Origin: Alphaproteobacteria bacterium
GTDB taxonomy: Bacteria > Pseudomonadota > Alphaproteobacteria > Micropepsales > Micropepsaceae
Assembly: GCA_003139615.1 (NCBI GenBank)
Contig: PLJH01000035.1
Span: 1 to 64,000, forward strand
Length of the DNA stretch: 64,000 nt
Direction: 5' to 3'
The notes under the pieces are model-generated. The model was not told the origin of the DNA and ran no database searches. It worked only from the letters and a program-made list of their open reading frames with translations. The position numbers and the translations under genes were made by a program. Positions 1-64,000 of this stretch are shown one piece after another (positions within the stretch are counted from its first letter, which is position 1; every line of letters starts with the position of its first letter).

Positions 1-42
1 ATCCGTGAATCCCGTAGCCTCAAGGGGCGGGTGGAATAACGC

Positions 43-1029
43 CTATTTCCCAACCGCTCTCTCGAACACCGCCACCAGCGGGTCGTCTTTCACGAACACG
101 TAATCCGCATCCTGCGCCGTCACCGCGTCATCGCAGCCGTTTGCGCGCAACAGAGTCATCGCGGTCATCAGTTCCGCGCGCGGGCACAGCAGAGAAAACT
201 CTCCGCCGGTGTTGCCGACAGCGGGGCGCGACAGCACGGACGCGCCGGTCTTTTTTGTCAGCTTCGCGAGCAACACATCCGGCTTGTCGTCCAGGCGTGC
301 GCGCAAGACCAGCGACGCTTTCGCCCGTTCGCGTGCCGCCAGGCGAGACAGGAGCGTCGTGCAAGCCGTCCGCGCCTCCGCGCTCCAATCCGCGGACAAG
401 CTCGCCGCCAATTGCGCCTGGCTTGCGAGGATCGTGCCGTCTTCGAGAGTCTTGAGTCCGTTGGCCGCCAGGGTTGCGCCCGTGGTCGTGATATCGACAA
501 TCGCTTCGGCCGTGCCTGCCGCCGGTGCGCCTTCGGTCGCGCCCGCGCTTTCCACGATGCGGTAATCCCAGATGCCGGCCTTGGCGAAGAATGCGCGCGT
601 GAGGTTCACATATTTCGTCGCGATACGCAGACGCCGGCGATGGCGCTGGAAGAACGCGGCGCAGACATCGTCGAGATCGGCCATGTTGGCCACGTCGATC
701 CAGGCTTGCGGCACGGCCACCACGACATCGGCAAACCCAAAGCCGAGCGGTTTCACCAGCGCGATGCTTTTGTCGAGTTCGGACGCCGAATCCCGCAACA
801 AGTCTTCGCCCGTGATTCCGAGATGCACGTCGCCTGCGATCAGAGCGGCCGCGATTTCCGACGCCGACAACAGCCGCACTTCGATATCCGGAAAGCCCGC
901 GACCGTCGCGCGATAGCCGCGCCCGCCGGCGGCCTGTTTGAATGCAAGACCCGCATCGGCGAAATAGGCCTGCGCCTGCTCCTGCAAGCGCCCCTTGGAT
1001 GGCACCGCGAGCGTGAGAACGGCACTCAT
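43..1029 (-). CDS. hisG: ATP phosphoribosyltransferase, extended form
   Basis: Catalyses the first step of histidine biosynthesis, joining ATP and PRPP to give phosphoribosyl-ATP in the cytoplasm. The PRPP loop is visible at residues 175-187 ([13 protein letters not shown]), and GITGEDLL lies at 71-78. At 328 residues it is longer than the roughly 230-residue short HisG that normally partners HisZ. Residues from about 236 to the end form an additional C-terminal domain. It is the last gene of hisS-hisZ-hisG, and its ATG overlaps the hisZ stop by 4 nt (ATGA), which suggests translational coupling. The identity is secure. The role of the tail is inferred. Confidence 0.95.
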
Positions 1030-2198
1030 CGTTTCGCGCCTTTTTGCGCGGCGCGCGCTGCAAGCACGCGTTCGGTGCGGATGGCGACACCAATCGCGGG
1101 GATCGGTTTCTTCGCGCCCAGGCGCTCAAGCAACGTATCGTAGCGGCCGCCGCCCGCGATCTGGACCGGGCCTTCCACATCGCGCGACCACAGCTCGAAC
1201 ACGAAGCCCGTATAATATTCCATGTTGCGGCCGAAGCGCGCCGCGAAGGTGACGTGTTTCGGCGCGACGCCCAATGTCTCCAGCGTCTTGAGGCGCGCCG
1301 TCATCGCGGACAAAGGCGCCTCAAGCGAAATCTTCGCCTCTTTCGTCAGCGCGCGAATCTGCCTGATCGCATCCGCGGCCGGTCCCGACACTTCCAGCAG
1401 CCGCGCGATCAGGCCCGCGATTTTCGGATCGAGTCGTAAGGCCGCCGCATCGGCTGCCTGCTCGATCAGGCGATCGACAATTTCCTCGCGCGTGCGTGCG
1501 CCTTGCGGCGCGTCGCCCAGCATGTCCATCAAGCCTTCGAAGGCCGGGCGTGCTTCGGCTTCCGACAGGGTGCCGAGATGCGCGAGCAGGCGTTGCGCAT
1601 CCGTGGACGCCCCGCGCGACAGACGCAGCAGCAGCGCTTCGAAATATCCCGCACGCCAGAAATGGCGCTTCAGGCGACCGCGCCATTGCGGTGGGATGTC
1701 GAGCGCGTTGACGAAGGCGGAGAAGAGACCGAGATCGCCGACCTTCATCTCGAACTGGTCGAGACCTGCCGCGTGCAGCGCTTCCACCGTCAGGGTCAGA
1801 ATTTCGGTTTCCGCCGCAGCGCGATCTTCCAGGCCGAGCAACTCCGCGCCTGCCTGATAGAATTGCGTCGGCCGTTCGGGCTCGGCAGGCTGATGGCGGA
1901 ATGCGAGGCCGTGATAGCACAGCCGCGCCGGAAATTTTCCCTTCGTCTCCAGATGCATCCGGCAAATGGGAATCGTGAGGTCCGGCCGCAGGCACAATTC
2001 CTGTCCGGCCGGATCGGTGAGCACGAAGGTGCGGCGCCGAATCTCTTCTCCCGAACGGTCGAGGAAGATTTCCGCGGGCTGCAGCACGGCCGGCTCGTAG
2101 CGCTTGTAGCCGCGCCCGCGCAGCACGCCGAGCAGCGCGTCGGTCTGATTGTCGAGCGCCGCAATGCGCGCTTCGTCGTAAACGGGGAACGCGGCCAT
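1026..2198 (-). CDS. hisZ: ATP phosphoribosyltransferase regulatory subunit
   Basis: HisZ is a catalytically dead class II aminoacyl-tRNA synthetase paralogue that binds HisG and is needed for its activity and histidine feedback. The 390-residue product keeps the HisRS-like core: [11 protein letters not shown] near residue 70 and [13 protein letters not shown] near the C-terminus, where a true HisRS has GGGRYDDL. The ATG at 2198 was chosen because it follows the hisS stop by one base and the protein then begins with typical HisZ sequence. An earlier in-frame ATG at 2327 would run through hisS coding sequence. It is the middle gene of the operon. Confidence 0.93.
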
Positions 2199-2199
2199 C

Positions 2200-3672
2200 T
2201 CAGCCGCCTTTGACGTGCAGCATGGCACGCACTTTTTCGACGAGTTCTGCGCGCGGGACGGAAACCTGCGCCACGCGATCCTTGATCCAGTCTGCGCGGT
2301 TCTCGACTGCTTTCGACATTTCCGCACCGAGCGCGAGATCCTTGAGCGTCACTTCGCCTTTCGCGCGCTCGTCTCCCCCTTCGATCACGGCGACGGCCGC
2401 GCCGCGCTTGTCGGCATATTTGAGCTGGTCGCCGAATTTCTTGTTGCCGACATAGGTTTCCGCGCGGATTTCGGCAGCACGCAATTCGGCCGCCATGCGG
2501 AAACTGCTTTGCGGATCGTCAAGCGACAGAACGACGACCAGCGGCGAAAGCGCCGGTCGGCTACGGCTCTTGAGCGCGCTCAACAAACGACTTACGCCAA
2601 TGGAAATGCCCGTCGCCGGAACCTGCTGACCCGTGAAGCGTGCGACAAGATCATCATAACGCCCGCCGCCCGCAACGGAGCCGAACACGACAGTGTCGCC
2701 CGCATCGTTAGTGACTGGAAACGTGAGCTGTGCCTCGAACACCGGGCCGGTGTAATACTCGAGCCCTCTGATCGTGCCTAAATCAAGCTGAACTCGATCC
2801 GAGTAATTTTGATGATGCAAAATTTGGAAAATTTTCCCGAGTTCGCCGACCGCGTCCGCTGCCGTTGTCAGCAAAGACATTGAACTATCAGATTTGGCCC
2901 AAGCTAACTCCAGCCCTTCCGCTGAAGCGGATTGAGGAGGTGTGGTAATCACGTCCATCAACACATCGATTTGCCATGGCAGTAGTCCGGCTCCCACGGT
3001 GAAATCGCCGGAATCGTCCTTCCTACCCTCACCTAAGAGCTGCTTAACGCCACGTTCGCCGAGACGGTCGAACTTGTCGATCGCGCGAAGGACAGTTCCA
3101 CGCTTGGGCGCCTCTATCTTTGCGGATTCGAGCAGCCCATCGAGCAGCTTGCGGCTGTTGACCTTGATCACATAGTCGTCGCGTTCGAGACCGAGAGCAT
3201 CGAGCACGTCGCACGTCATCATCAGCAACTCGGCGTCGGCAGAGGGCGATGCGGAGCCGACCGTGTCGGCATCGAATTGCGTGAATTCGCGATAGCGGCC
3301 CGGACCCGGCTTTTCGTTGCGCCACACAGGCCCCACCTGATAGCGGCGGAACGGTTTCGGCAGGTTCTGGAAATTCTCGGCGACATAACGCGCCAGCGGT
3401 GCGGTCAGGTCGTAGCGCAGCGACATCCACTGGCTGTCGTCGTCCTGCAGCGAGAACACGCCTTCGTTGGGGCGGTCGAGATCGGGCAGAAACTTGCCCA
3501 GCGCGTCGGTGTATTCGAAGGCGGGCGTCTCCAGCGGCTCGAAGCCGTAGGATTCATAGACCTTGCGGATGGTATCGAGGCAGGCGCGCTCCGCCGCGAT
3601 CTCGGCCGCGCCGCGATCCCGGAACCCGCGCGGCAGCCGCGCCTTGGGGCGTGAAATCTTGTCTCCGCTCAT
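2200..3672 (-). CDS. hisS: histidyl-tRNA synthetase
   Basis: Cytoplasmic class II synthetase charging tRNA-His. Motif 2 is GPVWRNEKPGPGRYREF at residues 114-130. The histidine-binding loop is TIRGLEYYTGPVFE at 300-313, and GGGRYDDL lies at 335-342. Motif 2 differs from the RHERPQKGR form of Escherichia coli HisRS and matches the divergent alphaproteobacterial type, which recognises tRNA-His without G-1. The tRNA-His at 38.8 kb has exactly that form. It is the first gene of hisS-hisZ-hisG. The part coding for residues about 165-305 (roughly 2760-3180) is visibly less GC-rich than its flanks. Confidence 0.96.
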   Translation of the reverse strand: MSGDKISRPKARLPRGFRDRGAAEIAAERACLDTIRKVYESYGFEPLETPAFEYTDALGKFLPDLDRPNEGVFSLQDDDSQWMSLRYDLTAPLARYVAENFQNLPKPFRRYQVGPVWRNEKPGPGRYREFTQFDADTVGSASPSADAELLMMTCDVLDALGLERDDYVIKVNSRKLLDGLLESAKIEAPKRGTVLRAIDKFDRLGERGVKQLLGEGRKDDSGDFTVGAGLLPWQIDVLMDVITTPPQSASAEGLELAWAKSDSSMSLLTTAADAVGELGKIFQILHHQNYSDRVQLDLGTIRGLEYYTGPVFEAQLTFPVTNDAGDTVVFGSVAGGGRYDDLVARFTGQQVPATGISIGVSRLLSALKSRSRPALSPLVVVLSLDDPQSSFRMAAELRAAEIRAETYVGNKKFGDQLKYADKRGAAVAVIEGGDERAKGEVTLKDLALGAEMSKAVENRADWIKDRVAQVSVPRAELVEKVRAMLHVKGG

Positions 3673-3784
3673 ACCTCGAACCCGCCAAAGGACGGCCTAG
3701 ATAGCGGGTCGAGCCCGAACCGGCAAGGAAGGGCAGTTCTGGGTAGTGTCCTGATTTGAATTCGGCGCGGTCTGGCTGCCGAGT

Positions 3785-4273
3785 TCACTTGTTGCACTTA
3801 TCTTTGAGCCACCTGCCACGACTGTATAATGTTGATCGCGATATGCCGCCATCGTAGTTCGGCCTTAGGAATGTCGTTTCGGTGATGGTGGTAAAGGATT
3901 TTGGCGTGGACGCACTTACCACGGTGTGGGTGATATAAGGAGGCATCGCATCATGCGCTGAACATTCAACTATGGAGTCGATCAGGGTTGGCGTTTCCGA
4001 AACTGTCGTAACCTTGCAGAGTTTAGCCAGTGTTGGATTTTTTAGACCGGGATAGAGGGCGCTACTTTCTATAGTTTGTTCTGCGAGACATACGCGTCCG
4101 GTGTTAGGTCCGCTACCACCGCCCTCAACTTCGTGCTGTCCATCGCCGCTAATGGAGAAGTTCCGAAGTAGATCAGTCCTCTCCCATGAACCGAGCGCAA
4201 GTTTGAGCGGGGTCGCTGACGCGCCCTCAAGCGCGACTGTGCAGAGTAAGACTGAGAGCCAAGCAGCTTTCAT
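3785..4273 (-). CDS. small secreted protein, possibly DUF3617-like
   Basis: A 162-residue protein with a clear Sec signal peptide (hydrophobic residues 4-17, Ala-rich cleavage region near 20). The mature part holds GSWERT near residue 28, RVCLAEQ near 60 and several cysteines, and ends in RWLKDKCNK. The pattern of a GxW start, a V/R-C-L motif and paired cysteines resembles DUF3617 proteins, which are periplasmic and of unknown function. That assignment is tentative. Base composition is lower in GC than the neighbours. It stands alone between hisS and the PQQ dehydrogenase on the same strand. Confidence 0.6.
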   Translation of the reverse strand: MKAAWLSVLLCTVALEGASATPLKLALGSWERTDLLRNFSISGDGQHEVEGGGSGPNTGRVCLAEQTIESSALYPGLKNPTLAKLCKVTTVSETPTLIDSIVECSAHDAMPPYITHTVVSASTPKSFTTITETTFLRPNYDGGISRSTLYSRGRWLKDKCNK

Positions 4274-4338
4274 TTCGACGTTTGCTCCACCAATTCCTCA
4301 AGCGTCCAGAGCCTATCGCATACCACCCACCACCCCGA

Positions 4339-6546
4339 TTATTTCCCCTTCTGCTTCGCGTCCCACGCCTGGTGCGCCTGATCGAGGACATAAGCGCGGA
4401 TCGCGGTCACGTCGTCCTTGGACAGCACATCCTTGAACGACGCCATGCCGCCGTCGGACAACGCTCCCCCCAGCACGATGTCGTCATACTGACTCCAGAT
4501 TTCGATCGGCGCCTCGCGCAAATCGGGGATCACGCCTTCGGATTGCGCGAAGAAGCCGTGGCACACGACGCAATTGCGGTGATAGGCGTCGAAGCCTTTC
4601 GCGATGGTCGCGGCATCGGCGGTTTGCGGCGGCGGCTCGCTGGGCGGCGCGCCTTCGGGCGATAACGGCGCGACATCTTTCCGCCCGCCCAGCGCGAACA
4701 CGAACAAACGTCCCTGGTTCGTTTTGTATTTCGAGATCGCGGTCGTGGGATCCTTGAACGCGGCAAGCCCGCCTGCCCCGCCCCAGCCTGCCAGCACGGC
4801 CACATATTGCCGGCCGCCGACGGCGAAGCTCATGGGTGGCGCCAGGATGCCCGTCTTCAGATCGATCGACCACAGCTTCTCGCCGGTTTTCGCATCATAC
4901 GCGCCGAGGATTCCATCCGCACCGCCGCCGAAGACGAGCCCGCCGGCCGTCGTCAGCAAGCCGCCGTTCCATGAACCGTTCATCGGCACATGCCAGACTT
5001 CTTTCTGAGTCACCGGATCCCAGGCTTTGATGTAGCCCACGGCCGGCGGCGGTGGGTGGCCGCTCTTGATGGCGTCGAGCACGGCCTGCGTGACGGCCGC
5101 GAAATCGTTGCCGGTGTTCCACGCGCGCGGTTTGTAGACGAAGGTGCTTTCGGTCTCGGGCGCGAAGATCGCCGAGCCGTCGGCCGCGGGAATATAGACG
5201 AGCCCCGTTTGCGGATTGAACGCCATGGGCTGCCAATTGTGGCCGCCTGTTTCCTGCGGCATCACGATTGCGAGCTTGTCCTTGTAGCGCGCATCGGGAT
5301 TTTCGATGGGCCGCCCGTTCGCATCGATGCCGGTCGCCCAGTTCATCACGGCAAACGGTTTCGCCGAGATCAGCTTTCCGGTGGCGCGATCGATCACATA
5401 GAAGAAGCCGTTCTTCGGCGCCTGGATCAGCACCTTGCGCACAACACCGTCGATCTTCAGATCGGCAAGGATCATGTGCGACGTGGAATCGAAGTCCCAG
5501 GTGTCTCCCGGCGTCGTCTGGTAATACCACGCCATCTCGCCGGTATCGGCATGGATCGCGAGGATCGAGGAGAGATAGAGATTGTCTCCACCGCCCGGCG
5601 AACGCAGATTGCGATTCCACGGATCGCCGTTGCCCGTGCCGACATAGAGCAGGTTGAGCTCGGGATCATAGGCCATGGAATCCCATGGCGCGCCGCCTCC
5701 CCCGAGCTCCCACCAATTGTCCTTGCCGTCGGTCGTCCAGGTTTTCATCGCGGCCGTCATCGCCGCGTTTTCGGGCGGCAGTTTCGGATTGCCGGGCACG
5801 ACGAAGAAGCGCCAGACCTGGCGGCCGGTGTCGGCGTCATAAGCAGTGAGATAGCCGCGCGTATCATATTCCGCGCCGCCGTTTCCGATCACGACGAGTC
5901 CGTTCAAGATGCGCGGCGCGCCCGTGATCGTGTAAGCGCGATTGCGATCGATCGTGTTGATGTCCCAGATGGGCTTTCCGGTGGCGGCATCGAGCTTGAC
6001 GAGACGACCGTCCAAGGTGCCGACATAGACCGCGCCTTTCCACACCGCGACGCCGCGATTGGCGACATCGCAACAGGCATAGCGGCCCCATGCGCCCGGC
6101 ACTTGCGGATCGTAAGCCCAGAGCTGCTTGCCGGTTTTCGCATCCAGCGCCCAAACCTTGCTCCACGGAGCCGTGACATACATTACGCCGTTCGACACCA
6201 CGGGCGTGCCTTCGAGGCCGCGCGTGGAATAGGTGCGGAACTCCCACGCGACGCCGAGGTTCTTCACCGTGTTGCGGTTGATCTGCGTGAGTGGCGAAAA
6301 GCGCTGCTCGGAATAGGTGCGTCCGTTGGAAAGCCAATCGGAGTCGGCCTGATGAATGATTTTCTCGCCATCCACATTGGCTACCGCATTCGCGGGCGTG
6401 GCCGCCGCGGGCTTCGCGTGCGGCTTGGCCTTGGTCTTGGCCGCGGCGGCCGCAACCGGCGCGCAAATGCCGACGGCGAGCGGCGCGGCAACCAAACCGC
6501 CCAAAGCCAGAAAAGCCGCGGCGAACGATAATCTGCGAGTGTTCAT
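4339..6546 (-). CDS. PQQ-dependent quinohaemoprotein alcohol dehydrogenase
   Basis: A 735-residue periplasmic dehydrogenase. It has a signal peptide (residues 1-36), an eight-bladed PQQ propeller, and a C-terminal cytochrome c domain with haem motif CVVCH at 659-663 and a probable axial Met701. The vicinal disulfide pair CC sits at 158-159. The active-site segment is GDTWDFDST with Asp351 and Asp353; the second Asp is the position proposed as the marker of lanthanide rather than calcium coordination. Alcohols are the likely substrates, with electrons passing to the fused haem. ATG 6546 was preferred over an upstream ATG at 6645 because it starts the signal peptide and follows GGGGCAGG. No pqq biosynthesis genes are in the window. 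Confidence 0.92.
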   Translation of the reverse strand: MNTRRLSFAAAFLALGGLVAAPLAVGICAPVAAAAAKTKAKPHAKPAAATPANAVANVDGEKIIHQADSDWLSNGRTYSEQRFSPLTQINRNTVKNLGVAWEFRTYSTRGLEGTPVVSNGVMYVTAPWSKVWALDAKTGKQLWAYDPQVPGAWGRYACCDVANRGVAVWKGAVYVGTLDGRLVKLDAATGKPIWDINTIDRNRAYTITGAPRILNGLVVIGNGGAEYDTRGYLTAYDADTGRQVWRFFVVPGNPKLPPENAAMTAAMKTWTTDGKDNWWELGGGGAPWDSMAYDPELNLLYVGTGNGDPWNRNLRSPGGGDNLYLSSILAIHADTGEMAWYYQTTPGDTWDFDSTSHMILADLKIDGVVRKVLIQAPKNGFFYVIDRATGKLISAKPFAVMNWATGIDANGRPIENPDARYKDKLAIVMPQETGGHNWQPMAFNPQTGLVYIPAADGSAIFAPETESTFVYKPRAWNTGNDFAAVTQAVLDAIKSGHPPPPAVGYIKAWDPVTQKEVWHVPMNGSWNGGLLTTAGGLVFGGGADGILGAYDAKTGEKLWSIDLKTGILAPPMSFAVGGRQYVAVLAGWGGAGGLAAFKDPTTAISKYKTNQGRLFVFALGGRKDVAPLSPEGAPPSEPPPQTADAATIAKGFDAYHRNCVVCHGFFAQSEGVIPDLREAPIEIWSQYDDIVLGGALSDGGMASFKDVLSKDDVTAIRAYVLDQAHQAWDAKQKGK

Positions 6547-6726
6547 GTTCCTGCCCCTGCTGATCCCCGTCTTCGAACCTGCGGGGACGCCAGACGGCAA
6601 GGTAGAGGAGTTTCGACCTGCCCGACAATATGTCAGTGCGGCCATGCGCAGGCTTCATGCTCGCGGCATGGCGCGGGGCGGGGCCGGCGTGTATGCCGGA
6701 CCGGACAGAAGCGGCGATCGAAGGAC

Positions 6727-7956
6727 ATGGATAAGGAGCAGATTACCGTTGCACCGACCGGGCCATCGCCCGAAAGGACGACGTTTTCCATTCTGCTGGC
6801 CGTGAGCTTCTGCCATCTGCTCAACGACATGATGCAGGCACTGCTGCCGGCGATTTATCCGACACTCAAGGTCGAGTACCACCTCACCTTCGCGCAGATT
6901 GGGCTCATCACCCTCGCCTTTCAGCTCACCGCATCCCTGCTGCAGCCTGCCGTGGGCCATTTCGCCGACTCGCGGCCGATGCCCTATTCGCTCCCCTTCG
7001 GAATGATCTTCACATTTGTCGGGCTTCTGATTCTGTCGGTCGCCGGAAGCTACGGTGTGATTCTGCTTGCGGCCGTCATCGTGGGGCTGGGCTCGTCGGT
7101 CTTCCATCCGGAATCGTCACGCGTGGCGCGCATGGCCTCAGGCGGCCGGCATGGACTCGCACAAGCGATGTTCCAGGTGGGCGGCAATATCGGATCTGCG
7201 CTGGGCCCGCTCACCGCCGCGTTCATCGTGCTCGCCTATGGCCAACGCAGCATCGCGTGGTATTCGCTGATCGCGCTGCTCGCGATTTTCATCCTGTGGA
7301 ATGTGGGCGCCTGGTACAAGACGCATGGCTTGCGGCGGCTCAAATCGGCAGTGCATCATTACGCGCAACCGCGGCTGCCGCAGCGGAAGATCGTCATTTC
7401 GCTCGCGATCCTGCTGACCCTGATCTTCTCGAAATTCTTCTATCTCTCCAGCATCACGAGCTATTACACGTTCTACCTGATTCACGCCTTCCACCTCTCG
7501 GTGCAGCACGCGCAAATCTTATTGTTCGTATTCCTCGCGGCCATTCCCGTCGGGACTCTGGCCGGCGGGCCGCTCGGCGATCATTTCGGCCGCAAATATG
7601 TGATCTGGTTTTCGATCCTCGGCGCTTTGCCGTTCACGCTGGCACTGCCTTACGCCAACCTGTTCTGGACAGTGGTGTTGAGCGTGATCGTCGGACTTGT
7701 GATCTCGTCCGCCTTCTCGGCCATCGTCGTCTACGGGCAGGAATTGCTGCAAGGCCGCGTGGGCATGGTGTCGGGGCTCTTCTTCGGGTTTTCGTTCGGC
7801 ATGGGCGGTCTGGGCGCGGCCCTGCTCGGAAAGCTTGCCGATCTCACCAGTATCGGCTTTGTTTTTCAGGTCTGCGCGTTCCTGCCCGTGCTGGGCCTCC
7901 TGACGGCATTCCTGCCGAACCTGGAGCCCGCGCGAAAGCGGATGCGCGCGACATAG
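6727..7956 (+). CDS. fsr: MFS transporter, fosmidomycin-resistance family
   Basis: A 409-residue major facilitator protein with about 12 hydrophobic segments in the inner membrane. The N-terminal segment SFCHLLNDMMQALLPAIYP and the downstream QPAVGHFADSRPMPYSLP are typical of the Fsr group, whose founding member exports fosmidomycin. The physiological substrate is not evident. GAAG-type ribosome-binding sequence lies directly before the ATG. It is divergent from the PQQ dehydrogenase and followed by a large compound palindrome. Confidence 0.85.
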   Translation: MDKEQITVAPTGPSPERTTFSILLAVSFCHLLNDMMQALLPAIYPTLKVEYHLTFAQIGLITLAFQLTASLLQPAVGHFADSRPMPYSLPFGMIFTFVGLLILSVAGSYGVILLAAVIVGLGSSVFHPESSRVARMASGGRHGLAQAMFQVGGNIGSALGPLTAAFIVLAYGQRSIAWYSLIALLAIFILWNVGAWYKTHGLRRLKSAVHHYAQPRLPQRKIVISLAILLTLIFSKFFYLSSITSYYTFYLIHAFHLSVQHAQILLFVFLAAIPVGTLAGGPLGDHFGRKYVIWFSILGALPFTLALPYANLFWTVVLSVIVGLVISSAFSAIVVYGQELLQGRVGMVSGLFFGFSFGMGGLGAALLGKLADLTSIGFVFQVCAFLPVLGLLTAFLPNLEPARKRMRAT

Positions 7957-7958
7957 GG

Positions 7959-8056
7959 CGTTTTCGGATTGGACTAACGCAATCTCCCCCTCCTCACCAT
8001 GGCCGGGCTTGACCCGGCCATGGTGAGATTTTGTGATTCGATCCAATCCGAATACG
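7959..8056. repeat. compound nested palindrome (REP-like, probable terminator)
   Basis: The inner hairpin has perfect 15-bp arms at 7993-8007 and 8013-8027 (CTCACCATGGCCGGG) around the loop CTTGA, followed by ATTTTG. It sits inside a second inverted repeat with 11-bp perfect arms at 7963-7973 and 8042-8052 (TTCGGATTGGA), extendable to 14 of 15 pairs over 7959-8056. The inner core resembles intergenic palindromes common in alphaproteobacteria. It lies between fsr and the MAPEG gene and probably ends fsr transcription. Confidence 0.8.
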
Positions 8057-8083
8057 CTCGAGAAGAAATCTTCGGGGGAAAAC

Positions 8084-8500
8084 ATGCTTGCAACATCGGC
8101 CGAAGAATTGTCCGCCATCGTCACGGTCCTGATGTTGTTCGTGTACGTGTTCATGGCCAATCGCGTCGGCCGCTGGCGCGCGAAATACGACGTCAAGGCG
8201 CCCGCAACGACGGGCCATCCGCTGTTCGAACGCGCCTTCCGCGTGCATATGAACACCGTCGAACAGATGCTCATGTTCCTGCCGCTCCTGTGGCTCGCGA
8301 CGATCTTCTTTCGCGGACCCGTTTGGCTGCCGGCGGCATTCGGCCTCGTGTTCGTGATCGGCCGCATCGTGTTCATGCAGGGCTATATGAAAGACCCCGA
8401 AAAGCGCCTGCCGGGAATTGGCATCGGCATGCTCGGGATTCTCGGATTGCTCGTGCTCACGATCGTCGGACTGGTGCAGAACTGGAGCGTGATCGCGTAG
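8084..8500 (+). CDS. MAPEG family membrane protein
   Basis: A 138-residue protein with four hydrophobic segments. The segment ERAFRVHMNTVEQMLMFLP (from about residue 50) is the characteristic MAPEG motif (membrane-associated proteins in eicosanoid and glutathione metabolism). Bacterial members are small trimeric membrane proteins, some with glutathione transferase or peroxidase activity; the substrate here is unknown. ATG 8084 follows GGGGGA at a good distance and was preferred over an in-frame ATG at 8033, which would lie in the palindrome. It converges with the SRPBCC gene 8 bp downstream. Confidence 0.85.
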   Translation: MLATSAEELSAIVTVLMLFVYVFMANRVGRWRAKYDVKAPATTGHPLFERAFRVHMNTVEQMLMFLPLLWLATIFFRGPVWLPAAFGLVFVIGRIVFMQGYMKDPEKRLPGIGIGMLGILGLLVLTIVGLVQNWSVIA

Positions 8501-8508
8501 GTCGCGCG

Positions 8509-9024
8509 TCACCCCAGATATTTTCTGAGCGGATCCCAATATCTCTCCGGCCATCCGGAGTTGAGGCCCTTATAGGTTCCAGGCGGAAAGCCTGTGTGAT
8601 CCAAAATGATCTTGGTGCCTATGCCGATTGTCTCCAGTTCGAATTTCACCATCGAATAGACGCCCGGGTTCCAATATTTCGGGCGCCACGCTTGCACGAT
8701 CCGTTGCGCCGGGATCAGTTCGATATTGCGGCCCACGATGACGCCGCCGAACATCGAGAACGCGCCGCCCGCATCGGGGCTGATGTCGGCCGGCAATTTC
8801 GTCATCGCCGCGAACTCTTTCGAGTTCAGAAATATTTCGTAGATGCGCGCGGGGGATGCGCCGAACAAAGCTTCCTGGTGAAGAAAGGTTTTTGTCGCGT
8901 CCGAGGAGTCCAGAATGACTGCCGCGGCGGACGCAGCGCCCGTAGTCAGCGCAAGCGCTCCCAGCATGGTGGCCGTACCGACCAGCAATTGCCGCCTTAC
9001 GCAGACTGCTCGTTCGATATCCAT
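8509..9024 (-). CDS. exported SRPBCC/AHSA1-type protein
   Basis: A 171-residue protein beginning with RRQLL and a hydrophobic Ala-rich stretch, a probable Tat or Sec signal. The mature part shows the START/Bet v 1-like pattern of AHSA1 proteins: a domain opening HQEALFGASPARIYEIF, the segment AWRPKYW, and a closing TGFPPGTYKGLNSGW that matches the family's 3' helix. Such proteins bind hydrophobic ligands, and the ligand here is unknown. ATG 9024 is supported by GGAGGAA six bases upstream; an earlier ATG at 9087 has no such site. Confidence 0.75.
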   Translation of the reverse strand: MDIERAVCVRRQLLVGTATMLGALALTTGAASAAAVILDSSDATKTFLHQEALFGASPARIYEIFLNSKEFAAMTKLPADISPDAGGAFSMFGGVIVGRNIELIPAQRIVQAWRPKYWNPGVYSMVKFELETIGIGTKIILDHTGFPPGTYKGLNSGWPERYWDPLRKYLG

Positions 9025-9090
9025 CGCTTCCTCCAGGTTCCAACCTGCGCGAGCATAGCGCAATTCCGGCACTTCCGTCTGCGGCATCGC

Positions 9091-9768
9091 TCAGCTGTTC
9101 AACCCGAGATATGTGTACACGACGGCGACAGTGTCGAGGAATCCGTGCGCCAAAATCGCCGTCCACAAATTGCGGCGCGACAGAAGATAAACCGAGCCCA
9201 GCACGAGGCCCGACACGGCGGAATCGAGAATCCCTGCGGGGCCTTTGTAATAGTGGCCGAAACCGAACAGCACCGAGACCGCAACGGTCGCCGCCCACCA
9301 GGCCGGCAACGACCCTCGACCCAAATCGGCGGCGCGCTTTGTGAGATAGCCGCGATAGCCGATCTCCTCGCCGAAGGCCGCGAATGTCCAACTGATAAGA
9401 AGTGCGATCAGCGCAGCACTCAAATTGTGAACGACTCGATCCGCTCCGGCGGGAGCGATTTCGGCGGGCCAAAACCGCGCCGTCGCGGGATTGATGACAA
9501 ACAGTTCGAGCACGATTTTTATGATCGTAGCGGCGACAGCAAAAAGAACGGTGATGGTCCAGGACGACGGACGTTGAAGTCCAAGCGCCGCCCAACCGCC
9601 CTCGCGCAATCGCACAGACACAAGACCGAGAACAAACAGGATCGGCACTTCGTTCGGAATGACGCGAAAGACATTGTGCCCGATCACGAGAACGACGCCG
9701 ACGGCGAATTCCGCCAGCGACAATCCCCTGTTCAAAGGCGGCGACGCGGCTTTCTCAATCGGTACCAT
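9091..9768 (-). CDS. CPBP-family intramembrane metalloprotease
   Basis: A 225-residue polytopic membrane protein. All three CPBP (CAAX protease and bacteriocin-processing) motifs are present: EEIGYR at 134-139 (EExxxR), FGFGH at 168-172 (FxxxH) and HGFLD at 208-212. The glutamates and histidines are the expected metal and catalytic residues, so it should be an active glutamic-type intramembrane protease. Substrate unknown. It is transcribed divergently from the GntR regulator at 9836 across a 67-bp gap that carries a palindrome. Confidence 0.85.
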   Translation of the reverse strand: MVPIEKAASPPLNRGLSLAEFAVGVVLVIGHNVFRVIPNEVPILFVLGLVSVRLREGGWAALGLQRPSSWTITVLFAVAATIIKIVLELFVINPATARFWPAEIAPAGADRVVHNLSAALIALLISWTFAAFGEEIGYRGYLTKRAADLGRGSLPAWWAATVAVSVLFGFGHYYKGPAGILDSAVSGLVLGSVYLLSRRNLWTAILAHGFLDTVAVVYTYLGLNS

Positions 9769-9817
9769 CGACTATCCCCTGCAAGCCACGGATTCTATAT
9801 ATACAGATTCCATCATT

Positions 9818-9827
9818 TTGTATACAA
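9818..9827. promoter_or_regulatory. candidate GntR-family operator
   Basis: The perfect 10-bp palindrome TTGTATACAA lies 8 bp before the ATG of the GntR regulator, in the divergent gap shared with the CPBP protease gene. FadR/FCD-type GntR proteins commonly bind operators with a TGTATACA-like core. A second AT-rich stretch (TATATATACA) sits at about 9796-9805. Autoregulation is inferred. Confidence 0.55.
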
Positions 9828-9835
9828 CTTGAATC

Positions 9836-10489
9836 ATGGCGAATCCGCACAAACCTGCCCAACGAAGCCGACTGAGGGACAATGTCCGCCTGGGTCTGGT
9901 CGACCTGATTGTGACCGGCAAGCTCAAGGGCGGCGAAAAGCTCAATGAATTGGCGCTTTCCCGGCACCTGAAGGCGAGCCGGACTCCCCTGCGGGAAGCG
10001 CTTCTTCACCTGGAACGTGAAGGGCTCGTGCGCTCGGACCAGCGGCGCGGCTTTACCGTCCAACCGCTATCGCCGCGCGAGGTGCGCGAGACCTACCCCC
10101 TTCTCGCCGAACTGGAATGTTTCGCTGTTCGCTCCACTGCGAGCCTGGTCCCGGCCGTTTTGCCGAGACTCGAAAAAATCAATGCCGAATTTGCGCGAGC
10201 GCCGTCGCCAAAGCGTGCGCTCGTGCTGGATGCCGCATGGCACAATACCTTGACCAGCCAGTCTCGAAACGAGCGCTTGTCGGCCATTATCGAGAGGCTG
10301 CGCCGCGCCATCGAGCGCTACGAGCATTTCTACATGGCCGATAAGAGCCTGATTTCCGTTTCGGAGAAGCAACATCGGGGCATTATCGACGCATTCAAAC
10401 GCGGCGATTTGGACGGCGCGATCGAAGCGATTCGGGAGAATTATGCTTTCGGCATGCAGGTCCTGCTGAACAGGATGGACGAAGGCTGA
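9836..10489 (+). CDS. GntR-family transcriptional regulator, FCD type
   Basis: A 217-residue cytoplasmic regulator. The N-terminal winged helix (about residues 10-75) contains LNELALSRHLKASRTPLREA, the standard GntR recognition region, and the wing RRGFTVQPLS. Residues 80-205 form an all-helical FCD effector domain with His-containing helices typical of metal-assisted ligand binding. The effector is unknown. It is divergent from the CPBP protease gene, which may be its target together with itself. Confidence 0.88.
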   Translation: MANPHKPAQRSRLRDNVRLGLVDLIVTGKLKGGEKLNELALSRHLKASRTPLREALLHLEREGLVRSDQRRGFTVQPLSPREVRETYPLLAELECFAVRSTASLVPAVLPRLEKINAEFARAPSPKRALVLDAAWHNTLTSQSRNERLSAIIERLRRAIERYEHFYMADKSLISVSEKQHRGIIDAFKRGDLDGAIEAIRENYAFGMQVLLNRMDEG

Positions 10490-10524
10490 ACGACCGCGTC
10501 TCCCCTTGAAAAGCCCCGATTTTC

Positions 10525-10556
10525 CGGCAATTGCCGTGTCGCAACAGTCTGCGACA
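10525..10556. other. adjacent palindrome and inverted repeat
   Basis: CGGCAATTGCCG (10525-10536) is a perfect 12-bp palindrome. It abuts an inverted repeat with arms TGTCGCA (10537-10543) and TGCGACA (10550-10556) around a 6-nt spacer. There is no T-run. It could be a weak terminator for the GntR gene or an operator for the hydroxylase gene downstream. Confidence 0.45.
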
Positions 10557-10705
10557 TCAAATGAAAATCTTGTAACGCCGTCAGTGGCCCCAACCGATTA
10601 GGATCACCCTCCGTTCGGCATTGGAATGCCTATTTTCGATATCGCTTGCGCGTTTCAGGCGTTGTAGTCTTTGCGAATTGGCACATATCCGAATTCCGGT
10701 GGGGA

Positions 10706-11398
10706 ATGCCCGACATTTACAGCCAGACTGCCGACCTCGTGCGCAACATCTTTGACCGGCGCATTCACACGCCTGCCGTTTTGGAGGCAGAGCGCTATTT
10801 CCCGCAAGGCGCAGAGTTCGCCGGGTCGTGGGAAGCGATTCGCGACGAGGCGCTGACGATTGCCGGCAGCCTGCATTCCGTACCCCGCTTCCACGAACTG
10901 ATGAGCGCGCAAAAAGCGATCTCCGCCAATGACGGTCACGACTGGCGTGTCTTCGTGCTCAAAGCCTACGGACACGATGTTCGGCCGAATCTCGAAAAAT
11001 GCCCGGCGACCGCCGATTTGATTCGCCGCTGTCCGTCCGTGTTGTCGGCGTCCTATTCGTTCCTGGCGCCCGACAAACACATTCCGCCGCATCGCGGACC
11101 GTTTCGGGGCGTGTTGCGATTCCATCTGGGCCTGTCGATGCCACGCGGCAGCGACGGCGAACTTGGCGCGATCCTCTGGGTAGACGGCGAGCCGCACCGT
11201 CTGGCCGATGGCGGCTCTCTGCTCTGGGACGACACCTTCACGCATGAAGTTCTGAACGCCACCAATGACGTGCGCATTGCGCTGCTGCTGGATGTCTGGC
11301 GCCCGGAAATGCCCGCCGACATGGTCGCGCTCTCGAGCCTGATCGTCGCGGGCGCGCGATTGGCCGCCTATGTCAACACGGCGTCATTCTCGTCCTGA
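10706..11398 (+). CDS. aspartyl/asparaginyl beta-hydroxylase-like dioxygenase
   Basis: A 230-residue Fe(II)/2-oxoglutarate oxygenase of the Asp/Asn hydroxylase (LpxO-like) fold. HIPPHRG gives His129, TFTHEV gives His180 as the second iron ligand, and Arg190 with LLLDVWRP supplies the 2-oxoglutarate site. Bacterial relatives hydroxylate lipid A acyl chains or peptides, and the substrate here is not evident. ATG 10706 was preferred to an in-frame TTG at 10646. The GGTGGGG before it is unusually close, so the start is uncertain. It converges with the DNA ligase. Confidence 0.8.
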   Translation: MPDIYSQTADLVRNIFDRRIHTPAVLEAERYFPQGAEFAGSWEAIRDEALTIAGSLHSVPRFHELMSAQKAISANDGHDWRVFVLKAYGHDVRPNLEKCPATADLIRRCPSVLSASYSFLAPDKHIPPHRGPFRGVLRFHLGLSMPRGSDGELGAILWVDGEPHRLADGGSLLWDDTFTHEVLNATNDVRIALLLDVWRPEMPADMVALSSLIVAGARLAAYVNTASFSS

Positions 11399-11416
11399 CT
11401 CGAGTCCTCCGAAAGT

Positions 11417-13021
11417 TCAATCCTCCAGCATCTTCTCCAATGTCGGCAATTCGTCCGCCTCGCCCGCCGGCTTGTCCCAGCGGATGCGGTTGATACGCGG
11501 AAACCGCATCGCCACGCCGGATTTGTGCCGCGTCGAACGTTGCAATCCTTCGAACGCGACTTCCAGCACAAGTCCGAAATCCTTGTCTGCCCGAACGGAT
11601 CGCACCGGCCCGAAGCGCTCGACGGTATTGTCGCGCACGAATTTGTCGATCTTTTTCATCTCCTCGTCGGTGAAACCGAAATAGGCCTTGCCGACCGGCG
11701 TCAGCGCGCGATCGCCATTGCTGTCCTCGCGCCAGACGCCGAACGTATAATCCGAATAGAAGCCCGAACGCTTGCCGTGCCCGCGTTGCGCATACATCAG
11801 CACCGCGTCGATCAGATGCGGATCGTGCTTCCATTTGAACCACGGGCCTTTGGGCCGACCCGCTTCGTAAATCGAATCCCAGCGCTTGAGCATGAGTCCT
11901 TCGGACAGCCGTGCATCGCCTTCCGGCGGATTGGCGCGCAACGCTGCTAGCTCCTCCCAGGACGAGAACGGTTGCAGAGGAGACAGATCGATCCGCGGCG
12001 ATCTCGCGCGCGCAACGAAGGCCTCGAGCCGCACACGCCGCTGACGAAACGGCAGCAGACGCAAATCTTCGTCGCCGTCGAGCAGAAGATCGTAGGCGCG
12101 GATGGCGGCGGGAAATTTCGCGAGCAATTTGGCATCGGCCGTCTTGCGGTTCAGCCTTTGCTGAAGATCGCCAAATGACTGCAACGCACCGTCGCGCATG
12201 ACCAGCAATTCGCCGTCGATCACGCCTTCGAAACTCAGGAAATCGAGCATATCGGGAAACGATTTCCCGATTTCGTCGCCCGTGCGGCTGTAAAGCCTCC
12301 GCTCGCCGCGTTCATTGACGGCCTGCACGCGGATGCCATCCCATTTCCATTCTGCGGCATAATCCGCCGGATCGAGCTTCGTGAAATCGGCATCATCAAT
12401 GGCCTGCGCGAGCATGACAGGGCGAAAGCGGCCGGGCGTATCGGCGGTTGGTTTCTTGCTGCGCTTTTCGAGCCAAGCGAACAGGTCCTCGTAAGGCGGA
12501 TGTTGTCCGTGCCAGACCTCGTCGATCTCGGAAACATCGACGCCGCCCAGCTCCGCCAGCGCCAGTTTGGCCAGCCGCGCGGAGACACCCACGCGCAAGC
12601 CCCCCGTCAGCAATTTCAGCAAAGCCCAACGGCCGTCGGCGTCGAGCGCATCGAGCCAGCGCTCGAGCAGCGCCTGGACATCGGCGCGTTTTGCGCTGCG
12701 CAACGCTTCCACCACTTCCGACAATTCGGGTTCGCGATTGGCGCCGGGTTTCGCTGGCCACACCAGCGCGATCGTTTCCGCGAGATCGCCCACATAATCG
12801 TAAGAGAGCGCGAACAATTCGCCGTCCATGCGCGCTTCGATCGCTTTGCGGATCATCGCGGGTTTGGCCGCGTCGAACGAAAGGTTTCCGGTCAACGCGG
12901 CCAACGCGAAGCCGCGCTCGGGATCCGGCGCCTCGCGCAGATATTCCCGCACGAGCGTGAGCTTGCCGTTGCGTTGCGGCGTGAAGGCCAGCCGATCGAG
13001 CAGATTGGCGAACGCACGCAT
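11417..13021 (-). CDS. ATP-dependent DNA ligase
   Basis: A 534-residue ligase. The adenylation lysine is Lys226 in EWKWDGIR (motif I). VIDGELLV (motif III) and EGLMLKRWDS (motif V) follow, and residues 1-200 form the helical DNA-binding domain. The C-terminal OB domain contains LVLEVAFEGLQRS and VAMRFPRI. It lies directly behind the exonuclease gene with start and stop overlapping (TGATG), the arrangement of bacterial ligase-associated DNA repair cassettes. The start at 13021 fits this coupling; a longer frame from 13093 would overlap the exonuclease gene. Confidence 0.93.
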   Translation of the reverse strand: MRAFANLLDRLAFTPQRNGKLTLVREYLREAPDPERGFALAALTGNLSFDAAKPAMIRKAIEARMDGELFALSYDYVGDLAETIALVWPAKPGANREPELSEVVEALRSAKRADVQALLERWLDALDADGRWALLKLLTGGLRVGVSARLAKLALAELGGVDVSEIDEVWHGQHPPYEDLFAWLEKRSKKPTADTPGRFRPVMLAQAIDDADFTKLDPADYAAEWKWDGIRVQAVNERGERRLYSRTGDEIGKSFPDMLDFLSFEGVIDGELLVMRDGALQSFGDLQQRLNRKTADAKLLAKFPAAIRAYDLLLDGDEDLRLLPFRQRRVRLEAFVARARSPRIDLSPLQPFSSWEELAALRANPPEGDARLSEGLMLKRWDSIYEAGRPKGPWFKWKHDPHLIDAVLMYAQRGHGKRSGFYSDYTFGVWREDSNGDRALTPVGKAYFGFTDEEMKKIDKFVRDNTVERFGPVRSVRADKDFGLVLEVAFEGLQRSTRHKSGVAMRFPRINRIRWDKPAGEADELPTLEKMLED

Positions 13022-14034
13022 CAGCTTTCGCCTTCGTCCGCGTCGTAGCCGACCAGCGACAGCGCCCGCGCCTTCAGATCGTTGAGCGTGCACCAGCGGA
13101 GGAGCGCATCTTCATTACCATGCGTGATCCACGCCTCGCCCGGCTTGATCTCCGAGAGTGTGGTCGTGAGTTCGTTCCAGTCGGCGTGATCCGAGATCAC
13201 GAGAGGCAACTCGACCTGCCGCTGGCGTGCGCGGGCACGCACCCGCATCCATCCCGACGCAAAGGCCGGCAGCGGATCGGCAAAGCGCCGCGACCAGCGA
13301 TCGTCGATGGAAGAAGGCGGCGCGATGACGATGGCGCCGGCAAAATCCTTCTTCTTGTCGGTCGTGGCGGCAGCAAGTGGCCCGAGCTCAATGCCGAAGC
13401 GCTCGTAAAGCGCGTTCATCGAGTCCATCGCACCATGCATATAGATGGGCTGCTCGTAGCCCGCCTCCCGCAGCAGCCGGACAATGCGTTGCGCCTTGCC
13501 GAGCGCATAGGCGCCCACGAGATGCGTGCGCTCGGGAAATTGCGCGACGGATTTCAGCAGCCGCGCGATCTCGTCCGTGTCGGGGGGAAAGCAAAAAACG
13601 GGAATGCCGAACGTCGCTTCCGTCACGAACACATCGCAGGCCACGGGCTCGAACGCAGGACAGGTAGGATCGCGACGGCGCTTGTAATCGCCGGACACGA
13701 CGATGGTCATGCCTTTGTGGCGCACCACGGCCTGCGCGGAGCCGAGAATGTGGCCTGCGGGCACAAGCGTGACCTCTACGCCGTCACGTTCGATTGTCTG
13801 GCCGTAGCGCAAGGTCTCTGTGGCGCCCGCAAATTCCTCGCCGTAGCGCGCCGCCATGATGGCGAGCGTTTCCGCCGTGGCGGCAACGGCCCCATGGCCG
13901 GCGCGGGCATGATCGGAGTGGCCATGGGTAATCACCGCGCGGCCCACCGGCCGCACGGGGTCGATATAAAAATCTCCCGGCGGACAATAGAGGCCGGCAG
14001 GCGATGGGCAGACGATGCTTTCGGGCTTGGGCAT
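13021..14034 (-). CDS. ligase-associated DNA exonuclease (metallo-beta-lactamase fold)
   Basis: A 337-residue nuclease of the beta-CASP/SNM1-like metallo-beta-lactamase group found next to ATP-dependent ligases. The metal motif is THGHSDHARAGH at residues 36-47 (HxHxDH). Further ligands are in LVPAGHILGSAQ and VVSGDYKRR, and ISDHADWNEL occurs near the C-terminus. Family members cut single-stranded DNA ends for repair. ATG 14034 starts the family-typical N-terminus, and an upstream ATG at 14157 would add an unrelated Arg-rich leader. The helicase and phosphoesterase partners of the full cassette are absent here. Confidence 0.9.
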   Translation of the reverse strand: MPKPESIVCPSPAGLYCPPGDFYIDPVRPVGRAVITHGHSDHARAGHGAVAATAETLAIMAARYGEEFAGATETLRYGQTIERDGVEVTLVPAGHILGSAQAVVRHKGMTIVVSGDYKRRRDPTCPAFEPVACDVFVTEATFGIPVFCFPPDTDEIARLLKSVAQFPERTHLVGAYALGKAQRIVRLLREAGYEQPIYMHGAMDSMNALYERFGIELGPLAAATTDKKKDFAGAIVIAPPSSIDDRWSRRFADPLPAFASGWMRVRARARQRQVELPLVISDHADWNELTTTLSEIKPGEAWITHGNEDALLRWCTLNDLKARALSLVGYDADEGES

Positions 14035-14074
14035 GGCTGATGATAACGCATGAACGGCGCGCCTGGGCGCCGGT

Positions 14075-15046
14075 CTAGGCACGATAGCGCTTCGACATCG
14101 CGTCGAGCGTTGCCGCCATCCGGACGCGCAAAGCCGGGGGGCCGAGCACTTCCACATCCTCGCCCAGTCGCATCAATTCCCGCACGCCGTAATCGAGGGA
14201 TTCGATGGGCACGGTGCAGCGCACCCATCCCCGCCGATCCGGCTTGCCTGCGGTGCCGACGGCCGCCTCCGTGACATAGGGACCGAGCAGATCGAGCCTC
14301 GCCCATCCGCTTTGCGACAGGCGGACATCCGCGCTCGCGCGATAGACACCGGCCTCATAGTCTTTCGACGCCTTGCCCCAATACCCCGCAAGGTCGAATT
14401 TCGGAGGCCTTGCGAAAACCTCCTCGCTGACCTGCGCATCATAGATGTTCGCCGCGCGGTAGGTGCGAACGGATTTCCCGTTCTGTGCCACGAGATACCA
14501 GACGCCGCCTTTGAGCACGAGACCGAGCGGACCGAGCTTGTAGGCGCGCGCATCGGTTTCACCGGCGCGTCGGTACTGCAGATGGAGATAGTGCCCGCTC
14601 CACACCGCGCGCGCGACGACTTGCAATGACGGAAGCGGATCTGAGCCGCGAAACCACGCGGTCGGGTCGAGATGAAAACGCGCGCCGATGCGATCTGCCT
14701 GCGGCTGGACAGTGGCCGGCAGCGCCGCCATCAGCTTGAGCTGCGCGGTGGCGAGAATCTCTGCGAGGCCCAGCTCAGCAGCCGGTCCGGGAAGTCCTGC
14801 GAGAAAGAGCGCTTCGGCTTCCGATTGGGTGAGGCCTGTCAACTTCGTGCGATAGCCGTCCATAAGCTGGAAGCCGCCGCTGCGGCCGCGATCCGCGAAC
14901 ACCGGAACGCCCGCGGCGCTCAACTGATCGATGTCCCGATAAATCGTGCGCACGGAGACTTCGAATTGCGCCGCCAGTTCGGTCGCGCTCATCCGCCCGC
15001 GCGCCTGCAGGAGCATCAGGATGGACAGGAGACGGCTCGCCAACAT
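14075..15046 (-). CDS. YafY-type HTH/WYL-domain transcriptional regulator
   Basis: A 323-residue regulator. The DeoR-like winged helix at residues 1-60 reads SRLLSILMLLQARGRMSATE with the recognition segment VSVRTIYRDIDQL. A WYL domain follows at about 140-215 (YLHLQYRRAG, GVWYLVAQ, RTYRAANI), and a WCX-like C-terminal domain ends the protein. WYL domains sense ligands such as nucleic acid or small metabolites. The gene is divergent from 15129, and the perfect inverted repeat at 15066-15086 in the gap is its probable operator. Confidence 0.9.
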   Translation of the reverse strand: MLASRLLSILMLLQARGRMSATELAAQFEVSVRTIYRDIDQLSAAGVPVFADRGRSGGFQLMDGYRTKLTGLTQSEAEALFLAGLPGPAAELGLAEILATAQLKLMAALPATVQPQADRIGARFHLDPTAWFRGSDPLPSLQVVARAVWSGHYLHLQYRRAGETDARAYKLGPLGLVLKGGVWYLVAQNGKSVRTYRAANIYDAQVSEEVFARPPKFDLAGYWGKASKDYEAGVYRASADVRLSQSGWARLDLLGPYVTEAAVGTAGKPDRRGWVRCTVPIESLDYGVRELMRLGEDVEVLGPPALRVRMAATLDAMSKRYRA

Positions 15047-15065
15047 TTTTCCGGGTCGCGCAGAT

Positions 15066-15086
15066 ACATGACATTCGATGTCATGT
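15066..15086. promoter_or_regulatory. perfect inverted repeat, probable WYL-regulator operator
   Basis: The arms ACATGACAT (15066-15074) and ATGTCATGT (15078-15086) are perfect 9-bp complements around the spacer TCG. The site lies 19 bp upstream of the regulator start on one side and about 43 bp upstream of the divergent gene at 15129 on the other. An operator for the adjacent YafY-type regulator is the simplest explanation. Confidence 0.7.
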
Positions 15087-15128
15087 TTAGGCGTTTATAT
15101 GATTCTCCGCAACAGCCGGAGCCGCGTC

Positions 15129-15617
15129 ATGGCCTCTCGTAACGAAAATTCCGCCGCCCACGACTTCGATTTCTTTTTCGGCTCCTGGCGCGTGCGTCAT
15201 CGGCAACTGAAGGATCGTCTGGCGCAGTGCGATCAATGGCTGGAATTCTCGGGCACCGCAACCACCCAGCCATTGCTGGGCGGCCTGGGCAATATCGACG
15301 ACAACCTTCTGGAGTCGCCGCGCGGAGCCTATCGCGCGGTGACGATACGCTCGTTCGATCCGAAGACGCAGAGATGGGCGATCTGGTGGCTCGACGGCCG
15401 CAACCCGCACCAGTTCGATGTGCCGATGCTGGGCACATTCGCGGACGGCATCGGGACGTTTCTCGCCGATGACAATTTTGACGGCAAGCCGATCAAAGTG
15501 CGGTTTCTGTGGTCGCGCATCGCGCCGCAATCCTGCCGCTGGGAACAAGCGTTCTCAGCCGATGGCGGCCACGAGTGGGAAACCAACTGGATTATGGACT
15601 TCGAGAGAACCGCATAA
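15129..15617 (+). CDS. DUF1579-like protein, probable lipocalin-type fold
   Basis: A 162-residue cytoplasmic protein with the opening DFDFFFGSWRVRHRQLKDRL and the segments RSFDPKTQRWAIWWLDGR and WEQAFSADGGHEWETNW. These match a widespread group of small beta-barrel proteins (DUF1579 and relatives) of unknown function. ATG 15129 is preceded by GGAG with a 7-base spacer. The upstream ATG at 15099 lacks one, and a start at 15078 would lie inside the operator palindrome. It is probably controlled by the divergent WYL regulator. Confidence 0.75.
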   Translation: MASRNENSAAHDFDFFFGSWRVRHRQLKDRLAQCDQWLEFSGTATTQPLLGGLGNIDDNLLESPRGAYRAVTIRSFDPKTQRWAIWWLDGRNPHQFDVPMLGTFADGIGTFLADDNFDGKPIKVRFLWSRIAPQSCRWEQAFSADGGHEWETNWIMDFERTA

Positions 15618-15620
15618 CGA

Positions 15621-16307
15621 TCACCAGGGCACAGTCTTGCCCTGATAGTCGAGATACCGCACACCCTGCTTGCCCGTGTTGGCGGTGATCACGTCCACAA
15701 CGCGCGGGATGCTGTCGCTAATTCCGAGCGGTGCGCCGGGGCCGCCCATATCGGTGCGCACCCAGCCGGGTGCGATCACCAGCATGGCCCGCTTGTCGCC
15801 CGCATGGCGCGCGGCAAAGCTGCGCATGAACGTATTGAGCGACGCTTTGCTGGCCCGATAGATTTCGTAGCCGCCGCTTTCATTGTTCGCCACGCTGCCC
15901 AGTCCCGACGACATCACGGCGATCACACCTGTGCCGGGCACCAGATGCTGCAATGACTCGATCGCCCGCATCGGGCTCAACGCATTGGTTTCCATGACAT
16001 ACCGGAATTCCTCGGTGCTCACTTCGCCAATGGTCGTTTGCGGATCGTTGCCGACTCCGGCATTGACGAACAGGAGATCGATCTTCCGGCCTTCCAGTCG
16101 CGCGCGCAGAGCGGTCAGCTGATCCGGCTTGTTGATGTCGAGTTGCTCGATTTCGAGGTTCTTGCCATGCGCCTCCCAGAGATTGTTCAGCTTGGTGGGC
16201 ATCTCGCCGCGCACGGTCGCGATCACGCGCCAGCCGCGCTTCAGATATTCCTCCGCCATCGCAAGACCAAGTCCGCGGGATGCGCCGATAACAAGTGCCG
16301 TGTTCAT
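15621..16307 (-). CDS. short-chain dehydrogenase/reductase
   Basis: A 228-residue NAD(P)-dependent oxidoreductase of the SDR family. The cofactor motif is GASRGLG at 8-14 and VNAG lies at 81-84. Catalytic Ser133/134 and Tyr150-x3-Lys154 (YRASK) are intact. Length and the C-terminal DYQGKTVPW fit C-factor-like classical SDRs. Substrate unknown. It is transcribed toward 15129, with its stop 3 bp from that gene's stop, and divergently from the 16453 operon. Confidence 0.9.
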   Translation of the reverse strand: MNTALVIGASRGLGLAMAEEYLKRGWRVIATVRGEMPTKLNNLWEAHGKNLEIEQLDINKPDQLTALRARLEGRKIDLLFVNAGVGNDPQTTIGEVSTEEFRYVMETNALSPMRAIESLQHLVPGTGVIAVMSSGLGSVANNESGGYEIYRASKASLNTFMRSFAARHAGDKRAMLVIAPGWVRTDMGGPGAPLGISDSIPRVVDVITANTGKQGVRYLDYQGKTVPW

Positions 16308-16452
16308 GATGGACCTCCGAATACTGCTGTTCCCTGTATCGCACGATCGCGGGGCTTGCGGAAGCGCGCACGCCGCGAAAACACATTGTCATTGCGGTCA
16401 ATGCGGGGTTAGCTGGCGGCGACAGGAACTTACTGGAACTCAGGAGCCGCCA

Positions 16453-17010
16453 TTGGCAAACGAACACCCGGCCTACGACCTCAGCGCGCTTTGGGAGAAA
16501 CACTGCGAATACGAGTTCGGTCAGCGCGATGTCGATGCGACCATGAAAACCATGGTGCCCGAGCCCTATGTCAACCATATCCCGACCATGACCGGTGGTG
16601 TGGGGCACGACCAGCTCAAGCGGTTCTACACATACCACTTCGTCAACTCGAACCCGGAAGACACGAAACTGATCCCGATCTCCCGCACCGTCGGCACGGA
16701 CCGTGTGGTGGACGAGATGCTGTTCTGTTTCACGCACACGCGCGAGATCGACTGGATGCTGCCGGGCGTGCCGCCGACCGGGAAATATGTCGAGGTCCCG
16801 CTGATCGCGATCGTCTGCTTCCGCGACGGCAAGCTTTACAACGAGCATATTTACTGGGATCAGGCGTCCGTGCTGGTGCAGATCGGCAAGCTCGACCCTT
16901 CGAAACTCCCGGTCGCAGGCATCGAAACGGCGCGCAAACTCGTCGACAAAACGCTACCGTCCAACACGCTGATGGCCGCCTGGGCGAACAGCGAAGGCAA
17001 ACCGGTCTGA
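16453..17010 (+). CDS. NTF2/SnoaL-like protein
   Basis: A 185-residue protein starting at TTG 16453, six bases after CAGGAG; no ATG gives a sensible N-terminus. The sequence HCEYEFGQRDVDATMKTM followed by YVNHIPTMTGGVG and IAIVCFRDGKLYNEHIYWDQ is the pattern of NTF2-like ester cyclase/SnoaL folds, which bind small hydrophobic ligands. It is the first gene of a run with 17014 and 18098 (3-bp and 19-bp gaps), so it probably serves the same pathway as the CDGSH-cupin protein. Confidence 0.8.
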   Translation: MANEHPAYDLSALWEKHCEYEFGQRDVDATMKTMVPEPYVNHIPTMTGGVGHDQLKRFYTYHFVNSNPEDTKLIPISRTVGTDRVVDEMLFCFTHTREIDWMLPGVPPTGKYVEVPLIAIVCFRDGKLYNEHIYWDQASVLVQIGKLDPSKLPVAGIETARKLVDKTLPSNTLMAAWANSEGKPV

Positions 17011-17013
17011 ACG

Positions 17014-18078
17014 ATGTCTGCCCCCTCCACTCCCAAGATCGCACGCCCGAAAGGCTTCTATTACGAAGTCAAGGCAGGGCAACGCTATCTTTGGTGCAGC
17101 TGCGGTCGCTCGGGCAAACAACCGTTCTGCGACGGCTCGCACGTGGGAACGACGTTTAAGCCCGTCCTGTTCGAAGCGAAGATCGACGAAGATGTAATCT
17201 TCTGCGGCTGCAAACAGACAGGAACCGCACCCTTCTGCGACGGCGCGCACAACAATCTGCCCGGCAGCTATTCCGAGGACGATCCGGAGAGTCCTGCGAA
17301 CCGTGCGACTGCGGCAGTCCCACATGGCGCCGATGCGCGCGTGGCCCTCGATGGTGCGTGCTATGTCTTCTCGACGAAACGCGCAAAGCTCGCGCGGCGA
17401 GGCGCGATGGCGTGGTGCAAGGTCGTCACGCCATCCTCAGGTGCGCAACACCAGTCCCAGTTCTATGCCGAGATGGGGACGGGTGCTTCACCGGTGGTCG
17501 CCGCGAACGACCGGCACACGATTCTGTTTTTCACTGAAGGTCAGGGCGAATTGGAAATCTCGGGACGGCACTTCGCCTTCGGTCCGCGCACGGGATTCTA
17601 TATCCGTCCCGAAGAAGCTTTCCGGGTGCACAACACCCATCCGTTGCCGGTAAAGTTCTTCATCTCCAACGGCCCCGGTCAGGAAGACTTGGTTTGGCGC
17701 GAAGACATGCCCGGCAATTTCGACGGGACGTATCCCCATCGCTGCGCGGAAGTCGACCCGTCGCAGCGCCATGCCATGGCCGAGCGATTCTTCCAGATCC
17801 TGGTCCATCGCGCGCACGGCTCGACCGAGATGACGCAATTCATCGGCAATATCCCCCGCTCCAAGGCGGAACCGCACAAGCATCTTTATGAGGAAGCGCT
17901 CATCTTCCTCAATGGAGCCGGCGTGGTGTGGACCGAAAATGCCAAAACCGAAGTCGGTCCCGGCGATGTGCTGTTCCTGCCGCGGAAGCTTTCCCACTCC
18001 GTCCAATGTGTTGTCGATGGCGGCTTCGATGTCGTCGGCGTAATCTGCCCGGGCGACAACCCGTCCATCAGCTATTAG
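17014..18078 (+). CDS. double CDGSH iron-sulfur / bicupin fusion protein
   Basis: A 354-residue protein with an unusual architecture. Two CDGSH domains open it, with ligands Cys28, Cys30, Cys39, His43 ([16 protein letters not shown]) and Cys64, Cys66, Cys75, His79 ([16 protein letters not shown]). Each should bind a [2Fe-2S] cluster through three Cys and one His. Two cupin domains follow (about 130-230 and 265-350); the second keeps likely metal ligands His288, His290, Glu294 and His328. A redox centre feeding a metal oxygenase or isomerase is a reasonable inference. Reaction unknown. It lies between the NTF2-like and PLP-enzyme genes. Confidence 0.88.
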
Positions 18079-18097
18079 CGAACCGCGCGAGATTACC

Positions 18098-19345
18098 GTG
18101 AACGAATTTCCCATCGATGCGGTCCGCGCAAAATTTCCCGCGCTCGAACGCGCCAAACCTTTTGTCTATTTCGACAATGCCGCCGGCGCACAATTGCCGC
18201 AAAGCGTACTCGACGCGGTCGCGCATCACCTGCTCGACATCAACGTCCAGCGCGGCGGACGCTACGAGAAAAGCCGCGATGTGGACCGCATGATTACGGC
18301 CGCACGCGAGAAAGTTGCGACCTGGCTCAATGCCGGCGATCCTTCGGAAGTCGCGTTCGGGATGAACGCGACTTCGTTCATTCGGCTCGTCAGCCTCGCC
18401 ATCGCCCAGACCATCGCGCCGGAGCGCAACCAGTTCGTCATCACGGATCTCGACCACGACGCCAATGTCGCAACCTGGCTCGCACTCAAGCGCTTCGGCG
18501 CGGAGATCGTCTGGTGGAAGATGCGCGACGACGGCAGGCTGCATGTCGAAGACCTGCTCCCCCTGCTCTCGCGCAAGACCAAGCTTGTGGCCTGCACGGC
18601 CGTGTCGCATGCGCTGGGTTCGCTCGTCGATGTAGCGGCGGTCGCACGCGCCGCGCACAACGTCGGCGCCGAGATGTTTCTCGATTGCGTCCATTACGGT
18701 CCTCACGCCCTGATCGATGTGCAGGACTGGGATTGCGATTATCTCGTGTGCTCCGGCTACAAGGCCTTCGCGCCTCATATGGGCTTTCTGTGGGGTAAGC
18801 GCGCGAAGCTTCTGGCGCTCCCGACGTTCCGGGAAGAATTCATCCCGGACGAACCGCCCTACAAGATCGAGGCGGGCACCTTCATTTTCGAAAACGTTTC
18901 CGGAATGAGTGCGGCGGTCGGCTATTTCGAAGCGCTCGGCCGCGACCTCAGCCCTCCGTCCGCCGGCCAGATGCCGCGAGATCACATCGCAACCGCGATG
19001 ACGGCCATTCGGAGTTATGAACAGTCATTGTCGCGCGGCCTGCTGGACGCGCTCGCCCGCGCGGGAGCGACGGTCTATGGCATCAGTGAGAGAACCCGCG
19101 CGGACGAGCGCGTACCGACCGTTTGCTTCAATCTCCCCCATAAACATCCCGCGGACGTCGTGGAGCGCATGGCTGAAGCAAACATCGGCATCCGCGACGG
19201 ACATATGTATGCGCCAAGATTGATGGGCCGTCTCGGCCTCGCAATGGATCGTGGCGCTGTGCGGGTTTCACTGGTGCATTATAATACGCTGGACGAGATT
19301 CATCGCTTTGGCGACGCACTGAAGAAGGTCGCAGCCGGCGCCTAG
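18098..19345 (+). CDS. class V aminotransferase, cysteine desulfurase-like (VC1184 type)
   Basis: A 415-residue PLP enzyme. The PLP lysine is Lys222 in [12 protein letters not shown], with Asp196 in FLDCVHYG. Where SufS-type desulfurases carry the catalytic cysteine (HHCAQPL), this protein has HMYAPRL with Tyr371, and it ends [13 protein letters not shown]. That is the pattern of the desulfurase-like VC1184 group rather than a true sulfur donor. The substrate is unknown. Its place behind the CDGSH-bicupin gene suggests a shared amino-acid or thiol pathway. Confidence 0.85.
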
Positions 19346-19428
19346 CAAACGCCCGCGCAACTGTCGCGAAACATCCTTGACAGCCGACACCTTCGCAACC
19401 GGAGAACGGCAATGCGCGGATTGCATGT

Positions 19429-19449
19429 CACGGCGCTATCAGCGCCGTG
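19429..19449. other. hairpin upstream of secreted hydrolase gene
   Basis: CACGGCGCT (19429-19437) and AGCGCCGTG (19441-19449) form a perfect 9-bp stem with a 3-nt loop. No T-run follows, so it is either a factor-assisted end for the 16453-19345 operon or part of the leader of the gene at 19494. Confidence 0.5.
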
Positions 19450-19493
19450 CAAGAATGACATTCGCCCGGTTCACAAACGTTCAAGGCCCCCGA

Positions 19494-20825
19494 ATGAAAA
19501 TCTCCATCGCATTCGCCGGACTGGTCATCGCGTTGTTGCCCACGGCCGTGGCGCAAGCCGACACCGCGGACGATTGTCACGTCGGCGCCTATCGCCTGAC
19601 AGACGGTCGCGTGATCGACATTTCGCCGTCCGATCCCAATCCGCTGCGTTGGCGCGCGTTCAACGGCGAAACCGGTGCGCTGCGCAAGAACGCTGACGGT
19701 ACGTGGACGAGCACCTTCGGCTGGACCGGACGACCCGACGGCAAGACCGTTTCGTTTTCCGATTGCGCAACCGGCGACATGCGCTTCGCCGGAACAAGCG
19801 GGCACCGCATCGATTTCGACGTGGCGGAAACGGCCTTCGAGAGCAACGGTACGATGCTCGTCGGCCGTCTGATCCTGCCGAAGGGAATTGCCGCCGTTCC
19901 CATCGTGGTGCTTATCCACGGCTCGGAAGACAATTCCGCGATGCGGTTCCACCAACTGCAGCGCCTGCTCCCGGCCGAAGGCGTGGGGACCTTCGTCTAT
20001 GACAAGCGGGGCACGGGTGCATCGGGCGGCAGCTACACGCAGGATTTCGATCTGCTCGCCAATGACGCCGTCGCGGCGATGCGCGAGGCGCGGCGTCTCG
20101 CGGGCGCGCGCGCAGGCCGCGTCGGATATCAAGGCGGCAGCGAAGGCGGCTGGGTCGCTCCGCTTGCCGCCAACCGCGCGCCAGTCGATTTCGTCATTGT
20201 CAGTTTCGGCCTGGCGGTGAACGTGCTGCAGGAAGATCAGGAGGAACTGGCGCTGGAAATGCGCCTCAAAGGCCATACTCCGGAAGAAACGGCCAAGGCG
20301 CTCGAAGTGGCGCACGCCGCCGAAGCGGTCGCCGAAAGCAGGTTCACGACCGGCTTCGCCGAATTCGACGCCGTGCGCGCGAAATACAAATCCGAACCCT
20401 GGTACAAGGACGTGCACGGCAACTTCACTTACATGCTGTTGCCCCTCACCGACGCGCAATTGCACGGCGATCTGCCCATAAAGAAAATGGTGGCGGCCAC
20501 GCCGTTCCGCTACGATCCGATGCCGACACTGCACGCTTCCACCACTCCGCAATTGTGGATTCTGGGCGCGGAAGATCTGGAAGCGCCCAGCGCCGAGACG
20601 AGCAAGCGGATCAAATTGCTGATCGGAGAGGGTCGCCCCTTCACCCTCGCCGTCTATCCCGGCGCCGAACACGGCATGACCGAGTTCGAAATCGGTCCCG
20701 ACGGCGAGCGCGTCTCGACGCGTTATGCTCAGGACTATTTCGCGATGATGCGCGATTTTGCCCGCGATGGCCGCCTGCACGGCACATACGGAAAGAGCAC
20801 GATCACGCGCGGGAAGGCGAATTAG
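19494..20825 (+). CDS. secreted alpha/beta hydrolase
   Basis: A 443-residue protein with a signal peptide (residues 1-22, ending AVAQADT). The N-terminal extension (23-120) is beta-rich. The hydrolase domain begins with the oxyanion segment LIHGSEDN at 140-147, carries the nucleophile Ser216 in GYQGGSEGGW, and has the catalytic His in GAEHGMTEF near 400. An esterase or peptidase role in the periplasm is likely; the substrate is unknown. ATG 19494 was chosen because it starts the signal peptide, while the longer frame from 19377 does not. Confidence 0.85.
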   Translation: MKISIAFAGLVIALLPTAVAQADTADDCHVGAYRLTDGRVIDISPSDPNPLRWRAFNGETGALRKNADGTWTSTFGWTGRPDGKTVSFSDCATGDMRFAGTSGHRIDFDVAETAFESNGTMLVGRLILPKGIAAVPIVVLIHGSEDNSAMRFHQLQRLLPAEGVGTFVYDKRGTGASGGSYTQDFDLLANDAVAAMREARRLAGARAGRVGYQGGSEGGWVAPLAANRAPVDFVIVSFGLAVNVLQEDQEELALEMRLKGHTPEETAKALEVAHAAEAVAESRFTTGFAEFDAVRAKYKSEPWYKDVHGNFTYMLLPLTDAQLHGDLPIKKMVAATPFRYDPMPTLHASTTPQLWILGAEDLEAPSAETSKRIKLLIGEGRPFTLAVYPGAEHGMTEFEIGPDGERVSTRYAQDYFAMMRDFARDGRLHGTYGKSTITRGKAN

Positions 20826-20935
20826 GACACTACCGAAACCGCGTTGGCATAACGCGATCCTCGAAGTAGCATCGCGGCAGGACTGGAGACCGTTCGATCG
20901 GCATGATGGATCGCGATCTCCCGCAGGGGCGAGCG

Positions 20936-22363
20936 ATGAACCTTGGGTCGAAGAAGCCTCTTTCACTGGCGTTGGCGGCGATTGGCCTGACGCTCGCCTT
21001 TGGCGCGCAAGCCGAACCGATCATCATCGACCATACGACCCTGATCGACGGCACGGGTCGCGCGCCGCGGCAGGACATGTCGGTCGTGATCGACGGCGGC
21101 CGGTTCACCGTCGTGGGTCCGAGCATTCTCGCGCAAGGGCTTCCCGGCCGGCGCATCGACGGGCGCGGAAAATTTCTGATCCCCGGCCTGATGGACATTC
21201 ACATCCATCTCGCCGGATTCTCGCGAGCCGGCCAGGCCTGGATTCCCAGCACGAAGACGACGACGACCGGCAAGTGGGTTGTCGATCGCAAAGTCGGCGA
21301 GCAGGCGCTGGCCAGTTTTCTCTATGCCGGTGTCACCACGGTTCTGGATGTCGGCAATATCCCCGAGAACATCCTGCCGTTGCGGACCGATGAACGCGCC
21401 GGGAAGCTGCTCGCGCCGCACATCTTTGCAACCGGCAATCTCGTGACCTATCCCGGCAGCCACGGCACAGACATTGCGATCAATGTTTCGTCATGGCCGG
21501 AAGCCGAAGCGCAGCTGCAGGCGCAGTTCGACAGCCAGCATCCCGATATCCAGAAGATCACTTATGACGACGAAGGCTGGGGTTCGCGCCCGCTTATCCC
21601 GATCCTGCCGAAGGACCTGCTGCAGCACATCATCCAGTTCTACAACGCGCATGGCGTTCGCACGACCGTACACATTTCCAATGAAAGCCGCGCGCTCGAA
21701 GCCATCTATTCCGGCGTAGACACGCTTGCGCACACACCCATCCAGGGACCGGTCACCGACGCGTTTGTGAAAATGGCTGCCGCCAAGCAGATTCCCATGG
21801 CCTCGACCATGATGATCGGAGACAACTACACGCGCATTCACGAGCATCCGGAATTCCTCGACCAGCCGCTCTATGTCGCCACGATGGCGCCGGTGGAGCG
21901 TGCGCGGTTGAAAAAGATATCGGCCGAAGGCGGAGAAACCGCGCTCACCACCAGCCCTCCCCTCTATCAACGCAGCTGGCGGCTGTGGATGAAAACACAG
22001 ACGCCGATCCTGCAGGACAATATCCGCCGCATCGATGCGGCGGGCGGCGTGATCGCGGCCGGCACAGACGGCACGAACGGCGCCGGCACGCAGCGGGAAC
22101 TGGAATTGCTCGCGCAAGCCGGAGTTCCCAATCTCGAAATCATCAAGATCGCCACCTTCAATGGTGCCCGCTTCCTGGGCAAACAAGAGCAGATGGGCAG
22201 CATCGAAGAGGGCAAGATCGCGGACTCCGTGCTTCTCAGCGCCGACCCCACGGCGGACATCGACAACTGCAAGGCGATCGTTTTCGTGATGAAGGCGGGA
22301 GAAATCATCGACGAAAGCAAGCTCTCGCTTGCCGGAGGCCCCGAGCCGCGCCGGATGCCGTAG
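20936..22363 (+). CDS. exported amidohydrolase-family protein
   Basis: A 475-residue metal-dependent hydrolase with a signal peptide (ending FGAQA). The metal motif MDIHIHLAG, a histidine in TTVHISNES, LAHTP, and AAGTDGTNGAGT with the final Asp match the imidazolonepropionase/Xaa-Pro dipeptidase-like branch of the amidohydrolases. Periplasmic hydrolysis of a cyclic amide or dipeptide is plausible. Start ATG 20936 begins the signal peptide; an in-frame ATG at 20903 would add 11 residues. It follows the secreted hydrolase gene and precedes an ABC exporter. Confidence 0.82.
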   Translation: MNLGSKKPLSLALAAIGLTLAFGAQAEPIIIDHTTLIDGTGRAPRQDMSVVIDGGRFTVVGPSILAQGLPGRRIDGRGKFLIPGLMDIHIHLAGFSRAGQAWIPSTKTTTTGKWVVDRKVGEQALASFLYAGVTTVLDVGNIPENILPLRTDERAGKLLAPHIFATGNLVTYPGSHGTDIAINVSSWPEAEAQLQAQFDSQHPDIQKITYDDEGWGSRPLIPILPKDLLQHIIQFYNAHGVRTTVHISNESRALEAIYSGVDTLAHTPIQGPVTDAFVKMAAAKQIPMASTMMIGDNYTRIHEHPEFLDQPLYVATMAPVERARLKKISAEGGETALTTSPPLYQRSWRLWMKTQTPILQDNIRRIDAAGGVIAAGTDGTNGAGTQRELELLAQAGVPNLEIIKIATFNGARFLGKQEQMGSIEEGKIADSVLLSADPTADIDNCKAIVFVMKAGEIIDESKLSLAGGPEPRRMP

Positions 22364-22469
22364 CCGAACACCCGAAAGCCACGAACTCCTTTATTTCTTC
22401 GATAACCTGTCGTTAGTACTCTTCGGTCGCGTCCGCCGGGCGGCGCAGTGCCGACTGCAAGGTATCCCG

Positions 22470-23228
22470 ATGTATCAGGACAAGATTGCTCCCGCGCTCG
22501 AAATCCAAAGCTTGCGCAAGCGTTATGAGCGGCCCGCGGTCGATGGGCTCGACCTTCGCGTGAGGGCCGGCGAGTTCTACATGCTGCTCGGGCCTAACGG
22601 CGCCGGCAAAACGACCACGCTGCGCATGGTCAGCGGTTTGTTGCAGCCTGATGAAGGCACGATCTCCGTTTTCGGGATCGATGCCCTCGCCGATCCCGTC
22701 GGCGCGAAACGGATCATCGGCTGGCTCTCCGACGAACCGATGATCTACGACAAGCTCACGCCCATCGAATATCTCGAATTCGTGGCAGGACTGTGGAGCG
22801 TGGAGACGACGCTCGCGAAGAACCGCGCCCGCGATCTGCTCGCCTGGCTGGGCCTCGAGAAGCACGCGCACGAACGCTGCGAACAATTCTCGCGCGGCAT
22901 GCGCCAGAAGGTGGCGCTCGCCGGCGCGCTGATCCACGATCCCAAACTGATTATTCTCGACGAGCCCCTCACCGGCCTCGATGCCGGCAGCGCACGCCTC
23001 GTGAAGAACGTGCTCACCGAGCGCGTGCGCGAAGGCAACACCGTCATTATGACGACGCATATCCTGGAAATCGCCGAGCGCATGGCGGACCGGATCGGTG
23101 TCATTTCCAGCGGCAAGCTGATTGCCGAGGGAACGCTGCGCGAGCTGCGCGACCGCGTCGGCCAGGGCGATGCCACGCTGGAAGAAATGTTCCTCTCCAT
23201 CGTCGAGCAGGATCTGGCAACGGCATGA
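22470..23228 (+). CDS. ABC transporter ATP-binding protein
   Basis: A 252-residue ATPase. Walker A is GPNGAGKTT at 41-49 and Walker B is LIILDEPLT at 160-168. The signature is the degenerate FSRGM at 140-144, as in DrrA/NatA-type exporters. ATG 22470 follows AAGG. Its stop overlaps the start of the permease gene by 4 nt (ATGA), so the two form one transporter. Substrate not evident; exporters of this class move antibiotics, lipids or sodium. Confidence 0.92.
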   Translation: MYQDKIAPALEIQSLRKRYERPAVDGLDLRVRAGEFYMLLGPNGAGKTTTLRMVSGLLQPDEGTISVFGIDALADPVGAKRIIGWLSDEPMIYDKLTPIEYLEFVAGLWSVETTLAKNRARDLLAWLGLEKHAHERCEQFSRGMRQKVALAGALIHDPKLIILDEPLTGLDAGSARLVKNVLTERVREGNTVIMTTHILEIAERMADRIGVISSGKLIAEGTLRELRDRVGQGDATLEEMFLSIVEQDLATA

Positions 23229-24808
23229 GCACGCCCGGCTCGCTCCTCTGGTTCGCGCGCCACGAGATGCGCCTCGCCTGGCGCGACGCCCTTTCGATGA
23301 TGACGGCGGGCCGCCGCGACCGCGAGCGGATAGTCGCGATCGGCGTCGTCATCTTCGCGGCGTTCATGCATGTGGTGGCGTTTCTCGCGATCGGACGTCT
23401 CGGAAAAGTCGGAATCGCGCCAAGCCTGCAGACATTGATTTACGTCACGGCCGCTGCGTTTCTTTCGGGATCGGCGATGCTGTCCCAGGCGATGGAGAGC
23501 GTAACCCGCACATTCTATTCCCGCTCCGATCTCGAACTGATTTTGAGCTCGCCCATCGATGCGAGCCGGCTTTTCGCCGTGCGCATCGGCGCCATGGCGC
23601 TCTCCGTCAGCGTGATGTCGCTCTTCCTGATCGGCCCGTTCATCGATGTGCTGGCGTGGCGCGGCGGCGTGCGGTGGCTGGGCGCCTATGGCGCGATTGT
23701 TGCCGTCTCACTCGTCGCGACCGCGATCGCGGTCATTCTCACCGTCACATTGTTCCAGACCATCGGCCCAAAACGCACGCGGCTCGCGGCACAGATCGCC
23801 GCCGCTGTGATCGGCGGCTTGTTCGTGATCGGGTTGCAGATGGCGGCCATGTTCTCGGCCGGAACGATGTCGCGCCTCGCCTATCTGCAATCGAAATATG
23901 TGCTCGCGCATGTGCCGGACATCGCGAGCCCGTTCTGGTGGCCCGCGCGCGGCGCGCTGGGCGATCTTGGGTATCTGGCCGTGTTTGTCGCCACGAGCGC
24001 GGCCATCTTTCTCCTTGTCACCGCGATCTACGCGCCACGTTTCGCCGATTGCGCGATCGCCGCGGCCGGAACCTCCCAGGGGGCGACCCGCAAGAGCGGC
24101 AAGGAGCGAGCGTTCCGTGTAGAGTCGCCCTCGAGGTCGCTGCGCCGAAAGGAGATGCTGCTTCTGATCCGCGATCCGTGGCTCGCGTCGCAGTCGCTCA
24201 TGCAGCTGCTCTACCTTTTGCCGCCCACGGTGCTGTTGTGGCGCAGCTTTACGTTTGAAGGCGGCGTCGCTGTCATCCTCGTGCCGGTCCTGATCATGTC
24301 CGCAGGCCAACTCGGCGGCGGGCTCGCCTGGCTGACGGTTTCCGGCGAAGACGCACCCGATCTCGTCGAGACCGCGCCGATCCCGAAATCGCGGCTGCTG
24401 CGCGCCAAGATCGCGGCAGTACTCGAATGCATCGCCATCGTGTTTGCACCTTTCGTGGTGGCGCTGGCGTTGATCTCGGCTGAGAAGGCGCTTGTCGCGG
24501 CAGTCGGCATCTTCGCGTCGGCCATGTCCGCCGCCAGCATCCAATTGTGGTTCCGCTCGCAGGCGAAACGGAGCCAATTCCGCAGGCGGCATACGTCATC
24601 GCGCATCGCCACATTCTCGGAAGCGTTCACGTCGATCGCCTGGGCGGCGACGGGCACCGTCGCTGCCGCGGGAAGCTGGTTCGCCGTCATCGTCGCGCTT
24701 GTCGCGCTGGGCCTGCTCGGATGCGTTCGCCTACTCAGCCCTGCAAGAGCCCAGGCGAGATCGGCAACGCGGAAGTCGCGCGGCCTCGTGGCCGTCGGGG
24801 AATCCTAG
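23225..24808 (+). CDS. ABC-2-type transporter permease
   Basis: A 527-residue inner-membrane protein with repeated hydrophobic segments in both halves (for example 30-60, 75-95, 125-200, 255-285 and the C-terminal third). It begins MSTPGSLLWFARHEMRLAWR with the amphipathic start usual in ABC-2 permeases. It is translationally coupled to the ATPase (ATGA overlap). The start at 23225 was chosen for that overlap, since the same frame continues upstream without signal. Substrate unknown. Confidence 0.85.
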   Translation: MSTPGSLLWFARHEMRLAWRDALSMMTAGRRDRERIVAIGVVIFAAFMHVVAFLAIGRLGKVGIAPSLQTLIYVTAAAFLSGSAMLSQAMESVTRTFYSRSDLELILSSPIDASRLFAVRIGAMALSVSVMSLFLIGPFIDVLAWRGGVRWLGAYGAIVAVSLVATAIAVILTVTLFQTIGPKRTRLAAQIAAAVIGGLFVIGLQMAAMFSAGTMSRLAYLQSKYVLAHVPDIASPFWWPARGALGDLGYLAVFVATSAAIFLLVTAIYAPRFADCAIAAAGTSQGATRKSGKERAFRVESPSRSLRRKEMLLLIRDPWLASQSLMQLLYLLPPTVLLWRSFTFEGGVAVILVPVLIMSAGQLGGGLAWLTVSGEDAPDLVETAPIPKSRLLRAKIAAVLECIAIVFAPFVVALALISAEKALVAAVGIFASAMSAASIQLWFRSQAKRSQFRRRHTSSRIATFSEAFTSIAWAATGTVAAAGSWFAVIVALVALGLLGCVRLLSPARAQARSATRKSRGLVAVGES

Positions 24809-25075
24809 GCAAAACGACCGCCGAACCAGCATTCGGTGTCAAAGTCCCCAAAAGACAGGTAGATGAAACTCTATGTGCGCCGGCCCGCCAGTGCGACAGG
24901 GCAAGCGCCGCGACCGACAACCCATGACCAACAATTCCATAATGTAAACAATGGGTTAATATTCGATGCCATCTCGCTGACCGACTCCATTCGGCACCGA
25001 TCCAGGCTCGAACAAATACCTCACGACAAACGGCACGCGGAACGCGTACAACGCGGTCTTTCCGAAAGAGACCCC

Positions 25076-26932
25076 TTGGCGTTCCACAAAACCCCGGCCT
25101 CCATCGCCCGCGCTCTGGCCGAACGCGATTATACCGAAGCGACTCCCGTGCAGGCGGCTGTGCTCGAAGCCGAGGCGGACGAGCGCGACCTTCTGGTTTC
25201 TGCGCAAACCGGCTCCGGCAAGACTGTTGCCTATGGCATCGCGATTGCCGAGACGCTGCTGGAAGGCGCGGACACGATGGGTCCGGCCACGACGCCGCGC
25301 GCGCTCATCATTGCGCCCACGCGTGAACTCGCGATGCAGGTCCAGCGCGAATTGAGCTGGCTTTATCAATATGCCGGCGCGCGGGTGGTTGCCTGCGTCG
25401 GCGGCATGGATCCGGGCCGCGAGCGTCGGCAGCTTGCCGATGGTGTGCATGTCGTGGTGGGAACACCGGGACGGCTGCGCGATCATCTGGAGCGTCGCGC
25501 GCTCAAGGTTTCCGATCTCAAGGTCGTGGTGCTCGACGAAGCGGACGAGATGCTCGATCTCGGTTTCCGCGAGGATTTGCAATTCATCCTGGAGACGACT
25601 CCGGCCGAGCGCCGCACGCTGATGTTTTCGGCGACGCTTCCCAAGGCCATCGTGTCGCTCGCGCAGCACTACCAGCGCGATGCGTTGCGCATACAGACCT
25701 TGGGCGAAACGCGCGGCCACGCCGATATCGAATATCGCGCCATCCGCATCGCCCATAACCAGGCCGAAAGCGTGGTGGTCAATCTGCTGCGCTTCCTCGA
25801 TCCGCCCAGTGCGCTCGTGTTCTGCAGCACACGCCAGACCGTGCGCCATCTCGAAGCGATCCTGCGCGAGCGCGGCTTCGCCGCCGTGGCGCTCTCGGGA
25901 GAACTGAGCCAGAGCGAACGCAATCATGCGCTTCAGGCGTTGCGCGACGGACGCGCGCGCGTCTGCGTCGCGACCGACGTGGCGGCGCGCGGCATCGATC
26001 TGCCCAATCTTGGACTCGTCATCCATGCCGATCTGCCGAACGACGCCGAAGTGCTGCAGCATCGCAGCGGCCGCACGGGACGCGCCGGCCGCAAAGGCGT
26101 CAGCATTCTCCTTGTGCCTAATTCGCGCCGCCGTCGCGCGGAAGAAATGTTGAACCGCGCGCGCGTCAACTACACCTGGACGGAGCCGCCCTCCGCCGAC
26201 GATATCCGCAAGCTCGATCAGCAACGCTTGCTGCAAAATCCCATCCTGACCGAACCGGGCAGCGACGACGATCTCGCCATGGCCGACGCACTGCTGGCCG
26301 CGCATCAACCGCGCGATATCGCAGCCGCCTTCGTGAAACTCTATCGCGCCCAATTGCCCGCTTCGGAAGACATCGCCGATGTGGCACAGGATCATCGCGG
26401 CCCGCGGCAGCACGACCGAGCGCCGCAGTCCAAGACTCCGCATCGGGACGGTCCACGTAAAGATCGGCCGCGCGAAGATCGCCCCCACAACGATCGTCCC
26501 CGCGAGGAGCGCCCGCGCGAAAAAGGCAAGCCGCCGCGCAACCAGATGGTGGGCGGCGTGTGGTTCAAGATCACGGTCGGACGCGAACGCAAAGCCGATC
26601 CCAAATGGCTGCTGCCGGAAATCTGCCGCCAGGGCGAGATCACCAAGAAAGATATCGGCGCGATCCGCGTCTACGATACGGAAACGCGCTTCGAGGTCAG
26701 CCCGGAGATCGCGGAGAAATTCGCGGCTCTTGTGGGCGCGCGCCAGAAAGGCGGCGTACGCATTTTCCCCGCGCCCGATGGAGAGACCGGCCTGTCTGCC
26801 GGGCAACCGGCTCCGGCCGCCCCGCCAGGCGACCGCGACAAGACCCGTCCGACATCCGAGCGCGCAGACCACAAGCTCAAAAAGAAATGGCATAAGAAAA
26901 ACAAGAGTGGCGGCGCGAAACGAACCGGCTGA
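25076..26932 (+). CDS. DEAD-box RNA helicase with DbpA-type C-terminal domain
   Basis: A 618-residue helicase. Walker A is AQTGSGKT at 43-50, PTREL is near 81, and DEAD lies at 154-157. ATDVAARGID and HRSGRTGRAG complete the second RecA domain. A basic linker of repeated DRPRE units leads to a DbpA-like RNA-binding domain (GGVWFKITVGRE onward) and a Lys-rich tail. It probably acts in ribosome assembly or cold-adapted RNA remodelling. TTG 25076 is preferred because AAAGAG precedes it and the protein then opens in the family manner (AFHKTPASIARALAERDY). The 267 bp upstream may hold a long leader. Confidence 0.9.
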   Translation: MAFHKTPASIARALAERDYTEATPVQAAVLEAEADERDLLVSAQTGSGKTVAYGIAIAETLLEGADTMGPATTPRALIIAPTRELAMQVQRELSWLYQYAGARVVACVGGMDPGRERRQLADGVHVVVGTPGRLRDHLERRALKVSDLKVVVLDEADEMLDLGFREDLQFILETTPAERRTLMFSATLPKAIVSLAQHYQRDALRIQTLGETRGHADIEYRAIRIAHNQAESVVVNLLRFLDPPSALVFCSTRQTVRHLEAILRERGFAAVALSGELSQSERNHALQALRDGRARVCVATDVAARGIDLPNLGLVIHADLPNDAEVLQHRSGRTGRAGRKGVSILLVPNSRRRRAEEMLNRARVNYTWTEPPSADDIRKLDQQRLLQNPILTEPGSDDDLAMADALLAAHQPRDIAAAFVKLYRAQLPASEDIADVAQDHRGPRQHDRAPQSKTPHRDGPRKDRPREDRPHNDRPREERPREKGKPPRNQMVGGVWFKITVGRERKADPKWLLPEICRQGEITKKDIGAIRVYDTETRFEVSPEIAEKFAALVGARQKGGVRIFPAPDGETGLSAGQPAPAAPPGDRDKTRPTSERADHKLKKKWHKKNKSGGAKRTG

Positions 26933-26974
26933 ATCGCAAACCCGCGCGCATCGCGTGCAGACAAAGGAAACCCC

Positions 26975-27151
26975 ATGGCGCCCCGTCCTCCGAATTATTC
27001 CCACGACAGATCGCAGCGCGAGCGCGCCCAGAACGCGAAGAACGATGCGAAGGCCGAGCGCCGCGCTGAGAAATCCGCGCGCCGCAAAGCAGCGAGAGGC
27101 GAAACGCCGACCATCCCCGGCGAGGAATTGCCCCCCAAGATCGAGGAGTAG
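26975..27151 (+). CDS. small basic hypothetical protein
   Basis: A 58-residue ORF opening MAPRPPNYSHDRSQRERAQN, rich in Lys, Arg, Glu and Ala and predicted to be helical. An AAAGGAAA ribosome-binding site stands at the right distance. It begins 42 bp after the DEAD-box helicase stop on the same strand and is probably co-transcribed. Short Arg/Lys-rich proteins of this type are common and unnamed in alphaproteobacteria. A role beside the helicase in RNA binding is speculation. Confidence 0.65.
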   Translation: MAPRPPNYSHDRSQRERAQNAKNDAKAERRAEKSARRKAARGETPTIPGEELPPKIEE

Positions 27152-27246
27152 GCTCGCCTGCCGCAGCGCCGCGATTCGACGCACACTGGCATAGACCCCG
27201 GCACCTGCTAGATTGTCGTTCCGCGCGGGGCAAAAGGGGGACGACG

Positions 27247-28353
27247 ATGTTCCAATCGACAAAAATCGGGTTGGTGTGGCGACGCACGATTGTCCTCACG
27301 GCGCTTTTCCTGCTTCCGGCGTTGCTGACGGCGCGCCCCGCGCAGGCTGACGACAGCCTGCGCATGAAGCAATTGCGTCTGCTCTGCGTGCAATTGAGCG
27401 GAGACCTGACCGAGCCTGGCGGTATCGCGGCGTTTCGGCGCTGCCTGACCACGCATAATCCGCTGAACGAAATTCGCCGCGACAACGGCATCGGCGGCGT
27501 TCGTGCGCCGCGCATCGTCGATCGATTGGGCGCGGCACCGCCGCCCGGCTTCGGACGCGATACAAGAAACAATCTCGCCCAACAGGTTCAGGCATTTCAA
27601 ACGACCGACGGCAAGATCATTTATGTCGTCGCGGCGGATGGCCGGCTCTGGCGTTCGACTCTCGGCACCAAAGATGCCCGCGTGGTGGCGCCATCCGCGA
27701 CGGTGTTTCGCGTCACGAACGATGGGCACCTGTTCGTGCAGGACCATAACGGCGTGTTGTGGCGCGCCAATGCGGATGGGTCGAACCGCCTTCCGGTCGA
27801 TCAAGCCGTGGCGGATTTTCAAACTCTCGGAAACGCAGTTTATGTGCGCCATGCCGATGGAAGCCTGTGGCGCGAGGGAGCAGACGGTTCCAATCGCCTG
27901 CGCATCGACGCCGGCGTGAAGGCGTTTCAGGTCATCGATCCGCATACGACGTTTGTGCTGGGTGCGGACGGAAAGCTCTGGCGCGACTCCGACAATTCGC
28001 GCGCGCCCGTTGCAGACGCAATTCGCGCGTTCCAATACGTTCCGAACGGCGACACCATGTATGTTCTCACGACAGCGGATGGATTGTGGCGGCAGGCGGC
28101 CAAGCAAAAGGCCGAACAGGTCGACCACGACGTGGCCGCCTTTCGGGCAGCCGACATGAACCTCGTCTTCGTTCTCGGCAAGGATGGCCGCCTCTGGCAG
28201 GAATTGGGCAACCGGGATCAGGCCGTGCTGATCGACCACAACGTGTTGATTGGAACGGGCCAACCCACATTCGAAGTGCTGGATGCGCATCGCGTGTTCG
28301 TGGTCGGCGACGACCGCAAATTATGGGCCGAAACCATGCCGCCGGGGCGTTGA
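27247..28353 (+). CDS. secreted seven-repeat beta-propeller-like protein
   Basis: A 368-residue exported protein (signal peptide ending PAQADD near residue 35). Residues from about 115 contain seven copies of a 35-38-residue unit built as xVxxFQ...xVYVxxxDGxLWR, for example IYVVAADGRLWR, VYVRHADGSLWR and VFVLGKDGRLWQ. Seven units fit a closed seven-bladed propeller, like tectonin-type lectins. Ligand binding in the periplasm is plausible. Neighbours give no pathway. A poly-purine AAGGGGG site precedes the ATG. Confidence 0.75.
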   Translation: MFQSTKIGLVWRRTIVLTALFLLPALLTARPAQADDSLRMKQLRLLCVQLSGDLTEPGGIAAFRRCLTTHNPLNEIRRDNGIGGVRAPRIVDRLGAAPPPGFGRDTRNNLAQQVQAFQTTDGKIIYVVAADGRLWRSTLGTKDARVVAPSATVFRVTNDGHLFVQDHNGVLWRANADGSNRLPVDQAVADFQTLGNAVYVRHADGSLWREGADGSNRLRIDAGVKAFQVIDPHTTFVLGADGKLWRDSDNSRAPVADAIRAFQYVPNGDTMYVLTTADGLWRQAAKQKAEQVDHDVAAFRAADMNLVFVLGKDGRLWQELGNRDQAVLIDHNVLIGTGQPTFEVLDAHRVFVVGDDRKLWAETMPPGR

Positions 28354-28559
28354 GAACAGACAAGGCGCGATTGCCGTATCGCGCAGCACATGCACAGGAT
28401 CGGAAATCATGGCGCTTCCCGAAAGCAGGCGACGCCAGCGTATCATGACCCGAACCGGAGTCCCCAGGCTGCAAATACAGCCCAAACCCGCTCGCCCTTC
28501 GTGGCGCACAGCGATCGATCTTGCTACACTGACGGAGAAACCAAACTCCGGAACTGACG

Positions 28560-29309
28560 ATGCTCGATCTCTATTACTGGCCGACACCCAACGGCAAGAA
28601 GGTCACGATACTGCTTGAGGAATTGGAAGTTCCCTACACGGTCAAGCCGGTGAACATCGGACGCGGCGATCAGTTCACGCCGGAGTTTCTCAAAATTTCG
28701 CCCAACAATCGTATGCCGGCTCTTGTCGATACGGAACCCAAGGGCGGCGGTGCGCCGGTCACCCAGTTCGAATCCGGCGCTATCATGATGTATCTCGCCG
28801 AAAAATACGGACGCTTCTGGCCGCAGGACGTTCACGGAAAATGGGACGTCGTCCAATGGATGATGTGGCAGATGGGAAATCAGGGCCCGAAATTCGGCGA
28901 ACAGGGCCATTTCTTCCGCGCCTCGCAAGATCCGAAAAATACCGGCGACTTCAGCTATGCCAACACGCGCTTCGGCAATGAAGTGCATCGACTTTACGGC
29001 GTGATGAATCTCGGTCTCTTCGGCAAGCGTTATCTGGCTGCGAACGAATACACGATCGCCGACATGATTTGCTACCCGTGGGCTGCCGGCTGGAAGCTGC
29101 GCAAGATCGAGCTCGACGAATTCCCGCACGTCAAACGCTGGATCGAAGAGCTTGAACAGCGGCCGGCCGTGATCAAGGGGATGGCCGTGAGCGCTGGCGA
29201 ACCGGAAGACCCGAACCGGATTTCCGACGCCGAAAAAGCGCGCCGCGCCGGACTGCTCTACAATCAGCGCGCCACGCCCATTCCGGCGGAGTGGTCTGCG
29301 AAAAAGTAG
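28560..29309 (+). CDS. glutathione S-transferase, Nu-class-like (YfcG/YghU)
   Basis: A 249-residue cytoplasmic GST. The thioredoxin-like N-terminal domain opens LYYWPTPNGKKVTILLEELE and carries the glutathione-binding NRMPALVD and ESGAIMMYLAEKYG. The C-terminal helical domain holds YTIADMICYPW. The PTPNGKK opening and the long C-terminal tail (PAEWSAKK) fit the YfcG/YghU group, which act as disulfide-bond reductases. The substrate is not evident. Confidence 0.9.
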   Translation: MLDLYYWPTPNGKKVTILLEELEVPYTVKPVNIGRGDQFTPEFLKISPNNRMPALVDTEPKGGGAPVTQFESGAIMMYLAEKYGRFWPQDVHGKWDVVQWMMWQMGNQGPKFGEQGHFFRASQDPKNTGDFSYANTRFGNEVHRLYGVMNLGLFGKRYLAANEYTIADMICYPWAAGWKLRKIELDEFPHVKRWIEELEQRPAVIKGMAVSAGEPEDPNRISDAEKARRAGLLYNQRATPIPAEWSAKK

Positions 29310-29372
29310 GAGCGACCCTCGAATTCCGCGTCGCAACCCTCTAGGCTCGCGCGTCCTTGGGGGAGTTTTCGC

Positions 29373-31421
29373 ATGTTCCTACGTTTCGCGGCGTGTCTCG
29401 CGCTGGCTTTGGCGATTGTCGTACCCGCCGAGGCGCGACCGTTTACGGCAAAGGATATGGCGACCCTGGATCGGATGTCCGATCCTCACATTTCCCCGGA
29501 TGGTCGCTTCATCGCCTATAATGTGCGCTCGACCGATTGGGATGCCAATCGTGGCGTCAATGCGCTCTGGGTGATGGAGCGCGGCGCTGCGGGATCGCCG
29601 CCGCGCCTGATCCGCGACCAGGAAAAGGCAGGGACGCAACCGCGTTGGTCGGACGACGGCGCGTGGCTCTATTTCCTGTCGAGCCGATCCGGATCGGTGC
29701 AGCTGTGGCGCGCACCCGCGGGTGGCGCCGAGGCAAAACAGGTCACCAACCTGCCGCTCGATGTTGCGTTTTATCGTCTCGCTCCGGACAGCCGCACGAT
29801 CGTGGCCGCGATCAACGTGTTTCCGGATTGCGACACGCTCGCCTGCAGCAAGGCGAAGCAGGAAGCGAAAACGAAGGTCAAAGCGACCGGCACGATTTAT
29901 GATTCTGCCACGCCAAGGTTCTGGGACACTTACCTCGACGGCCGCTATCTCAATCTGTTTGCGATCAAGCTGAGTGCCGATGCGCCCGCCACGGATGCGA
30001 AAGCGCTGACGCGCAATTATCAGGCCGACATTGTGTCCCGGCCCGAAGGCGACGATTCCTCTTTCATTGTGACTCCCGACAGCGCGAACGTGATCTTTGG
30101 CGCGCGCCCCTCCGGCTCGGCGCAAGGCCTGGGCGATCCCAGCAGCCTCTATATCGTTCCCATCGACGGGAGCGCCGCCGTGCGGCGGATCGATTCCACT
30201 GCAACGACATCGGACGAGGCGCCGGCCCTTTCTCCCGACGGCGCACAACTCGCTTTCCTGTCGCAAACCGGTTCCGTATTTGCCGCGCCGCGCGCGCATG
30301 TGATGCTTCGCGACACGAAGAGCGGGAAGACGCGCGATTTGGCGCCGAATTTCGATCGCTCGCCCACAAGGCTCGACTGGTCCACGGACGGCACAACGCT
30401 TTATGCCGTCGCCGACGATGTCGGACAGACGCGCATATTCGCGATCAACACGACCAACGGAGCGGCGAAGCCGCTGACCGGCGACGGGCATGTCAGCGGA
30501 TTGGATGTCGGCAGGTCTGCGCTGATCTACAGCCGCGATGCGCTCGATTCTCCGTCCCAGGTTTACGCGCTTGGCGACAATGGCGCAGCGCATCAACTCA
30601 CGCATGTGGGTGAAGAGACCCTCGCGCAGACGCCCATGTCGAGCTACGAACAGTTCAGCTTCACCGGCTGGAACGGTGAAACCGTTCACGGCTTTGTCAT
30701 GAAGCCCACCGATTTCAAATCCGGCCACAAATATCCCGTAGCGTTCCTGATCCACGGCGGACCCTATGGCTCGTTCGGCAATGCCTGGAGCTATCGCTGG
30801 AATCCGCAAGTCTGGGCCGGCATGGGCTACGCATCCGTGATGATCGATTTTCATGGCTCCAGCGGCTATGGCGAGGCTTTCGCGAAGTCGATCATCGGCC
30901 ATTGGGGCGACCGGCCGCTTGAAGATTTGCAGAAGGGTTGGACTTACGCGCTTGCGCAATATCCCTTCCTCGACGGCGACCATGCCTGCGCGCTGGGCGG
31001 TTCCTATGTCGGCTACATGATCGACTGGATCGCGGGCAACTGGGCCAAACCGTGGAAATGCCTCGTCGATCATGACGGCGTGTTCGATATCCGCCTGATG
31101 TCCTATTCGACGGACATTCCGGGATTCCAGCAGGCGCAGAACGACGCGCCCACATGGTCGGCGCCCGATGTGGTCGAGCGATTCAATCCGATCGATCATG
31201 TGGCCGAATGGTCGGCGCCGATCCTCGTCGTGCACAGCGGAACCGACGATCGCGTGCCGCTCGATCAGGGCATGGGCGCCTATGGCGCGGCACAGTTGCG
31301 GCACGTGCCCAGCGAACTGCTCTATTTCCCGGACGAAAACCACTGGGTGCTGAAGCCGCAGAATTCCGTGATGTGGTATGCGACAGTGCAGGCCTGGATG
31401 AAGCGTTGGCTGGGAAATTGA
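29373..31421 (+). CDS. S9 family prolyl oligopeptidase, secreted
   Basis: A 682-residue periplasmic serine peptidase with a signal peptide (residues 1-21). The N-terminal two-thirds form a propeller of WD-like repeats. The C-terminal alpha/beta hydrolase domain has Ser544 in LGGSYVGYM, an Asp at 625/626 in GTDDRV and His657 in DENHWV. FLIHGGPYG supplies the oxyanion hole. It probably cleaves short peptides, consistent with the dipeptidase-like amidohydrolase 27 bp downstream. GGGGGAG precedes the ATG. Confidence 0.92.
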   Translation: MFLRFAACLALALAIVVPAEARPFTAKDMATLDRMSDPHISPDGRFIAYNVRSTDWDANRGVNALWVMERGAAGSPPRLIRDQEKAGTQPRWSDDGAWLYFLSSRSGSVQLWRAPAGGAEAKQVTNLPLDVAFYRLAPDSRTIVAAINVFPDCDTLACSKAKQEAKTKVKATGTIYDSATPRFWDTYLDGRYLNLFAIKLSADAPATDAKALTRNYQADIVSRPEGDDSSFIVTPDSANVIFGARPSGSAQGLGDPSSLYIVPIDGSAAVRRIDSTATTSDEAPALSPDGAQLAFLSQTGSVFAAPRAHVMLRDTKSGKTRDLAPNFDRSPTRLDWSTDGTTLYAVADDVGQTRIFAINTTNGAAKPLTGDGHVSGLDVGRSALIYSRDALDSPSQVYALGDNGAAHQLTHVGEETLAQTPMSSYEQFSFTGWNGETVHGFVMKPTDFKSGHKYPVAFLIHGGPYGSFGNAWSYRWNPQVWAGMGYASVMIDFHGSSGYGEAFAKSIIGHWGDRPLEDLQKGWTYALAQYPFLDGDHACALGGSYVGYMIDWIAGNWAKPWKCLVDHDGVFDIRLMSYSTDIPGFQQAQNDAPTWSAPDVVERFNPIDHVAEWSAPILVVHSGTDDRVPLDQGMGAYGAAQLRHVPSELLYFPDENHWVLKPQNSVMWYATVQAWMKRWLGN

Positions 31422-31448
31422 CCGCTTCGATCACGAAGGAGTCCGCAA

Positions 31449-32690
31449 GTGACCTCTCATAGCATTGTCATTCACGCAGGCACCTTGCTTGCGAACGCGG
31501 GCGAAGCACCCAAGACCAAGCAAAGCCTCCTGATCGAAGGCGGACGGATCAAGGAAGTCTCGTCCGGCTTCGTCGCCCCGCCGCAAGATGCGAAACTGGT
31601 CGATCTCAGCGACAAGTTCGTGCTGCCCGGCCTGATCGATTGCCATGTGCATCTGACGGGCCAGTTCGATCGCGGTTATCGCATGCGCATGGTCGAAGAC
31701 TCCGATCCCAAGATCGGATTCAACGCCGCGCACAATGCGTCGCTCACGCTGGCGGCGGGCTTCACGACCGTGCGAGACGTGGGCGCGCTTGGCAATCCGG
31801 ATGTGATCTTCGCGCTGCGCGCCGCAATCGCAGAAAAGAAGGTGGCGGGTCCGCGCGTGCTTTGCGTGGGCGACATCCTTTCGCCGACCGGCGGCCATGG
31901 CCAGACTTACGGTTATCGCCACGATGTGTGCGCGTGCGTGCAATCGACATCCGGCATTTGCGACGGCATCGACGAATGCCGCCGCGCGGTGCGCCGGCAG
32001 GTGAGCCAGGGCGCGGATGCGATCAAATTCGTGGCGACGGGGGGTGTGCTCTCCGATATCAAGGCGGGTCTCGACCAGCAATTCACCACCGACGAAATCC
32101 GCACCATCATCGAGACCGCACACAATCTGGGCCGCCGCGTAGCAGCCCATGCGCATGGCGCGGCCGGAATCAATGCGGCGCTCGAAGCGGGCGTGGATTC
32201 GATCGAACACGGCAGTTTCATGGACGACCGCTCCATCGAATTGTTCCTGGCCAAAGGCGCGTTTCACGTTCCGACAATCATTGCCGGTGTCACGGCATCC
32301 GAAATGGCGGAGCGCGAGGGCGAGTTACCGCCGGCCATGGCCGAGAAAGCGCGGATCGTCGGCAAGAAGATCAAGGAGGCGCTGTCCCGCTCCCACAAGG
32401 CCGGCGTGACGATCGCCTTCGGGACGGACATGGGCGTCGGCCCGCACGGACAGAACGCGCGCGAATTCGGCTTGCTTGTCGAGGCCGGCATGTCCCCGCG
32501 CGAAGCGATTCATGCAGCGACGATCAATGCCGCGAAGCTCCTCAACATCTCCGACGAGGCGGGGACTATTGCAGCGGGCAAGACCGCCGATGTGATCGCC
32601 GTGGATTCCAGCCCGCTCGAAAATGTCGCGGTGCTGGAACGCGTCAGCTTTGTGATGTCCCGCGGCGACGTTTTCCGGAGCGCGAACTAA
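31449..32690 (+). CDS. amidohydrolase, Xaa-Pro dipeptidase/imidazolonepropionase-like
   Basis: A 413-residue cytoplasmic metallohydrolase. The metal motif is DCHVHLTG. The bridging Lys lies in IKFVATGG, His ligands are in AAHAHGAAG and IEHGSF, and the final Asp is in AFGTDMGVGPHG. Start GTG 31449 follows AAGGAG at ideal distance. It lies 27 bp behind the S9 peptidase gene, so peptide turnover is likely. No signal peptide, unlike the amidohydrolase at 20936. Confidence 0.88.
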   Translation: MTSHSIVIHAGTLLANAGEAPKTKQSLLIEGGRIKEVSSGFVAPPQDAKLVDLSDKFVLPGLIDCHVHLTGQFDRGYRMRMVEDSDPKIGFNAAHNASLTLAAGFTTVRDVGALGNPDVIFALRAAIAEKKVAGPRVLCVGDILSPTGGHGQTYGYRHDVCACVQSTSGICDGIDECRRAVRRQVSQGADAIKFVATGGVLSDIKAGLDQQFTTDEIRTIIETAHNLGRRVAAHAHGAAGINAALEAGVDSIEHGSFMDDRSIELFLAKGAFHVPTIIAGVTASEMAEREGELPPAMAEKARIVGKKIKEALSRSHKAGVTIAFGTDMGVGPHGQNAREFGLLVEAGMSPREAIHAATINAAKLLNISDEAGTIAAGKTADVIAVDSSPLENVAVLERVSFVMSRGDVFRSAN

Positions 32691-32755
32691 AGACGTCGCC
32701 GCGCCAGTACGGCCTGCGCGTCGGCGTCGTTTTCTGATCGGAGACATTTACCCTC

Positions 32756-34243
32756 ATGGTCGACAGCATCGCGGCCGAAGTCACCGCTGCCAGGACTGCG
32801 AGCGAAGACGCTGCCGGGGACGGCAGCGTCTTTCGTTTGAGTACGGGTCGCAAAGCCCTCTATGCCACGGGCGATCTGGCCGATGGCATCATCAATGTTT
32901 CGCTGAACACCTATCTCCTGTTTTACCTGACGGAAGTCGTCGGGCTCTCGGGTTCGCTCGCAGGCGCCGCCGTTGCCACTGCTCTCATCGTCGATGCGGT
33001 CGCCGACCCACTGATCGGCTATATGACGGACAACACCCATTCGCGCTGGGGCCGCCGGCATCCCTATATGCTCTTCAGCATATTTCCGTTTGCGATCGGT
33101 TTCGCCGCCCTTTTTGCGGTCCCCAAATTTGCGACCACGCCGGAATTATTCGCGTATGTGCTGGGCGCCCTGCTCGTGCTGCGGATTTCCTATTCCACCT
33201 TTATTCTTCCCTATGCTGCGCTCGGCGCTGAGTTGACCAGAGACTACGCCGACCGTTCGGTGCTGATGACGTTCAGAAGCTTCTTCAACATCTGCGCGAA
33301 CATTTCCTGCATCGTGATGGGATTCGGCATCTTCATGAGCGGCGCCACGGGGCTTCTCAACCGCGCAGGCTATATCCATTTCGGTTGGGCAGGCGCCGCC
33401 GTCATCCTGATCGGCGGACTGATTTCGGCCGCATCCACAGTGGGATTTCGCGCCCAACTCTATCAAGTCGCGCCCGCCGATCGTTCGGCCTCGGCCCGCT
33501 TCCTCGGAGAACTTCGCGATCTGTTTCGCAACAGTTCCTTCACGACCCTGTTCGTCACGATCCTGACCTTTTTCGTTGCGGCAGGAACTGCAATCAGTCT
33601 GCTGATTTACAGCTTCCGCTATTTCTGGGGCATGCCGACATCCGTCATCCAGCCGCTGGCGCTTGCGGGAACCGTCGGACTGATCATCGGCATTCCCGTG
33701 TCGGCGATTCTGTTGCAGCGTTTCGAGAAGCGGGACATTTGCGTAATCGGCATCGCGCTGCTGTGCCTCTGTCAATTTTTGCCGCCCGTCCTCAAGCTCG
33801 CCGGGTTCATGCCGGGCCTCGGGCTCGCGCTCTATACGATCCTGGGCACCGTGGGCGTTTTGTCGAGCTGCGTGATTACGTCCACCGCGATCGCATTCGG
33901 TTCGATGTTGATCGATGCGGCTGACGAGCACGATTTGCTGTTCGGCGTCCGCCGCGAGGGCCTTTATTTCGCCAGCCTCACTTTTTCCGTCAAAGCCGCC
34001 GTGGGCGTGGGCGCGCTGTTTGCCGGGGTGGCATTGGATGTGATCGGATTTCCGAAAGATTTGGCGATGCATCCCAACGCGATTATTCCGCCCGGGACGG
34101 TGCGGGCCATCGGCCTGATCGCGGGCCCGTTCACGGCCATGATCTGCCTGACGTCGGCGCTGGTTTTGACGCGCTACCGCCTCACCAAGGAGAACCTGCT
34201 CCGTGTCCAGAGGCAGTTGAAGGAGCGATCTGAAGCCCTGTGA
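32756..34243 (+). CDS. GPH-family sugar:cation symporter
   Basis: A 495-residue MFS transporter of the glycoside-pentoside-hexuronide family with about 12 hydrophobic segments. LYATGDLADGIINVSLNTYLL and DAVADPLIGYMTDNTHSRWGRRHPY are the family signatures. It begins 65 bp after the amidohydrolase and is followed 58 bp later by a GH172-type glycosidase. The pair suggests uptake and hydrolysis of a furanoside-containing oligosaccharide, which is inference. Confidence 0.88.
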   Translation: MVDSIAAEVTAARTASEDAAGDGSVFRLSTGRKALYATGDLADGIINVSLNTYLLFYLTEVVGLSGSLAGAAVATALIVDAVADPLIGYMTDNTHSRWGRRHPYMLFSIFPFAIGFAALFAVPKFATTPELFAYVLGALLVLRISYSTFILPYAALGAELTRDYADRSVLMTFRSFFNICANISCIVMGFGIFMSGATGLLNRAGYIHFGWAGAAVILIGGLISAASTVGFRAQLYQVAPADRSASARFLGELRDLFRNSSFTTLFVTILTFFVAAGTAISLLIYSFRYFWGMPTSVIQPLALAGTVGLIIGIPVSAILLQRFEKRDICVIGIALLCLCQFLPPVLKLAGFMPGLGLALYTILGTVGVLSSCVITSTAIAFGSMLIDAADEHDLLFGVRREGLYFASLTFSVKAAVGVGALFAGVALDVIGFPKDLAMHPNAIIPPGTVRAIGLIAGPFTAMICLTSALVLTRYRLTKENLLRVQRQLKERSEAL

Positions 34244-34301
34244 TGCTTCGGCCCGGCAGTCCGATATTCCATTGATGCAATCGCGCAACTGGAGGCAATC
34301 C

Positions 34302-35420
34302 ATGTCCGAATTCTCCGGACTCGGTCTTAATCTCGGCAATCTCTCGCGCCTGTCGACGGCGAAATCGCGCTCGATCAGCCCGGAGAATTTCACCGGCGAA
34401 AAGGGCAAAGGCGGGATGGCGATCAACGGTCCGGCCGCCAACGCAGCGCGCGGCCTGGGTCAGGGGTGGAAAATTTCGCCCTACATCCTGATCGACGCGG
34501 GCAAGACATTCACGCTTGCCGACATCGAAGGCGAAGGCGCGATCCGGCAAATCTGGATGACGCTCGCGCGCGGCAAATGGCGCCACACGATCCTGCGCAT
34601 CTATTGGGACGATCAGGATCAACCGTCCGTCGAATGCCCGGCCGGAGATTTCTTTGCCTGCGGCTGGGAGGAATACGCACAAGTCTCTTCGCTTGCCGTC
34701 TGCGTCAATCCGGGCCGCGCGTTCAATTGCTATTGGGAAATGCCGTTTCGCAAGCGCGCCCGCATCACGATGGAAAATCTCAGCGACGAGCAGATTTACG
34801 TCTATTATCAGATCAATTACGCACTGACGGCCGTGCCCGAAGATTGCGCCTATTTTCACGCGCAGTTTCGCCGCACCAACCCCCTTCCCTACAAACAAGA
34901 CTACACGATCCTCGATGGCGCGAGCGGGCGCGGCCACTATGTCGGCACCTATATGGCCTGGGGCGTGAACAATTCCGGCTGGTGGGGCGAAGGCGAGATC
35001 AAATTCTTTCTCGACGGCGACAAGGAATTCCCCACCATCTGCGGCACAGGCACCGAGGATTATTTCTGCGGCGCCTACAATTTCGATCCGGGCGGATTCA
35101 AGCGCGCGGCGGGGCAAGACGGCATTCCCGGCTATGTGGAATTCAACACGCCTTATGCCGGCCTGCCACAGGTGATCCGTCCCGACGGTGTCTACAAATC
35201 GCAGACGCGCTTCGGCCTGTATCGCTGGCACATCATGGACCCGATCCGCTTCGAGACCGATCTGCGCGTCACGATTCAGGCGCTCGGCTGGCGCACGCAC
35301 AAGGACCGCCAATATCTACCGCTGCAGGACGACATCGCGTCGGTGGCATTCTGGTACCAGACATTGCCCACAGCCGCGTTTCCGGCATTGCCGGATCGCG
35401 ACTATCTCGAAGTCATCTGA
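34302..35420 (+). CDS. DUF2961 / GH172-type glycoside hydrolase
   Basis: A 372-residue protein of the DUF2961 family, which includes GH172 fructofuranosidases and arabinofuranosidases. Visible family landmarks are SISPENFTGEKGKGG near the start, IRQIWMTL, RIYWDDQDQPSVECPAGDFF and GTGTEDYFCGAYNF, whose Glu is a candidate catalytic residue. No signal peptide, so it should act on imported sugar; the GPH symporter upstream fits. ATG 34302 follows GGAGG perfectly; the ATG at 34272 has no site. Confidence 0.85.
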   Translation: MSEFSGLGLNLGNLSRLSTAKSRSISPENFTGEKGKGGMAINGPAANAARGLGQGWKISPYILIDAGKTFTLADIEGEGAIRQIWMTLARGKWRHTILRIYWDDQDQPSVECPAGDFFACGWEEYAQVSSLAVCVNPGRAFNCYWEMPFRKRARITMENLSDEQIYVYYQINYALTAVPEDCAYFHAQFRRTNPLPYKQDYTILDGASGRGHYVGTYMAWGVNNSGWWGEGEIKFFLDGDKEFPTICGTGTEDYFCGAYNFDPGGFKRAAGQDGIPGYVEFNTPYAGLPQVIRPDGVYKSQTRFGLYRWHIMDPIRFETDLRVTIQALGWRTHKDRQYLPLQDDIASVAFWYQTLPTAAFPALPDRDYLEVI

Positions 35421-35429
35421 GGAACGCCC

Positions 35430-35540
35430 GTGTCGTCATTGGTTTATATCGCCGGCGTCGCGATGACGCCCTTCGTCAGGCCCAGCGCGGGCGCCGTCTA
35501 TCTCGGCATGGGATGCAAGCCGGCAATGTCAGCGATGTAG
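35430..35540 (+). pseudogene. N-terminal stub of a thiolase-like gene
   Basis: GTG 35430 with GAGGAA upstream opens a 36-residue frame beginning MSSLVYIAGVAMTPFVRP. The VYxAGVxMTPF pattern is the N-terminus of SCP-2/acetyl-CoA acetyltransferase-type thiolases, which run to about 390 residues. Here the frame stops at once and no further thiolase sequence follows before the next gene. It looks like the 5' remnant of a gene that once followed the GH172 gene. Confidence 0.55.
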
Positions 35541-35567
35541 GCGGGCACCAGTCAATGGCGGGCCGGG

Positions 35568-36962
35568 TTATGGTTGCCGGTTGGAAGGCCACGCCAGCGT
35601 CATCAATCTCAGCCGGCCGGCGAAAAGGGTTTCGTCGCCGCCGGAGAGAATGCGCACGCAGCCATCGTAGAATTGGGGCGTGAAGAGGGGCATGTACTGC
35701 AGGACGTCGCGCATCGCGACTTGTGCTTCGTCGATGCGATCCTGGGCGGCAAGCGCCAGGGCGAGCGTGATCCAGGCCCAGGGGTTTTTGCCGCCACCGG
35801 CGATCGCCTTGCGCGCGCAGTCTTCGGCCTGCACGAAATTTCCGGTCCCGATTTCGATGTCCGCGCGCGCCAGATCGTAGACGCTGCGATACACGTCGTG
35901 CAGGCCGCGGCGCTCAAGCTGATCCATCTCGGCCAGCGCCGGCATGGGGGAGCCGCTGTGAAGCAACGCGTAGGCGAGATTGATATGCAACGGCACTTCG
36001 TTCGGAAGCTGGGCGAAAGCGCGCCGCAATACCGGCACAGCCGCCTTCGGCTCGCCGGTCCACAAGAGACAGGCACCCTGGGCTGCGACAATCGACGGGT
36101 CATTGGGCGCCAGTTCGAGCGCACGCTCGATGCAGCTGCGCGCATACCGGCTGATTTCGGTGAAATTCACATCGGGATCGTAGAGCCAGCCGAACGCGAG
36201 GCCATGACCCATCTGCGCCCAGAGATGGGCCGAATCGGGATATTTCTCCAGCGCCTGACCTAGAATGCGCACCGCGGATTCGCCATCCTGGCTCGTCGCC
36301 CATTTGACGGCCGAGCGGGCGAGAAACTCCCAGGCCTGAAGGGACTCCGTCTTCGCCGCGCCGGCCGCATCCTCGCGGAAAAAATGCGAGGTGAGCGCGG
36401 TCGCGATGCTATGGCCGATTTCATCCAGCGCTTTGGCGGCGTCGGCAAAGTTGCCGTTGAGCGTCTCCGCCCAGACATGCGCACCGCTCTGCGCATCGAT
36501 CAGCTGCGCGTTCACCCGCAAGCTTTCACCGACGCGGCGAACACTGCCTTCCAGCACAAAATGCACGCCCAGCTCGCGGCCGACATCGCGCACATTGGGT
36601 CTCTTGTCCTTGTAGGCGAAGCTGGAATTGCGCGCGATGACGAACAGTCTGCGATCGCGCGACAGTTCAGTGATGATGTCCTCGCTCATGCCGTCGGCAG
36701 TGAATGCGAGGTCGCGGTCGTCGGACAGATTGTCGAAGGGCAGCACCGCGATCGAAGGGCGATCCATGACGACTGCCGGATGCGCGGCGCCGGCTTGCGG
36801 CCCGTGGCCGGGTTGGGCGCCGCGGCGGCGCGCGACGAGCATGCGCAAGCCATGGCCCAGCGGCGAAACGATCACACCGATGAGGACGACAAGCGCCGCA
36901 AGGCCGGACAGCAATTGCTCCCGGCCCTGAACCCAGTTGAGGAGTGCATCGAGCGTCGTCAT
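35568..36962 (-). CDS. TolB-like/TPR membrane protein
   Basis: A 464-residue protein with one membrane segment (about 20-45), then the FlgO/TolB-N-like domain opening SIAVLPFDNLSDDRDLAFTADGMSEDI that is common in CadC-type and adenylate-cyclase proteins. Tetratricopeptide-like helices fill residues 210-440. There is no cyclase or DNA-binding domain, so the usual effector half is missing. It is probably a membrane-anchored scaffold; the partner is unknown. The start at 36962 begins MTTLDALLNW. Confidence 0.8.
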   Translation of the reverse strand: MTTLDALLNWVQGREQLLSGLAALVVLIGVIVSPLGHGLRMLVARRRGAQPGHGPQAGAAHPAVVMDRPSIAVLPFDNLSDDRDLAFTADGMSEDIITELSRDRRLFVIARNSSFAYKDKRPNVRDVGRELGVHFVLEGSVRRVGESLRVNAQLIDAQSGAHVWAETLNGNFADAAKALDEIGHSIATALTSHFFREDAAGAAKTESLQAWEFLARSAVKWATSQDGESAVRILGQALEKYPDSAHLWAQMGHGLAFGWLYDPDVNFTEISRYARSCIERALELAPNDPSIVAAQGACLLWTGEPKAAVPVLRRAFAQLPNEVPLHINLAYALLHSGSPMPALAEMDQLERRGLHDVYRSVYDLARADIEIGTGNFVQAEDCARKAIAGGGKNPWAWITLALALAAQDRIDEAQVAMRDVLQYMPLFTPQFYDGCVRILSGGDETLFAGRLRLMTLAWPSNRQP

Positions 36963-37059
36963 GCCTGAGCATTTTAGGGGCAGCGGACCCAAACCCAGCT
37001 GTTATCGAAGCATGGCCGAAACACGCGCGATTGCAACCCGGGGCACGATGCCCGTTCGC

Positions 37060-38409
37060 CTATTGCGAACTCAGATAGCCGAGCGCGCGCGCGGCGTACC
37101 CTTCGAGGGACTCATAATCGACGCATTCGCAATAACCCACGCCGGTGAGCGCCTTGCCGCGGCCTGAGTTCGTATTCTGCGGCGACCGGTCGATCAGCGC
37201 CACATTCACCGGCGTTTCCAATTGAACCGCGATATTGCCGTCCAGATAACTGCCGTCGGGATACCAGGGAGTCGCCAGCAATCCGATATCGGCCAATCCT
37301 CCCCCCAGATAGTCCATGAGCTCGTAGCTCCAATCCGTCGGCAAGGAGAGGCTCGCGAGCATCGGGATGAAGCGATCGAGCTTCATGCTCCCCGAGACCG
37401 GGATGGCTTGCCAGCCGTCCGGGACACGTTTGACATAGAAGCCATAGGAGACCGGTAACTCCGTCTTGATTGTTCCAACCTGGAAGCCGGCTGCGGTCAC
37501 GGCATCGCCATTGTCGAGGTTGAACTCGCACCACGACCAGCTGCCGCAATGCTGCACCTGGACCCAGCCGAGTTGTGGCGGCGATGGAAGGGGAGGCGGC
37601 GGCGCGATAGGCTCTGCCGTGGATTGCATCATCAATTGATGATCGAGCCATCCGGTGCCTTTCACCTGATAGGTTTTGCCGCCCACGGCGACGCTGCCCT
37701 TCACCGACAATTGCGGCCAGCTGTAATAGCGGCCGGGCAGCGGCGCGGGCGTGAGGCCGCCGACGCCCTGCAGGAAAAACGCGTTCTCCGGCGCAAGATC
37801 GGAGTTCATCTCAAGATTGATCGTCATGTTCGAGCCGTCATCGATCTGAACGACCAGCGGCAACACGTTCATGAAGCCGGTGTATGAGTCGGGACCGCAA
37901 CCAAGCATGAAGGGCTCATTGCCGAACGTCGCAGTGCCGCCCATGACCGGCCATTGCGCGTTGGGCCGCCGCCGCACGATGAGAGAGTCGCTGCGGGTGG
38001 CGACAGTGACGGTCGTGACGGAATCGACAACCTGGCATTCCAAATCCGTCCAGCCGGCTTGCTGCTGTACGGCCGGAGAGATCGCCCGGTTTCGCGTGAT
38101 GGCCGAGAGTACGGCAATGCGGTCGAGCCCGTTGGAACCTTCGACTTCGAGATTGCAGCTCAGCCAGTACCATTCCGTCCCCGAACTGAGATGCAGTTCA
38201 TGATCCCTGGGAAATTGGACCGAAGTCGGAAAGTCGAGCCCGTACGACGACGCGGGTCCCATCAGTTTCAGGATGATGGCCGCGTCCGTCGCCCCGCGCA
38301 CCCTCCCCGCGGCGGCGAGCAATTGCGGCCAGAGCGGCGACTGCAGATATTTCGGTATCGAACTCAGATAGGCCGTCAGTGCTGCGGCCGGCGTCATCTT
38401 GGCGGGCAT
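37060..38409 (-). CDS. CrtC/AttH-like protein (carotenoid 1,2-hydratase fold)
   Basis: A 449-residue protein. Residues about 55-330 contain the paired lipocalin-like barrels of the hydroxyneurosporene synthase/AttH family: FPRDHELHLSSGTEWYWLS near the start and KGTGWLDHQ in the middle, the latter a CrtC hallmark. Related proteins include carotenoid hydratases and Diels-Alder-type cyclases. No carotenoid genes are nearby, so the substrate is unknown. Start ATG 38409 follows GGAG; an earlier ATG at 38496 has none. Confidence 0.72.
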   Translation of the reverse strand: MPAKMTPAAALTAYLSSIPKYLQSPLWPQLLAAAGRVRGATDAAIILKLMGPASSYGLDFPTSVQFPRDHELHLSSGTEWYWLSCNLEVEGSNGLDRIAVLSAITRNRAISPAVQQQAGWTDLECQVVDSVTTVTVATRSDSLIVRRRPNAQWPVMGGTATFGNEPFMLGCGPDSYTGFMNVLPLVVQIDDGSNMTINLEMNSDLAPENAFFLQGVGGLTPAPLPGRYYSWPQLSVKGSVAVGGKTYQVKGTGWLDHQLMMQSTAEPIAPPPPLPSPPQLGWVQVQHCGSWSWCEFNLDNGDAVTAAGFQVGTIKTELPVSYGFYVKRVPDGWQAIPVSGSMKLDRFIPMLASLSLPTDWSYELMDYLGGGLADIGLLATPWYPDGSYLDGNIAVQLETPVNVALIDRSPQNTNSGRGKALTGVGYCECVDYESLEGYAARALGYLSSQ

Positions 38410-38770
38410 GGTGGTCTCCAGAATCTTGATGCACCGGGATCGAAGAACGCACGCCCTGTCCTGCACAGATTGCAACAGCAAGCGCCAAACGGGCAAGTGC
38501 GCATCGCCGCTTGCTATTCCCGCCGTCCTCGGCTGGGAAAGGGTGGATCGGTCCGCCAGGCCGATCTTTCCGCGACGACGTTTCCATCAAGAAGGCGCTG
38601 CCCGGTCCCGCATATGACGAAGCCGTACAACGGTACGACGCAGGGATATCCGAGCTGGGCAGATGCTCATCCACGAGATGGAAGACATATCGACGGACGT
38701 AGCCAAACGAGAGGCGTCAAATTAGATGTGCCGGGCGAAGTCGACGTAGGATCAGCAATTGCCTTGCGCA
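38410..38770. other. intergenic region without recognised gene
   Basis: About 360 bp between the CrtC-like gene and the tRNA-His terminator. Short open frames exist on both strands, but none has a convincing ribosome-binding site or recognisable sequence. It must hold the promoter of the CrtC-like gene on the minus strand. No strong repeat or palindrome was seen. Confidence 0.5.
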
Positions 38771-38791
38771 GAAAAAATGCGGATAGACCGC
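38771..38791 (-). terminator. rho-independent terminator of tRNA-His
   Basis: Read on the minus strand: TGCGG, loop TCTAT, CCGCA, then TTTTTT. The 5-bp stem with a T-run lies 17 bp past the 3' end of the tRNA. Confidence 0.7.
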
Positions 38792-38808
38792 AGTCTGCGA
38801 TGACGGAA

Positions 38809-38885
38809 TGGTACAGTTGGGTGGGCTCGAACCACCGACCTCCGGATCCACAATCCGGCGCTCTAACCAACTGAGCTACAACTGC
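38809..38885 (-). tRNA. tRNA-His (anticodon GTG)
   Basis: A 77-nt cloverleaf with encoded CCA (38809-38811). Anticodon GTG sits in the loop of the CCGGATTGTGGATCCGG stem. The T arm reads GGTTCGAGCC. The acceptor stem pairs GCAGTTG with CAACTGT, so the first pair is G1-U72, the discriminator is A73, and the base before position 1 is T. The universal bacterial G-1 and C73 are therefore missing, which is the alphaproteobacterial form of tRNA-His. Confidence 0.95.
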
Positions 38886-39012
38886 ACGAAGGGCGCGGAA
38901 ATTAGGGGCCCGCACCCCCAAAAGCAAGCCGTCAGGGAAGCCGCCCTGCGCGTGACCGATCAGGCTGCCTGGCCGGGAAATACGGCAAAAACGCCCCTTC
39001 CGGCTCCGCGTC

Positions 39013-40179
39013 TTACGGCACGACCGCGTGCATTTCCGAGATCGCGCAGACGATATGATAGAGACTACTCGCAGGGGCAGGTTCTTCGACGAAGCGGCCC
39101 GCCTCGCCCATCTTGTCGCGCCACAATCCCCGAATGGGCGTCTCGAGATAGCGCCTGAGACCGGCGGCTGCCACGGCGACCTTTGCGAAAGCGTCATCGA
39201 TTTCGTCTTCCGTCTCGCTCAGCGAGGCCATGGTCAGCCAGCCTTTGATCCGCTCGGTCTGGGGCCAAAGTCTCGCGTTGCGGTCCCGGGGGCTCAAATC
39301 GTCCCAGATTTCGTTGAACGCAACGCCGCGCGCGGGATCGACTCCATAGCGCTCGCCAAGCAGCACGAGTTTCTTTGCGGCCGCCAGCGCATCGGCGCGA
39401 CGACGCAACAGTCCCCAGCGCGCAAGCAACCATCCCCATTCGAATTGATGTCCCGGCTCCGCGATGCGGCCCGAATCGCCGGGCATGGGGTTCCAGTCGC
39501 CGTCGAAAAATTCGCGGACGCAGCCGTTCTTAGGATGAAGGAACTTCGCGAGACACAATTCCGCCAACTCGTCGGCGAGCGCATTCCAGCTTTCGTTCGC
39601 CGGATCTATTTCGATCCAGGCGAGCGCGGCTTCCAGCAGATGCATGTGCGGATTGGCGCGCAGCGGCAGCACACGCGGCACCGCTTCCTCGAACCCGCCC
39701 AGAGGATGCGCCCAGTTCTCGATCAGATTGTCGCGAACGGTGTCGGCCAGCGTGGCAAGCAACACGCGGTCCGTGTCCGCCGCAAACGCAGCGGCCAATC
39801 CGAACAAACCGAACGCATTGTCATAAAGATCGAATTCGCGGCCGACAGGCGTGCCGTCCGGCATAACGTTCGACCGGAAAAAACCCGTCGGCCCATAGCA
39901 TTTCGTGACAAGAAAATTGAGCCCGTGCTCGATCGCCTCGAACGGTCCGTTCCAGCCGAGATCGCGCCCGGTCGCGAAGGAATAAACCTGGCGCGCCGGC
40001 ACGCGCACACGCCGCACGCCGTCGATGGCCTTTCCATCCTGCCCGATCGTCTCGAAAAAGCCGCCCGCAACGCGATCCGTGTCGAGCCGCCACCACAGCG
40101 GCAACGCGTCTTCAAGCAGCCATGCCGTCAGGGCATCGCGCTCGCGCAGAAAGGCATCGAATCCAGGAGTCCCCGTCAT
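39013..40179 (-). CDS. N-acylglucosamine 2-epimerase (AGE) family isomerase
   Basis: A 388-residue (alpha/alpha)6-barrel enzyme. Family landmarks are RVPARQVYSFATG, EFDLYDNAFGLFGLAA, RANPHMHLLEAALAW, EPGHQFEWGWLL and ARLWPQTERIKGW; the conserved Arg, Glu and His residues of the AGE and mannose-isomerase site are present. It probably interconverts hexoses or their N-acyl or phosphate forms; the exact substrate is open. ATG 40179 is the family-typical start, whereas a frame from 40338 adds an Arg-rich leader. Same strand as the nitronate monooxygenase upstream (35-bp gap). Confidence 0.87.
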   Translation of the reverse strand: MTGTPGFDAFLRERDALTAWLLEDALPLWWRLDTDRVAGGFFETIGQDGKAIDGVRRVRVPARQVYSFATGRDLGWNGPFEAIEHGLNFLVTKCYGPTGFFRSNVMPDGTPVGREFDLYDNAFGLFGLAAAFAADTDRVLLATLADTVRDNLIENWAHPLGGFEEAVPRVLPLRANPHMHLLEAALAWIEIDPANESWNALADELAELCLAKFLHPKNGCVREFFDGDWNPMPGDSGRIAEPGHQFEWGWLLARWGLLRRRADALAAAKKLVLLGERYGVDPARGVAFNEIWDDLSPRDRNARLWPQTERIKGWLTMASLSETEDEIDDAFAKVAVAAAGLRRYLETPIRGLWRDKMGEAGRFVEEPAPASSLYHIVCAISEMHAVVP

Positions 40180-40214
40180 GCGGGCATCATAGTATGGACA
40201 GCCGACGCACGCAT

Positions 40215-41177
40215 TCAGGCCGCCAGCGCGCGTTTGGCTTCGCCATATTCCACGGCGAGGCGGTCGACGAGTTCCTGCACGGTCGGCGCATCCGCGATCT
40301 GGCCCACGCCCTGCCCTGCGCCCCAGATGTCGCGCCACGCTTTCTTGTCGGTATTGCCGCCGGAACCGAAATTCATTTTCGACTTGTCCGATTGCGGCAG
40401 GTTTTCGGGATCGAGGCCGGCTGCAGCGATCGACGAGCGCAGATAATTTCCGTGCACGCCCGTGAACAGATTCGAATAAACGATGTCGCCGCCGCCGGCC
40501 GCCTCCACCAGCGCACGCTTATAGGCTTCCGGCGCGTTCGCTTCCTTGGTTGCGATGAAGCGCGTGCCCATATAGGCGAGGTCCGCGCCCAACGCCTGTG
40601 CCGCCAGAACCGAACGGCCATTGGCGATGGAGCCGGAAAGCGCAATCGTGCCGTCCCAGAAGCTGCGCAATTCGGAGACGAGCGCAAACGGGCTCAGCAC
40701 GCCCGCATGCCCGCCGGCGCCCGCGCAAACCGGAACGAGCCCGTCGACGTCTTCTTCGATGGCCTTTTTGGCATGACGCACATTGATGATGTCGTGCAGC
40801 ACCACGCCCCCATAGGAATGCGCAGCCGTCACCACTTCTTTTGGCGCGCGCAATGAGGTGATGATGATGGGTACCTCATGGCGGGTGCAGGTTTCGATAT
40901 CCTGGGCGAGACGATCGTTCGAGGAATGACAGATCTGGTTCACCGCGAAAGGCGCCGCTTTTCGTCCGGTCTCACGCTCGAATGCCGCCAGCTCGCTTTT
41001 GATGCGGACGATCCATTCGTCCAGCACGGGCGCGGGGCGCGCATTGAGGGCGGGAAACGAGCCCACGATTCCGGCCTTGCACTGGGCGATCACCAATTCG
41101 GGACCCGAGACAATGAAAAGCGGCGAGCCGATCACCGGCAGCCGCAATCGGCCTTCGAGCACTTTCGGCAAGGGCAT
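40215..41177 (-). CDS. nitronate monooxygenase / 2-nitropropane dioxygenase-like
   Basis: A 320-residue FMN enzyme with a TIM-barrel fold. The N-terminal [48 protein letters not shown] and [13 protein letters not shown] match class I nitronate monooxygenases, which oxidise alkyl nitronates such as propionate 3-nitronate. AAAGGAA precedes the ATG. It is divergent from hutH across 135 bp. Confidence 0.9.
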
Positions 41178-41312
41178 GGAGATTCCTTTCAGAAATGGCT
41201 AATCGACCGCACTGATCCTTGCGCGGCGCAAGGCGTCAAGCGGCCCGGTTCGCCTGCCCCTTGCGACGAATCGCGCGAGAGACGAAAAGAAAGCCCGCAT
41301 CGAGGTTTCCAG

Positions 41313-42845
41313 ATGAGCAAACTCGAAATCGTCCCCGGCAAGGCGCCGCTGTCCCTCTGGCGCCGGATCGCCGAAGGCGCCGGTCCCGTCACCCTGGCCG
41401 ATGCCGCGTGGCCCGGCATCGAGCGCTCGCGCGCGCTGATTGAAGATGCTCTCGCATCGGGCCAGCCGATCTATGGCGTCAACACGGGCTTCGGCAAGCT
41501 TGCGCAGACTCGAATTGCGCCGGGCGATCTGAAGGCGCTGCAGCGCAATCTCGTGCTGTCGCATGCGGCCGGTGTCGGCGCGCCGCTGCCGGATGCGGTC
41601 GTGCGGCTTGTGCTGGCGCTGAAGGTTTCAAGTCTCGCGCGCGGGTTTTCGGGCGTGCGCCGCGTGGTGGTCGAGCGTCTGCTCGAACTGCTCAACAAGG
41701 GCGTGCTGCCGGAAATTCCCGAGCAGGGCTCCGTCGGCGCATCGGGCGATCTCGCGCCGCTTGCGCATCTTTCGGCAGTGCTGATCGGCGAAGGGCATGC
41801 GCGGTTCGCGGGCGAAACGATGTCGGCACGCGCTGCGCTCACGCACGCTGGAATCCATCCACTGGAGCTCGAGGCGAAGGAGGGCTTGGCACTTCTGAAT
41901 GGCACGCAGGTTTCGACGGCACTTGCGCTCGTCAATCTGTTTGCGGCGGAAGCCAATCTCGAAGCAGCCCTGATCGCGGGCGCGCTGTCGACGGATGCCG
42001 TCAAAGGCAGCGATACGCCGTTCGATGCGCGCATCCATGCCGCCCGCGGCCAGCCGGGGCAGATCGAAGCGGCGGCGGCTTTGCGCGCGCTGATGGCGGA
42101 CAGCGACATCCGCCGCAGCCACGCCGATTGCACGCGCGTGCAGGATCCCTATTCCATCCGCTGCCAGCCGCAGGTGCTGGGGCCGTGCCTCGATATGCTT
42201 CGGTATTCCGCGGGCGTGTTCGCGATCGAGGCGAATGCGGCGACCGACAACCCGCTCATATTCGAGGACGGCGCGGTGCTGTCCGGCGGCAATTTCCACG
42301 CCGAACCCGTTGCCATAGCCGCGGATTCGCTGGCGATTGCCATCGCCGAGATGGGCGCACTCAGCGAAAGGCGCATTGCGCTTCTGATCGATTCCTCGCT
42401 GAGCGATCTGCCGCCGTTTCTTGCGAGCCACAGCGGCATCAATTCCGGATTCATGATCGCCCATGTGACGGCGGCGTCGCTCGCCTCGGAAAACAAATCG
42501 CTCGCACACCCGGCGTCCGTGGATTCGCTGCCCACCTCCGCCAATCAGGAAGATTTCGTATCGATGGCAACCTTCGCCGCGCGACGGCTCGGCGCGATGA
42601 ACGCGAACACAAGCAACATCCTTGCAATCGAATTGCTCGCGGCAGCCGAAGGCATCGAATTCCACCGACCGCTCAAAAGCTCCGAAGCGCTCGAAGCCGC
42701 CCACGCCAAACTGCGCACAAAAGTCCCGCGCTTCGACCACGACCGCTTCTTCGCGCCCGCCATTGCGGCCGCTCGTGAGCTGGTGACGGAGCGCGCGTTC
42801 GAAGCGCTGTTGACGCCGGAGCTGAAGTTGCCATCGGCCAACTGA
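41313..42845 (+). CDS. hutH: histidine ammonia-lyase
   Basis: Deaminates L-histidine to urocanate, the first step of histidine use. The 510-residue protein carries the autocatalytic MIO triad Ala143-Ser144-Gly145 in [11 protein letters not shown], plus [11 protein letters not shown] near residue 52 and [11 protein letters not shown]. Length and motif position match known HutH. ATG 41313 follows GAGG. The rest of the hut pathway (hutU, hutI, hutF or hutG) is not adjacent, so urocanate must be handled by genes elsewhere or this is a standalone lyase. Confidence 0.93.
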
Positions 42846-43019
42846 GGGCGGAGCTAACAACTGGAGCGCTCAGGCGTTGAACTGCGATGACGAAGCCCGC
42901 TGCATAGCCGCGATCCGCGGCGCAGAAGGCAAGCGCCTCACGTATTATCAACCTCGTGAAGCCTGATTTTAGGTGGAAGGCCGCACAGTTTTTGCGTTGG
43001 CGTGAGAAGCTTGGAAAAA

Positions 43020-43463
43020 TTAGCCGCTAATCTGCTTCTTGAACTCGATGTGTTGTCGTTCAATTTCAAGAATATCAGCGTCAGTCAAATGTTCGTGGTG
43101 CCCATTACGACAAACATAGAAATCAACCATTTGGTGCTGCTTAAGCAAACGATTCAATGCGCCGTCATCTACGCCAGAGATGACGTAATGACACTCATCG
43201 CCATCTGAATTATCGTGTTCTACGCTACCGCCTTCCGGGAAGACCTCGTCCGGGAGTAACCAGAAGACGGGCGGATCACCGCCAATCCGTGGTCCGTAGA
43301 AGTGCCGTAAATGGGCACAGAGGGTTCGTCCCCCATGCTCTGGACAGCCCAATTGTACCAACGATGGACCGCTCCCATCGCTTGAGTTCCTGAATGCCAC
43401 TCGTGTGTACCGCCGCCTGACGACATCAAAGTGGATTGGGCTAAGGAGATGTGCGTATTCCAT
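43020..43463 (-). CDS. hypothetical protein with Cys/His pairs
   Basis: A 147-residue frame opening MEYAHLLSPIHFDVVRRRYT. The segments GCPEHGGRTLCAHLRHF and VCRNGHHEHL give possible zinc ligands. It overlaps the end of the next upstream gene by 244 bp in another frame, with only a weak GGGGCGG before the ATG. It may be a separate overlapping gene or the displaced 3' part of one gene broken by a frameshift near 43460. No family recognised. Lower GC than the flanking chromosome. Confidence 0.45.
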   Translation of the reverse strand: MEYAHLLSPIHFDVVRRRYTRVAFRNSSDGSGPSLVQLGCPEHGGRTLCAHLRHFYGPRIGGDPPVFWLLPDEVFPEGGSVEHDNSDGDECHYVISGVDDGALNRLLKQHQMVDFYVCRNGHHEHLTDADILEIERQHIEFKKQISG

Positions 43464-43864
43464 ATCCGCCCCGAGATTTGACTGAGCCAGATAATCGTTT
43501 CGTCATAGCTCCTCCCCCCTATCGGTTGATCTTCATGTTCGCTTGTTTCGTAGAAAATCGAAACGGTCTGGTTAGGTTCGACTATCAATTCAATTGTAGT
43601 TTCACCACGATAAAAAGATAATTGAATTTCTCCATTCACGCCCGGAAAGGCATCTGATTTTGTTAGTCCGATTTGCGTCGCATACCGCAGCAGCTTGATT
43701 GCAAGATCAATTGTATCCTGCACAGGCGCTTCGCCTTTTCCAAAATGCCAACCTGCCTTCAACTTTGCGTAACCCAACACCGCGCGCTCCGTCCCACTCG
43801 TATTAAAGCGGGTGGCGCTAAATTGAAATATCGCAGATGGGTCGATATAGGCTACGAAAGTCAT
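43220..43864 (-). CDS. hypothetical protein
   Basis: A 214-residue frame opening MTFVAYIDPSAIFQFSATRF, with AKLKAGWHFGKGEAP followed by a dITLAIKLLRY-like helix. The lysine-containing KAGWxxGxG segment and the beta-rich part GEIQLSFYRGETTIELIV resemble a loose group of small accessory-region proteins without known function. Its ATG overlaps the stop of the DUF3467-like gene (ATGA). The last 80 residues overlap the 43020-43463 frame, so one of the two reading frames there is probably not the original. Confidence 0.5.
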   Translation of the reverse strand: MTFVAYIDPSAIFQFSATRFNTSGTERAVLGYAKLKAGWHFGKGEAPVQDTIDLAIKLLRYATQIGLTKSDAFPGVNGEIQLSFYRGETTIELIVEPNQTVSIFYETSEHEDQPIGGRSYDETIIWLSQISGRIWNTHISLAQSTLMSSGGGTHEWHSGTQAMGAVHRWYNWAVQSMGDEPSVPIYGTSTDHGLAVIRPSSGYSRTRSSRKAVA

Positions 43865-44226
43865 TGCTTGGTCACTTTTTCGATTGCCTTACCACTAATA
43901 AACCGTTCGACATCATTCACTGTCATGATCTCGCGGCGCGCTTGTGTTTCGAGATTCGAGACCAGTTGGCCTAATGCCCCCGCGAACGATTTTGCCGTGG
44001 TGAACGACATATTCAGTACGCAAACTGCGGAGCCATTACGCTCTAAGACGCAAGTAACATCTGACGTTGAAAGGGCATTCATAGACGCATTAAAATATAT
44101 TTTTGGAACGTCCGTGGAGACGCCTGCAAGGAAGCGATCACCCACGTCCGCTCGCCTTGCTTTCGTTTTTTGTTTTGTCTTTGCCGATGGCATATGCGCA
44201 CCCGGCTCTTTTATAGGAGGGGGCAT
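43861..44226 (-). CDS. DUF3467-like small protein
   Basis: A 121-residue protein. Residues about 35-110 read PKIYFNASMNALSTSDVTCV and MSFTTAKSFAGALGQLVSNLE, resembling DUF3467 proteins in which a short beta-sheet is followed by a helix with an AK pair. The N-terminus is Lys-rich. A second in-frame ATG at 44193 (MPSAKTKQ) may be the true start because neither has a clear ribosome-binding site. It is coupled to the gene at 43864 by an ATGA overlap. Function unknown. Confidence 0.55.
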   Translation of the reverse strand: MPPPIKEPGAHMPSAKTKQKTKARRADVGDRFLAGVSTDVPKIYFNASMNALSTSDVTCVLERNGSAVCVLNMSFTTAKSFAGALGQLVSNLETQARREIMTVNDVERFISGKAIEKVTKQ

Positions 44227-44294
44227 TTAAGGAATCGCTACCTTCATCTCGTGGAGGATATACAAAATCCGGGCAGAGCGCAATCTCGTGCTGG

Positions 44295-44474
44295 CTAGCC
44301 TTTGGTCTGGCCGCCTATGGCATTAGCCGATTTTCCTGGTTTGGGGCGGCTTGCTGATCGCTTTTTGGGGATATCCTTTAGGGGTGTAGAGGGCCCGGAG
44401 AATGCGCCGCGCAAGATTTTACGTAGCCGTTGTTCTGTCTCTTCCGGGCTATATTGGTCTTGCGGCTTCACCAT
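44295..44474 (-). CDS. small hypothetical protein
   Basis: A 59-residue protein opening MVKPQDQYSPEETEQRLRKI, then LRGAFSGPSTPLKDIP and a basic tail. The pattern of an acidic ExETxxR helix, an LRxA segment and PLKDIP recurs in small unnamed alphaproteobacterial proteins often found beside toxin-like or accessory genes. Start ATG 44474 is inferred; an ATG at 44513 in the same frame would overlap the divergent MltR-like gene. It is divergent from 44489 with a 14-bp gap, so the two share a promoter region. Confidence 0.5.
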   Translation of the reverse strand: MVKPQDQYSPEETEQRLRKILRGAFSGPSTPLKDIPKKRSASRPKPGKSANAIGGQTKG

Positions 44475-44488
44475 AAGGGGGAATTCCC

Positions 44489-45172
44489 ATGTCGCGAGGA
44501 AAGAAAAAGCCATCGCTTCGCGATCTTACACGAGAATCCCCGACGCAAGAAGATACCCAAGCCATCCTGAATTATGCGGCTAAGATTGCTAAAGCCGAGG
44601 AGGTTCCGGTCGGGGCGGATCGAATTATAGCCATTTCGATGGGCGCTCTTTTGGACAGCTTGATCGAAGCCCGAATCGTCCATGCCCTGAAGAATAAAGA
44701 CGACATCGAAGAGATGTTTGCTGACCGGGGGCCGCTTGGAACTTTTAGTTCCAAAATTCAGATGGCATATGCGCTGGGCCAAATAGATAGCACGGTGAGG
44801 GACGATCTGAATTGCATTAGACGCATTAGGAACGTCTTTGCCCATGCCAAAACGTCAGTGACAATGGATACACCGCTCGTTGCGAAAGAATGCGCTAAGC
44901 TAAAATTGATGCGCTTAGCCTGTAAGAACGTAGACAAAGATGCTTTCAATGTTGTGATGAAGAATATGAAGCCACGGAATTTATTTCATTTCCACGCGGC
45001 TTTGATATCTGCAAACTTACAATTAGGTCAACTCGACGAGATCAAAGACGCTGATCCCGACCCGCAATTCAAGGCAGCACTCGAAAAACTTCAGAGGTTT
45101 CTGTCCCCAGAAACCGTGTTGGAAAGAATGTTTGCAGCTAAAGTCCGCGCCAAATCTTCTGGATCGTCATAA
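44489..45172 (+). CDS. MltR-like/DUF4145-type protein
   Basis: A 227-residue cytoplasmic protein. The central part GPLGTFSSKIQMAYALGQID and LNCIRRIRNVFAHAKTSV is the conserved core of MltR (mannitol repressor) and DUF4145-type proteins, an all-helical fold with the IRxIRNxFAH motif. No mannitol genes are near, and family members are common in accessory islands with unclear roles. A GGGGGAATTCCC stretch precedes the ATG. Lower GC than the chromosome average. Confidence 0.75.
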   Translation: MSRGKKKPSLRDLTRESPTQEDTQAILNYAAKIAKAEEVPVGADRIIAISMGALLDSLIEARIVHALKNKDDIEEMFADRGPLGTFSSKIQMAYALGQIDSTVRDDLNCIRRIRNVFAHAKTSVTMDTPLVAKECAKLKLMRLACKNVDKDAFNVVMKNMKPRNLFHFHAALISANLQLGQLDEIKDADPDPQFKAALEKLQRFLSPETVLERMFAAKVRAKSSGSS

Positions 45173-45300
45173 CGCGAGTCAAAGGCTTTAATCATCACCA
45201 CAGCTTCTGCGATGGCGCTCTCGGGCAGCTCAATGATGCCGCCACAACAAGGGCATCGGGTAGTCTCTCGGGCTTCCGGCCCTTCCATGTGTGTGTCCAT
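45091..45300 (-). CDS. small CxxC zinc-motif hypothetical protein
   Basis: A 69-residue protein with RCPCCGGIIELPESAIAEAV, a half zinc-ribbon of CPCC, followed by a helix. An excellent AAAAGGAGGGGGAC ribosome-binding site stands before the ATG, which is the main support for expression. The last 82 bp overlap the 3' end of the convergent MltR-like gene. No family recognised. It may belong to the same accessory islet. Confidence 0.6.
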   Translation of the reverse strand: MDTHMEGPEARETTRCPCCGGIIELPESAIAEAVVMIKAFDSRYDDPEDLARTLAANILSNTVSGDRNL

Positions 45301-45410
45301 GTCCCCCTCCTTTTCGGGGCTGGATCACAATCACGGCGTTTCACCTTTTCAGCGTCGGCCTGTCGGGCTTGACAAGCTACCTATTGATAGTGTGGTGTCA
45401 TCTACGTAAT

Positions 45411-45426
45411 TGTGTGATATCGCACA
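45411..45426. promoter_or_regulatory. candidate HicB operator
   Basis: A 16-bp palindrome TGTGTGATATCGCACA centred on GATATC, with one mismatched pair. It lies 19 bp before the HicB-type gene. HicB antitoxins repress their own promoter through C-terminal RHH or HTH domains, and this gene has an RHH-like C-terminus. Confidence 0.5.
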
Positions 45427-45444
45427 CATGAGATCAACTGGTCG

Positions 45445-45951
45445 ATGACCCGACGCTTCTATCCGGCCGTTCTGGAGCGAGGCCCCAAGCACACTTTCGG
45501 CGTCTGGTTTCCGGATTTTCCGGATTGCGTGGCGGGCGGGACATCGCAGGAAGGGACTCTGGAGCGCGCGCAGACCGAACTTTCGCGCGCGGTCACCACG
45601 CTCGCCGAACAGGACAAGCCCCTGCCCGATCCGACGCCGGTGGAAAAGATCGCCATTCCCAAAGGCTGCGACTTCATTGCGTTCGTCGCGATCGGAGTCG
45701 AGCCGCCGGATGTATCCGAGCGCGTGAACGTCTATCTGCCCCGGCAGCTGATCGAACGGGCGGACAAATGCGCGGCCGAACTGGGCATGAATCGGTCGAG
45801 CTTCTTTGGACTTGCGGTGAGTTCGGCGCTTGCAGGACACGCCCTCGATCCGAAGCTCGGATTGCGCTCTGCGCTTGCGGGCGTGATCGTTGCCCGAAAG
45901 GGTGCCTCACAGGCAAAACCCTCCAGCGGCAAACGCGTTAGCAAGAAGTAA
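45445..45951 (+). CDS. HicB-family antitoxin, apparently orphan
   Basis: A 168-residue protein. The N-terminal HicB domain reads FGVWFPDFPDCVAGGTSQEG, the partially degraded RNase H-like fold of the family. The C-terminal part RVNVYLPRQLIERADKCAAE with LGMNRSSFFGLAVSSAL is a ribbon-helix-helix domain for DNA binding. A HicA toxin (about 60 residues) would be expected next to it; I see none in the 140 bp before or the 230 bp after. GC returns to the chromosome level here. Confidence 0.85.
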   Translation: MTRRFYPAVLERGPKHTFGVWFPDFPDCVAGGTSQEGTLERAQTELSRAVTTLAEQDKPLPDPTPVEKIAIPKGCDFIAFVAIGVEPPDVSERVNVYLPRQLIERADKCAAELGMNRSSFFGLAVSSALAGHALDPKLGLRSALAGVIVARKGASQAKPSSGKRVSKK

Positions 45952-46181
45952 ATGCGCTCCGGTTCATCGGCACTGCCGCATGTCCCGGACAACGCGATTT
46001 GCACAGGTTAATCGCCCGCGACAAATCCCCGGAATTAAGTCAAATACCCCCGAAATTAGCGAATCGTTGACCATCGCCATGCATGCTTCCGCCCGCACAA
46101 CTGCACACGGACTTCGGGGGGCGAGGTCGTCGTCGCTCACGCGCGATTCCCTCCCGCCGGTCGAAGGAACAAGGCGTCCCG

Positions 46182-47129
46182 ATGCTGTCTTACGCCATCC
46201 GGCGATTTATGGGCGCGATTCCCACGCTCTTCGTCATCATCACCATTGCGTTCTTCATGATGCGGATCGCGCCGGGCGGCCCGTTCGACAGCCAGCGCCG
46301 CCTGCCCCCCGAAATCGAGCACAATGTCGAGGCCGCCTATAATCTCGACAAGCCGGTCTACCAGCAATATTTCATCTATCTCGACCGGCTCGCCCATTTC
46401 GACCTCGGCCCGTCCTACAAGATCAAGGACTTCACGGTCACGCAGCTGATCGCCCAAGGCCTGCCCGTCAGTGCGCGGCTGGGCGCCAGCGCCATCGTGC
46501 TGGCCCTGATCTTCGGCATTTCGCTCGGCACCTTTGCGGCCCTCTACCAGAACAAGATCCTCGACCATGCCGTGATGAGCGTGGCCATGGTCGGCATCAC
46601 GATTCCCACTTTCGTCACTGCGCCTATTCTCACGCTGATTTTCGGCGTCTATGGCGTGCATCTGTTCGGCTACGACGTTTCGCTGCCCGTGGGCGGCTGG
46701 AACGACGGCGCGCTCGAGAACATGATCCTGCCGGTGTTCGTGCTCGCATTGCCGCAGATCGCGATCATTGCGCGGCTCGTGCGCGGCTCCATGGTGGAAG
46801 TGCTGCGGTCGAACTACATCCGCACCGCCCGCGCCAAGGGCCTTCCCGACCATCTGATCGTCACGCGCCATGCGCTGCGCGCAGCACTTCTCCCGCTGGT
46901 CAGCTATATCGCGCCTGCGATGGCCGATCTGCTCACCGGTTCGCTGATCGTGGAACAGATTTTCGGCATTCCCGGCATCGGGCGCTATTTCGTGCAAGGC
47001 GCGCTCAATCGCGATTATACGCTGATGCTGGGCGTCGTCATCTGTTATGCGATCCTGATCATTGCGTTGAACCTGATCGCGGACCTGCTCTACGCCGTGC
47101 TCGACCCGCGCGTGAGGTACAAGCAATGA
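46182..47129 (+). CDS. oppB: oligopeptide ABC transporter permease OppB
   Basis: A 315-residue inner-membrane permease of the binding-protein-dependent family with six hydrophobic segments. The N-terminus YAIRRFMGAIPTLFVIITIA and RIAPGGPFD are typical of OppB/DppB, and the EAA-like loop reads YIRTARAKGLPDHLIVTRHA. ATG 46182 starts the family N-terminus. Its stop overlaps the oppC start (ATGA). First gene of oppB-oppC-oppDF, with oppA further on. Confidence 0.93.
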   Translation: MLSYAIRRFMGAIPTLFVIITIAFFMMRIAPGGPFDSQRRLPPEIEHNVEAAYNLDKPVYQQYFIYLDRLAHFDLGPSYKIKDFTVTQLIAQGLPVSARLGASAIVLALIFGISLGTFAALYQNKILDHAVMSVAMVGITIPTFVTAPILTLIFGVYGVHLFGYDVSLPVGGWNDGALENMILPVFVLALPQIAIIARLVRGSMVEVLRSNYIRTARAKGLPDHLIVTRHALRAALLPLVSYIAPAMADLLTGSLIVEQIFGIPGIGRYFVQGALNRDYTLMLGVVICYAILIIALNLIADLLYAVLDPRVRYKQ

Positions 47130-48064
47130 ACATGCAGCCGCTCGACACCGCCGCGGAAGAGACGATCATGCGTGCCGCCGCCGTCCAGGGCCGCAGCCTG
47201 TGGATCGATGCGCGGGCGCGCCTGCTCAAGAACCGCGCGGCCGTGGTGGGCATGGTGATCCTCGCGATCATCACGCTGTTGGCGATCTTCGCGCCCCTGC
47301 TGTCGCCTTATCCGTTCGACAAGGTCAATTTCAATCTCGTCTCGTGTTCGCCCGATTGGTGGCCGGACAAAATGGTTCTCTGCAATGCGGGCGGCGCGCA
47401 CTGGTTCGGAACCGATGCGCTCGGCCGCGATCTGTTCGTGCGCGTGCTGTACGGCGCCCGGGTTTCGCTCGCGGTGGGGTTGGCTTCGACGCTCGTCAGC
47501 CTGGTGATCGGCGTTGCCTATGGCGCGATCGCGGGCTTTTTCGGCGGCCGCACCGACGAACTGATGATGCGCTTCGTCGATGTGCTCTATTCGCTCCCCT
47601 ATATCTTTCTTGTGATCATCCTGATGGTCGTGTTCAACCGCGACATCTTCCTGCTTTTCATCGCCATCGGCGCCGTCGTCTGGCTCACCATGGCGCGAAT
47701 CGTGCGCGGGCAAACGCTCTCCATCAAGCAGAAGGAATTCATCGAAGCGGCGCGTGCGGCCGGCGTCGGGCAGTTCGCAATCATCCGCCGTCATATCATC
47801 CCCAATGTCGTGGGGCCGGTGATGGTCTATGTGACGTTGACGATCCCAGCCGTGATCATTGCCGAAAGCTTCCTGTCGTTTCTGGGTCTTGGTGTGCAGG
47901 AACCGCTCACGTCCTGGGGCGTGCTGATCCATGACGGCACGGATCAGATGGAAACCGCCCCCTGGGCGCTCATCTTTCCCGCGCTGTTCATGGCGGTGAC
48001 CCTGTTCTGCTTCAATTTCATCGGCGACGGGCTCAGAGACGCCCTCGATCCCAAGGACCGCTAG
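47126..48064 (+). CDS. oppC: oligopeptide ABC transporter permease OppC
   Basis: A 312-residue permease. It has an N-terminal cytoplasmic tail, a transmembrane segment at about 40-60, then the periplasmic loop HWFGTDALGRDLFVRVLYGAR and four further segments. The EAA-like loop is EFIEAARAAGVGQFAIIRRH. The C-terminus NFIGDGLRDALDPKDR is typical. It is coupled to oppB by ATGA and followed 3 bp later by the fused ATPase gene. Confidence 0.94.
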   Translation: MNMQPLDTAAEETIMRAAAVQGRSLWIDARARLLKNRAAVVGMVILAIITLLAIFAPLLSPYPFDKVNFNLVSCSPDWWPDKMVLCNAGGAHWFGTDALGRDLFVRVLYGARVSLAVGLASTLVSLVIGVAYGAIAGFFGGRTDELMMRFVDVLYSLPYIFLVIILMVVFNRDIFLLFIAIGAVVWLTMARIVRGQTLSIKQKEFIEAARAAGVGQFAIIRRHIIPNVVGPVMVYVTLTIPAVIIAESFLSFLGLGVQEPLTSWGVLIHDGTDQMETAPWALIFPALFMAVTLFCFNFIGDGLRDALDPKDR

Positions 48065-48067
48065 GCC

Positions 48068-49885
48068 ATGCCCGCGCCGATTCTCCAGATCAAGGACCTC
48101 GACGTTCGCTTCGCCACCAATGACGGCGAAGTGCATGCCGTCAGGAACGTGTCGCTCGACGTGTCGGCCGGCGAATGCCTGGGGGTCGTCGGCGAATCCG
48201 GTTCGGGCAAGAGCCAGCTTTTTCTCGCGGCAACCGGGCTCCTTGCATCGAACGGGCGCGCCACGGGCAGTGTGATCTTCCGCAATCAGGAGCTTCTCGG
48301 CCTGCCGCAGGTCAAGCTCAACCGGTTGCGCGGCTCGCGCATTACCATGATCTTCCAGGATCCGCTCACCTCCCTCACGCCGCATATGACGATCGGCGCG
48401 CAGGTCATCGAGGCGCTGCGCATCCATCAGCGCGTGCCCTATGGCGAAGCCGAGCGGCGTTGCATCGAGATTCTCGATCTCGTGCGGATTCCCGAATCCC
48501 GCAACCGCATGACGCAATATCCGCATGAACTGTCCGGCGGCATGCGCCAGCGCGTCACAATCGCAATGGCAACGGTGTGCGGACCCGATCTTCTGATCGC
48601 CGACGAACCCACCACCGCGCTCGACGTGACCGTACAGGCGCAGATTCTGGAGATCATGCGCGATCTCAAGAAAGAGTTGAAAACGTCCATCGTGATGATT
48701 TCGCACGACATGGGCGTGATCGCCGGCATGGCCGACCGCGTGATGGTCATGCGCCATGGCGAGATCGTGGAATCGGGGCCGGTCGACGACATCTTCTACC
48801 GACCGAAGAACGACTATACGAAGTCTCTGCTCGACGCGATGCCGCGCATCGACCGGCCGTCGCGCCCGGGCCATATTCCCCTGCGCCCGCTGGAAGAATT
48901 GTCGAACGCGCCCAAGATTCTCGAAGTCGAGGACCTGAAGGTCTATTTTCCGGTGCGCACCGGCGCCTTTCCGTTTACGCACTCGAAGACGTTGCGCGCT
49001 GTCGACGGCGTCGATTTCGAACTCAAGCAAGGCGAGACGCTAGGCATCGTGGGCGAGTCCGGTTGCGGCAAGTCCACGCTGGCGCGCGCGGTCCTCAAAC
49101 TTTTGCAGAAGACCGAAGGCGTCGTTGTATGGTGCGGCCGCGATATCGGGTCGCTGCGCAACAACGCCGTTCGCAAGCTGCGCAAGGACTTCCAGATCGT
49201 TTTTCAGGACCCGCTCGCGAGCCTCGATCCCCGCATGACGATCGGTCAGTCAATCGCGGAGCCGCTCACGTCGCTCCAACCCGAATTGTCCCGCGACCAG
49301 GTGACAGCCGAGGTGCGCGCCATCATGGCTCGCGTGGGGCTCGATCCGGCCTGGATCAACCGCTATCCGCATGAATTCTCCGGAGGCCAGAATCAGCGCG
49401 TCGGCATTGCGCGCGCGATGATCCTGAAGCCCAAGCTCATCATCTGCGACGAGGCGGTCAGCGGGCTCGATGTTTCGATCCAATCCCAGATCGTCGATCT
49501 GATCCTGAAGCTGCAGGCGGAATTCGGCATGTCGATGATCTTTATCAGCCACGATCTTTCGGTGGTGCGCCAGGTGGCTCATCGCGTGATGGTGCTTTAT
49601 CTCGGGCGCGTGGTGGAACTGGCGGACCGCAACACGATCTATGAAGACCCGCGCCATCCCTATACACGTGCGCTGATCTCCGCGGTGCCGATTCCGGATC
49701 CGAAAGCCGAGCGCGCCAAAGCGCGCATCCCGTTACCCAATGACCTTCCCTCGCCGCTCGATTCGCGCGCGCCGCTCACCTTCCTGAAATCGAAAGCGAT
49801 CGACGACCCCGACGCGGAACAATACCGCCCCAAGCTGCTCGAAGTGACCCGAGGCCATTTCGTGGCCGAGTACGATCAGGCTTAG
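48068..49885 (+). CDS. fused oligopeptide ABC ATPase OppD-OppF
   Basis: A 605-residue protein with two complete ATPase domains. Walker A motifs are GESGSGKS at 42-49 and GESGCGKS at 329-336. Signatures are LSGGMRQRV and FSGGQNQRV, and Walker B is [12 protein letters not shown] and [12 protein letters not shown]. Other opp systems encode OppD and OppF separately; here they are one chain with a linker near 260-290. It powers the OppBC channel. Confidence 0.95.
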
Positions 49886-49891
49886 GCACCC

Positions 49892-50503
49892 TCACTTCAC
49901 GCGCGTGACCTTGTAGACTTTATCGCTGTCGTTGAGCGTCAGGTTGTAGCTGCCGAGGAAGCCGCGCGAGATCTCGACCTTATTGTCCTTCGGGTTTTTC
50001 CGGAACTGCGCGCGGTCGGAGTCGCCCTGCTCCTGCCGCCAGACCTGGCCGTTGTCGAGGAACACAATGAATTTGCCGAATGGGTTGACGGCGTAGTCCG
50101 TCACGCTCGCCGTGATGCTGTCGACCGGCGGAGGTTGGGCCGGCGTGGTCCCTGGTGGCGGCGGCGGAGGGGCCGGAAGCTTGTCGCTGCCGAATTGCTG
50201 CGGCGTGGTCTGCTGGGCCGGCGCGGTTCCGAAAAGGCCGCCGACATCGAAGCCGAACCAGGATTTTTGTTGCTCTTCGGTGGGAGGTGCAGATGGCTGC
50301 GTCGAAGCGACGGCCGCCGGCGGGGCGCTCAATGCATCCTTCACCTGGGGGGCAAGGGCGTCGTAGCAAGCCAGCCGGGCCTTATCGTCGGTCAGGGCGG
50401 CGCATTTCCCTAGTCCCTCAAGGACCTCGTGTTGGTCGGCCGCAAAGGCGGGAACGGCAAAAAAAAGCGCGGCCGCAGCCGTACCCCAGAGCAATCGGTT
50501 CAT
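49892..50503 (-). CDS. secreted protein with C-xxL-x-RLxCYD motif
   Basis: A 203-residue exported protein (signal peptide ending AFAADQ). CAALTDDKARLACYDALAPQ after the signal is a small two-cysteine motif found in VasI-like and other periplasmic proteins. A Pro/Gln-rich linker (about 75-115) leads to a C-terminal beta-rich domain with DNGQVWRQEQGD and SYNLTLNDSDKVYKVTRV. ATG 50503 begins the signal peptide; earlier in-frame ATGs would overlap oppA. Function unknown. Set between oppDF and oppA on the opposite strand. Confidence 0.75.
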   Translation of the reverse strand: MNRLLWGTAAAALFFAVPAFAADQHEVLEGLGKCAALTDDKARLACYDALAPQVKDALSAPPAAVASTQPSAPPTEEQQKSWFGFDVGGLFGTAPAQQTTPQQFGSDKLPAPPPPPPGTTPAQPPPVDSITASVTDYAVNPFGKFIVFLDNGQVWRQEQGDSDRAQFRKNPKDNKVEISRGFLGSYNLTLNDSDKVYKVTRVK

Positions 50504-50645
50504 GTCTCGTTTAGTCCCTTGTGGCTTAATTGGCAGGTTCATGGGGCCTGCCCGGCAACCTACCAAACGATAGGCCGGCCGGGGCATTCGTGCACCGGAA
50601 ATCGGGCGTTCGATAGAGTCCACACGGCAAAGGTCAAGGCAAGTT

Positions 50646-52295
50646 ATGGCTGGTTCAGGATCGAGATTATCCCGGCGGCTGTTGCTCGGCGGGGCGAGTG
50701 CGGCGGTACTGATCGGCGGGACCGCTTTCGCGCTGCGGGGCTCGGGCGCGGGCCACCGCTCGGATGCCGACGCCAGGACCTTCAATCGCGGTAACGCGGC
50801 GGAGCCCGATACGCTGGACCCGCATCTCGCGTCTGCTTCTTACGAAAACAATATCATCGGCGACATGTTTCTGGGCCTGATGACGGAAGATGCTGCCTCC
50901 AATGCCGTGCCCGGCGCGGCACTCAGCTATTCCGCCAGCGCCGACGGCCTCGTCTACACATTCAAGCTGCGCGATCACAAATGGTCGGACGGCGTGTCGG
51001 TGACGGCGCAGGACTATGTCTTCTCGATGCGCCGCATTCTCGAGCCGAAAACCGCAAGCCAATATGCGTCGTTGCTTTATCCCATCGTGAATGCGGAAGC
51101 TGTCAACGGCGGCAAGCTGCCCGCCGACAAGCTCGGCGTCCGCGCCATCGACGACAAGACGCTCGAAATCTCCTTCGACATCCAGATCCCCTATATCGGC
51201 CAATTGCTGACGCATTACGCGACCTTCGCGGTGCCGCAGCATGTGGTCGAGTTGCATGGCGACCGCTGGCTGCAGCCGGAAAATATCGTCACGAACGGCG
51301 CCTATGTGCTGAAGGAGTGGATCCCCAACGATCACATTCTGCTGGTGAAGAATCCGCATTTCTACGATGCGGCGAATGTGAAGATCGACAACGTCTACTT
51401 CTATCCGACGCAGGATTTTTCCGCCGCCCTCAAGCGTTTCCGCGGCGGCGAACTCGACATCCAGAACGGCGTGCCGTCGCAGGAAATCGCCTGGGCGCGA
51501 ACGAACCTGTCGGGCGCGCTGCATGTCTCGCCCTACATCCTGACGCAATACGTGCTGTTTAATTGTACGCAGCCACCGTTCAACGACGTGCGTGTGCGCA
51601 CTGCGCTTTCGCTTGCCATCGACCGCGAGATCATCGCGGCCAAGGTGATGCATGCGGGCGAGAAACCGGCTTATGCCTATGTGCCGCCCTATATGCCGGG
51701 CTATCCCAGCACCGCGCAGATCCGCTTCAAGGATCAGCCGATGGCCACCCGCATCGAGCGGGCGAAGGCGCTTCTGAAAGAGGCGGGCTACGGTCCCAAC
51801 AATCCACTCACCTTCGACTACAACATCGAGGATCAATCCGACTCGCGGCTCATCTCCGTCGCCATGCAGGCGATGTGGAAAGAGATCGGCGCGGATGTGC
51901 GCATTCTGCCGTCCGACGACAAGAACCACTACAATCAGCTGCGCCGGCAGGATTTCACGGCCGCATGGGCGGGCTGGGTCGCGGATTACCGGGATGCGAA
52001 GGACTACCTGTTCGTCTATCAGACTTCGAGTCGGGAATTGAATTTCGGGCGCTATTCCAGTACGACGTTCGACCGGCTGATGGACCAGTCGGATCGCGAG
52101 CGCGATCCCGCCCGGCGCACGCGCATTCTCGAAGCGGCCGAGCAGACCATGCTCGACGACGTCGCCGTGGCGCCCGTCTTTTTCGGCGTTTCGCGGGATC
52201 TCGTTTCGCCCGCCGTCGGAGGCTGGGTCAACAATCCCCTCGATGTGAACCGCACCCGCTACCTCTCGCTTGACCGGAGCCGCTTCCTCGTCTGA
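50646..52295 (+). CDS. oppA: oligopeptide-binding protein (SBP family 5)
   Basis: A 549-residue periplasmic solute-binding protein. The leader GSRLSRRLLLGGASAAVLIG has the twin arginines of a Tat signal. NAAEPDTLDPHLAS opens the mature domain, KWSDGVSVTAQDYVFSMRR is the family signature, and the C-terminus reads GGWVNNPLDVNRTRYLSL. It supplies peptides to OppBCDF. The order oppBC-oppDF-oppA, with an antisense secreted gene between, is unusual, but the genes surely work together. Confidence 0.93.
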   Translation: MAGSGSRLSRRLLLGGASAAVLIGGTAFALRGSGAGHRSDADARTFNRGNAAEPDTLDPHLASASYENNIIGDMFLGLMTEDAASNAVPGAALSYSASADGLVYTFKLRDHKWSDGVSVTAQDYVFSMRRILEPKTASQYASLLYPIVNAEAVNGGKLPADKLGVRAIDDKTLEISFDIQIPYIGQLLTHYATFAVPQHVVELHGDRWLQPENIVTNGAYVLKEWIPNDHILLVKNPHFYDAANVKIDNVYFYPTQDFSAALKRFRGGELDIQNGVPSQEIAWARTNLSGALHVSPYILTQYVLFNCTQPPFNDVRVRTALSLAIDREIIAAKVMHAGEKPAYAYVPPYMPGYPSTAQIRFKDQPMATRIERAKALLKEAGYGPNNPLTFDYNIEDQSDSRLISVAMQAMWKEIGADVRILPSDDKNHYNQLRRQDFTAAWAGWVADYRDAKDYLFVYQTSSRELNFGRYSSTTFDRLMDQSDRERDPARRTRILEAAEQTMLDDVAVAPVFFGVSRDLVSPAVGGWVNNPLDVNRTRYLSLDRSRFLV

Positions 52296-52330
52296 CAGTT
52301 CGGGTCTTCCAAATCGCCGGGGAGACGCAG

Positions 52331-52798
52331 ATGACGAAGGAATTGGAGGGCGGCTGCGCTTGCGGCGCGGTGCGCTATCGGCTCAAAAGCGCGCCGATGT
52401 TCGTGCATTGCTGCCATTGTCACGACTGCCAGCGGCAGACGGGCTCGGCCTTCGTTCTCAATGCGCTGATCGAGGCGGACCGGGTCGAGGTTCTTTCGGG
52501 CGAAACCGTCCCCATTTCGATGCCGACCGACAGCGGCAAGCCCCATCTCATCTATCGCTGCCCCAAATGCCAGACGGCGATGTGGAGCGAATATGGCGGA
52601 CGCACCAAAGATCGCTTTGTGCGCGTCGGCACGCTCGACGATCCTGCGCAAATGCCGCCGGACGTACACATCTTCACGCGCTCGAAACTGCCCTGGGTGA
52701 AATTGCCCGAGGGCGTGCCGGCATTCGAAATCTATTACGAGACCAAGAAGCTGTGGCCCGCGGAAAGCCTCGAACGACGCCGCGCGCTTTCCGGATGA
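52331..52798 (+). CDS. GFA-family zinc protein (Mss4-like)
   Basis: A 155-residue protein of the glutathione-dependent formaldehyde-activating family. Metal ligands are Cys9 and Cys11 (CACG), the CHCHDCQRQTG cluster with Cys28, Cys30 and Cys33, and CPKC at 77-80. Family members bind two zinc ions and some catalyse formaldehyde-glutathione adduct formation, though most are uncharacterised. Start and stop overlap the following oppA fragment (ATGA). Confidence 0.88.
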   Translation: MTKELEGGCACGAVRYRLKSAPMFVHCCHCHDCQRQTGSAFVLNALIEADRVEVLSGETVPISMPTDSGKPHLIYRCPKCQTAMWSEYGGRTKDRFVRVGTLDDPAQMPPDVHIFTRSKLPWVKLPEGVPAFEIYYETKKLWPAESLERRRALSG

Positions 52799-52908
52799 AA
52801 GACACTCGCGACCTCGTGCAGCCTTATGTGAAGGGGTGGATCGCGAATATCCGCGACGTGAACCGGACGCGTTGGCTCTGGGTCGAAGGCAAGCCGGTGC
52901 GGCAGTGA
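52795..52908 (+). pseudogene. 3' fragment of a second oppA-type gene
   Basis: A 37-residue frame that matches the last part of OppA in its own right: RDLVQPYVKGWIANIRDVNR here against RDLVSPAVGGWVNNPLDVNR in the oppA at 50646, followed by TRWLWV against TRYLSL. Only the C-terminal tail is present. It probably remains from a tandem oppA copy whose body was lost, with the GFA gene now in its place. It lies 4 bp from the first prophage gene. Confidence 0.7.
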
Positions 52909-52912
52909 AGAA

Positions 52913-53290
52913 TCACGATTTGGTTGCGAGGAAATAGCCCGCCAATTGCAGGACGACCTGCAGCAGCACGGAGCCGCCCGCGCCTGCTATTGCGGCAATC
53001 GCGGCCATGGTGCGGCGGCGATCGGCGCGCCAGTTTTCGAGCGCGCCGACCCTCGCCTCGAGCTTCTCGCAACGCTCGCCGTCCTTTTCCAGCGCCTCGG
53101 TGCGCCGGATCATGCCACCGAAGGCCGCGCGCATTTCCGCCAGCATGCCGCTCATGATGGTAATGCTGGAATCAAGCTTGTCGATCTGGGCGAGAAACTC
53201 TTTACGGTCTTCCGCCACGCGATCGAGCGCCGCCGCCATGCGACCGATCTGTTGCGCGAGATCGAGGCTCGTTTGGGTGCGCGGGGCCAT
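52913..53290 (-). CDS. phage protein with coiled coil and C-terminal membrane segment
   Basis: A 125-residue protein opening MAPRTQTSLDLAQQIGRMAA. Residues about 15-90 are helical with heptad-like spacing, and ENWRADRRR leads into a hydrophobic C-terminal segment (AIAAIAGAGGSVLLQVVLQL). The layout fits a small phage membrane protein of the lysis region. ATG 53290 overlaps the stop of the upstream spanin-like gene (TAATG). Last gene of the late operon. Confidence 0.65.
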   Translation of the reverse strand: MAPRTQTSLDLAQQIGRMAAALDRVAEDRKEFLAQIDKLDSSITIMSGMLAEMRAAFGGMIRRTEALEKDGERCEKLEARVGALENWRADRRRTMAAIAAIAGAGGSVLLQVVLQLAGYFLATKS

Positions 53291-53712
53291 TATTTCTCTC
53301 CCGCGCTCATGCAGGCGCGATCGGCGTCGCGCATGCCGACCCAATCCATGAAGACGGCGCGCAGGATCGCGTCTTTCGGCAGCGCGTCATATTCCTTGCG
53401 CATTTCATCCTGCTGCGCGGACGTCCAGGCCGTGAGCGGGATGCATTGTGCCGGCAATGGCGCGGCAACGGTCGTGCAACCGGCCAGAAAGCTTATGCAT
53501 CCGCCTACGCCAAGGCTACGGCGGACAAGCGCGACCTGTCCGGCGTAGCGCGTCGCGCGAAGCCGGAAGGCGCAGACAACGCGGCGCGATATTGAGATTG
53601 CATCTCGATGCCTTTCGCGCGCATTCGTACGCAACAAGCCGCTGCCATAAATTGCGGCGTGAACGCTCGCTTCTCCGCGTTCTCCGCGCCTCCGCGTGCC
53701 AAATCTTTTCAT
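53290..53712 (-). CDS. spanin-like lipoprotein gene carrying an in-frame repeat insertion
   Basis: The last 65 residues, from about FLAGCTTVAAP, look like a small phage lipoprotein with a lipobox (LAGC) and Cys-rich tail (QCIPLTAWTSAQQDEMRKEY, DADRACMS), as in outer-membrane spanin-type lysis proteins. The first 70 residues are Arg-rich and read through repeat DNA (three CTCCGCG copies and a double hairpin). The ATG overlaps the upstream stop (ATGA) and has AAGGAG before it, so translation probably starts there. The repeat appears to have replaced the original signal peptide, so function is doubtful. Confidence 0.5.
   Translation of the reverse strand: MKRFGTRRRGERGEASVHAAIYGSGLLRTNARERHRDAISISRRVVCAFRLRATRYAGQVALVRRSLGVGGCISFLAGCTTVAAPLPAQCIPLTAWTSAQQDEMRKEYDALPKDAILRAVFMDWVGMRDADRACMSAGEK
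53501..53566. repeat. REP-like double imperfect hairpin
   Basis: Two adjacent imperfect hairpins. The first is CCGCC-tac-GCC-aa-GGC-tac-GGCGG at 53501-53524. The second has outer arms CCGGC and GCCGG at 53540-53566. This resembles extragenic palindromes of alphaproteobacteria, yet it lies inside an open frame. Three CTCCGCG direct repeats at 53673, 53682 and 53690 belong to the same foreign-looking stretch. Confidence 0.6.
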
Positions 53713-53936
53713 ATCGAATGCTCCTTGAGGCGAACATCGATTGCGTCGTCGGTTTTCGGCGCGGCGGCTTCGGCTTGCGCGATGGAAGCTTGCGTCTTGA
53801 TTGCGGCGCGCGTCGCGTTTTCGGCATTGACGTGACCGGTGATAGCGCTCAACGCCTCATCGCCGATCCATGAGAGAATGGAAGGCGCGAGGCTCACCGC
53901 CAGTTTCTCGACCAGCGGAATCAGAAAAGCCCACAT
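53709..53936 (-). CDS. small phage membrane protein, holin candidate
   Basis: A 75-residue protein opening MWAFLIPLVEKLAVSLAPSI, one hydrophobic segment followed by an Ala-rich charged helix ending DVRLKEHSI. AAGGAG lies before ATG 53936. Its position between endolysin and spanin-like genes makes a holin or holin-accessory role plausible, but one clear membrane segment is few for a classical holin. Its stop overlaps the next gene's ATG. Confidence 0.65.
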   Translation of the reverse strand: MWAFLIPLVEKLAVSLAPSILSWIGDEALSAITGHVNAENATRAAIKTQASIAQAEAAAPKTDDAIDVRLKEHSI

Positions 53937-54021
53937 GCTGTGCTCCTTGAACGAATGGACATGAAAAATGAAAGACGGCTGCGACGCGGGGGGGATCGCA
54001 GCCGTCTTCCTGCGGCCGCGG

Positions 54022-54414
54022 CTAAGTGCCGGCGGCCGGTGTCGCCATCGCGCCCAGTTGGGTCTGCGCGGCCGACACGACCTGCCCCGCGGCGGCAACC
54101 GCCGTGCTTTGCGCGATCGTCTTGCCCTGGGTTTCGACTTTCTCGACGAGATTGTCTGCCACCTGGCTAATAGCCGCACCGGACGGCAGGCCGCCCGACA
54201 GGAGCTGGACCGCGTCCTGCACGAGATCCTCGCCGAAGGTTTCGAGAGCCGCGATCACGTCGCTCTCGAGCACAGGCTCGACATCCTGGATCACGGCTGC
54301 GATACCGCCTTCGACCGCTGACCATTCGGCCGCAGCCCAACTCTTCAATTGCGCCCACGCTTGCGCGAAGCCGCTCGTCGCCGCAACGGACGACGCAGTG
54401 TTGCCTTCTGACAT
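54022..54414 (-). CDS. phage hypothetical protein, helical
   Basis: A 130-residue protein opening MSEGNTASSVAATSGFAQAW, rich in Ala, Val and Glu and predicted to be largely helical, without membrane segments or cysteines. GGAG precedes ATG 54414. It sits in the lysis cassette between the endolysin and holin-candidate genes. Proteins of similar composition occur in tail-lysis regions of other prophages, without known function. Confidence 0.6.
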   Translation of the reverse strand: MSEGNTASSVAATSGFAQAWAQLKSWAAAEWSAVEGGIAAVIQDVEPVLESDVIAALETFGEDLVQDAVQLLSGGLPSGAAISQVADNLVEKVETQGKTIAQSTAVAAAGQVVSAAQTQLGAMATPAAGT

Positions 54415-54568
54415 TTTCGATTTCTCCGGGTTCGATGCGCGCAGAATCGCGTCGCATCGTGGAGAGGTCCCGCGCGGCGCTCGCCCCAACCCGGAAAGGT
54501 CAAGTCGCTACGCTCGATGCAGAACCGCTCCACGACAAGGCGCGGAGAGGGGGCGATTGGATTGGCTG

Positions 54569-55213
54569 CTATTTGCCGAGCAGCTTGAGAGCCCGGGATT
54601 TGATGATCGCGCGATCGGCAATGGCCAAGCACGCGCCATTGACGAGTTTCGTCACACGCGAGATGTCGTCGGCATCGGCCGCTTCGTTGATGTTGCGCGC
54701 GTGCCAAAAGGAGATCGTGGTTTGAACGGCCATCACGGGTTCCGAAACGAGATCGGGATCCTCGGTCAGGTGACGGGCCGGATCGCCAAGCGTCTTGTCG
54801 GCTGCATCGTAATTCGCGCGGCCTGTCAGGCAGAACAACCCGCGGCCGCGAAAGCGATACCCGTCCCCGCTCGCCTCGTCACCATTGCCGTTGATATTGG
54901 CATAGGCGGCGTTGCCCAGCGCCTCCGGATTCATCGCGAGCAGATCGGCCCGTGCCTTGAGCGGGGGCCATACGACGGCAATACGCGCCGCGCGATAGGA
55001 GAGGTCTTCCTCAAGCCGCCGGAACATCCATGTTTCCACGGCCGCCTGGGCAAGGAAGTGCGCCAGGCGAAGCGGCGTGTCGATCTGCGCAGCCGGAAGC
55101 CGATCGGCCAGGATGGGCGCAAACGCCTCGACCAGCCCCGGCGAAGCCTCGTTGCAGACAAGGGCTTGCAGGAACTTCGCGTCGATCACGGTAGGAGGCG
55201 GCGGATTGGCCAT
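54569..55213 (-). CDS. GH19-type phage endolysin
   Basis: A 214-residue glycoside hydrolase of the GH19/chitinase-like lysozyme group. FLAQAAVETWMF (Glu60) and LEEDLSYRA (Glu69) correspond to the HESGGF and ENLNYSA segments of phage endolysins, and GYRFRGRGLFCLTGRANY is the substrate-binding core. No signal peptide, so release needs a holin. The usual His before the first Glu is Val here. Its first residues MANPPPP are shared with the tail fibre at 61734-63281. Confidence 0.88.
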   Translation of the reverse strand: MANPPPPTVIDAKFLQALVCNEASPGLVEAFAPILADRLPAAQIDTPLRLAHFLAQAAVETWMFRRLEEDLSYRAARIAVVWPPLKARADLLAMNPEALGNAAYANINGNGDEASGDGYRFRGRGLFCLTGRANYDAADKTLGDPARHLTEDPDLVSEPVMAVQTTISFWHARNINEAADADDISRVTKLVNGACLAIADRAIIKSRALKLLGK

Positions 55214-55230
55214 GAAGGACTCCGGTGGTC

Positions 55231-55274
55231 AGACGACTAAGGGTTCGTGGTCAGGTCGCAGAAAATTTGATAGG
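55231..55274. repeat. shared leader repeat, copy 1
   Basis: This 44-bp stretch, from AGACGACT to ATAGG, matches 56694-56739 at 38 of 44 aligned bases with one 2-bp gap by hand alignment. It lies between the endolysin start and the sulfotransferase gene, so it may carry the divergent promoter. The best-conserved part is AGAAAATTTG. Confidence 0.65.
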
Positions 55275-55302
55275 CTCCGATGAATGTCCGGGCGGTGCGA
55301 AA

Positions 55303-55962
55303 ATGGTGTTTAACGACAAAGTTCTCTTCATCCATGTGCCGAAGACCGGCGGCATAGCGGTGACGAGATTTTTGATCGACAACACACGCGGAGACGTGAC
55401 CATCTCGGTTCCACCGGGTCACCCATCGGCAGGTCCCAAAGTGAAAGAGATAGCCGGAACGCGCCACGAGCGGCTGCATGAAGCTGCAGCCCTGTTGGCC
55501 ACACTCGGTCGAAAGCTCGAGGATTTCGAAACGATCGTCTCGATCGTGCGCAATCCCTACGATCTCGAAGTCTCCTATTATCATCAGAAGCAAAAGGCGA
55601 AGCCGTGGGAGCGTGGCCGCGCAAAAGAGCTTGCCATGGCCGGCGATTTCCTCGAGTTCGCGCGCCGCGCGCCTTTTAACTCACGCCTGCCGGTGCATAT
55701 CGAAGACTGGTACGAGATCGATGGCGTCGCGCCGGGCAATCTCCGGGTCTTGCGCTTCGAAAACATCGAACAGTAACTCTACGCGGCCGTAGGCCCGACA
55801 ATTCCGGTCTCCCGCAAGCTGCAAAAGCTCAATGTATCGAATCGGCCGCCTTACAGCGAATTTCTCTCTCCTGCGGTCGAGGAAGCCATCTATCGAAAAT
55901 ATCAGTGGGTTTTCGACCGTGGATTTTATCCGCGGGAATTCACGGCACGATCGCCGGCGTAA
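55303..55962 (+). pseudogene. sulfotransferase gene with a single nonsense codon
   Basis: The frame from ATG 55303 runs to a TAA at 55774-55776 (codon 158), then continues in the same frame without further stops to TAA 55960-55962, giving 219 codons, close to the intact paralogue at 63341 (217). The phosphosulfate loop VPKTGG and the 3'-phosphate motif RNPYDLEVS are intact. The paralogue has GAA (Glu) where this has TAA, so one G-to-T change explains the break. The C-terminal segment VEEAIYRKYQWVFDRGFYPR is preserved, so the damage is recent or the codon is read through. It converges by 23 bp on the next gene. Confidence 0.9.
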
Positions 55963-56680
55963 ACATGAGCGACGGGAAGGGAGCCTGAAACGACAAGATG
56001 TCGCTCACATAGTTCACCGAATTGCCCCATGATGGCGAGAACGCCAGAGAACTTTTTGACGTGACGATCTGCTCGCAAACGTTAATGGCGGGCACGGCGG
56101 TACCGGCAACCTTGTTCGAGTAGGAACCGTTGCACGCCTCCGAACCTAAATTGGCCGACGCAGCGAAAACCCCAAAAACTATCTCATTCGTGTTTTCAAG
56201 CGTTCCAGTGTTGACCGACGTGGCGCTCGTCGCGGCAGTCCCATTTGCGCTGTTGTTGTGCGTATCTAGCGGCGCCGTCTGGCTGGCGCCCGTGACGCAG
56301 GATGCACCGACCCTGCTCGTCACGGAGCCCGCAAAGGTCGCCGTGATGGTCCCGCCCACGGGCAAATTCGCACTCGTGTTCTTGGCATAGACAATTCCGA
56401 TGCCGATGCCGCTCCCGGCGATGTTGTCGATGGGAGTCTGGTAGGTATTTCCGGCGCTGTCCGTCACGGACGACGGCGCGTCCGATGTCGACTCGTAATT
56501 CGCCCACAAGATGATGAGGCTGCCGGCGGGACAAGCATTCGTTGTCGTCGTAAATGTGTTCGTCAGGGAGGCGGTCGCCAAGGTGCCGGAGTTGCCTAGG
56601 GTCACATACACCAGTCCCGCCTCGCACGGCGACGAAGCGATGGTCAGTGCGATGAACAGCCACGCGGCAAAGCTTTTCAT
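55940..56680 (-). CDS. secreted tail-type protein
   Basis: A 246-residue protein with a Sec signal peptide (MKSFAAWLFIALTIASSPCEA). The mature part is rich in Ser, Thr, Asn and Ala, with beta-type repeats and a few cysteines. It ends SLMFTPAIVP, nearly the same end as the Gly-rich protein at 57069. It belongs to the late tail cluster and may decorate or form part of the receptor-binding apparatus. Start ATG 56680 begins the signal peptide. No family recognised. Confidence 0.7.
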   Translation of the reverse strand: MKSFAAWLFIALTIASSPCEAGLVYVTLGNSGTLATASLTNTFTTTTNACPAGSLIILWANYESTSDAPSSVTDSAGNTYQTPIDNIAGSGIGIGIVYAKNTSANLPVGGTITATFAGSVTSRVGASCVTGASQTAPLDTHNNSANGTAATSATSVNTGTLENTNEIVFGVFAASANLGSEACNGSYSNKVAGTAVPAINVCEQIVTSKSSLAFSPSWGNSVNYVSDILSFQAPFPSLMFTPAIVP

Positions 56681-56693
56681 CCCGTTCCTCACC

Positions 56694-56739
56694 AGACGAC
56701 TGGGGTTGCGTGGTCACGTCGTAGAAAATTTGCTATAGG
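56694..56739. repeat. shared leader repeat, copy 2
   Basis: Second copy of the 44-46-bp leader found at 55231-55274. It directly precedes the degraded sulfotransferase remnant at 56777, as copy 1 precedes the sulfotransferase gene at 55303. It includes TGCTATAG, which also occurs at 63306-63313 before the intact sulfotransferase. Confidence 0.65.
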
Positions 56740-56776
56740 ATCGTGGCGGATCGCTAAAACGCACGTGAGTACTGTA

Positions 56777-56875
56777 ATGATGCGAAGGCTTTACATTCAT
56801 TGCGGTCTGACGAACTACCTCTACGGGCGCAACGTCGAACTTCGGGCGCTCGGCTACGACTACACGAGCATCTGA
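56777..56875 (+). pseudogene. N-terminal remnant of a sulfotransferase-like gene
   Basis: A 32-residue frame opening MMRRLYIHCGL. Many sulfotransferases begin LYIHxGLHKTGTT with the phosphosulfate loop next. Here that loop is missing and the frame goes straight to NYLYGRNVELRALGYDY, which resembles the helix after the loop. A possible C-terminal piece (GKEAKDRLYNLHYG) lies at 57034-57075 in another frame. It appears to be a deleted and scrambled gene. Confidence 0.45.
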
Positions 56876-56978
56876 ATTCCTTTTTTGTCCACCGGTCAGC
56901 AAAATTCGCCCGTCGGAACGCGTTTACCGAGGCGCCGGCATTCTTGAACAAGTGGCAATGGAATACGATATCGCGAAC
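56874..56978 (-). pseudogene. inverted sulfotransferase fragment
   Basis: On the minus strand, VRDIVFHCHLFKNAGASVNA followed by FRRANFADRW matches the start of a second sulfotransferase type, in which HCHLFKNAGTS is the phosphosulfate loop. It continues as Arg-rich noise, so only about 35 residues survive. It abuts the end of the plus-strand remnant at 56777-56875, as if inserted there inverted. Confidence 0.5.
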
Positions 56979-57068
56979 CTGCGTTGCAACTCCGTTTTCC
57001 TTGGACGATCGATGGGGCATTGGGTCACAAATTGGAAAAGAGGCGAAGGATCGACTCTACAACCTGCA

Positions 57069-57929
57069 TTATGGCGCAATTGCCGGCGTAAAAACAAATG
57101 GGTGAGAAATTCTCCACTGCGCGACGATGACACCTTGCGTGCCGGTTCCTGCTGTTCCGTTGTGATATGCGCCGCCGCCGCCTGCGCCATAAGCGCCGCC
57201 GTTTGCGCCACTCAGGTTTGTCGAAGGAGCACCCCCGCCACCACCGCCACCTTCACCAATTCCACCCGGTAAATCTGCTCCTGCCGCGCCGACAACGGCG
57301 GCCGAAGATGATGTCGCGCCGGCGCCACCGGACGCACCGCCCGATGCAGTTGCCCCGGCGCCGCCCCCGGAAGATGTTCCTGCTCCTGCCGTACCTCCAG
57401 GGGCCGCTCCTCCGCCGGCCCCCACAGCAAACCCACCTGCCCCGCCCGTTTCCGAGGCGTAAAGGACAGTGCCAGAATAGTTTGAGGCAGCGGTCCCTCC
57501 TGTACCTGCATCAAAACCGCCACCACCGGCAAAAGAACCCAGTGAAGCATTATTGACAGTGGTCCCATTGAACCATGTCGCTCCCGTACCACTTGGAGTG
57601 CCTCCACCGATTCCGACTTGATAGTCGATGGAGGCTCCGACAGTCAGAGCCAGATTCGTCTTATAAACGACAAAACCAGAAGCCCCGCCGCCGCTGCCTG
57701 TGGAGGCGATCCCAACCGCGCCGTTCCCGCCGCCGCCGATTGCATAGACGGTGTTGCTTGCCGAGTTCCACGTCGCCGGAACGGTCCACGTATTCCCCGT
57801 TCCGGTGAGCGTGAAAACGCACGTCTCGATATTACCCGCAGTCGTGCATGTCGGATCGGCTTGCGCCGTCCCGCAGAGGCCAAATAGAATCCCGAGAACG
57901 AGAACCAGTTTGCGCATTGTCGTGCTCAT
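57069..57929 (-). CDS. secreted glycine-rich tail-type protein
   Basis: A 286-residue protein with a signal peptide (MRKLVLVLGILFGLCGTAQA after a short lead). Residues about 70-265 are dominated by Gly, Ala and Ser with GGGG runs, like the polyglycine lattices of phage receptor-binding adhesins. It ends HPFVFTPAIAP, matching the end of the 55940 protein. Its ATG at 57929 overlaps the stop of the tail-spike gene (ATGA), so the two are coupled. No catalytic motif is visible. Confidence 0.7.
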   Translation of the reverse strand: MSTTMRKLVLVLGILFGLCGTAQADPTCTTAGNIETCVFTLTGTGNTWTVPATWNSASNTVYAIGGGGNGAVGIASTGSGGGASGFVVYKTNLALTVGASIDYQVGIGGGTPSGTGATWFNGTTVNNASLGSFAGGGGFDAGTGGTAASNYSGTVLYASETGGAGGFAVGAGGGAAPGGTAGAGTSSGGGAGATASGGASGGAGATSSSAAVVGAAGADLPGGIGEGGGGGGGAPSTNLSGANGGAYGAGGGGAYHNGTAGTGTQGVIVAQWRISHPFVFTPAIAP

Positions 57930-60900
57930 TGGTGGGCAAAGATGTTGTAGCCGGCGACGCTTCCCGTTGCGTCCGTCACACGCCAGACCATGATGGTGAA
58001 CAGATTTCCGTTTGTCGTCGTGAGCGCCGCGCCGGTGTTGGCTCCCACGGTGAAACCGCTGAACGCGATCGCACCGGCGCTCGCATTGTTACGCACCAGC
58101 AGGATGCAATTGCCGTCATTCGCAGGCGCCGTGATGGTGAATGCGCCGCCGTTGACGATGTATTGCTGGGGATTCTTGCCGCAGTCGACGGTGACGTTGC
58201 CGGTCGTGTTCGCGTAACTCGTTTCGTTCACGCCGCCGGATAGCGTCTGATCGGCAAGATTAAGTTCGCCGATTGTGCCGGTATTCGCGGGGAGTGTCGC
58301 CGCATAGTTGCTCGCTCCGGCATTCGCGCTTGTGAACGTCGTATAGCCCGTCGATGATCCCATAATCGCGAGATCGCTATTCGTAAACTTCTGCAGCGCG
58401 GTCCAAGTCTGCGCATCGCCGAGTTGTGCAATGCCGGAGAACGGAATGCCGCTGTCGCAGGCCGTCTTTCCCGTTGTATCGCAGAAGTCCGCCACGTCGG
58501 TTGCAACGGACGAGGACGGCCCGCGCATTTCGGAATTGTTGCTGACCCAGGGGCGGTAATTCCCTGCGCCGTCGACCGCAAAGGTCGCACGCCGCCCATA
58601 GGTGAGCACATATGTCGAGTTTCCGCCGATCGTGCCGCCGCCCGCCACGCTGAACGTGTCGGTCGCGCTCGCATCTTCGTTTTCGACGGTGATTTCGCTG
58701 CATGTGCCGTTTCCGGTCGGCAGCGTGTCCGTCATCGCAGAACCGGAATTCGACCGCATCTGATATTTGTTGCAGTCCGTCGTCGCCCAGACCTTGGCGT
58801 TGCCCGCAGTCACGCTTTGAACGGTTTGCGCGATTTCGAGATTGCCGCTCCCCGGATTGACGACGCTGTTGCCCGTATTCAACGGCGCTGCCGTTCCGAG
58901 TTGCGCCCATGTTCCCGCACCGCTCAAATAGGTTGTCGATGATGGCGTGCCGGTCGCATCGATTTGAGATGGGACCGCAATCGTGCCCGCCAGATTGGAA
59001 AACGCCAGCGGCTGCGACCAGCTCACCGTGCCCGGAGTGTGCATGAGCCCCGCGTTCCACACGGACGCCAGCACGATATGCGTGCTGTCGATCACGCTCT
59101 CGATGCCCCAGGTGCCGTTCGCGTCCGTGGGCGTGGCCGTCCCCGCATTGGGATTGATGCCGGACACCCATACGAAGCTGACCCCGGCCACCAATCCCGT
59201 CTCCGGCGCGCCCAGCGTCAACTCGACGAGGCCGCTATCGTCGGTCGCGGTGGCTGCGATCGGCGTCACGGCGACGCCCTGGGATTGCGCTGCAAGATTG
59301 CCTTGCACCACCACGCTGGGCTGCGGCAGCGCCGCGGGAATGCCGCCCATCCAGCCGCCGCTGCCATTGGCGTCCCACGGTACTCCGGAGGTGACGTGCG
59401 TGCCACCCGGCGCCGCGTCGACGCTGTACACGTTGAGGTTCTCGCCATTGGCCGCGGAGGAGCCCGCAACGCCGTTGGCCGCCATTTTCTCATTCGCTGC
59501 AAATGCGTCGGAATTCGCGACAAGATATTTCACCCGATTGCCCGCGCCGCTGGATGTCGACGTCACGGGAATGGCGATCGCGTTGCCACTGAGCAGCAAA
59601 CCGCCGGTGACATAGGTGTTGTAGCTGATCCCCAAAAGATCGCCGCCGCTGCCCACATTGCACGAAGGCGCCACGCTCAACGTGATCGTGTTGGGCGTGC
59701 CGGAGGTGTAGCTCATGATCGTCGTGCCGGGCGCGATGCAGGTGCTGTTCGTCAGGTCGGACACCACGGCCGTCGTCACTTGCGCGATGTTGGCGGGGAG
59801 CGCGCCCACCAGGTTGAGTGTGGCGCTGGAGGTGGATTCCGCGGCGGTGAAGCTGCCGCAGCCTTCCGGATAGAAGCTGTTCGCCAGCACCACATTGTTG
59901 CCGACGATCGTCACGGGGCCGGAAATATTTCCGTCGCAGACATTGTCCGTGTTGTTGACGCCTTCCACGGTGACGCTTTGTTTTTTGTAGACGGCGTAGG
60001 TCGTCGTGTCGCCGCTCGCCAGCGGCACCATCAGACGGCCGATATTGCGCGCGTCGCCGGAGATCGTGTTGCACGGGGTGGAGGCCTGCACATAGCAGCT
60101 CGTGCCGGGCGACGCGACATCGAGCGCCCAGCCCACGGCGCTGTTGATGCCTGTGGTGATGGCGATGTTCCCCGTGTCCGGCACGGAGGTCACATTGCTT
60201 TGGTTCAAATTCGTGTCGTCGAGTGCCAGGCTTGGTTGGGTCGGCGAGCCGATGAAGGCGCCGCCCGGACAATTGCCGCCGGCATATTGCTGCGACAATT
60301 GATAGGCATTCGCTTGCGCCGTTCCCGTCTGCATCGATTGGCCGGCGCTGGCGATCAGGCAGCCGAAGCCGATGCCCGTGGCATAGTTCTGGTCTTCGAA
60401 CACTTCGATCGCAGCCCCCGGCATCGTCTTGACATTGTCGACGCCGCCATTGTCGGTGGAAAGCCAGATCATGTTGCTGTAGGCGGGAACGCCGCAAGGG
60501 TGCGTATAATCGTTCGGCGCCGCGTAGCGATTGTCGCTGTAGTAGTAGCCTTTGCCGTTCTCCAGTCCGATGACGAAAATATGTTCGGCCGATTTGTTGC
60601 CCACCGTGCCGCCGCAATGCGAAGTCTGCAACGTGTCCTGGAATTCCACCGCGTTTCCTTCTCCAGGCTCCGGCGCGCCGGCGGGCTGGGCGTTCAGGTT
60701 GTATTGACCGCCCCAGATGTGATCCGTCGTCGAGTAGCCGAAATTGAAGCCGTTGCCGAAGATGACATAGCAGGACGGCTCGATCAGCGAATTGCGGGTG
60801 TCGGAATTGCCGTAAACGCTGTTCGGTACACCGGCGTTGGCCGCCGTGTTGTCGCTGAAACCCATGCAGGACGCCGTCGAGGTCGGCGGCGGGTTGGCGG

Positions 60901-61732
60901 TGTTCCAAGCGGGCAGCGTGTAGATGTCGCCAACGTGTTCGGTGCCGAAACTTTCGTCGAACGAAGGATTGAAGAACGTCGAGTCGGCAAACCAGCCCCA
61001 GGCCAGGTTGGTCGAAAACGCGCTGTGGCCGGAGATGCACTGCACCAGCGCATTGGCGCAATGCGAGCGGTCGAAATGCGCATTCTGCGCGCCGGAAAAG
61101 ATCACGCCGTAATTGAGCTTGCCGTTTGGGTTGACCTGCATGTCTTCGAAGCCAACGCCGGCGATGGCCGTCGTCGAGGCGTTGAGCCCCATCTCGAACA
61201 TGGCATTGAGCGAGCACGCGGTGCCGAGATTGGAAGCGAATACGGATTTGCGGCGGCCGTCGCCCTGGAAAAGGGGCTGAGTGTCGCGCGCGTCGAAACA
61301 GCCATTGTCCAGATAGACGCCTGCTGGAACGTGGATGCGCGTCAGGCCGCCATAGGCTTTGGCGTAGGCCAGCGCGTTGGCGATTACGGCGCTGTTGTCG
61401 TTTCCGTCAGTGAAGACGGGATCGAGAACGCCGCACATCGTCAGATCGATGGCGCTGGGGTCGGGAAGCCTGCGCACCCAAGTCCCGCCGCCGCTCGCCG
61501 CGAAGTTCACGCAGCCGTCCGGCGTGATCGTCGTCGCCGTGTAATCGAACTCGCCGCCGCCCAGCGAAGTTCCGCTCGCATAACTCTGGACGGCAACACG
61601 GCCGACAAGTGCAGGATTTGGGATTGCCTGGAGGGTCGTGGTGGTCGGACTGCTCTGGTAATACGGCGCAGCGGCGGCCGCGCTCGTGCCGAGCAACGCG
61701 ACGATCAATAGAATTCGTGCGATGATTTTCAT
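57926..61732 (-). CDS. tail spike with beta-helix domain and signal peptide
   Basis: A 1,268-residue protein. It opens with a Sec signal peptide (MKIIARILLIVALLGTSAAA). The stretch around residues 95-145 (VFTDGNDNSAVIANALAYAK and RIHVPAGVYLDNG) is the pectate-lyase-like start of a right-handed beta-helix, as in phage depolymerase spikes. Later parts hold repetitive beta-strands and a C-terminal NIFAHQ end. It probably binds or cuts host polysaccharide. The signal peptide is unusual for a virion protein. One base separates its ATG from the stop of the tail-fibre gene. Confidence 0.8.
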   Translation of the reverse strand: MKIIARILLIVALLGTSAAAAAPYYQSSPTTTTLQAIPNPALVGRVAVQSYASGTSLGGGEFDYTATTITPDGCVNFAASGGGTWVRRLPDPSAIDLTMCGVLDPVFTDGNDNSAVIANALAYAKAYGGLTRIHVPAGVYLDNGCFDARDTQPLFQGDGRRKSVFASNLGTACSLNAMFEMGLNASTTAIAGVGFEDMQVNPNGKLNYGVIFSGAQNAHFDRSHCANALVQCISGHSAFSTNLAWGWFADSTFFNPSFDESFGTEHVGDIYTLPAWNTANPPPTSTASCMGFSDNTAANAGVPNSVYGNSDTRNSLIEPSCYVIFGNGFNFGYSTTDHIWGGQYNLNAQPAGAPEPGEGNAVEFQDTLQTSHCGGTVGNKSAEHIFVIGLENGKGYYYSDNRYAAPNDYTHPCGVPAYSNMIWLSTDNGGVDNVKTMPGAAIEVFEDQNYATGIGFGCLIASAGQSMQTGTAQANAYQLSQQYAGGNCPGGAFIGSPTQPSLALDDTNLNQSNVTSVPDTGNIAITTGINSAVGWALDVASPGTSCYVQASTPCNTISGDARNIGRLMVPLASGDTTTYAVYKKQSVTVEGVNNTDNVCDGNISGPVTIVGNNVVLANSFYPEGCGSFTAAESTSSATLNLVGALPANIAQVTTAVVSDLTNSTCIAPGTTIMSYTSGTPNTITLSVAPSCNVGSGGDLLGISYNTYVTGGLLLSGNAIAIPVTSTSSGAGNRVKYLVANSDAFAANEKMAANGVAGSSAANGENLNVYSVDAAPGGTHVTSGVPWDANGSGGWMGGIPAALPQPSVVVQGNLAAQSQGVAVTPIAATATDDSGLVELTLGAPETGLVAGVSFVWVSGINPNAGTATPTDANGTWGIESVIDSTHIVLASVWNAGLMHTPGTVSWSQPLAFSNLAGTIAVPSQIDATGTPSSTTYLSGAGTWAQLGTAAPLNTGNSVVNPGSGNLEIAQTVQSVTAGNAKVWATTDCNKYQMRSNSGSAMTDTLPTGNGTCSEITVENEDASATDTFSVAGGGTIGGNSTYVLTYGRRATFAVDGAGNYRPWVSNNSEMRGPSSSVATDVADFCDTTGKTACDSGIPFSGIAQLGDAQTWTALQKFTNSDLAIMGSSTGYTTFTSANAGASNYAATLPANTGTIGELNLADQTLSGGVNETSYANTTGNVTVDCGKNPQQYIVNGGAFTITAPANDGNCILLVRNNASAGAIAFSGFTVGANTGAALTTTNGNLFTIMVWRVTDATGSVAGYNIFAHQ

Positions 61733-61733
61733 G

Positions 61734-63281
61734 TCAGCTCACTCGCGATCTGAGGGTTGTTCCGTTCGACGACACCCGGCGGCTGCCATTGATCTGTCCG
61801 GCCGCGGTGGCGGGCTGGATGATTTCGTCGATGATTGTGCTGCCGTCCGGACTGATGCCGACGGAATTATCGGTCAAGTCGACCTTCAGGATTTCGACGA
61901 CCTGGCTTCTGTTCGAAGCACCGAGCGACGGCGGAAATTCAATGATGACCGCCCCGGCCGTCGCATCCACTTCCAGCACCTGATCACCCGGCTGGACAGT
62001 GTAGGTCGATGCAGAAATCTGCTTGATGCCGAGAACGGCGCTTTGCGCAGGCTGGAACTCGACGAAATTGAGGGCGGTTGTGCCGAGGGTGATCTGGCTC
62101 GCCGCCAGCGGCAGCAAGAATGTGAGGAAGTTGTTCGTTGTGCCGCCCGACACATAGACCATGATGCCGGCAAGCTGGATTGCTGTATTCGCATCCGTCG
62201 CGCGCTGCAGAACCCATGGCGTCGATGTGCCGTTGGATTGCTGCGTCATCGCATAGATGCCGTTGTTTGCGGCATCGGTTTCATCGTCGACCAGAATGCG
62301 CATGCCCACCGTCGGCGAAACGCCGTCGATGGCACCCAACGCCGTTGTTGAAAGCCCGATCAGGACCTGATTGGCGGGGTCGTAATAATTGGTGGGAAGC
62401 GGGCCTGTCGTGGCGCACGCCACTGGGCCGCCCCTCGCATAATTGTAGGACAGAAAGGTGAGCGTGTTGATCTGGGTCTGAAGGGCGTTTTCTTCCGCTT
62501 CGGCGCGCGCGGTTTCTGCCGCATCGCCTGCGGCGCGCTCTCCCGCTTCCACTGCGATGTCTCCGAGCAACGTCGCGTCGTTTGCGGCTCGTGTGGTTGC
62601 TTCCGCCGCGATGCTGGTCCACAGCGCCGTATCGGCCGCGGCGCGGGTTGTGGCCTCGCCGGCAAGATTTGCGGCGAGCGCGGCATCCCCTGCTGCCCGG
62701 GCCGATGCCTCAGTCGAAATCGACATGCCGAGCGCGGTGTCGGCCGAAGCGCGTGTCGCCGCTTCCGTCGTGATGGCCGTCGAGAGCGATGCATCGGCCG
62801 CGGCGCGCGCCGTCGCTTCCGTGGTGATGGCTGTCGCATTGGTCGAGATCGAAGTCGCCTGCGATGCGAGTGTTGCCAGGATCGTGTTGAGGTTGGCCGA
62901 GCTGGAGAAAGTCGAGTTCACCGACCATGTCAGCGCGCCTGCCCCGCCGACAACGGGCGCATTTTGGATGGTAATTCCCGTCGCCGACACACAGAGGCCA
63001 TAGGATGCGACGGCGGAATTGACCGGATACCACGCCGCGGACCCGGGATCGAAATAGGCGTTGAAGGTCAGCCAGCCGTTATTCGAGGGGTCAGTCGCGA
63101 GAAACGAATCCGGCCCCACCCGCACCGAGACAATCTGCTGGACGTTCCCATTGCCGTCCTGAGCGACCAAATCCCCGGCCAACGCATTGAGCAGCGCCGT
63201 CGTAAGCGGATTGCCGTCGGAAAAACCGACGCGCGTGCCCATGGCAGGATAGGTCGCAGCGGGAGGTGGCGGATTGGCCAT
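61734..63281 (-). CDS. tail fibre with 18-residue repeat stalk
   Basis: A 515-residue protein opening MANPPPPAATYPAMGTRVGF. Residues 40-130 are beta-rich with a WYPV segment. Residues 152-259 consist of six 18-residue repeats (consensus IxxEAxxRAxxDxxL), a helical trimeric stalk. Residues 280-515 form a beta-rich tip typical of phage and YadA-like adhesins. No signal peptide, unlike the next three genes. It is the most upstream late gene in the window; more tail genes should follow beyond 64000. Confidence 0.82.
   Translation of the reverse strand: MANPPPPAATYPAMGTRVGFSDGNPLTTALLNALAGDLVAQDGNGNVQQIVSVRVGPDSFLATDPSNNGWLTFNAYFDPGSAAWYPVNSAVASYGLCVSATGITIQNAPVVGGAGALTWSVNSTFSSSANLNTILATLASQATSISTNATAITTEATARAAADASLSTAITTEAATRASADTALGMSISTEASARAAGDAALAANLAGEATTRAAADTALWTSIAAEATTRAANDATLLGDIAVEAGERAAGDAAETARAEAEENALQTQINTLTFLSYNYARGGPVACATTGPLPTNYYDPANQVLIGLSTTALGAIDGVSPTVGMRILVDDETDAANNGIYAMTQQSNGTSTPWVLQRATDANTAIQLAGIMVYVSGGTTNNFLTFLLPLAASQITLGTTALNFVEFQPAQSAVLGIKQISASTYTVQPGDQVLEVDATAGAVIIEFPPSLGASNRSQVVEILKVDLTDNSVGISPDGSTIIDEIIQPATAAGQINGSRRVSSNGTTLRSRVS
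62505..62828 (-). repeat. six tandem 54-bp repeats encoding the fibre stalk
   Basis: Six units of 18 codons (residues 152-259 of the tail fibre), each with the pattern IxxEAxxRAxxD. The unit is a multiple of three, so gain or loss of copies would change stalk length without a frameshift. Units differ at the DNA level, so the array is not newly amplified. Confidence 0.8.
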
Positions 63282-63340
63282 GAATGGCTCCTGTGGGAAT
63301 GGGTGTGCTATAGAACGGGCGGCTTAACCGGCGTTCGTCG

Positions 63341-63994
63341 ATGCTGTTCACCGACAAGATTCTGTTCATCCACGTCCCGAAAACGGCAGGCATGTCGATC
63401 ACGCGATTCATGATCGACAACATGCGCGGTGACGTGACGATTTCGATTCCGCACGGACACTCGCCGGGCGACCCGAGAATTCGTGAGATCGTGGGAATTC
63501 GTCACGAACGACTTCACGAAGCACAGAAATTGCTTACGACGTTGGGCCGGAAACTATCGGATTTCGAAGTCATCCTCTCCGTGATGCGCAATCCCTACGA
63601 TCTCGAAGTGTCCTATTATTTCCAGAAGCGAAAGCCCCTTGCGTGGGAACGTGGTCGCGCGAAAGAGCTTGCGATGACCGGCAACTTTCTGGAATTCGTG
63701 AAGCGTGCGCCGTTCAACAATCGCCTGCCGGTGCATATCGAGGACTGGTATCAGATCGACGGCGAAACCCCACCAAATTTGCGCGTCTTGCGCTTCGAAA
63801 ACATCGAACGCGAATTATGCGAAGCCATCGGGCCTCTGATGCCGATCGAACACAAGCTTGGAGTCCACAACGCGGCAGATCATGCGCCCTATAGAGAATT
63901 CCTGTCGCCTGAAGTCGAGGAAGCCATCTATCGAAAATACCAATGGATTTTCGACAACAACTTTTATCCGCGGGAATCATTTGCCGCTTCTTAA
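63341..63994 (+). CDS. sulfotransferase (intact)
   Basis: A 217-residue PAPS-dependent sulfotransferase-type protein. The 5'-phosphosulfate loop is VPKTAGMS at 12-19, and the 3'-phosphate motif RNPYDLEVS lies at 83-91. It would transfer sulfate to a carbohydrate or lipid acceptor, probably on the host envelope. It is paralogous to the broken copy at 55303; both face a minus-strand gene starting MANPPPP. No signal peptide. Expression from its own promoter, opposite to the late operon, would fit a lysogenic-conversion gene. Confidence 0.85.
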   Translation: MLFTDKILFIHVPKTAGMSITRFMIDNMRGDVTISIPHGHSPGDPRIREIVGIRHERLHEAQKLLTTLGRKLSDFEVILSVMRNPYDLEVSYYFQKRKPLAWERGRAKELAMTGNFLEFVKRAPFNNRLPVHIEDWYQIDGETPPNLRVLRFENIERELCEAIGPLMPIEHKLGVHNAADHAPYREFLSPEVEEAIYRKYQWIFDNNFYPRESFAAS

Positions 63995-64000
63995 AACGTC

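Follow-up and report, generated by a model that had tools for sequence, protein, structure and literature searches.

What are sulfotransferase (ST) genes doing between the tail-fibre genes of a phage, on the strand opposite to them? The question is raised by a 64,000-nucleotide stretch of an alphaproteobacterial contig, here called the window, for which the initial annotation described at least three plus-strand ST loci inside a phage tail and lysis module: one intact, one with a nonsense codon and one scrambled.

A prophage module with sulfotransferase genes between its fibre genes

The minus-strand siphophage-type tail and lysis module that carries the ST loci is a prophage, because it is joined to a region of host-type genes. 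On one contig, the phage module is preceded by a GFA gene together with further genes of host type, the arrangement expected of an integrated prophage bearing a serotype-conversion locus, and the far prophage end lies off the contig. Profile matches of the lysis-end genes tested included no integrase. The principal genes are as follows.

54569-55213, minus strand: endolysin, GH19-like (phrog_181, E 1.4e-53; Glyco_hydro_19, E 7.9e-6)
55303-55962, plus strand: ST2, homologous to ST1 but interrupted by a single in-frame stop (TAA), terminating within the 3' end of the next gene
55940-56692, minus strand: 250-aa fibre-type gene, C-terminal ...FTPAIVP, no match in Pfam or PHROG
57069-57929, minus strand: 286-aa glycine-rich fibre-type gene, C-terminal ...FTPAIAP, Gly_rich_2 under the cut-off
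57926-61732, minus strand: 1268-aa putative spike or fibre gene with a signal-peptide-like start, assigned by position and sequence appearance, no match in Pfam or PHROG
61734-63281, minus strand: fibre-type gene beginning MANPPPP, homologous to slot-flanking genes of the related loci L013, L014 and L033
63341-63994, plus strand: ST1, intact 217-aa ST open reading frame (ORF)
Contig positions 64009-65487, beyond the window: further fibre-type gene, its 3' end adjoining ST1

Large fibre-type genes have few or no profile matches in Pfam or PHROG, and signal peptides were called and counted by a home-made heuristic. The plus-strand ST genes are opposed by the endolysin gene and, beyond the window, by genes with profile matches to tail proteins. 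These surrounding matches bear out the placement of the ST genes within a phage tail and lysis module and rule out a host island unrelated to the phage, one of two conditions under which the initial annotation would have had to be abandoned.

Two plus-strand sulfotransferases and a minus-strand remnant

ST1 lies between the 3' end of the fibre-type gene beyond the window and the start of the MANPPPP gene, opposite to the tail operon. Residues 6-201 of its 217 match phrog_3347, "Galactose-3-O-sulfotransferase" (E 2.1e-8), and its Pfam scores for Sulfotransfer_1 (17.8 bits) and Sulfotransfer_2 (18 bits) both fall under the 22-bit cut-off. The ST2 segment before the stop matches phrog_3347 at E 1.6e-7 and Sulfotransfer_1 at 23.2 bits, above the cut-off; the two proteins are 69.6% identical over 214 codons. 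NCBIfam gave no match in the sulfotransferase profile test. Residues P13, K14 and G17 and residues R83, N84, P85 and S91 are invariant across ST1, ST2 and a chromosomal homologue from the same genus (genome G003, 53%), and fall in what we take to be the PAPS-binding motifs, PKTxG near the N-terminus and R..P....S. Given these residues and a profile that covers most of the protein, ST1 is assigned by sequence to the PAPS-dependent sulfotransferase family. Profile matches to sulfotransferases in the PDB were weak (best E 0.0052), and the AlphaFold2 model of ST1 reached a pLDDT of 40.9, too low to be usable. An APS kinase encoded in the same genome (E 8.1e-70) could supply PAPS.

Between ST1 and ST2, dN/dS is 0.20 and dS is 1.13. 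The two genes were therefore under constraint during most of their divergence, part of which perhaps took place in host genomes, and a recent tandem duplication of one cassette is ruled out by a dS above 1. The initial annotation had suggested diversifying selection; at the codon level the same ratio does not support this for the ST genes, and we reject it. What changes is gene content. GC content is 52.7% in ST1 and 56% in ST2, against about 62% in their neighbors.

At the third locus, 56777-57075, two features were found.

56780-56875, plus strand: 31-codon ORF, the only plus-strand ORF of the locus
56871-56978, minus strand: decayed remnant of the N-terminal part of a second ST subfamily (family 2), found by tblastn in four plasmid records

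The 31-codon ORF had no significant match. The minus-strand fragment matched the plasmid records at 47-56% identity (E 9e-6 to 1e-4); three of these are annotated as sulfotransferase and one as hypothetical protein. In the one plasmid record examined, the match starts at codon 4 of the annotated gene, which places the fragment at the N-terminus. The homologue is flanked by glycosyltransferase and mannose-1-phosphate guanylyltransferase genes, and relatives of family 2 are found in polysaccharide gene clusters. The three loci therefore do not repeat a single plus-strand cassette but draw on two ST subfamilies and on both strands, and the family 2 homology rules out three plus-strand cassettes of one family. 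The initial annotation was thus right about the intact gene, the single nonsense codon and the presence of a scrambled third ST, and mistaken in assigning the last to the plus strand.

Upstream elements

Three short elements precede plus-strand ORFs.

55230-55277, plus strand: element preceding ST2, also present at 56693-56742
56693-56742, plus strand: second copy, upstream of the 31-codon ORF, containing TGCTATAG at 56731-56738
63306-63313, plus strand: TGCTATAG upstream of ST1, a possible -10 element

The two copies of the longer element are 82% identical over 50 bases (E 1.9e-6), with 25 of 30 positions identical where the best of 60 shuffles gave 19. TGCTATAG occurs twice in the window against 0.17 expected, a count reached in 2 of 100 shuffles. 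As to promoters and terminators of their own, TGCTATAG lies near two starts, while scans for sigma-70 promoters and for terminators performed no better than chance.

The same position in related phages

The initial annotation anticipated related phages with an ST gene at the same tail position, and in this it was disappointed: neither single-protein nor alignment queries found a relative of ST1 or ST2 in IMG/VR, and none was found in phage records. Among 385 genomes of the class searched for the ST family, only the present genome was recovered at E 1e-10. A search with the MANPPPP gene for close relatives returned three loci, and one with the tail-tip gene of the G003 type returned one distant contig. 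Tail-tip matches in 29 further genomes of the genus (best E per genome 3e-12 to 5e-26) were mostly frames of about 1000-1400 aa, which presumably resemble a gene-transfer-agent-type protein.

Related loci do carry other enzymes in what we call the slot, on the opposite strand and immediately following either the tail-tip gene or the first of the fibre genes. Because the gene caller misses genes of unusual codon use, gaps were rescanned. Of 101 loci that extend at least 1 kb beyond the tip, at least 6 carry a surface-type enzyme within 2 kb of it, a count that includes the present locus and two sister phages and is a lower bound because 25 of 54 families were listed; among the matches listed, the scan found no such enzyme within 2 kb in the remaining loci. 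The sister phages (L013 and L014) carry a class I SAM methyltransferase, a same-genus prophage (G003, contig C130) a PAP2_3 protein (E 3.6e-25), a Xanthobacteraceae MAG (L047) a different methyltransferase (E 1.5e-10), and an IMG/VR contig (L096) a glycosyltransferase-methyltransferase fusion (GT2, E 1.3e-14; Methyltransf_24, E 6.4e-14). The slot is free in L033 and L018, and no opposite-strand gene was called directly after the tail-tip relatives of G334 (two places) and G102. L018 and L047 have homologous tail-tip (73.7%), fibre and next genes, so that the L047 methyltransferase is inserted between genes that are adjacent in L018; the same is seen at the junction of tip and MANPPPP gene when L014 is compared with L033. 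For ST1, a fibre gene either arrived with it or was lost in relatives. GC content is foreign in ST1, ST2 and the enzyme genes of L013, L014, L047 and L096, but not low in the PAP2 gene (64.4% vs 62.3%).

Other opposite-strand genes found there in relatives encode a DNA methylase, ribonucleotide reductase, DnaJ and SDR/KAS III. The 4 kb ahead of the tip contained 53 ORFs on the opposite strand, whose only matches were to toxin-antitoxin, Abi, Fic and regulator families. In one further locus (L041), an ORF on the opposite strand lies 1.2 kb beyond the tip; it is open at the contig end and has no Pfam match.

A proposed role in the lysogen

We favor, with a probability of roughly 0.6, the reading that the plus-strand ST genes are morons at a tail-fibre hot spot, expressed in the lysogen as modifiers of the host surface. 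Their lower GC, the dN/dS between them and the insertions between conserved genes fit morons, for which PMC2920897 gives the criteria of insertion between phage genes that are neighbours in relatives, a GC content unlike that of the phage, a promoter and terminator of their own, and expression in the lysogen. Such cargo genes, with transcription of their own, would have been inserted among the prophage tail-fibre genes. In the lysogen, the ST would be transcribed from its own start and would transfer sulfate from PAPS to a glycan or lipid on the host surface, which may mask or alter the receptor used by this phage or its competitors. The outcome could be superinfection exclusion, or release without re-adsorption. 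Enzyme genes would be gained, replaced and lost beside fibre genes because their value to the phage would vary with the receptor in use. Against the moron reading stand the lack of ST relatives in phage and viral collections, the small number of enzyme-bearing loci, two of them sisters, the unrelated opposite-strand genes of other loci, the GC content of the PAP2 gene, the chance-level sigma-70 scan, and the decay of ST2 and of the third locus, which shows that loss is tolerated.

That decay would also suit genes carried over from host glycan islands as mere passengers and retained by chance where insertion is tolerated, without a function for the phage, as would the chromosomal homologue in the same genus and the empty slot of many relatives. 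We think this unlikely, as surface-type enzymes recur in one slot and the divergence of ST1 and ST2 points to constraint, even if part of it may have acted in host genomes. The slot might instead pair enzyme and substrate, the enzymes acting on the fibre or spike proteins of the phage itself rather than on the host surface. Every intact enzyme gene does directly adjoin fibre-type or tail-tip genes, and the glycosyltransferase-methyltransferase fusion could act on proteins. However, since they are oriented opposite to the late genes, the enzymes are probably not made together with virion proteins; the PAP2 protein is by family a lipid-phosphate-type enzyme, and the polysaccharide clusters that hold family 2 relatives also argue against a protein substrate, which makes modification of the phage's own fibres quite improbable. 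If the slot took up defence and metabolic cargo generally, and the ST acted inside the cell, for example on PAPS or a small molecule, this would explain the Thoeris-type pair of TIR and ThsA_Macro genes on the opposite strand 2.6-4.5 kb after the tip of L120 and the DNA methylase about 1.9 kb after that of L052. Surface chemistry probably suits methyltransferase, PAP2, glycosyltransferase and ST better than an intracellular role, and we give this explanation very little weight.

Beyond host-surface modification by morons, we tentatively raise a stronger version that we ourselves regard as doubtful. In Alphaproteobacteria siphophages of this tail type, the site after the tail tip may be one of exchange: a receptor-binding gene would be traded as a matched pair with the gene of a surface enzyme on the opposite strand (sulfotransferase, methyltransferase, PAP2 or glycosyltransferase-methyltransferase), the enzyme rewriting the receptor read by the co-inherited fibre.

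Comparison with known systems

The gtrABC serotype-converting clusters of P22, epsilon34, SfII, SfIV and SfV modify the surface polysaccharide of the lysogen, are mobile between phages and have a variable specificity gene, according to the parts of PMC2629481 and PMC3851460 used here. The present genes, with a predicted surface role, would resemble them as phage genes modifying a host surface in the lysogen. In the Shigella phages, gtrABC is placed next to int-attP (PMC3851460), and glucose is added via a lipid carrier; unlike these clusters, the present genes stand singly in the tail module, with sulfation, methylation, PAP2 or glycosyltransferase-methyltransferase chemistries predicted from the genes. 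An ST where relatives have a methyltransferase, PAP2 or glycosyltransferase leads us to propose a specific role, lysogenic conversion by sulfation, which if true would carry the known glucosylation paradigm over to further chemistries and further bacteria.

In its position, the slot recalls the "ant moron" region that adjoins the tailspike gene in P22-like phages. According to PMC2629481, that region separates the late operon from the receptor-binding gene and holds cargo that is variable, has its own transcription and is missing in some members; its contents there are antirepressor-type genes, unlike the surface-type enzymes seen here. Moron hot spots of Burkholderia prophages likewise hold differing cargo at a single point flanked by conserved phage genes, and those covered by the cited text of PMC2920897 include a PAPS reductase (CysH type), whereas ST1 matches an ST family. 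ST domains have been found in phage genomes elsewhere, with PF13469 in OM43 and Synechococcus phages and an ST in a coral-associated prophage (PMC10580990 and PMC11309003, in part), and the biological function of phage sulfotransferases is called unclear in the portion of PMC10580990 cited. The present genes share with these (phrog_3347, PF13469) an ST domain in a phage genome; they differ in that their place in the genome recurs in relatives with other enzymes in it, and exchange as matched pairs, if true, would assign a definite role to phage sulfotransferases.

Sulfotransferase genes within a prophage tail module

The window, bases 1-64000, belongs to a contig of 82,291 bases. Host-type genes, named by sequence look apart from the GFA-family gene, run up to that gene, and from 52913 to the contig end a phage module lies on the minus strand, starting with small lysis-end genes. 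Fibre-type genes follow the endolysin gene; those lacking a profile match were named from position and sequence look. Beyond the window come the tail genes, with a tail-tip-type gene followed by minor tail, tail assembly, tape measure and head-tail connector proteins. Because a minus-strand lysis, fibre and tail module directly succeeds host-type genes, it is an integrated siphophage-type prophage, the other end of which lies off the contig. The sulfotransferase genes are thus inside a phage module, as the initial annotation held.

Features of the prophage boundary, tail tip and sulfotransferase loci
52331-52798, GFA-family gene, last of the host-type genes
54569-55213, minus strand, endolysin (phrog_181, E 1.4e-53)
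55303-55962, plus strand, ST2, 69.6% identical to ST1, with one in-frame stop
56780-56875, plus strand, 31-codon ORF, the sole plus-strand ORF at the third locus
56871-56978, minus strand, N-terminal sulfotransferase fragment of another subfamily, matching four plasmid records
63341-63994, plus strand, ST1, intact sulfotransferase gene (phrog_3347 'Galactose-3-O-sulfotransferase', E 2.1e-8)
contig 65504-68212, minus strand, tail-tip-type protein (phrog_1101 tail protein, E 4.9e-58)

Phrog_3347 is classed among the morons in PHROGs. Two plasmid proteins that carry the annotation 'sulfotransferase family 2' also matched ST1, at 24-27% identity (E 4e-5 and 1e-7), and in a Pfam profile search ST1 fell under the cut-off. 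Residues fitting the PAPS-binding motifs were invariant in a three-way comparison of ST1, ST2 and a homologue in G003, a relative of the same genus. Both genes are foreign in composition, with a GC content of 52.7% (ST1) and 56% (ST2) versus 62% in their neighbours. Between them dN is 0.22 and dS 1.13 (ratio 0.20), which means constraint through most of their separation; a recent duplication is ruled out by the dS. One additional Sulfotransfer_2 gene lies on a different contig of the same genome. Near-identical DNA encoding MANPPPP (31 of 35 bases; 55194-55228 and 63262-63296) opens the endolysin gene and a 515-aa fibre-type gene, and each of these starts directly adjoins one sulfotransferase copy.

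The third locus had been read as a plus-strand sulfotransferase. Sulfotransferase homology is present, but on the minus strand and from another subfamily, and the plus-strand ORF had no significant match. Upstream of this ORF is an element 82% identical to one upstream of ST2 (25 of 30 bases, against 19 in the best of 60 shuffles) and absent upstream of ST1. Three of the plasmid records matching the minus-strand fragment are named sulfotransferase and one hypothetical; in one of them the gene is flanked by glycosyltransferase and mannose-1-phosphate guanylyltransferase genes, and a homologue in G003 lies amid genes that by sequence look are of glycosyltransferase and epimerase type. Since the fragment differs in subfamily from ST1 and ST2, its sequence indicates that at least two sulfotransferase types have entered the prophage fibre region.

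Relatives of the sulfotransferases

The expectation that related phages carry such genes at the same tail position was not borne out: the ST1/ST2 family had zero matches in phage records and in IMG/VR. Matches occurred in 4 of 100 relatives (present genome counted; two weak), and among 385 genomes of the class only the present one matched at E 1e-10. Apart from the present genome, the strongest match among the 100 relatives is a gene on the G003 chromosome, 53% identical and about 1 kb from the nearest of its neighbours; a locus of this type may be the source of the phage gene. The G003 homologue (L009 10721-12702, contig C181) lies beside a divergent gene with a sulfotransferase-like start, which had no Pfam match, and is followed within the same stretch by a UDP-glucose dehydrogenase gene.

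A recurrent slot beside the tail tip

Relatives of the tail tip were fetched and the genes after it called, E-values of the locus searches being relative to the candidates. In these relatives, a slot on the opposite strand, directly after the tip or after the first fibre-type gene, recurs with alternative surface-type enzymes. Loci L013 and L014, whose tip is 74-75% identical and whose next gene is of the same MANPPPP type, carry a SAM methyltransferase directly after the tip, and G003 contig C130, where the tip frame is interrupted, a PAP2_3 protein of 313 aa. After the first fibre-type gene, which is the position of ST1, L047 (a Xanthobacteraceae MAG) carries a methyltransferase and L096 a GT2-methyltransferase fusion. 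The MANP-type gene of L033 directly adjoins the tip, with nothing between. Compared with L047, L018 has a tip 73.7% identical and homologous fibre and next genes, and its slot is a 568-base interval lacking a called gene; of two minus-strand ORFs inside, the longer had no Pfam match. At locus L170 (G334:C140), a related tail module has, on the tail strand and immediately upstream of its NlpC-type gene, what by sequence look is the end of a PAP2 protein.

Among 101 loci where the sequence extends 1 kb or more past the tip, at least six have a surface-type enzyme within 2 kb (the present locus counted, L013 and L014 being sisters), a lower bound drawn from 25 of 54 families; in L049 a glycosyltransferase lies farther out, about 4 kb from the tip. 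At 100 loci, the present contig left out, 75 opposite-strand ORFs follow the tip, some of which probably lie past the end of the phage. Their matches also include DNA methylase, ribonucleotide reductase, ImpB/MucB, glycosyl hydrolases, DnaJ, TIR, ThsA_Macro, short-chain dehydrogenase and others, whereas for the 53 opposite-strand ORFs across the 4 kb preceding the tip the only matches were to Gp49, AbiE, Fic, WYL and HTH families. This suggests a contrast in opposite-strand cargo, on numbers that are small and partly non-independent. L120 (7973-9845) holds an opposite-strand Thoeris-type pair, TIR and ThsA_Macro, 2.6-4.5 kb after a related tip.

Other features around the tail genes

Sec-signal-peptide-like starts occur on four of five fibre- or spike-type genes (window 57926-61732, 57069-57929 and 55940-56692; 4009-5595 of L007, a stretch of the present contig). 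By a home-made heuristic on called proteins of at least 150 aa, such starts were found in 30/264 proteins after the tip versus 8/373 before it, and some of the former may be lysis or host proteins. Export of fibre-like proteins, if true, would be unusual. L007 also holds three tandem plus-strand genes, opposite to the tail operon (13712-15154; contig 73712-75154), which begin with similar zinc-ribbon-like CAYCLEEM/DM motifs; both of the two tested fell under the Pfam zinc-ribbon cut-off. A related gene lies on the opposite strand in L033.

Proposed mechanism

The sulfotransferase would be expressed in the lysogen and, using host PAPS, sulfate a surface glycan or lipid, and the sulfated surface would change phage adsorption. 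An APS kinase is encoded in the present genome. The sequence TGCTATAG lies upstream of both ST1 and the scrambled third locus (2 found versus 0.17 expected), and the L013 methyltransferase has GCTATAA upstream, but a sigma-70 promoter scan was at chance level. Diversifying selection, invoked in the initial annotation, was not seen as fast codon change at the ST1/ST2 ratio; turnover of the enzyme genes proceeds by replacement and decay.

Comparison with known systems

Morons and moron hot spots are established (PMC2920897), among them a variable region adjoining the tailspike gene of P22-like phages, and gtrABC serotype-conversion clusters that are mobile (PMC2629481, PMC3851460). Phage sulfotransferases are likewise on record (PMC10580990, PMC11309003, PMC13299392, PMC8290583), their function being termed unclear in PMC10580990. 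Within one library, the accessible text on phage sulfotransferases, prophage/tail fiber, lysogenic conversion, auxiliary metabolic genes and sulfated LPS/adsorption contained no description of a fibre-side enzyme slot.
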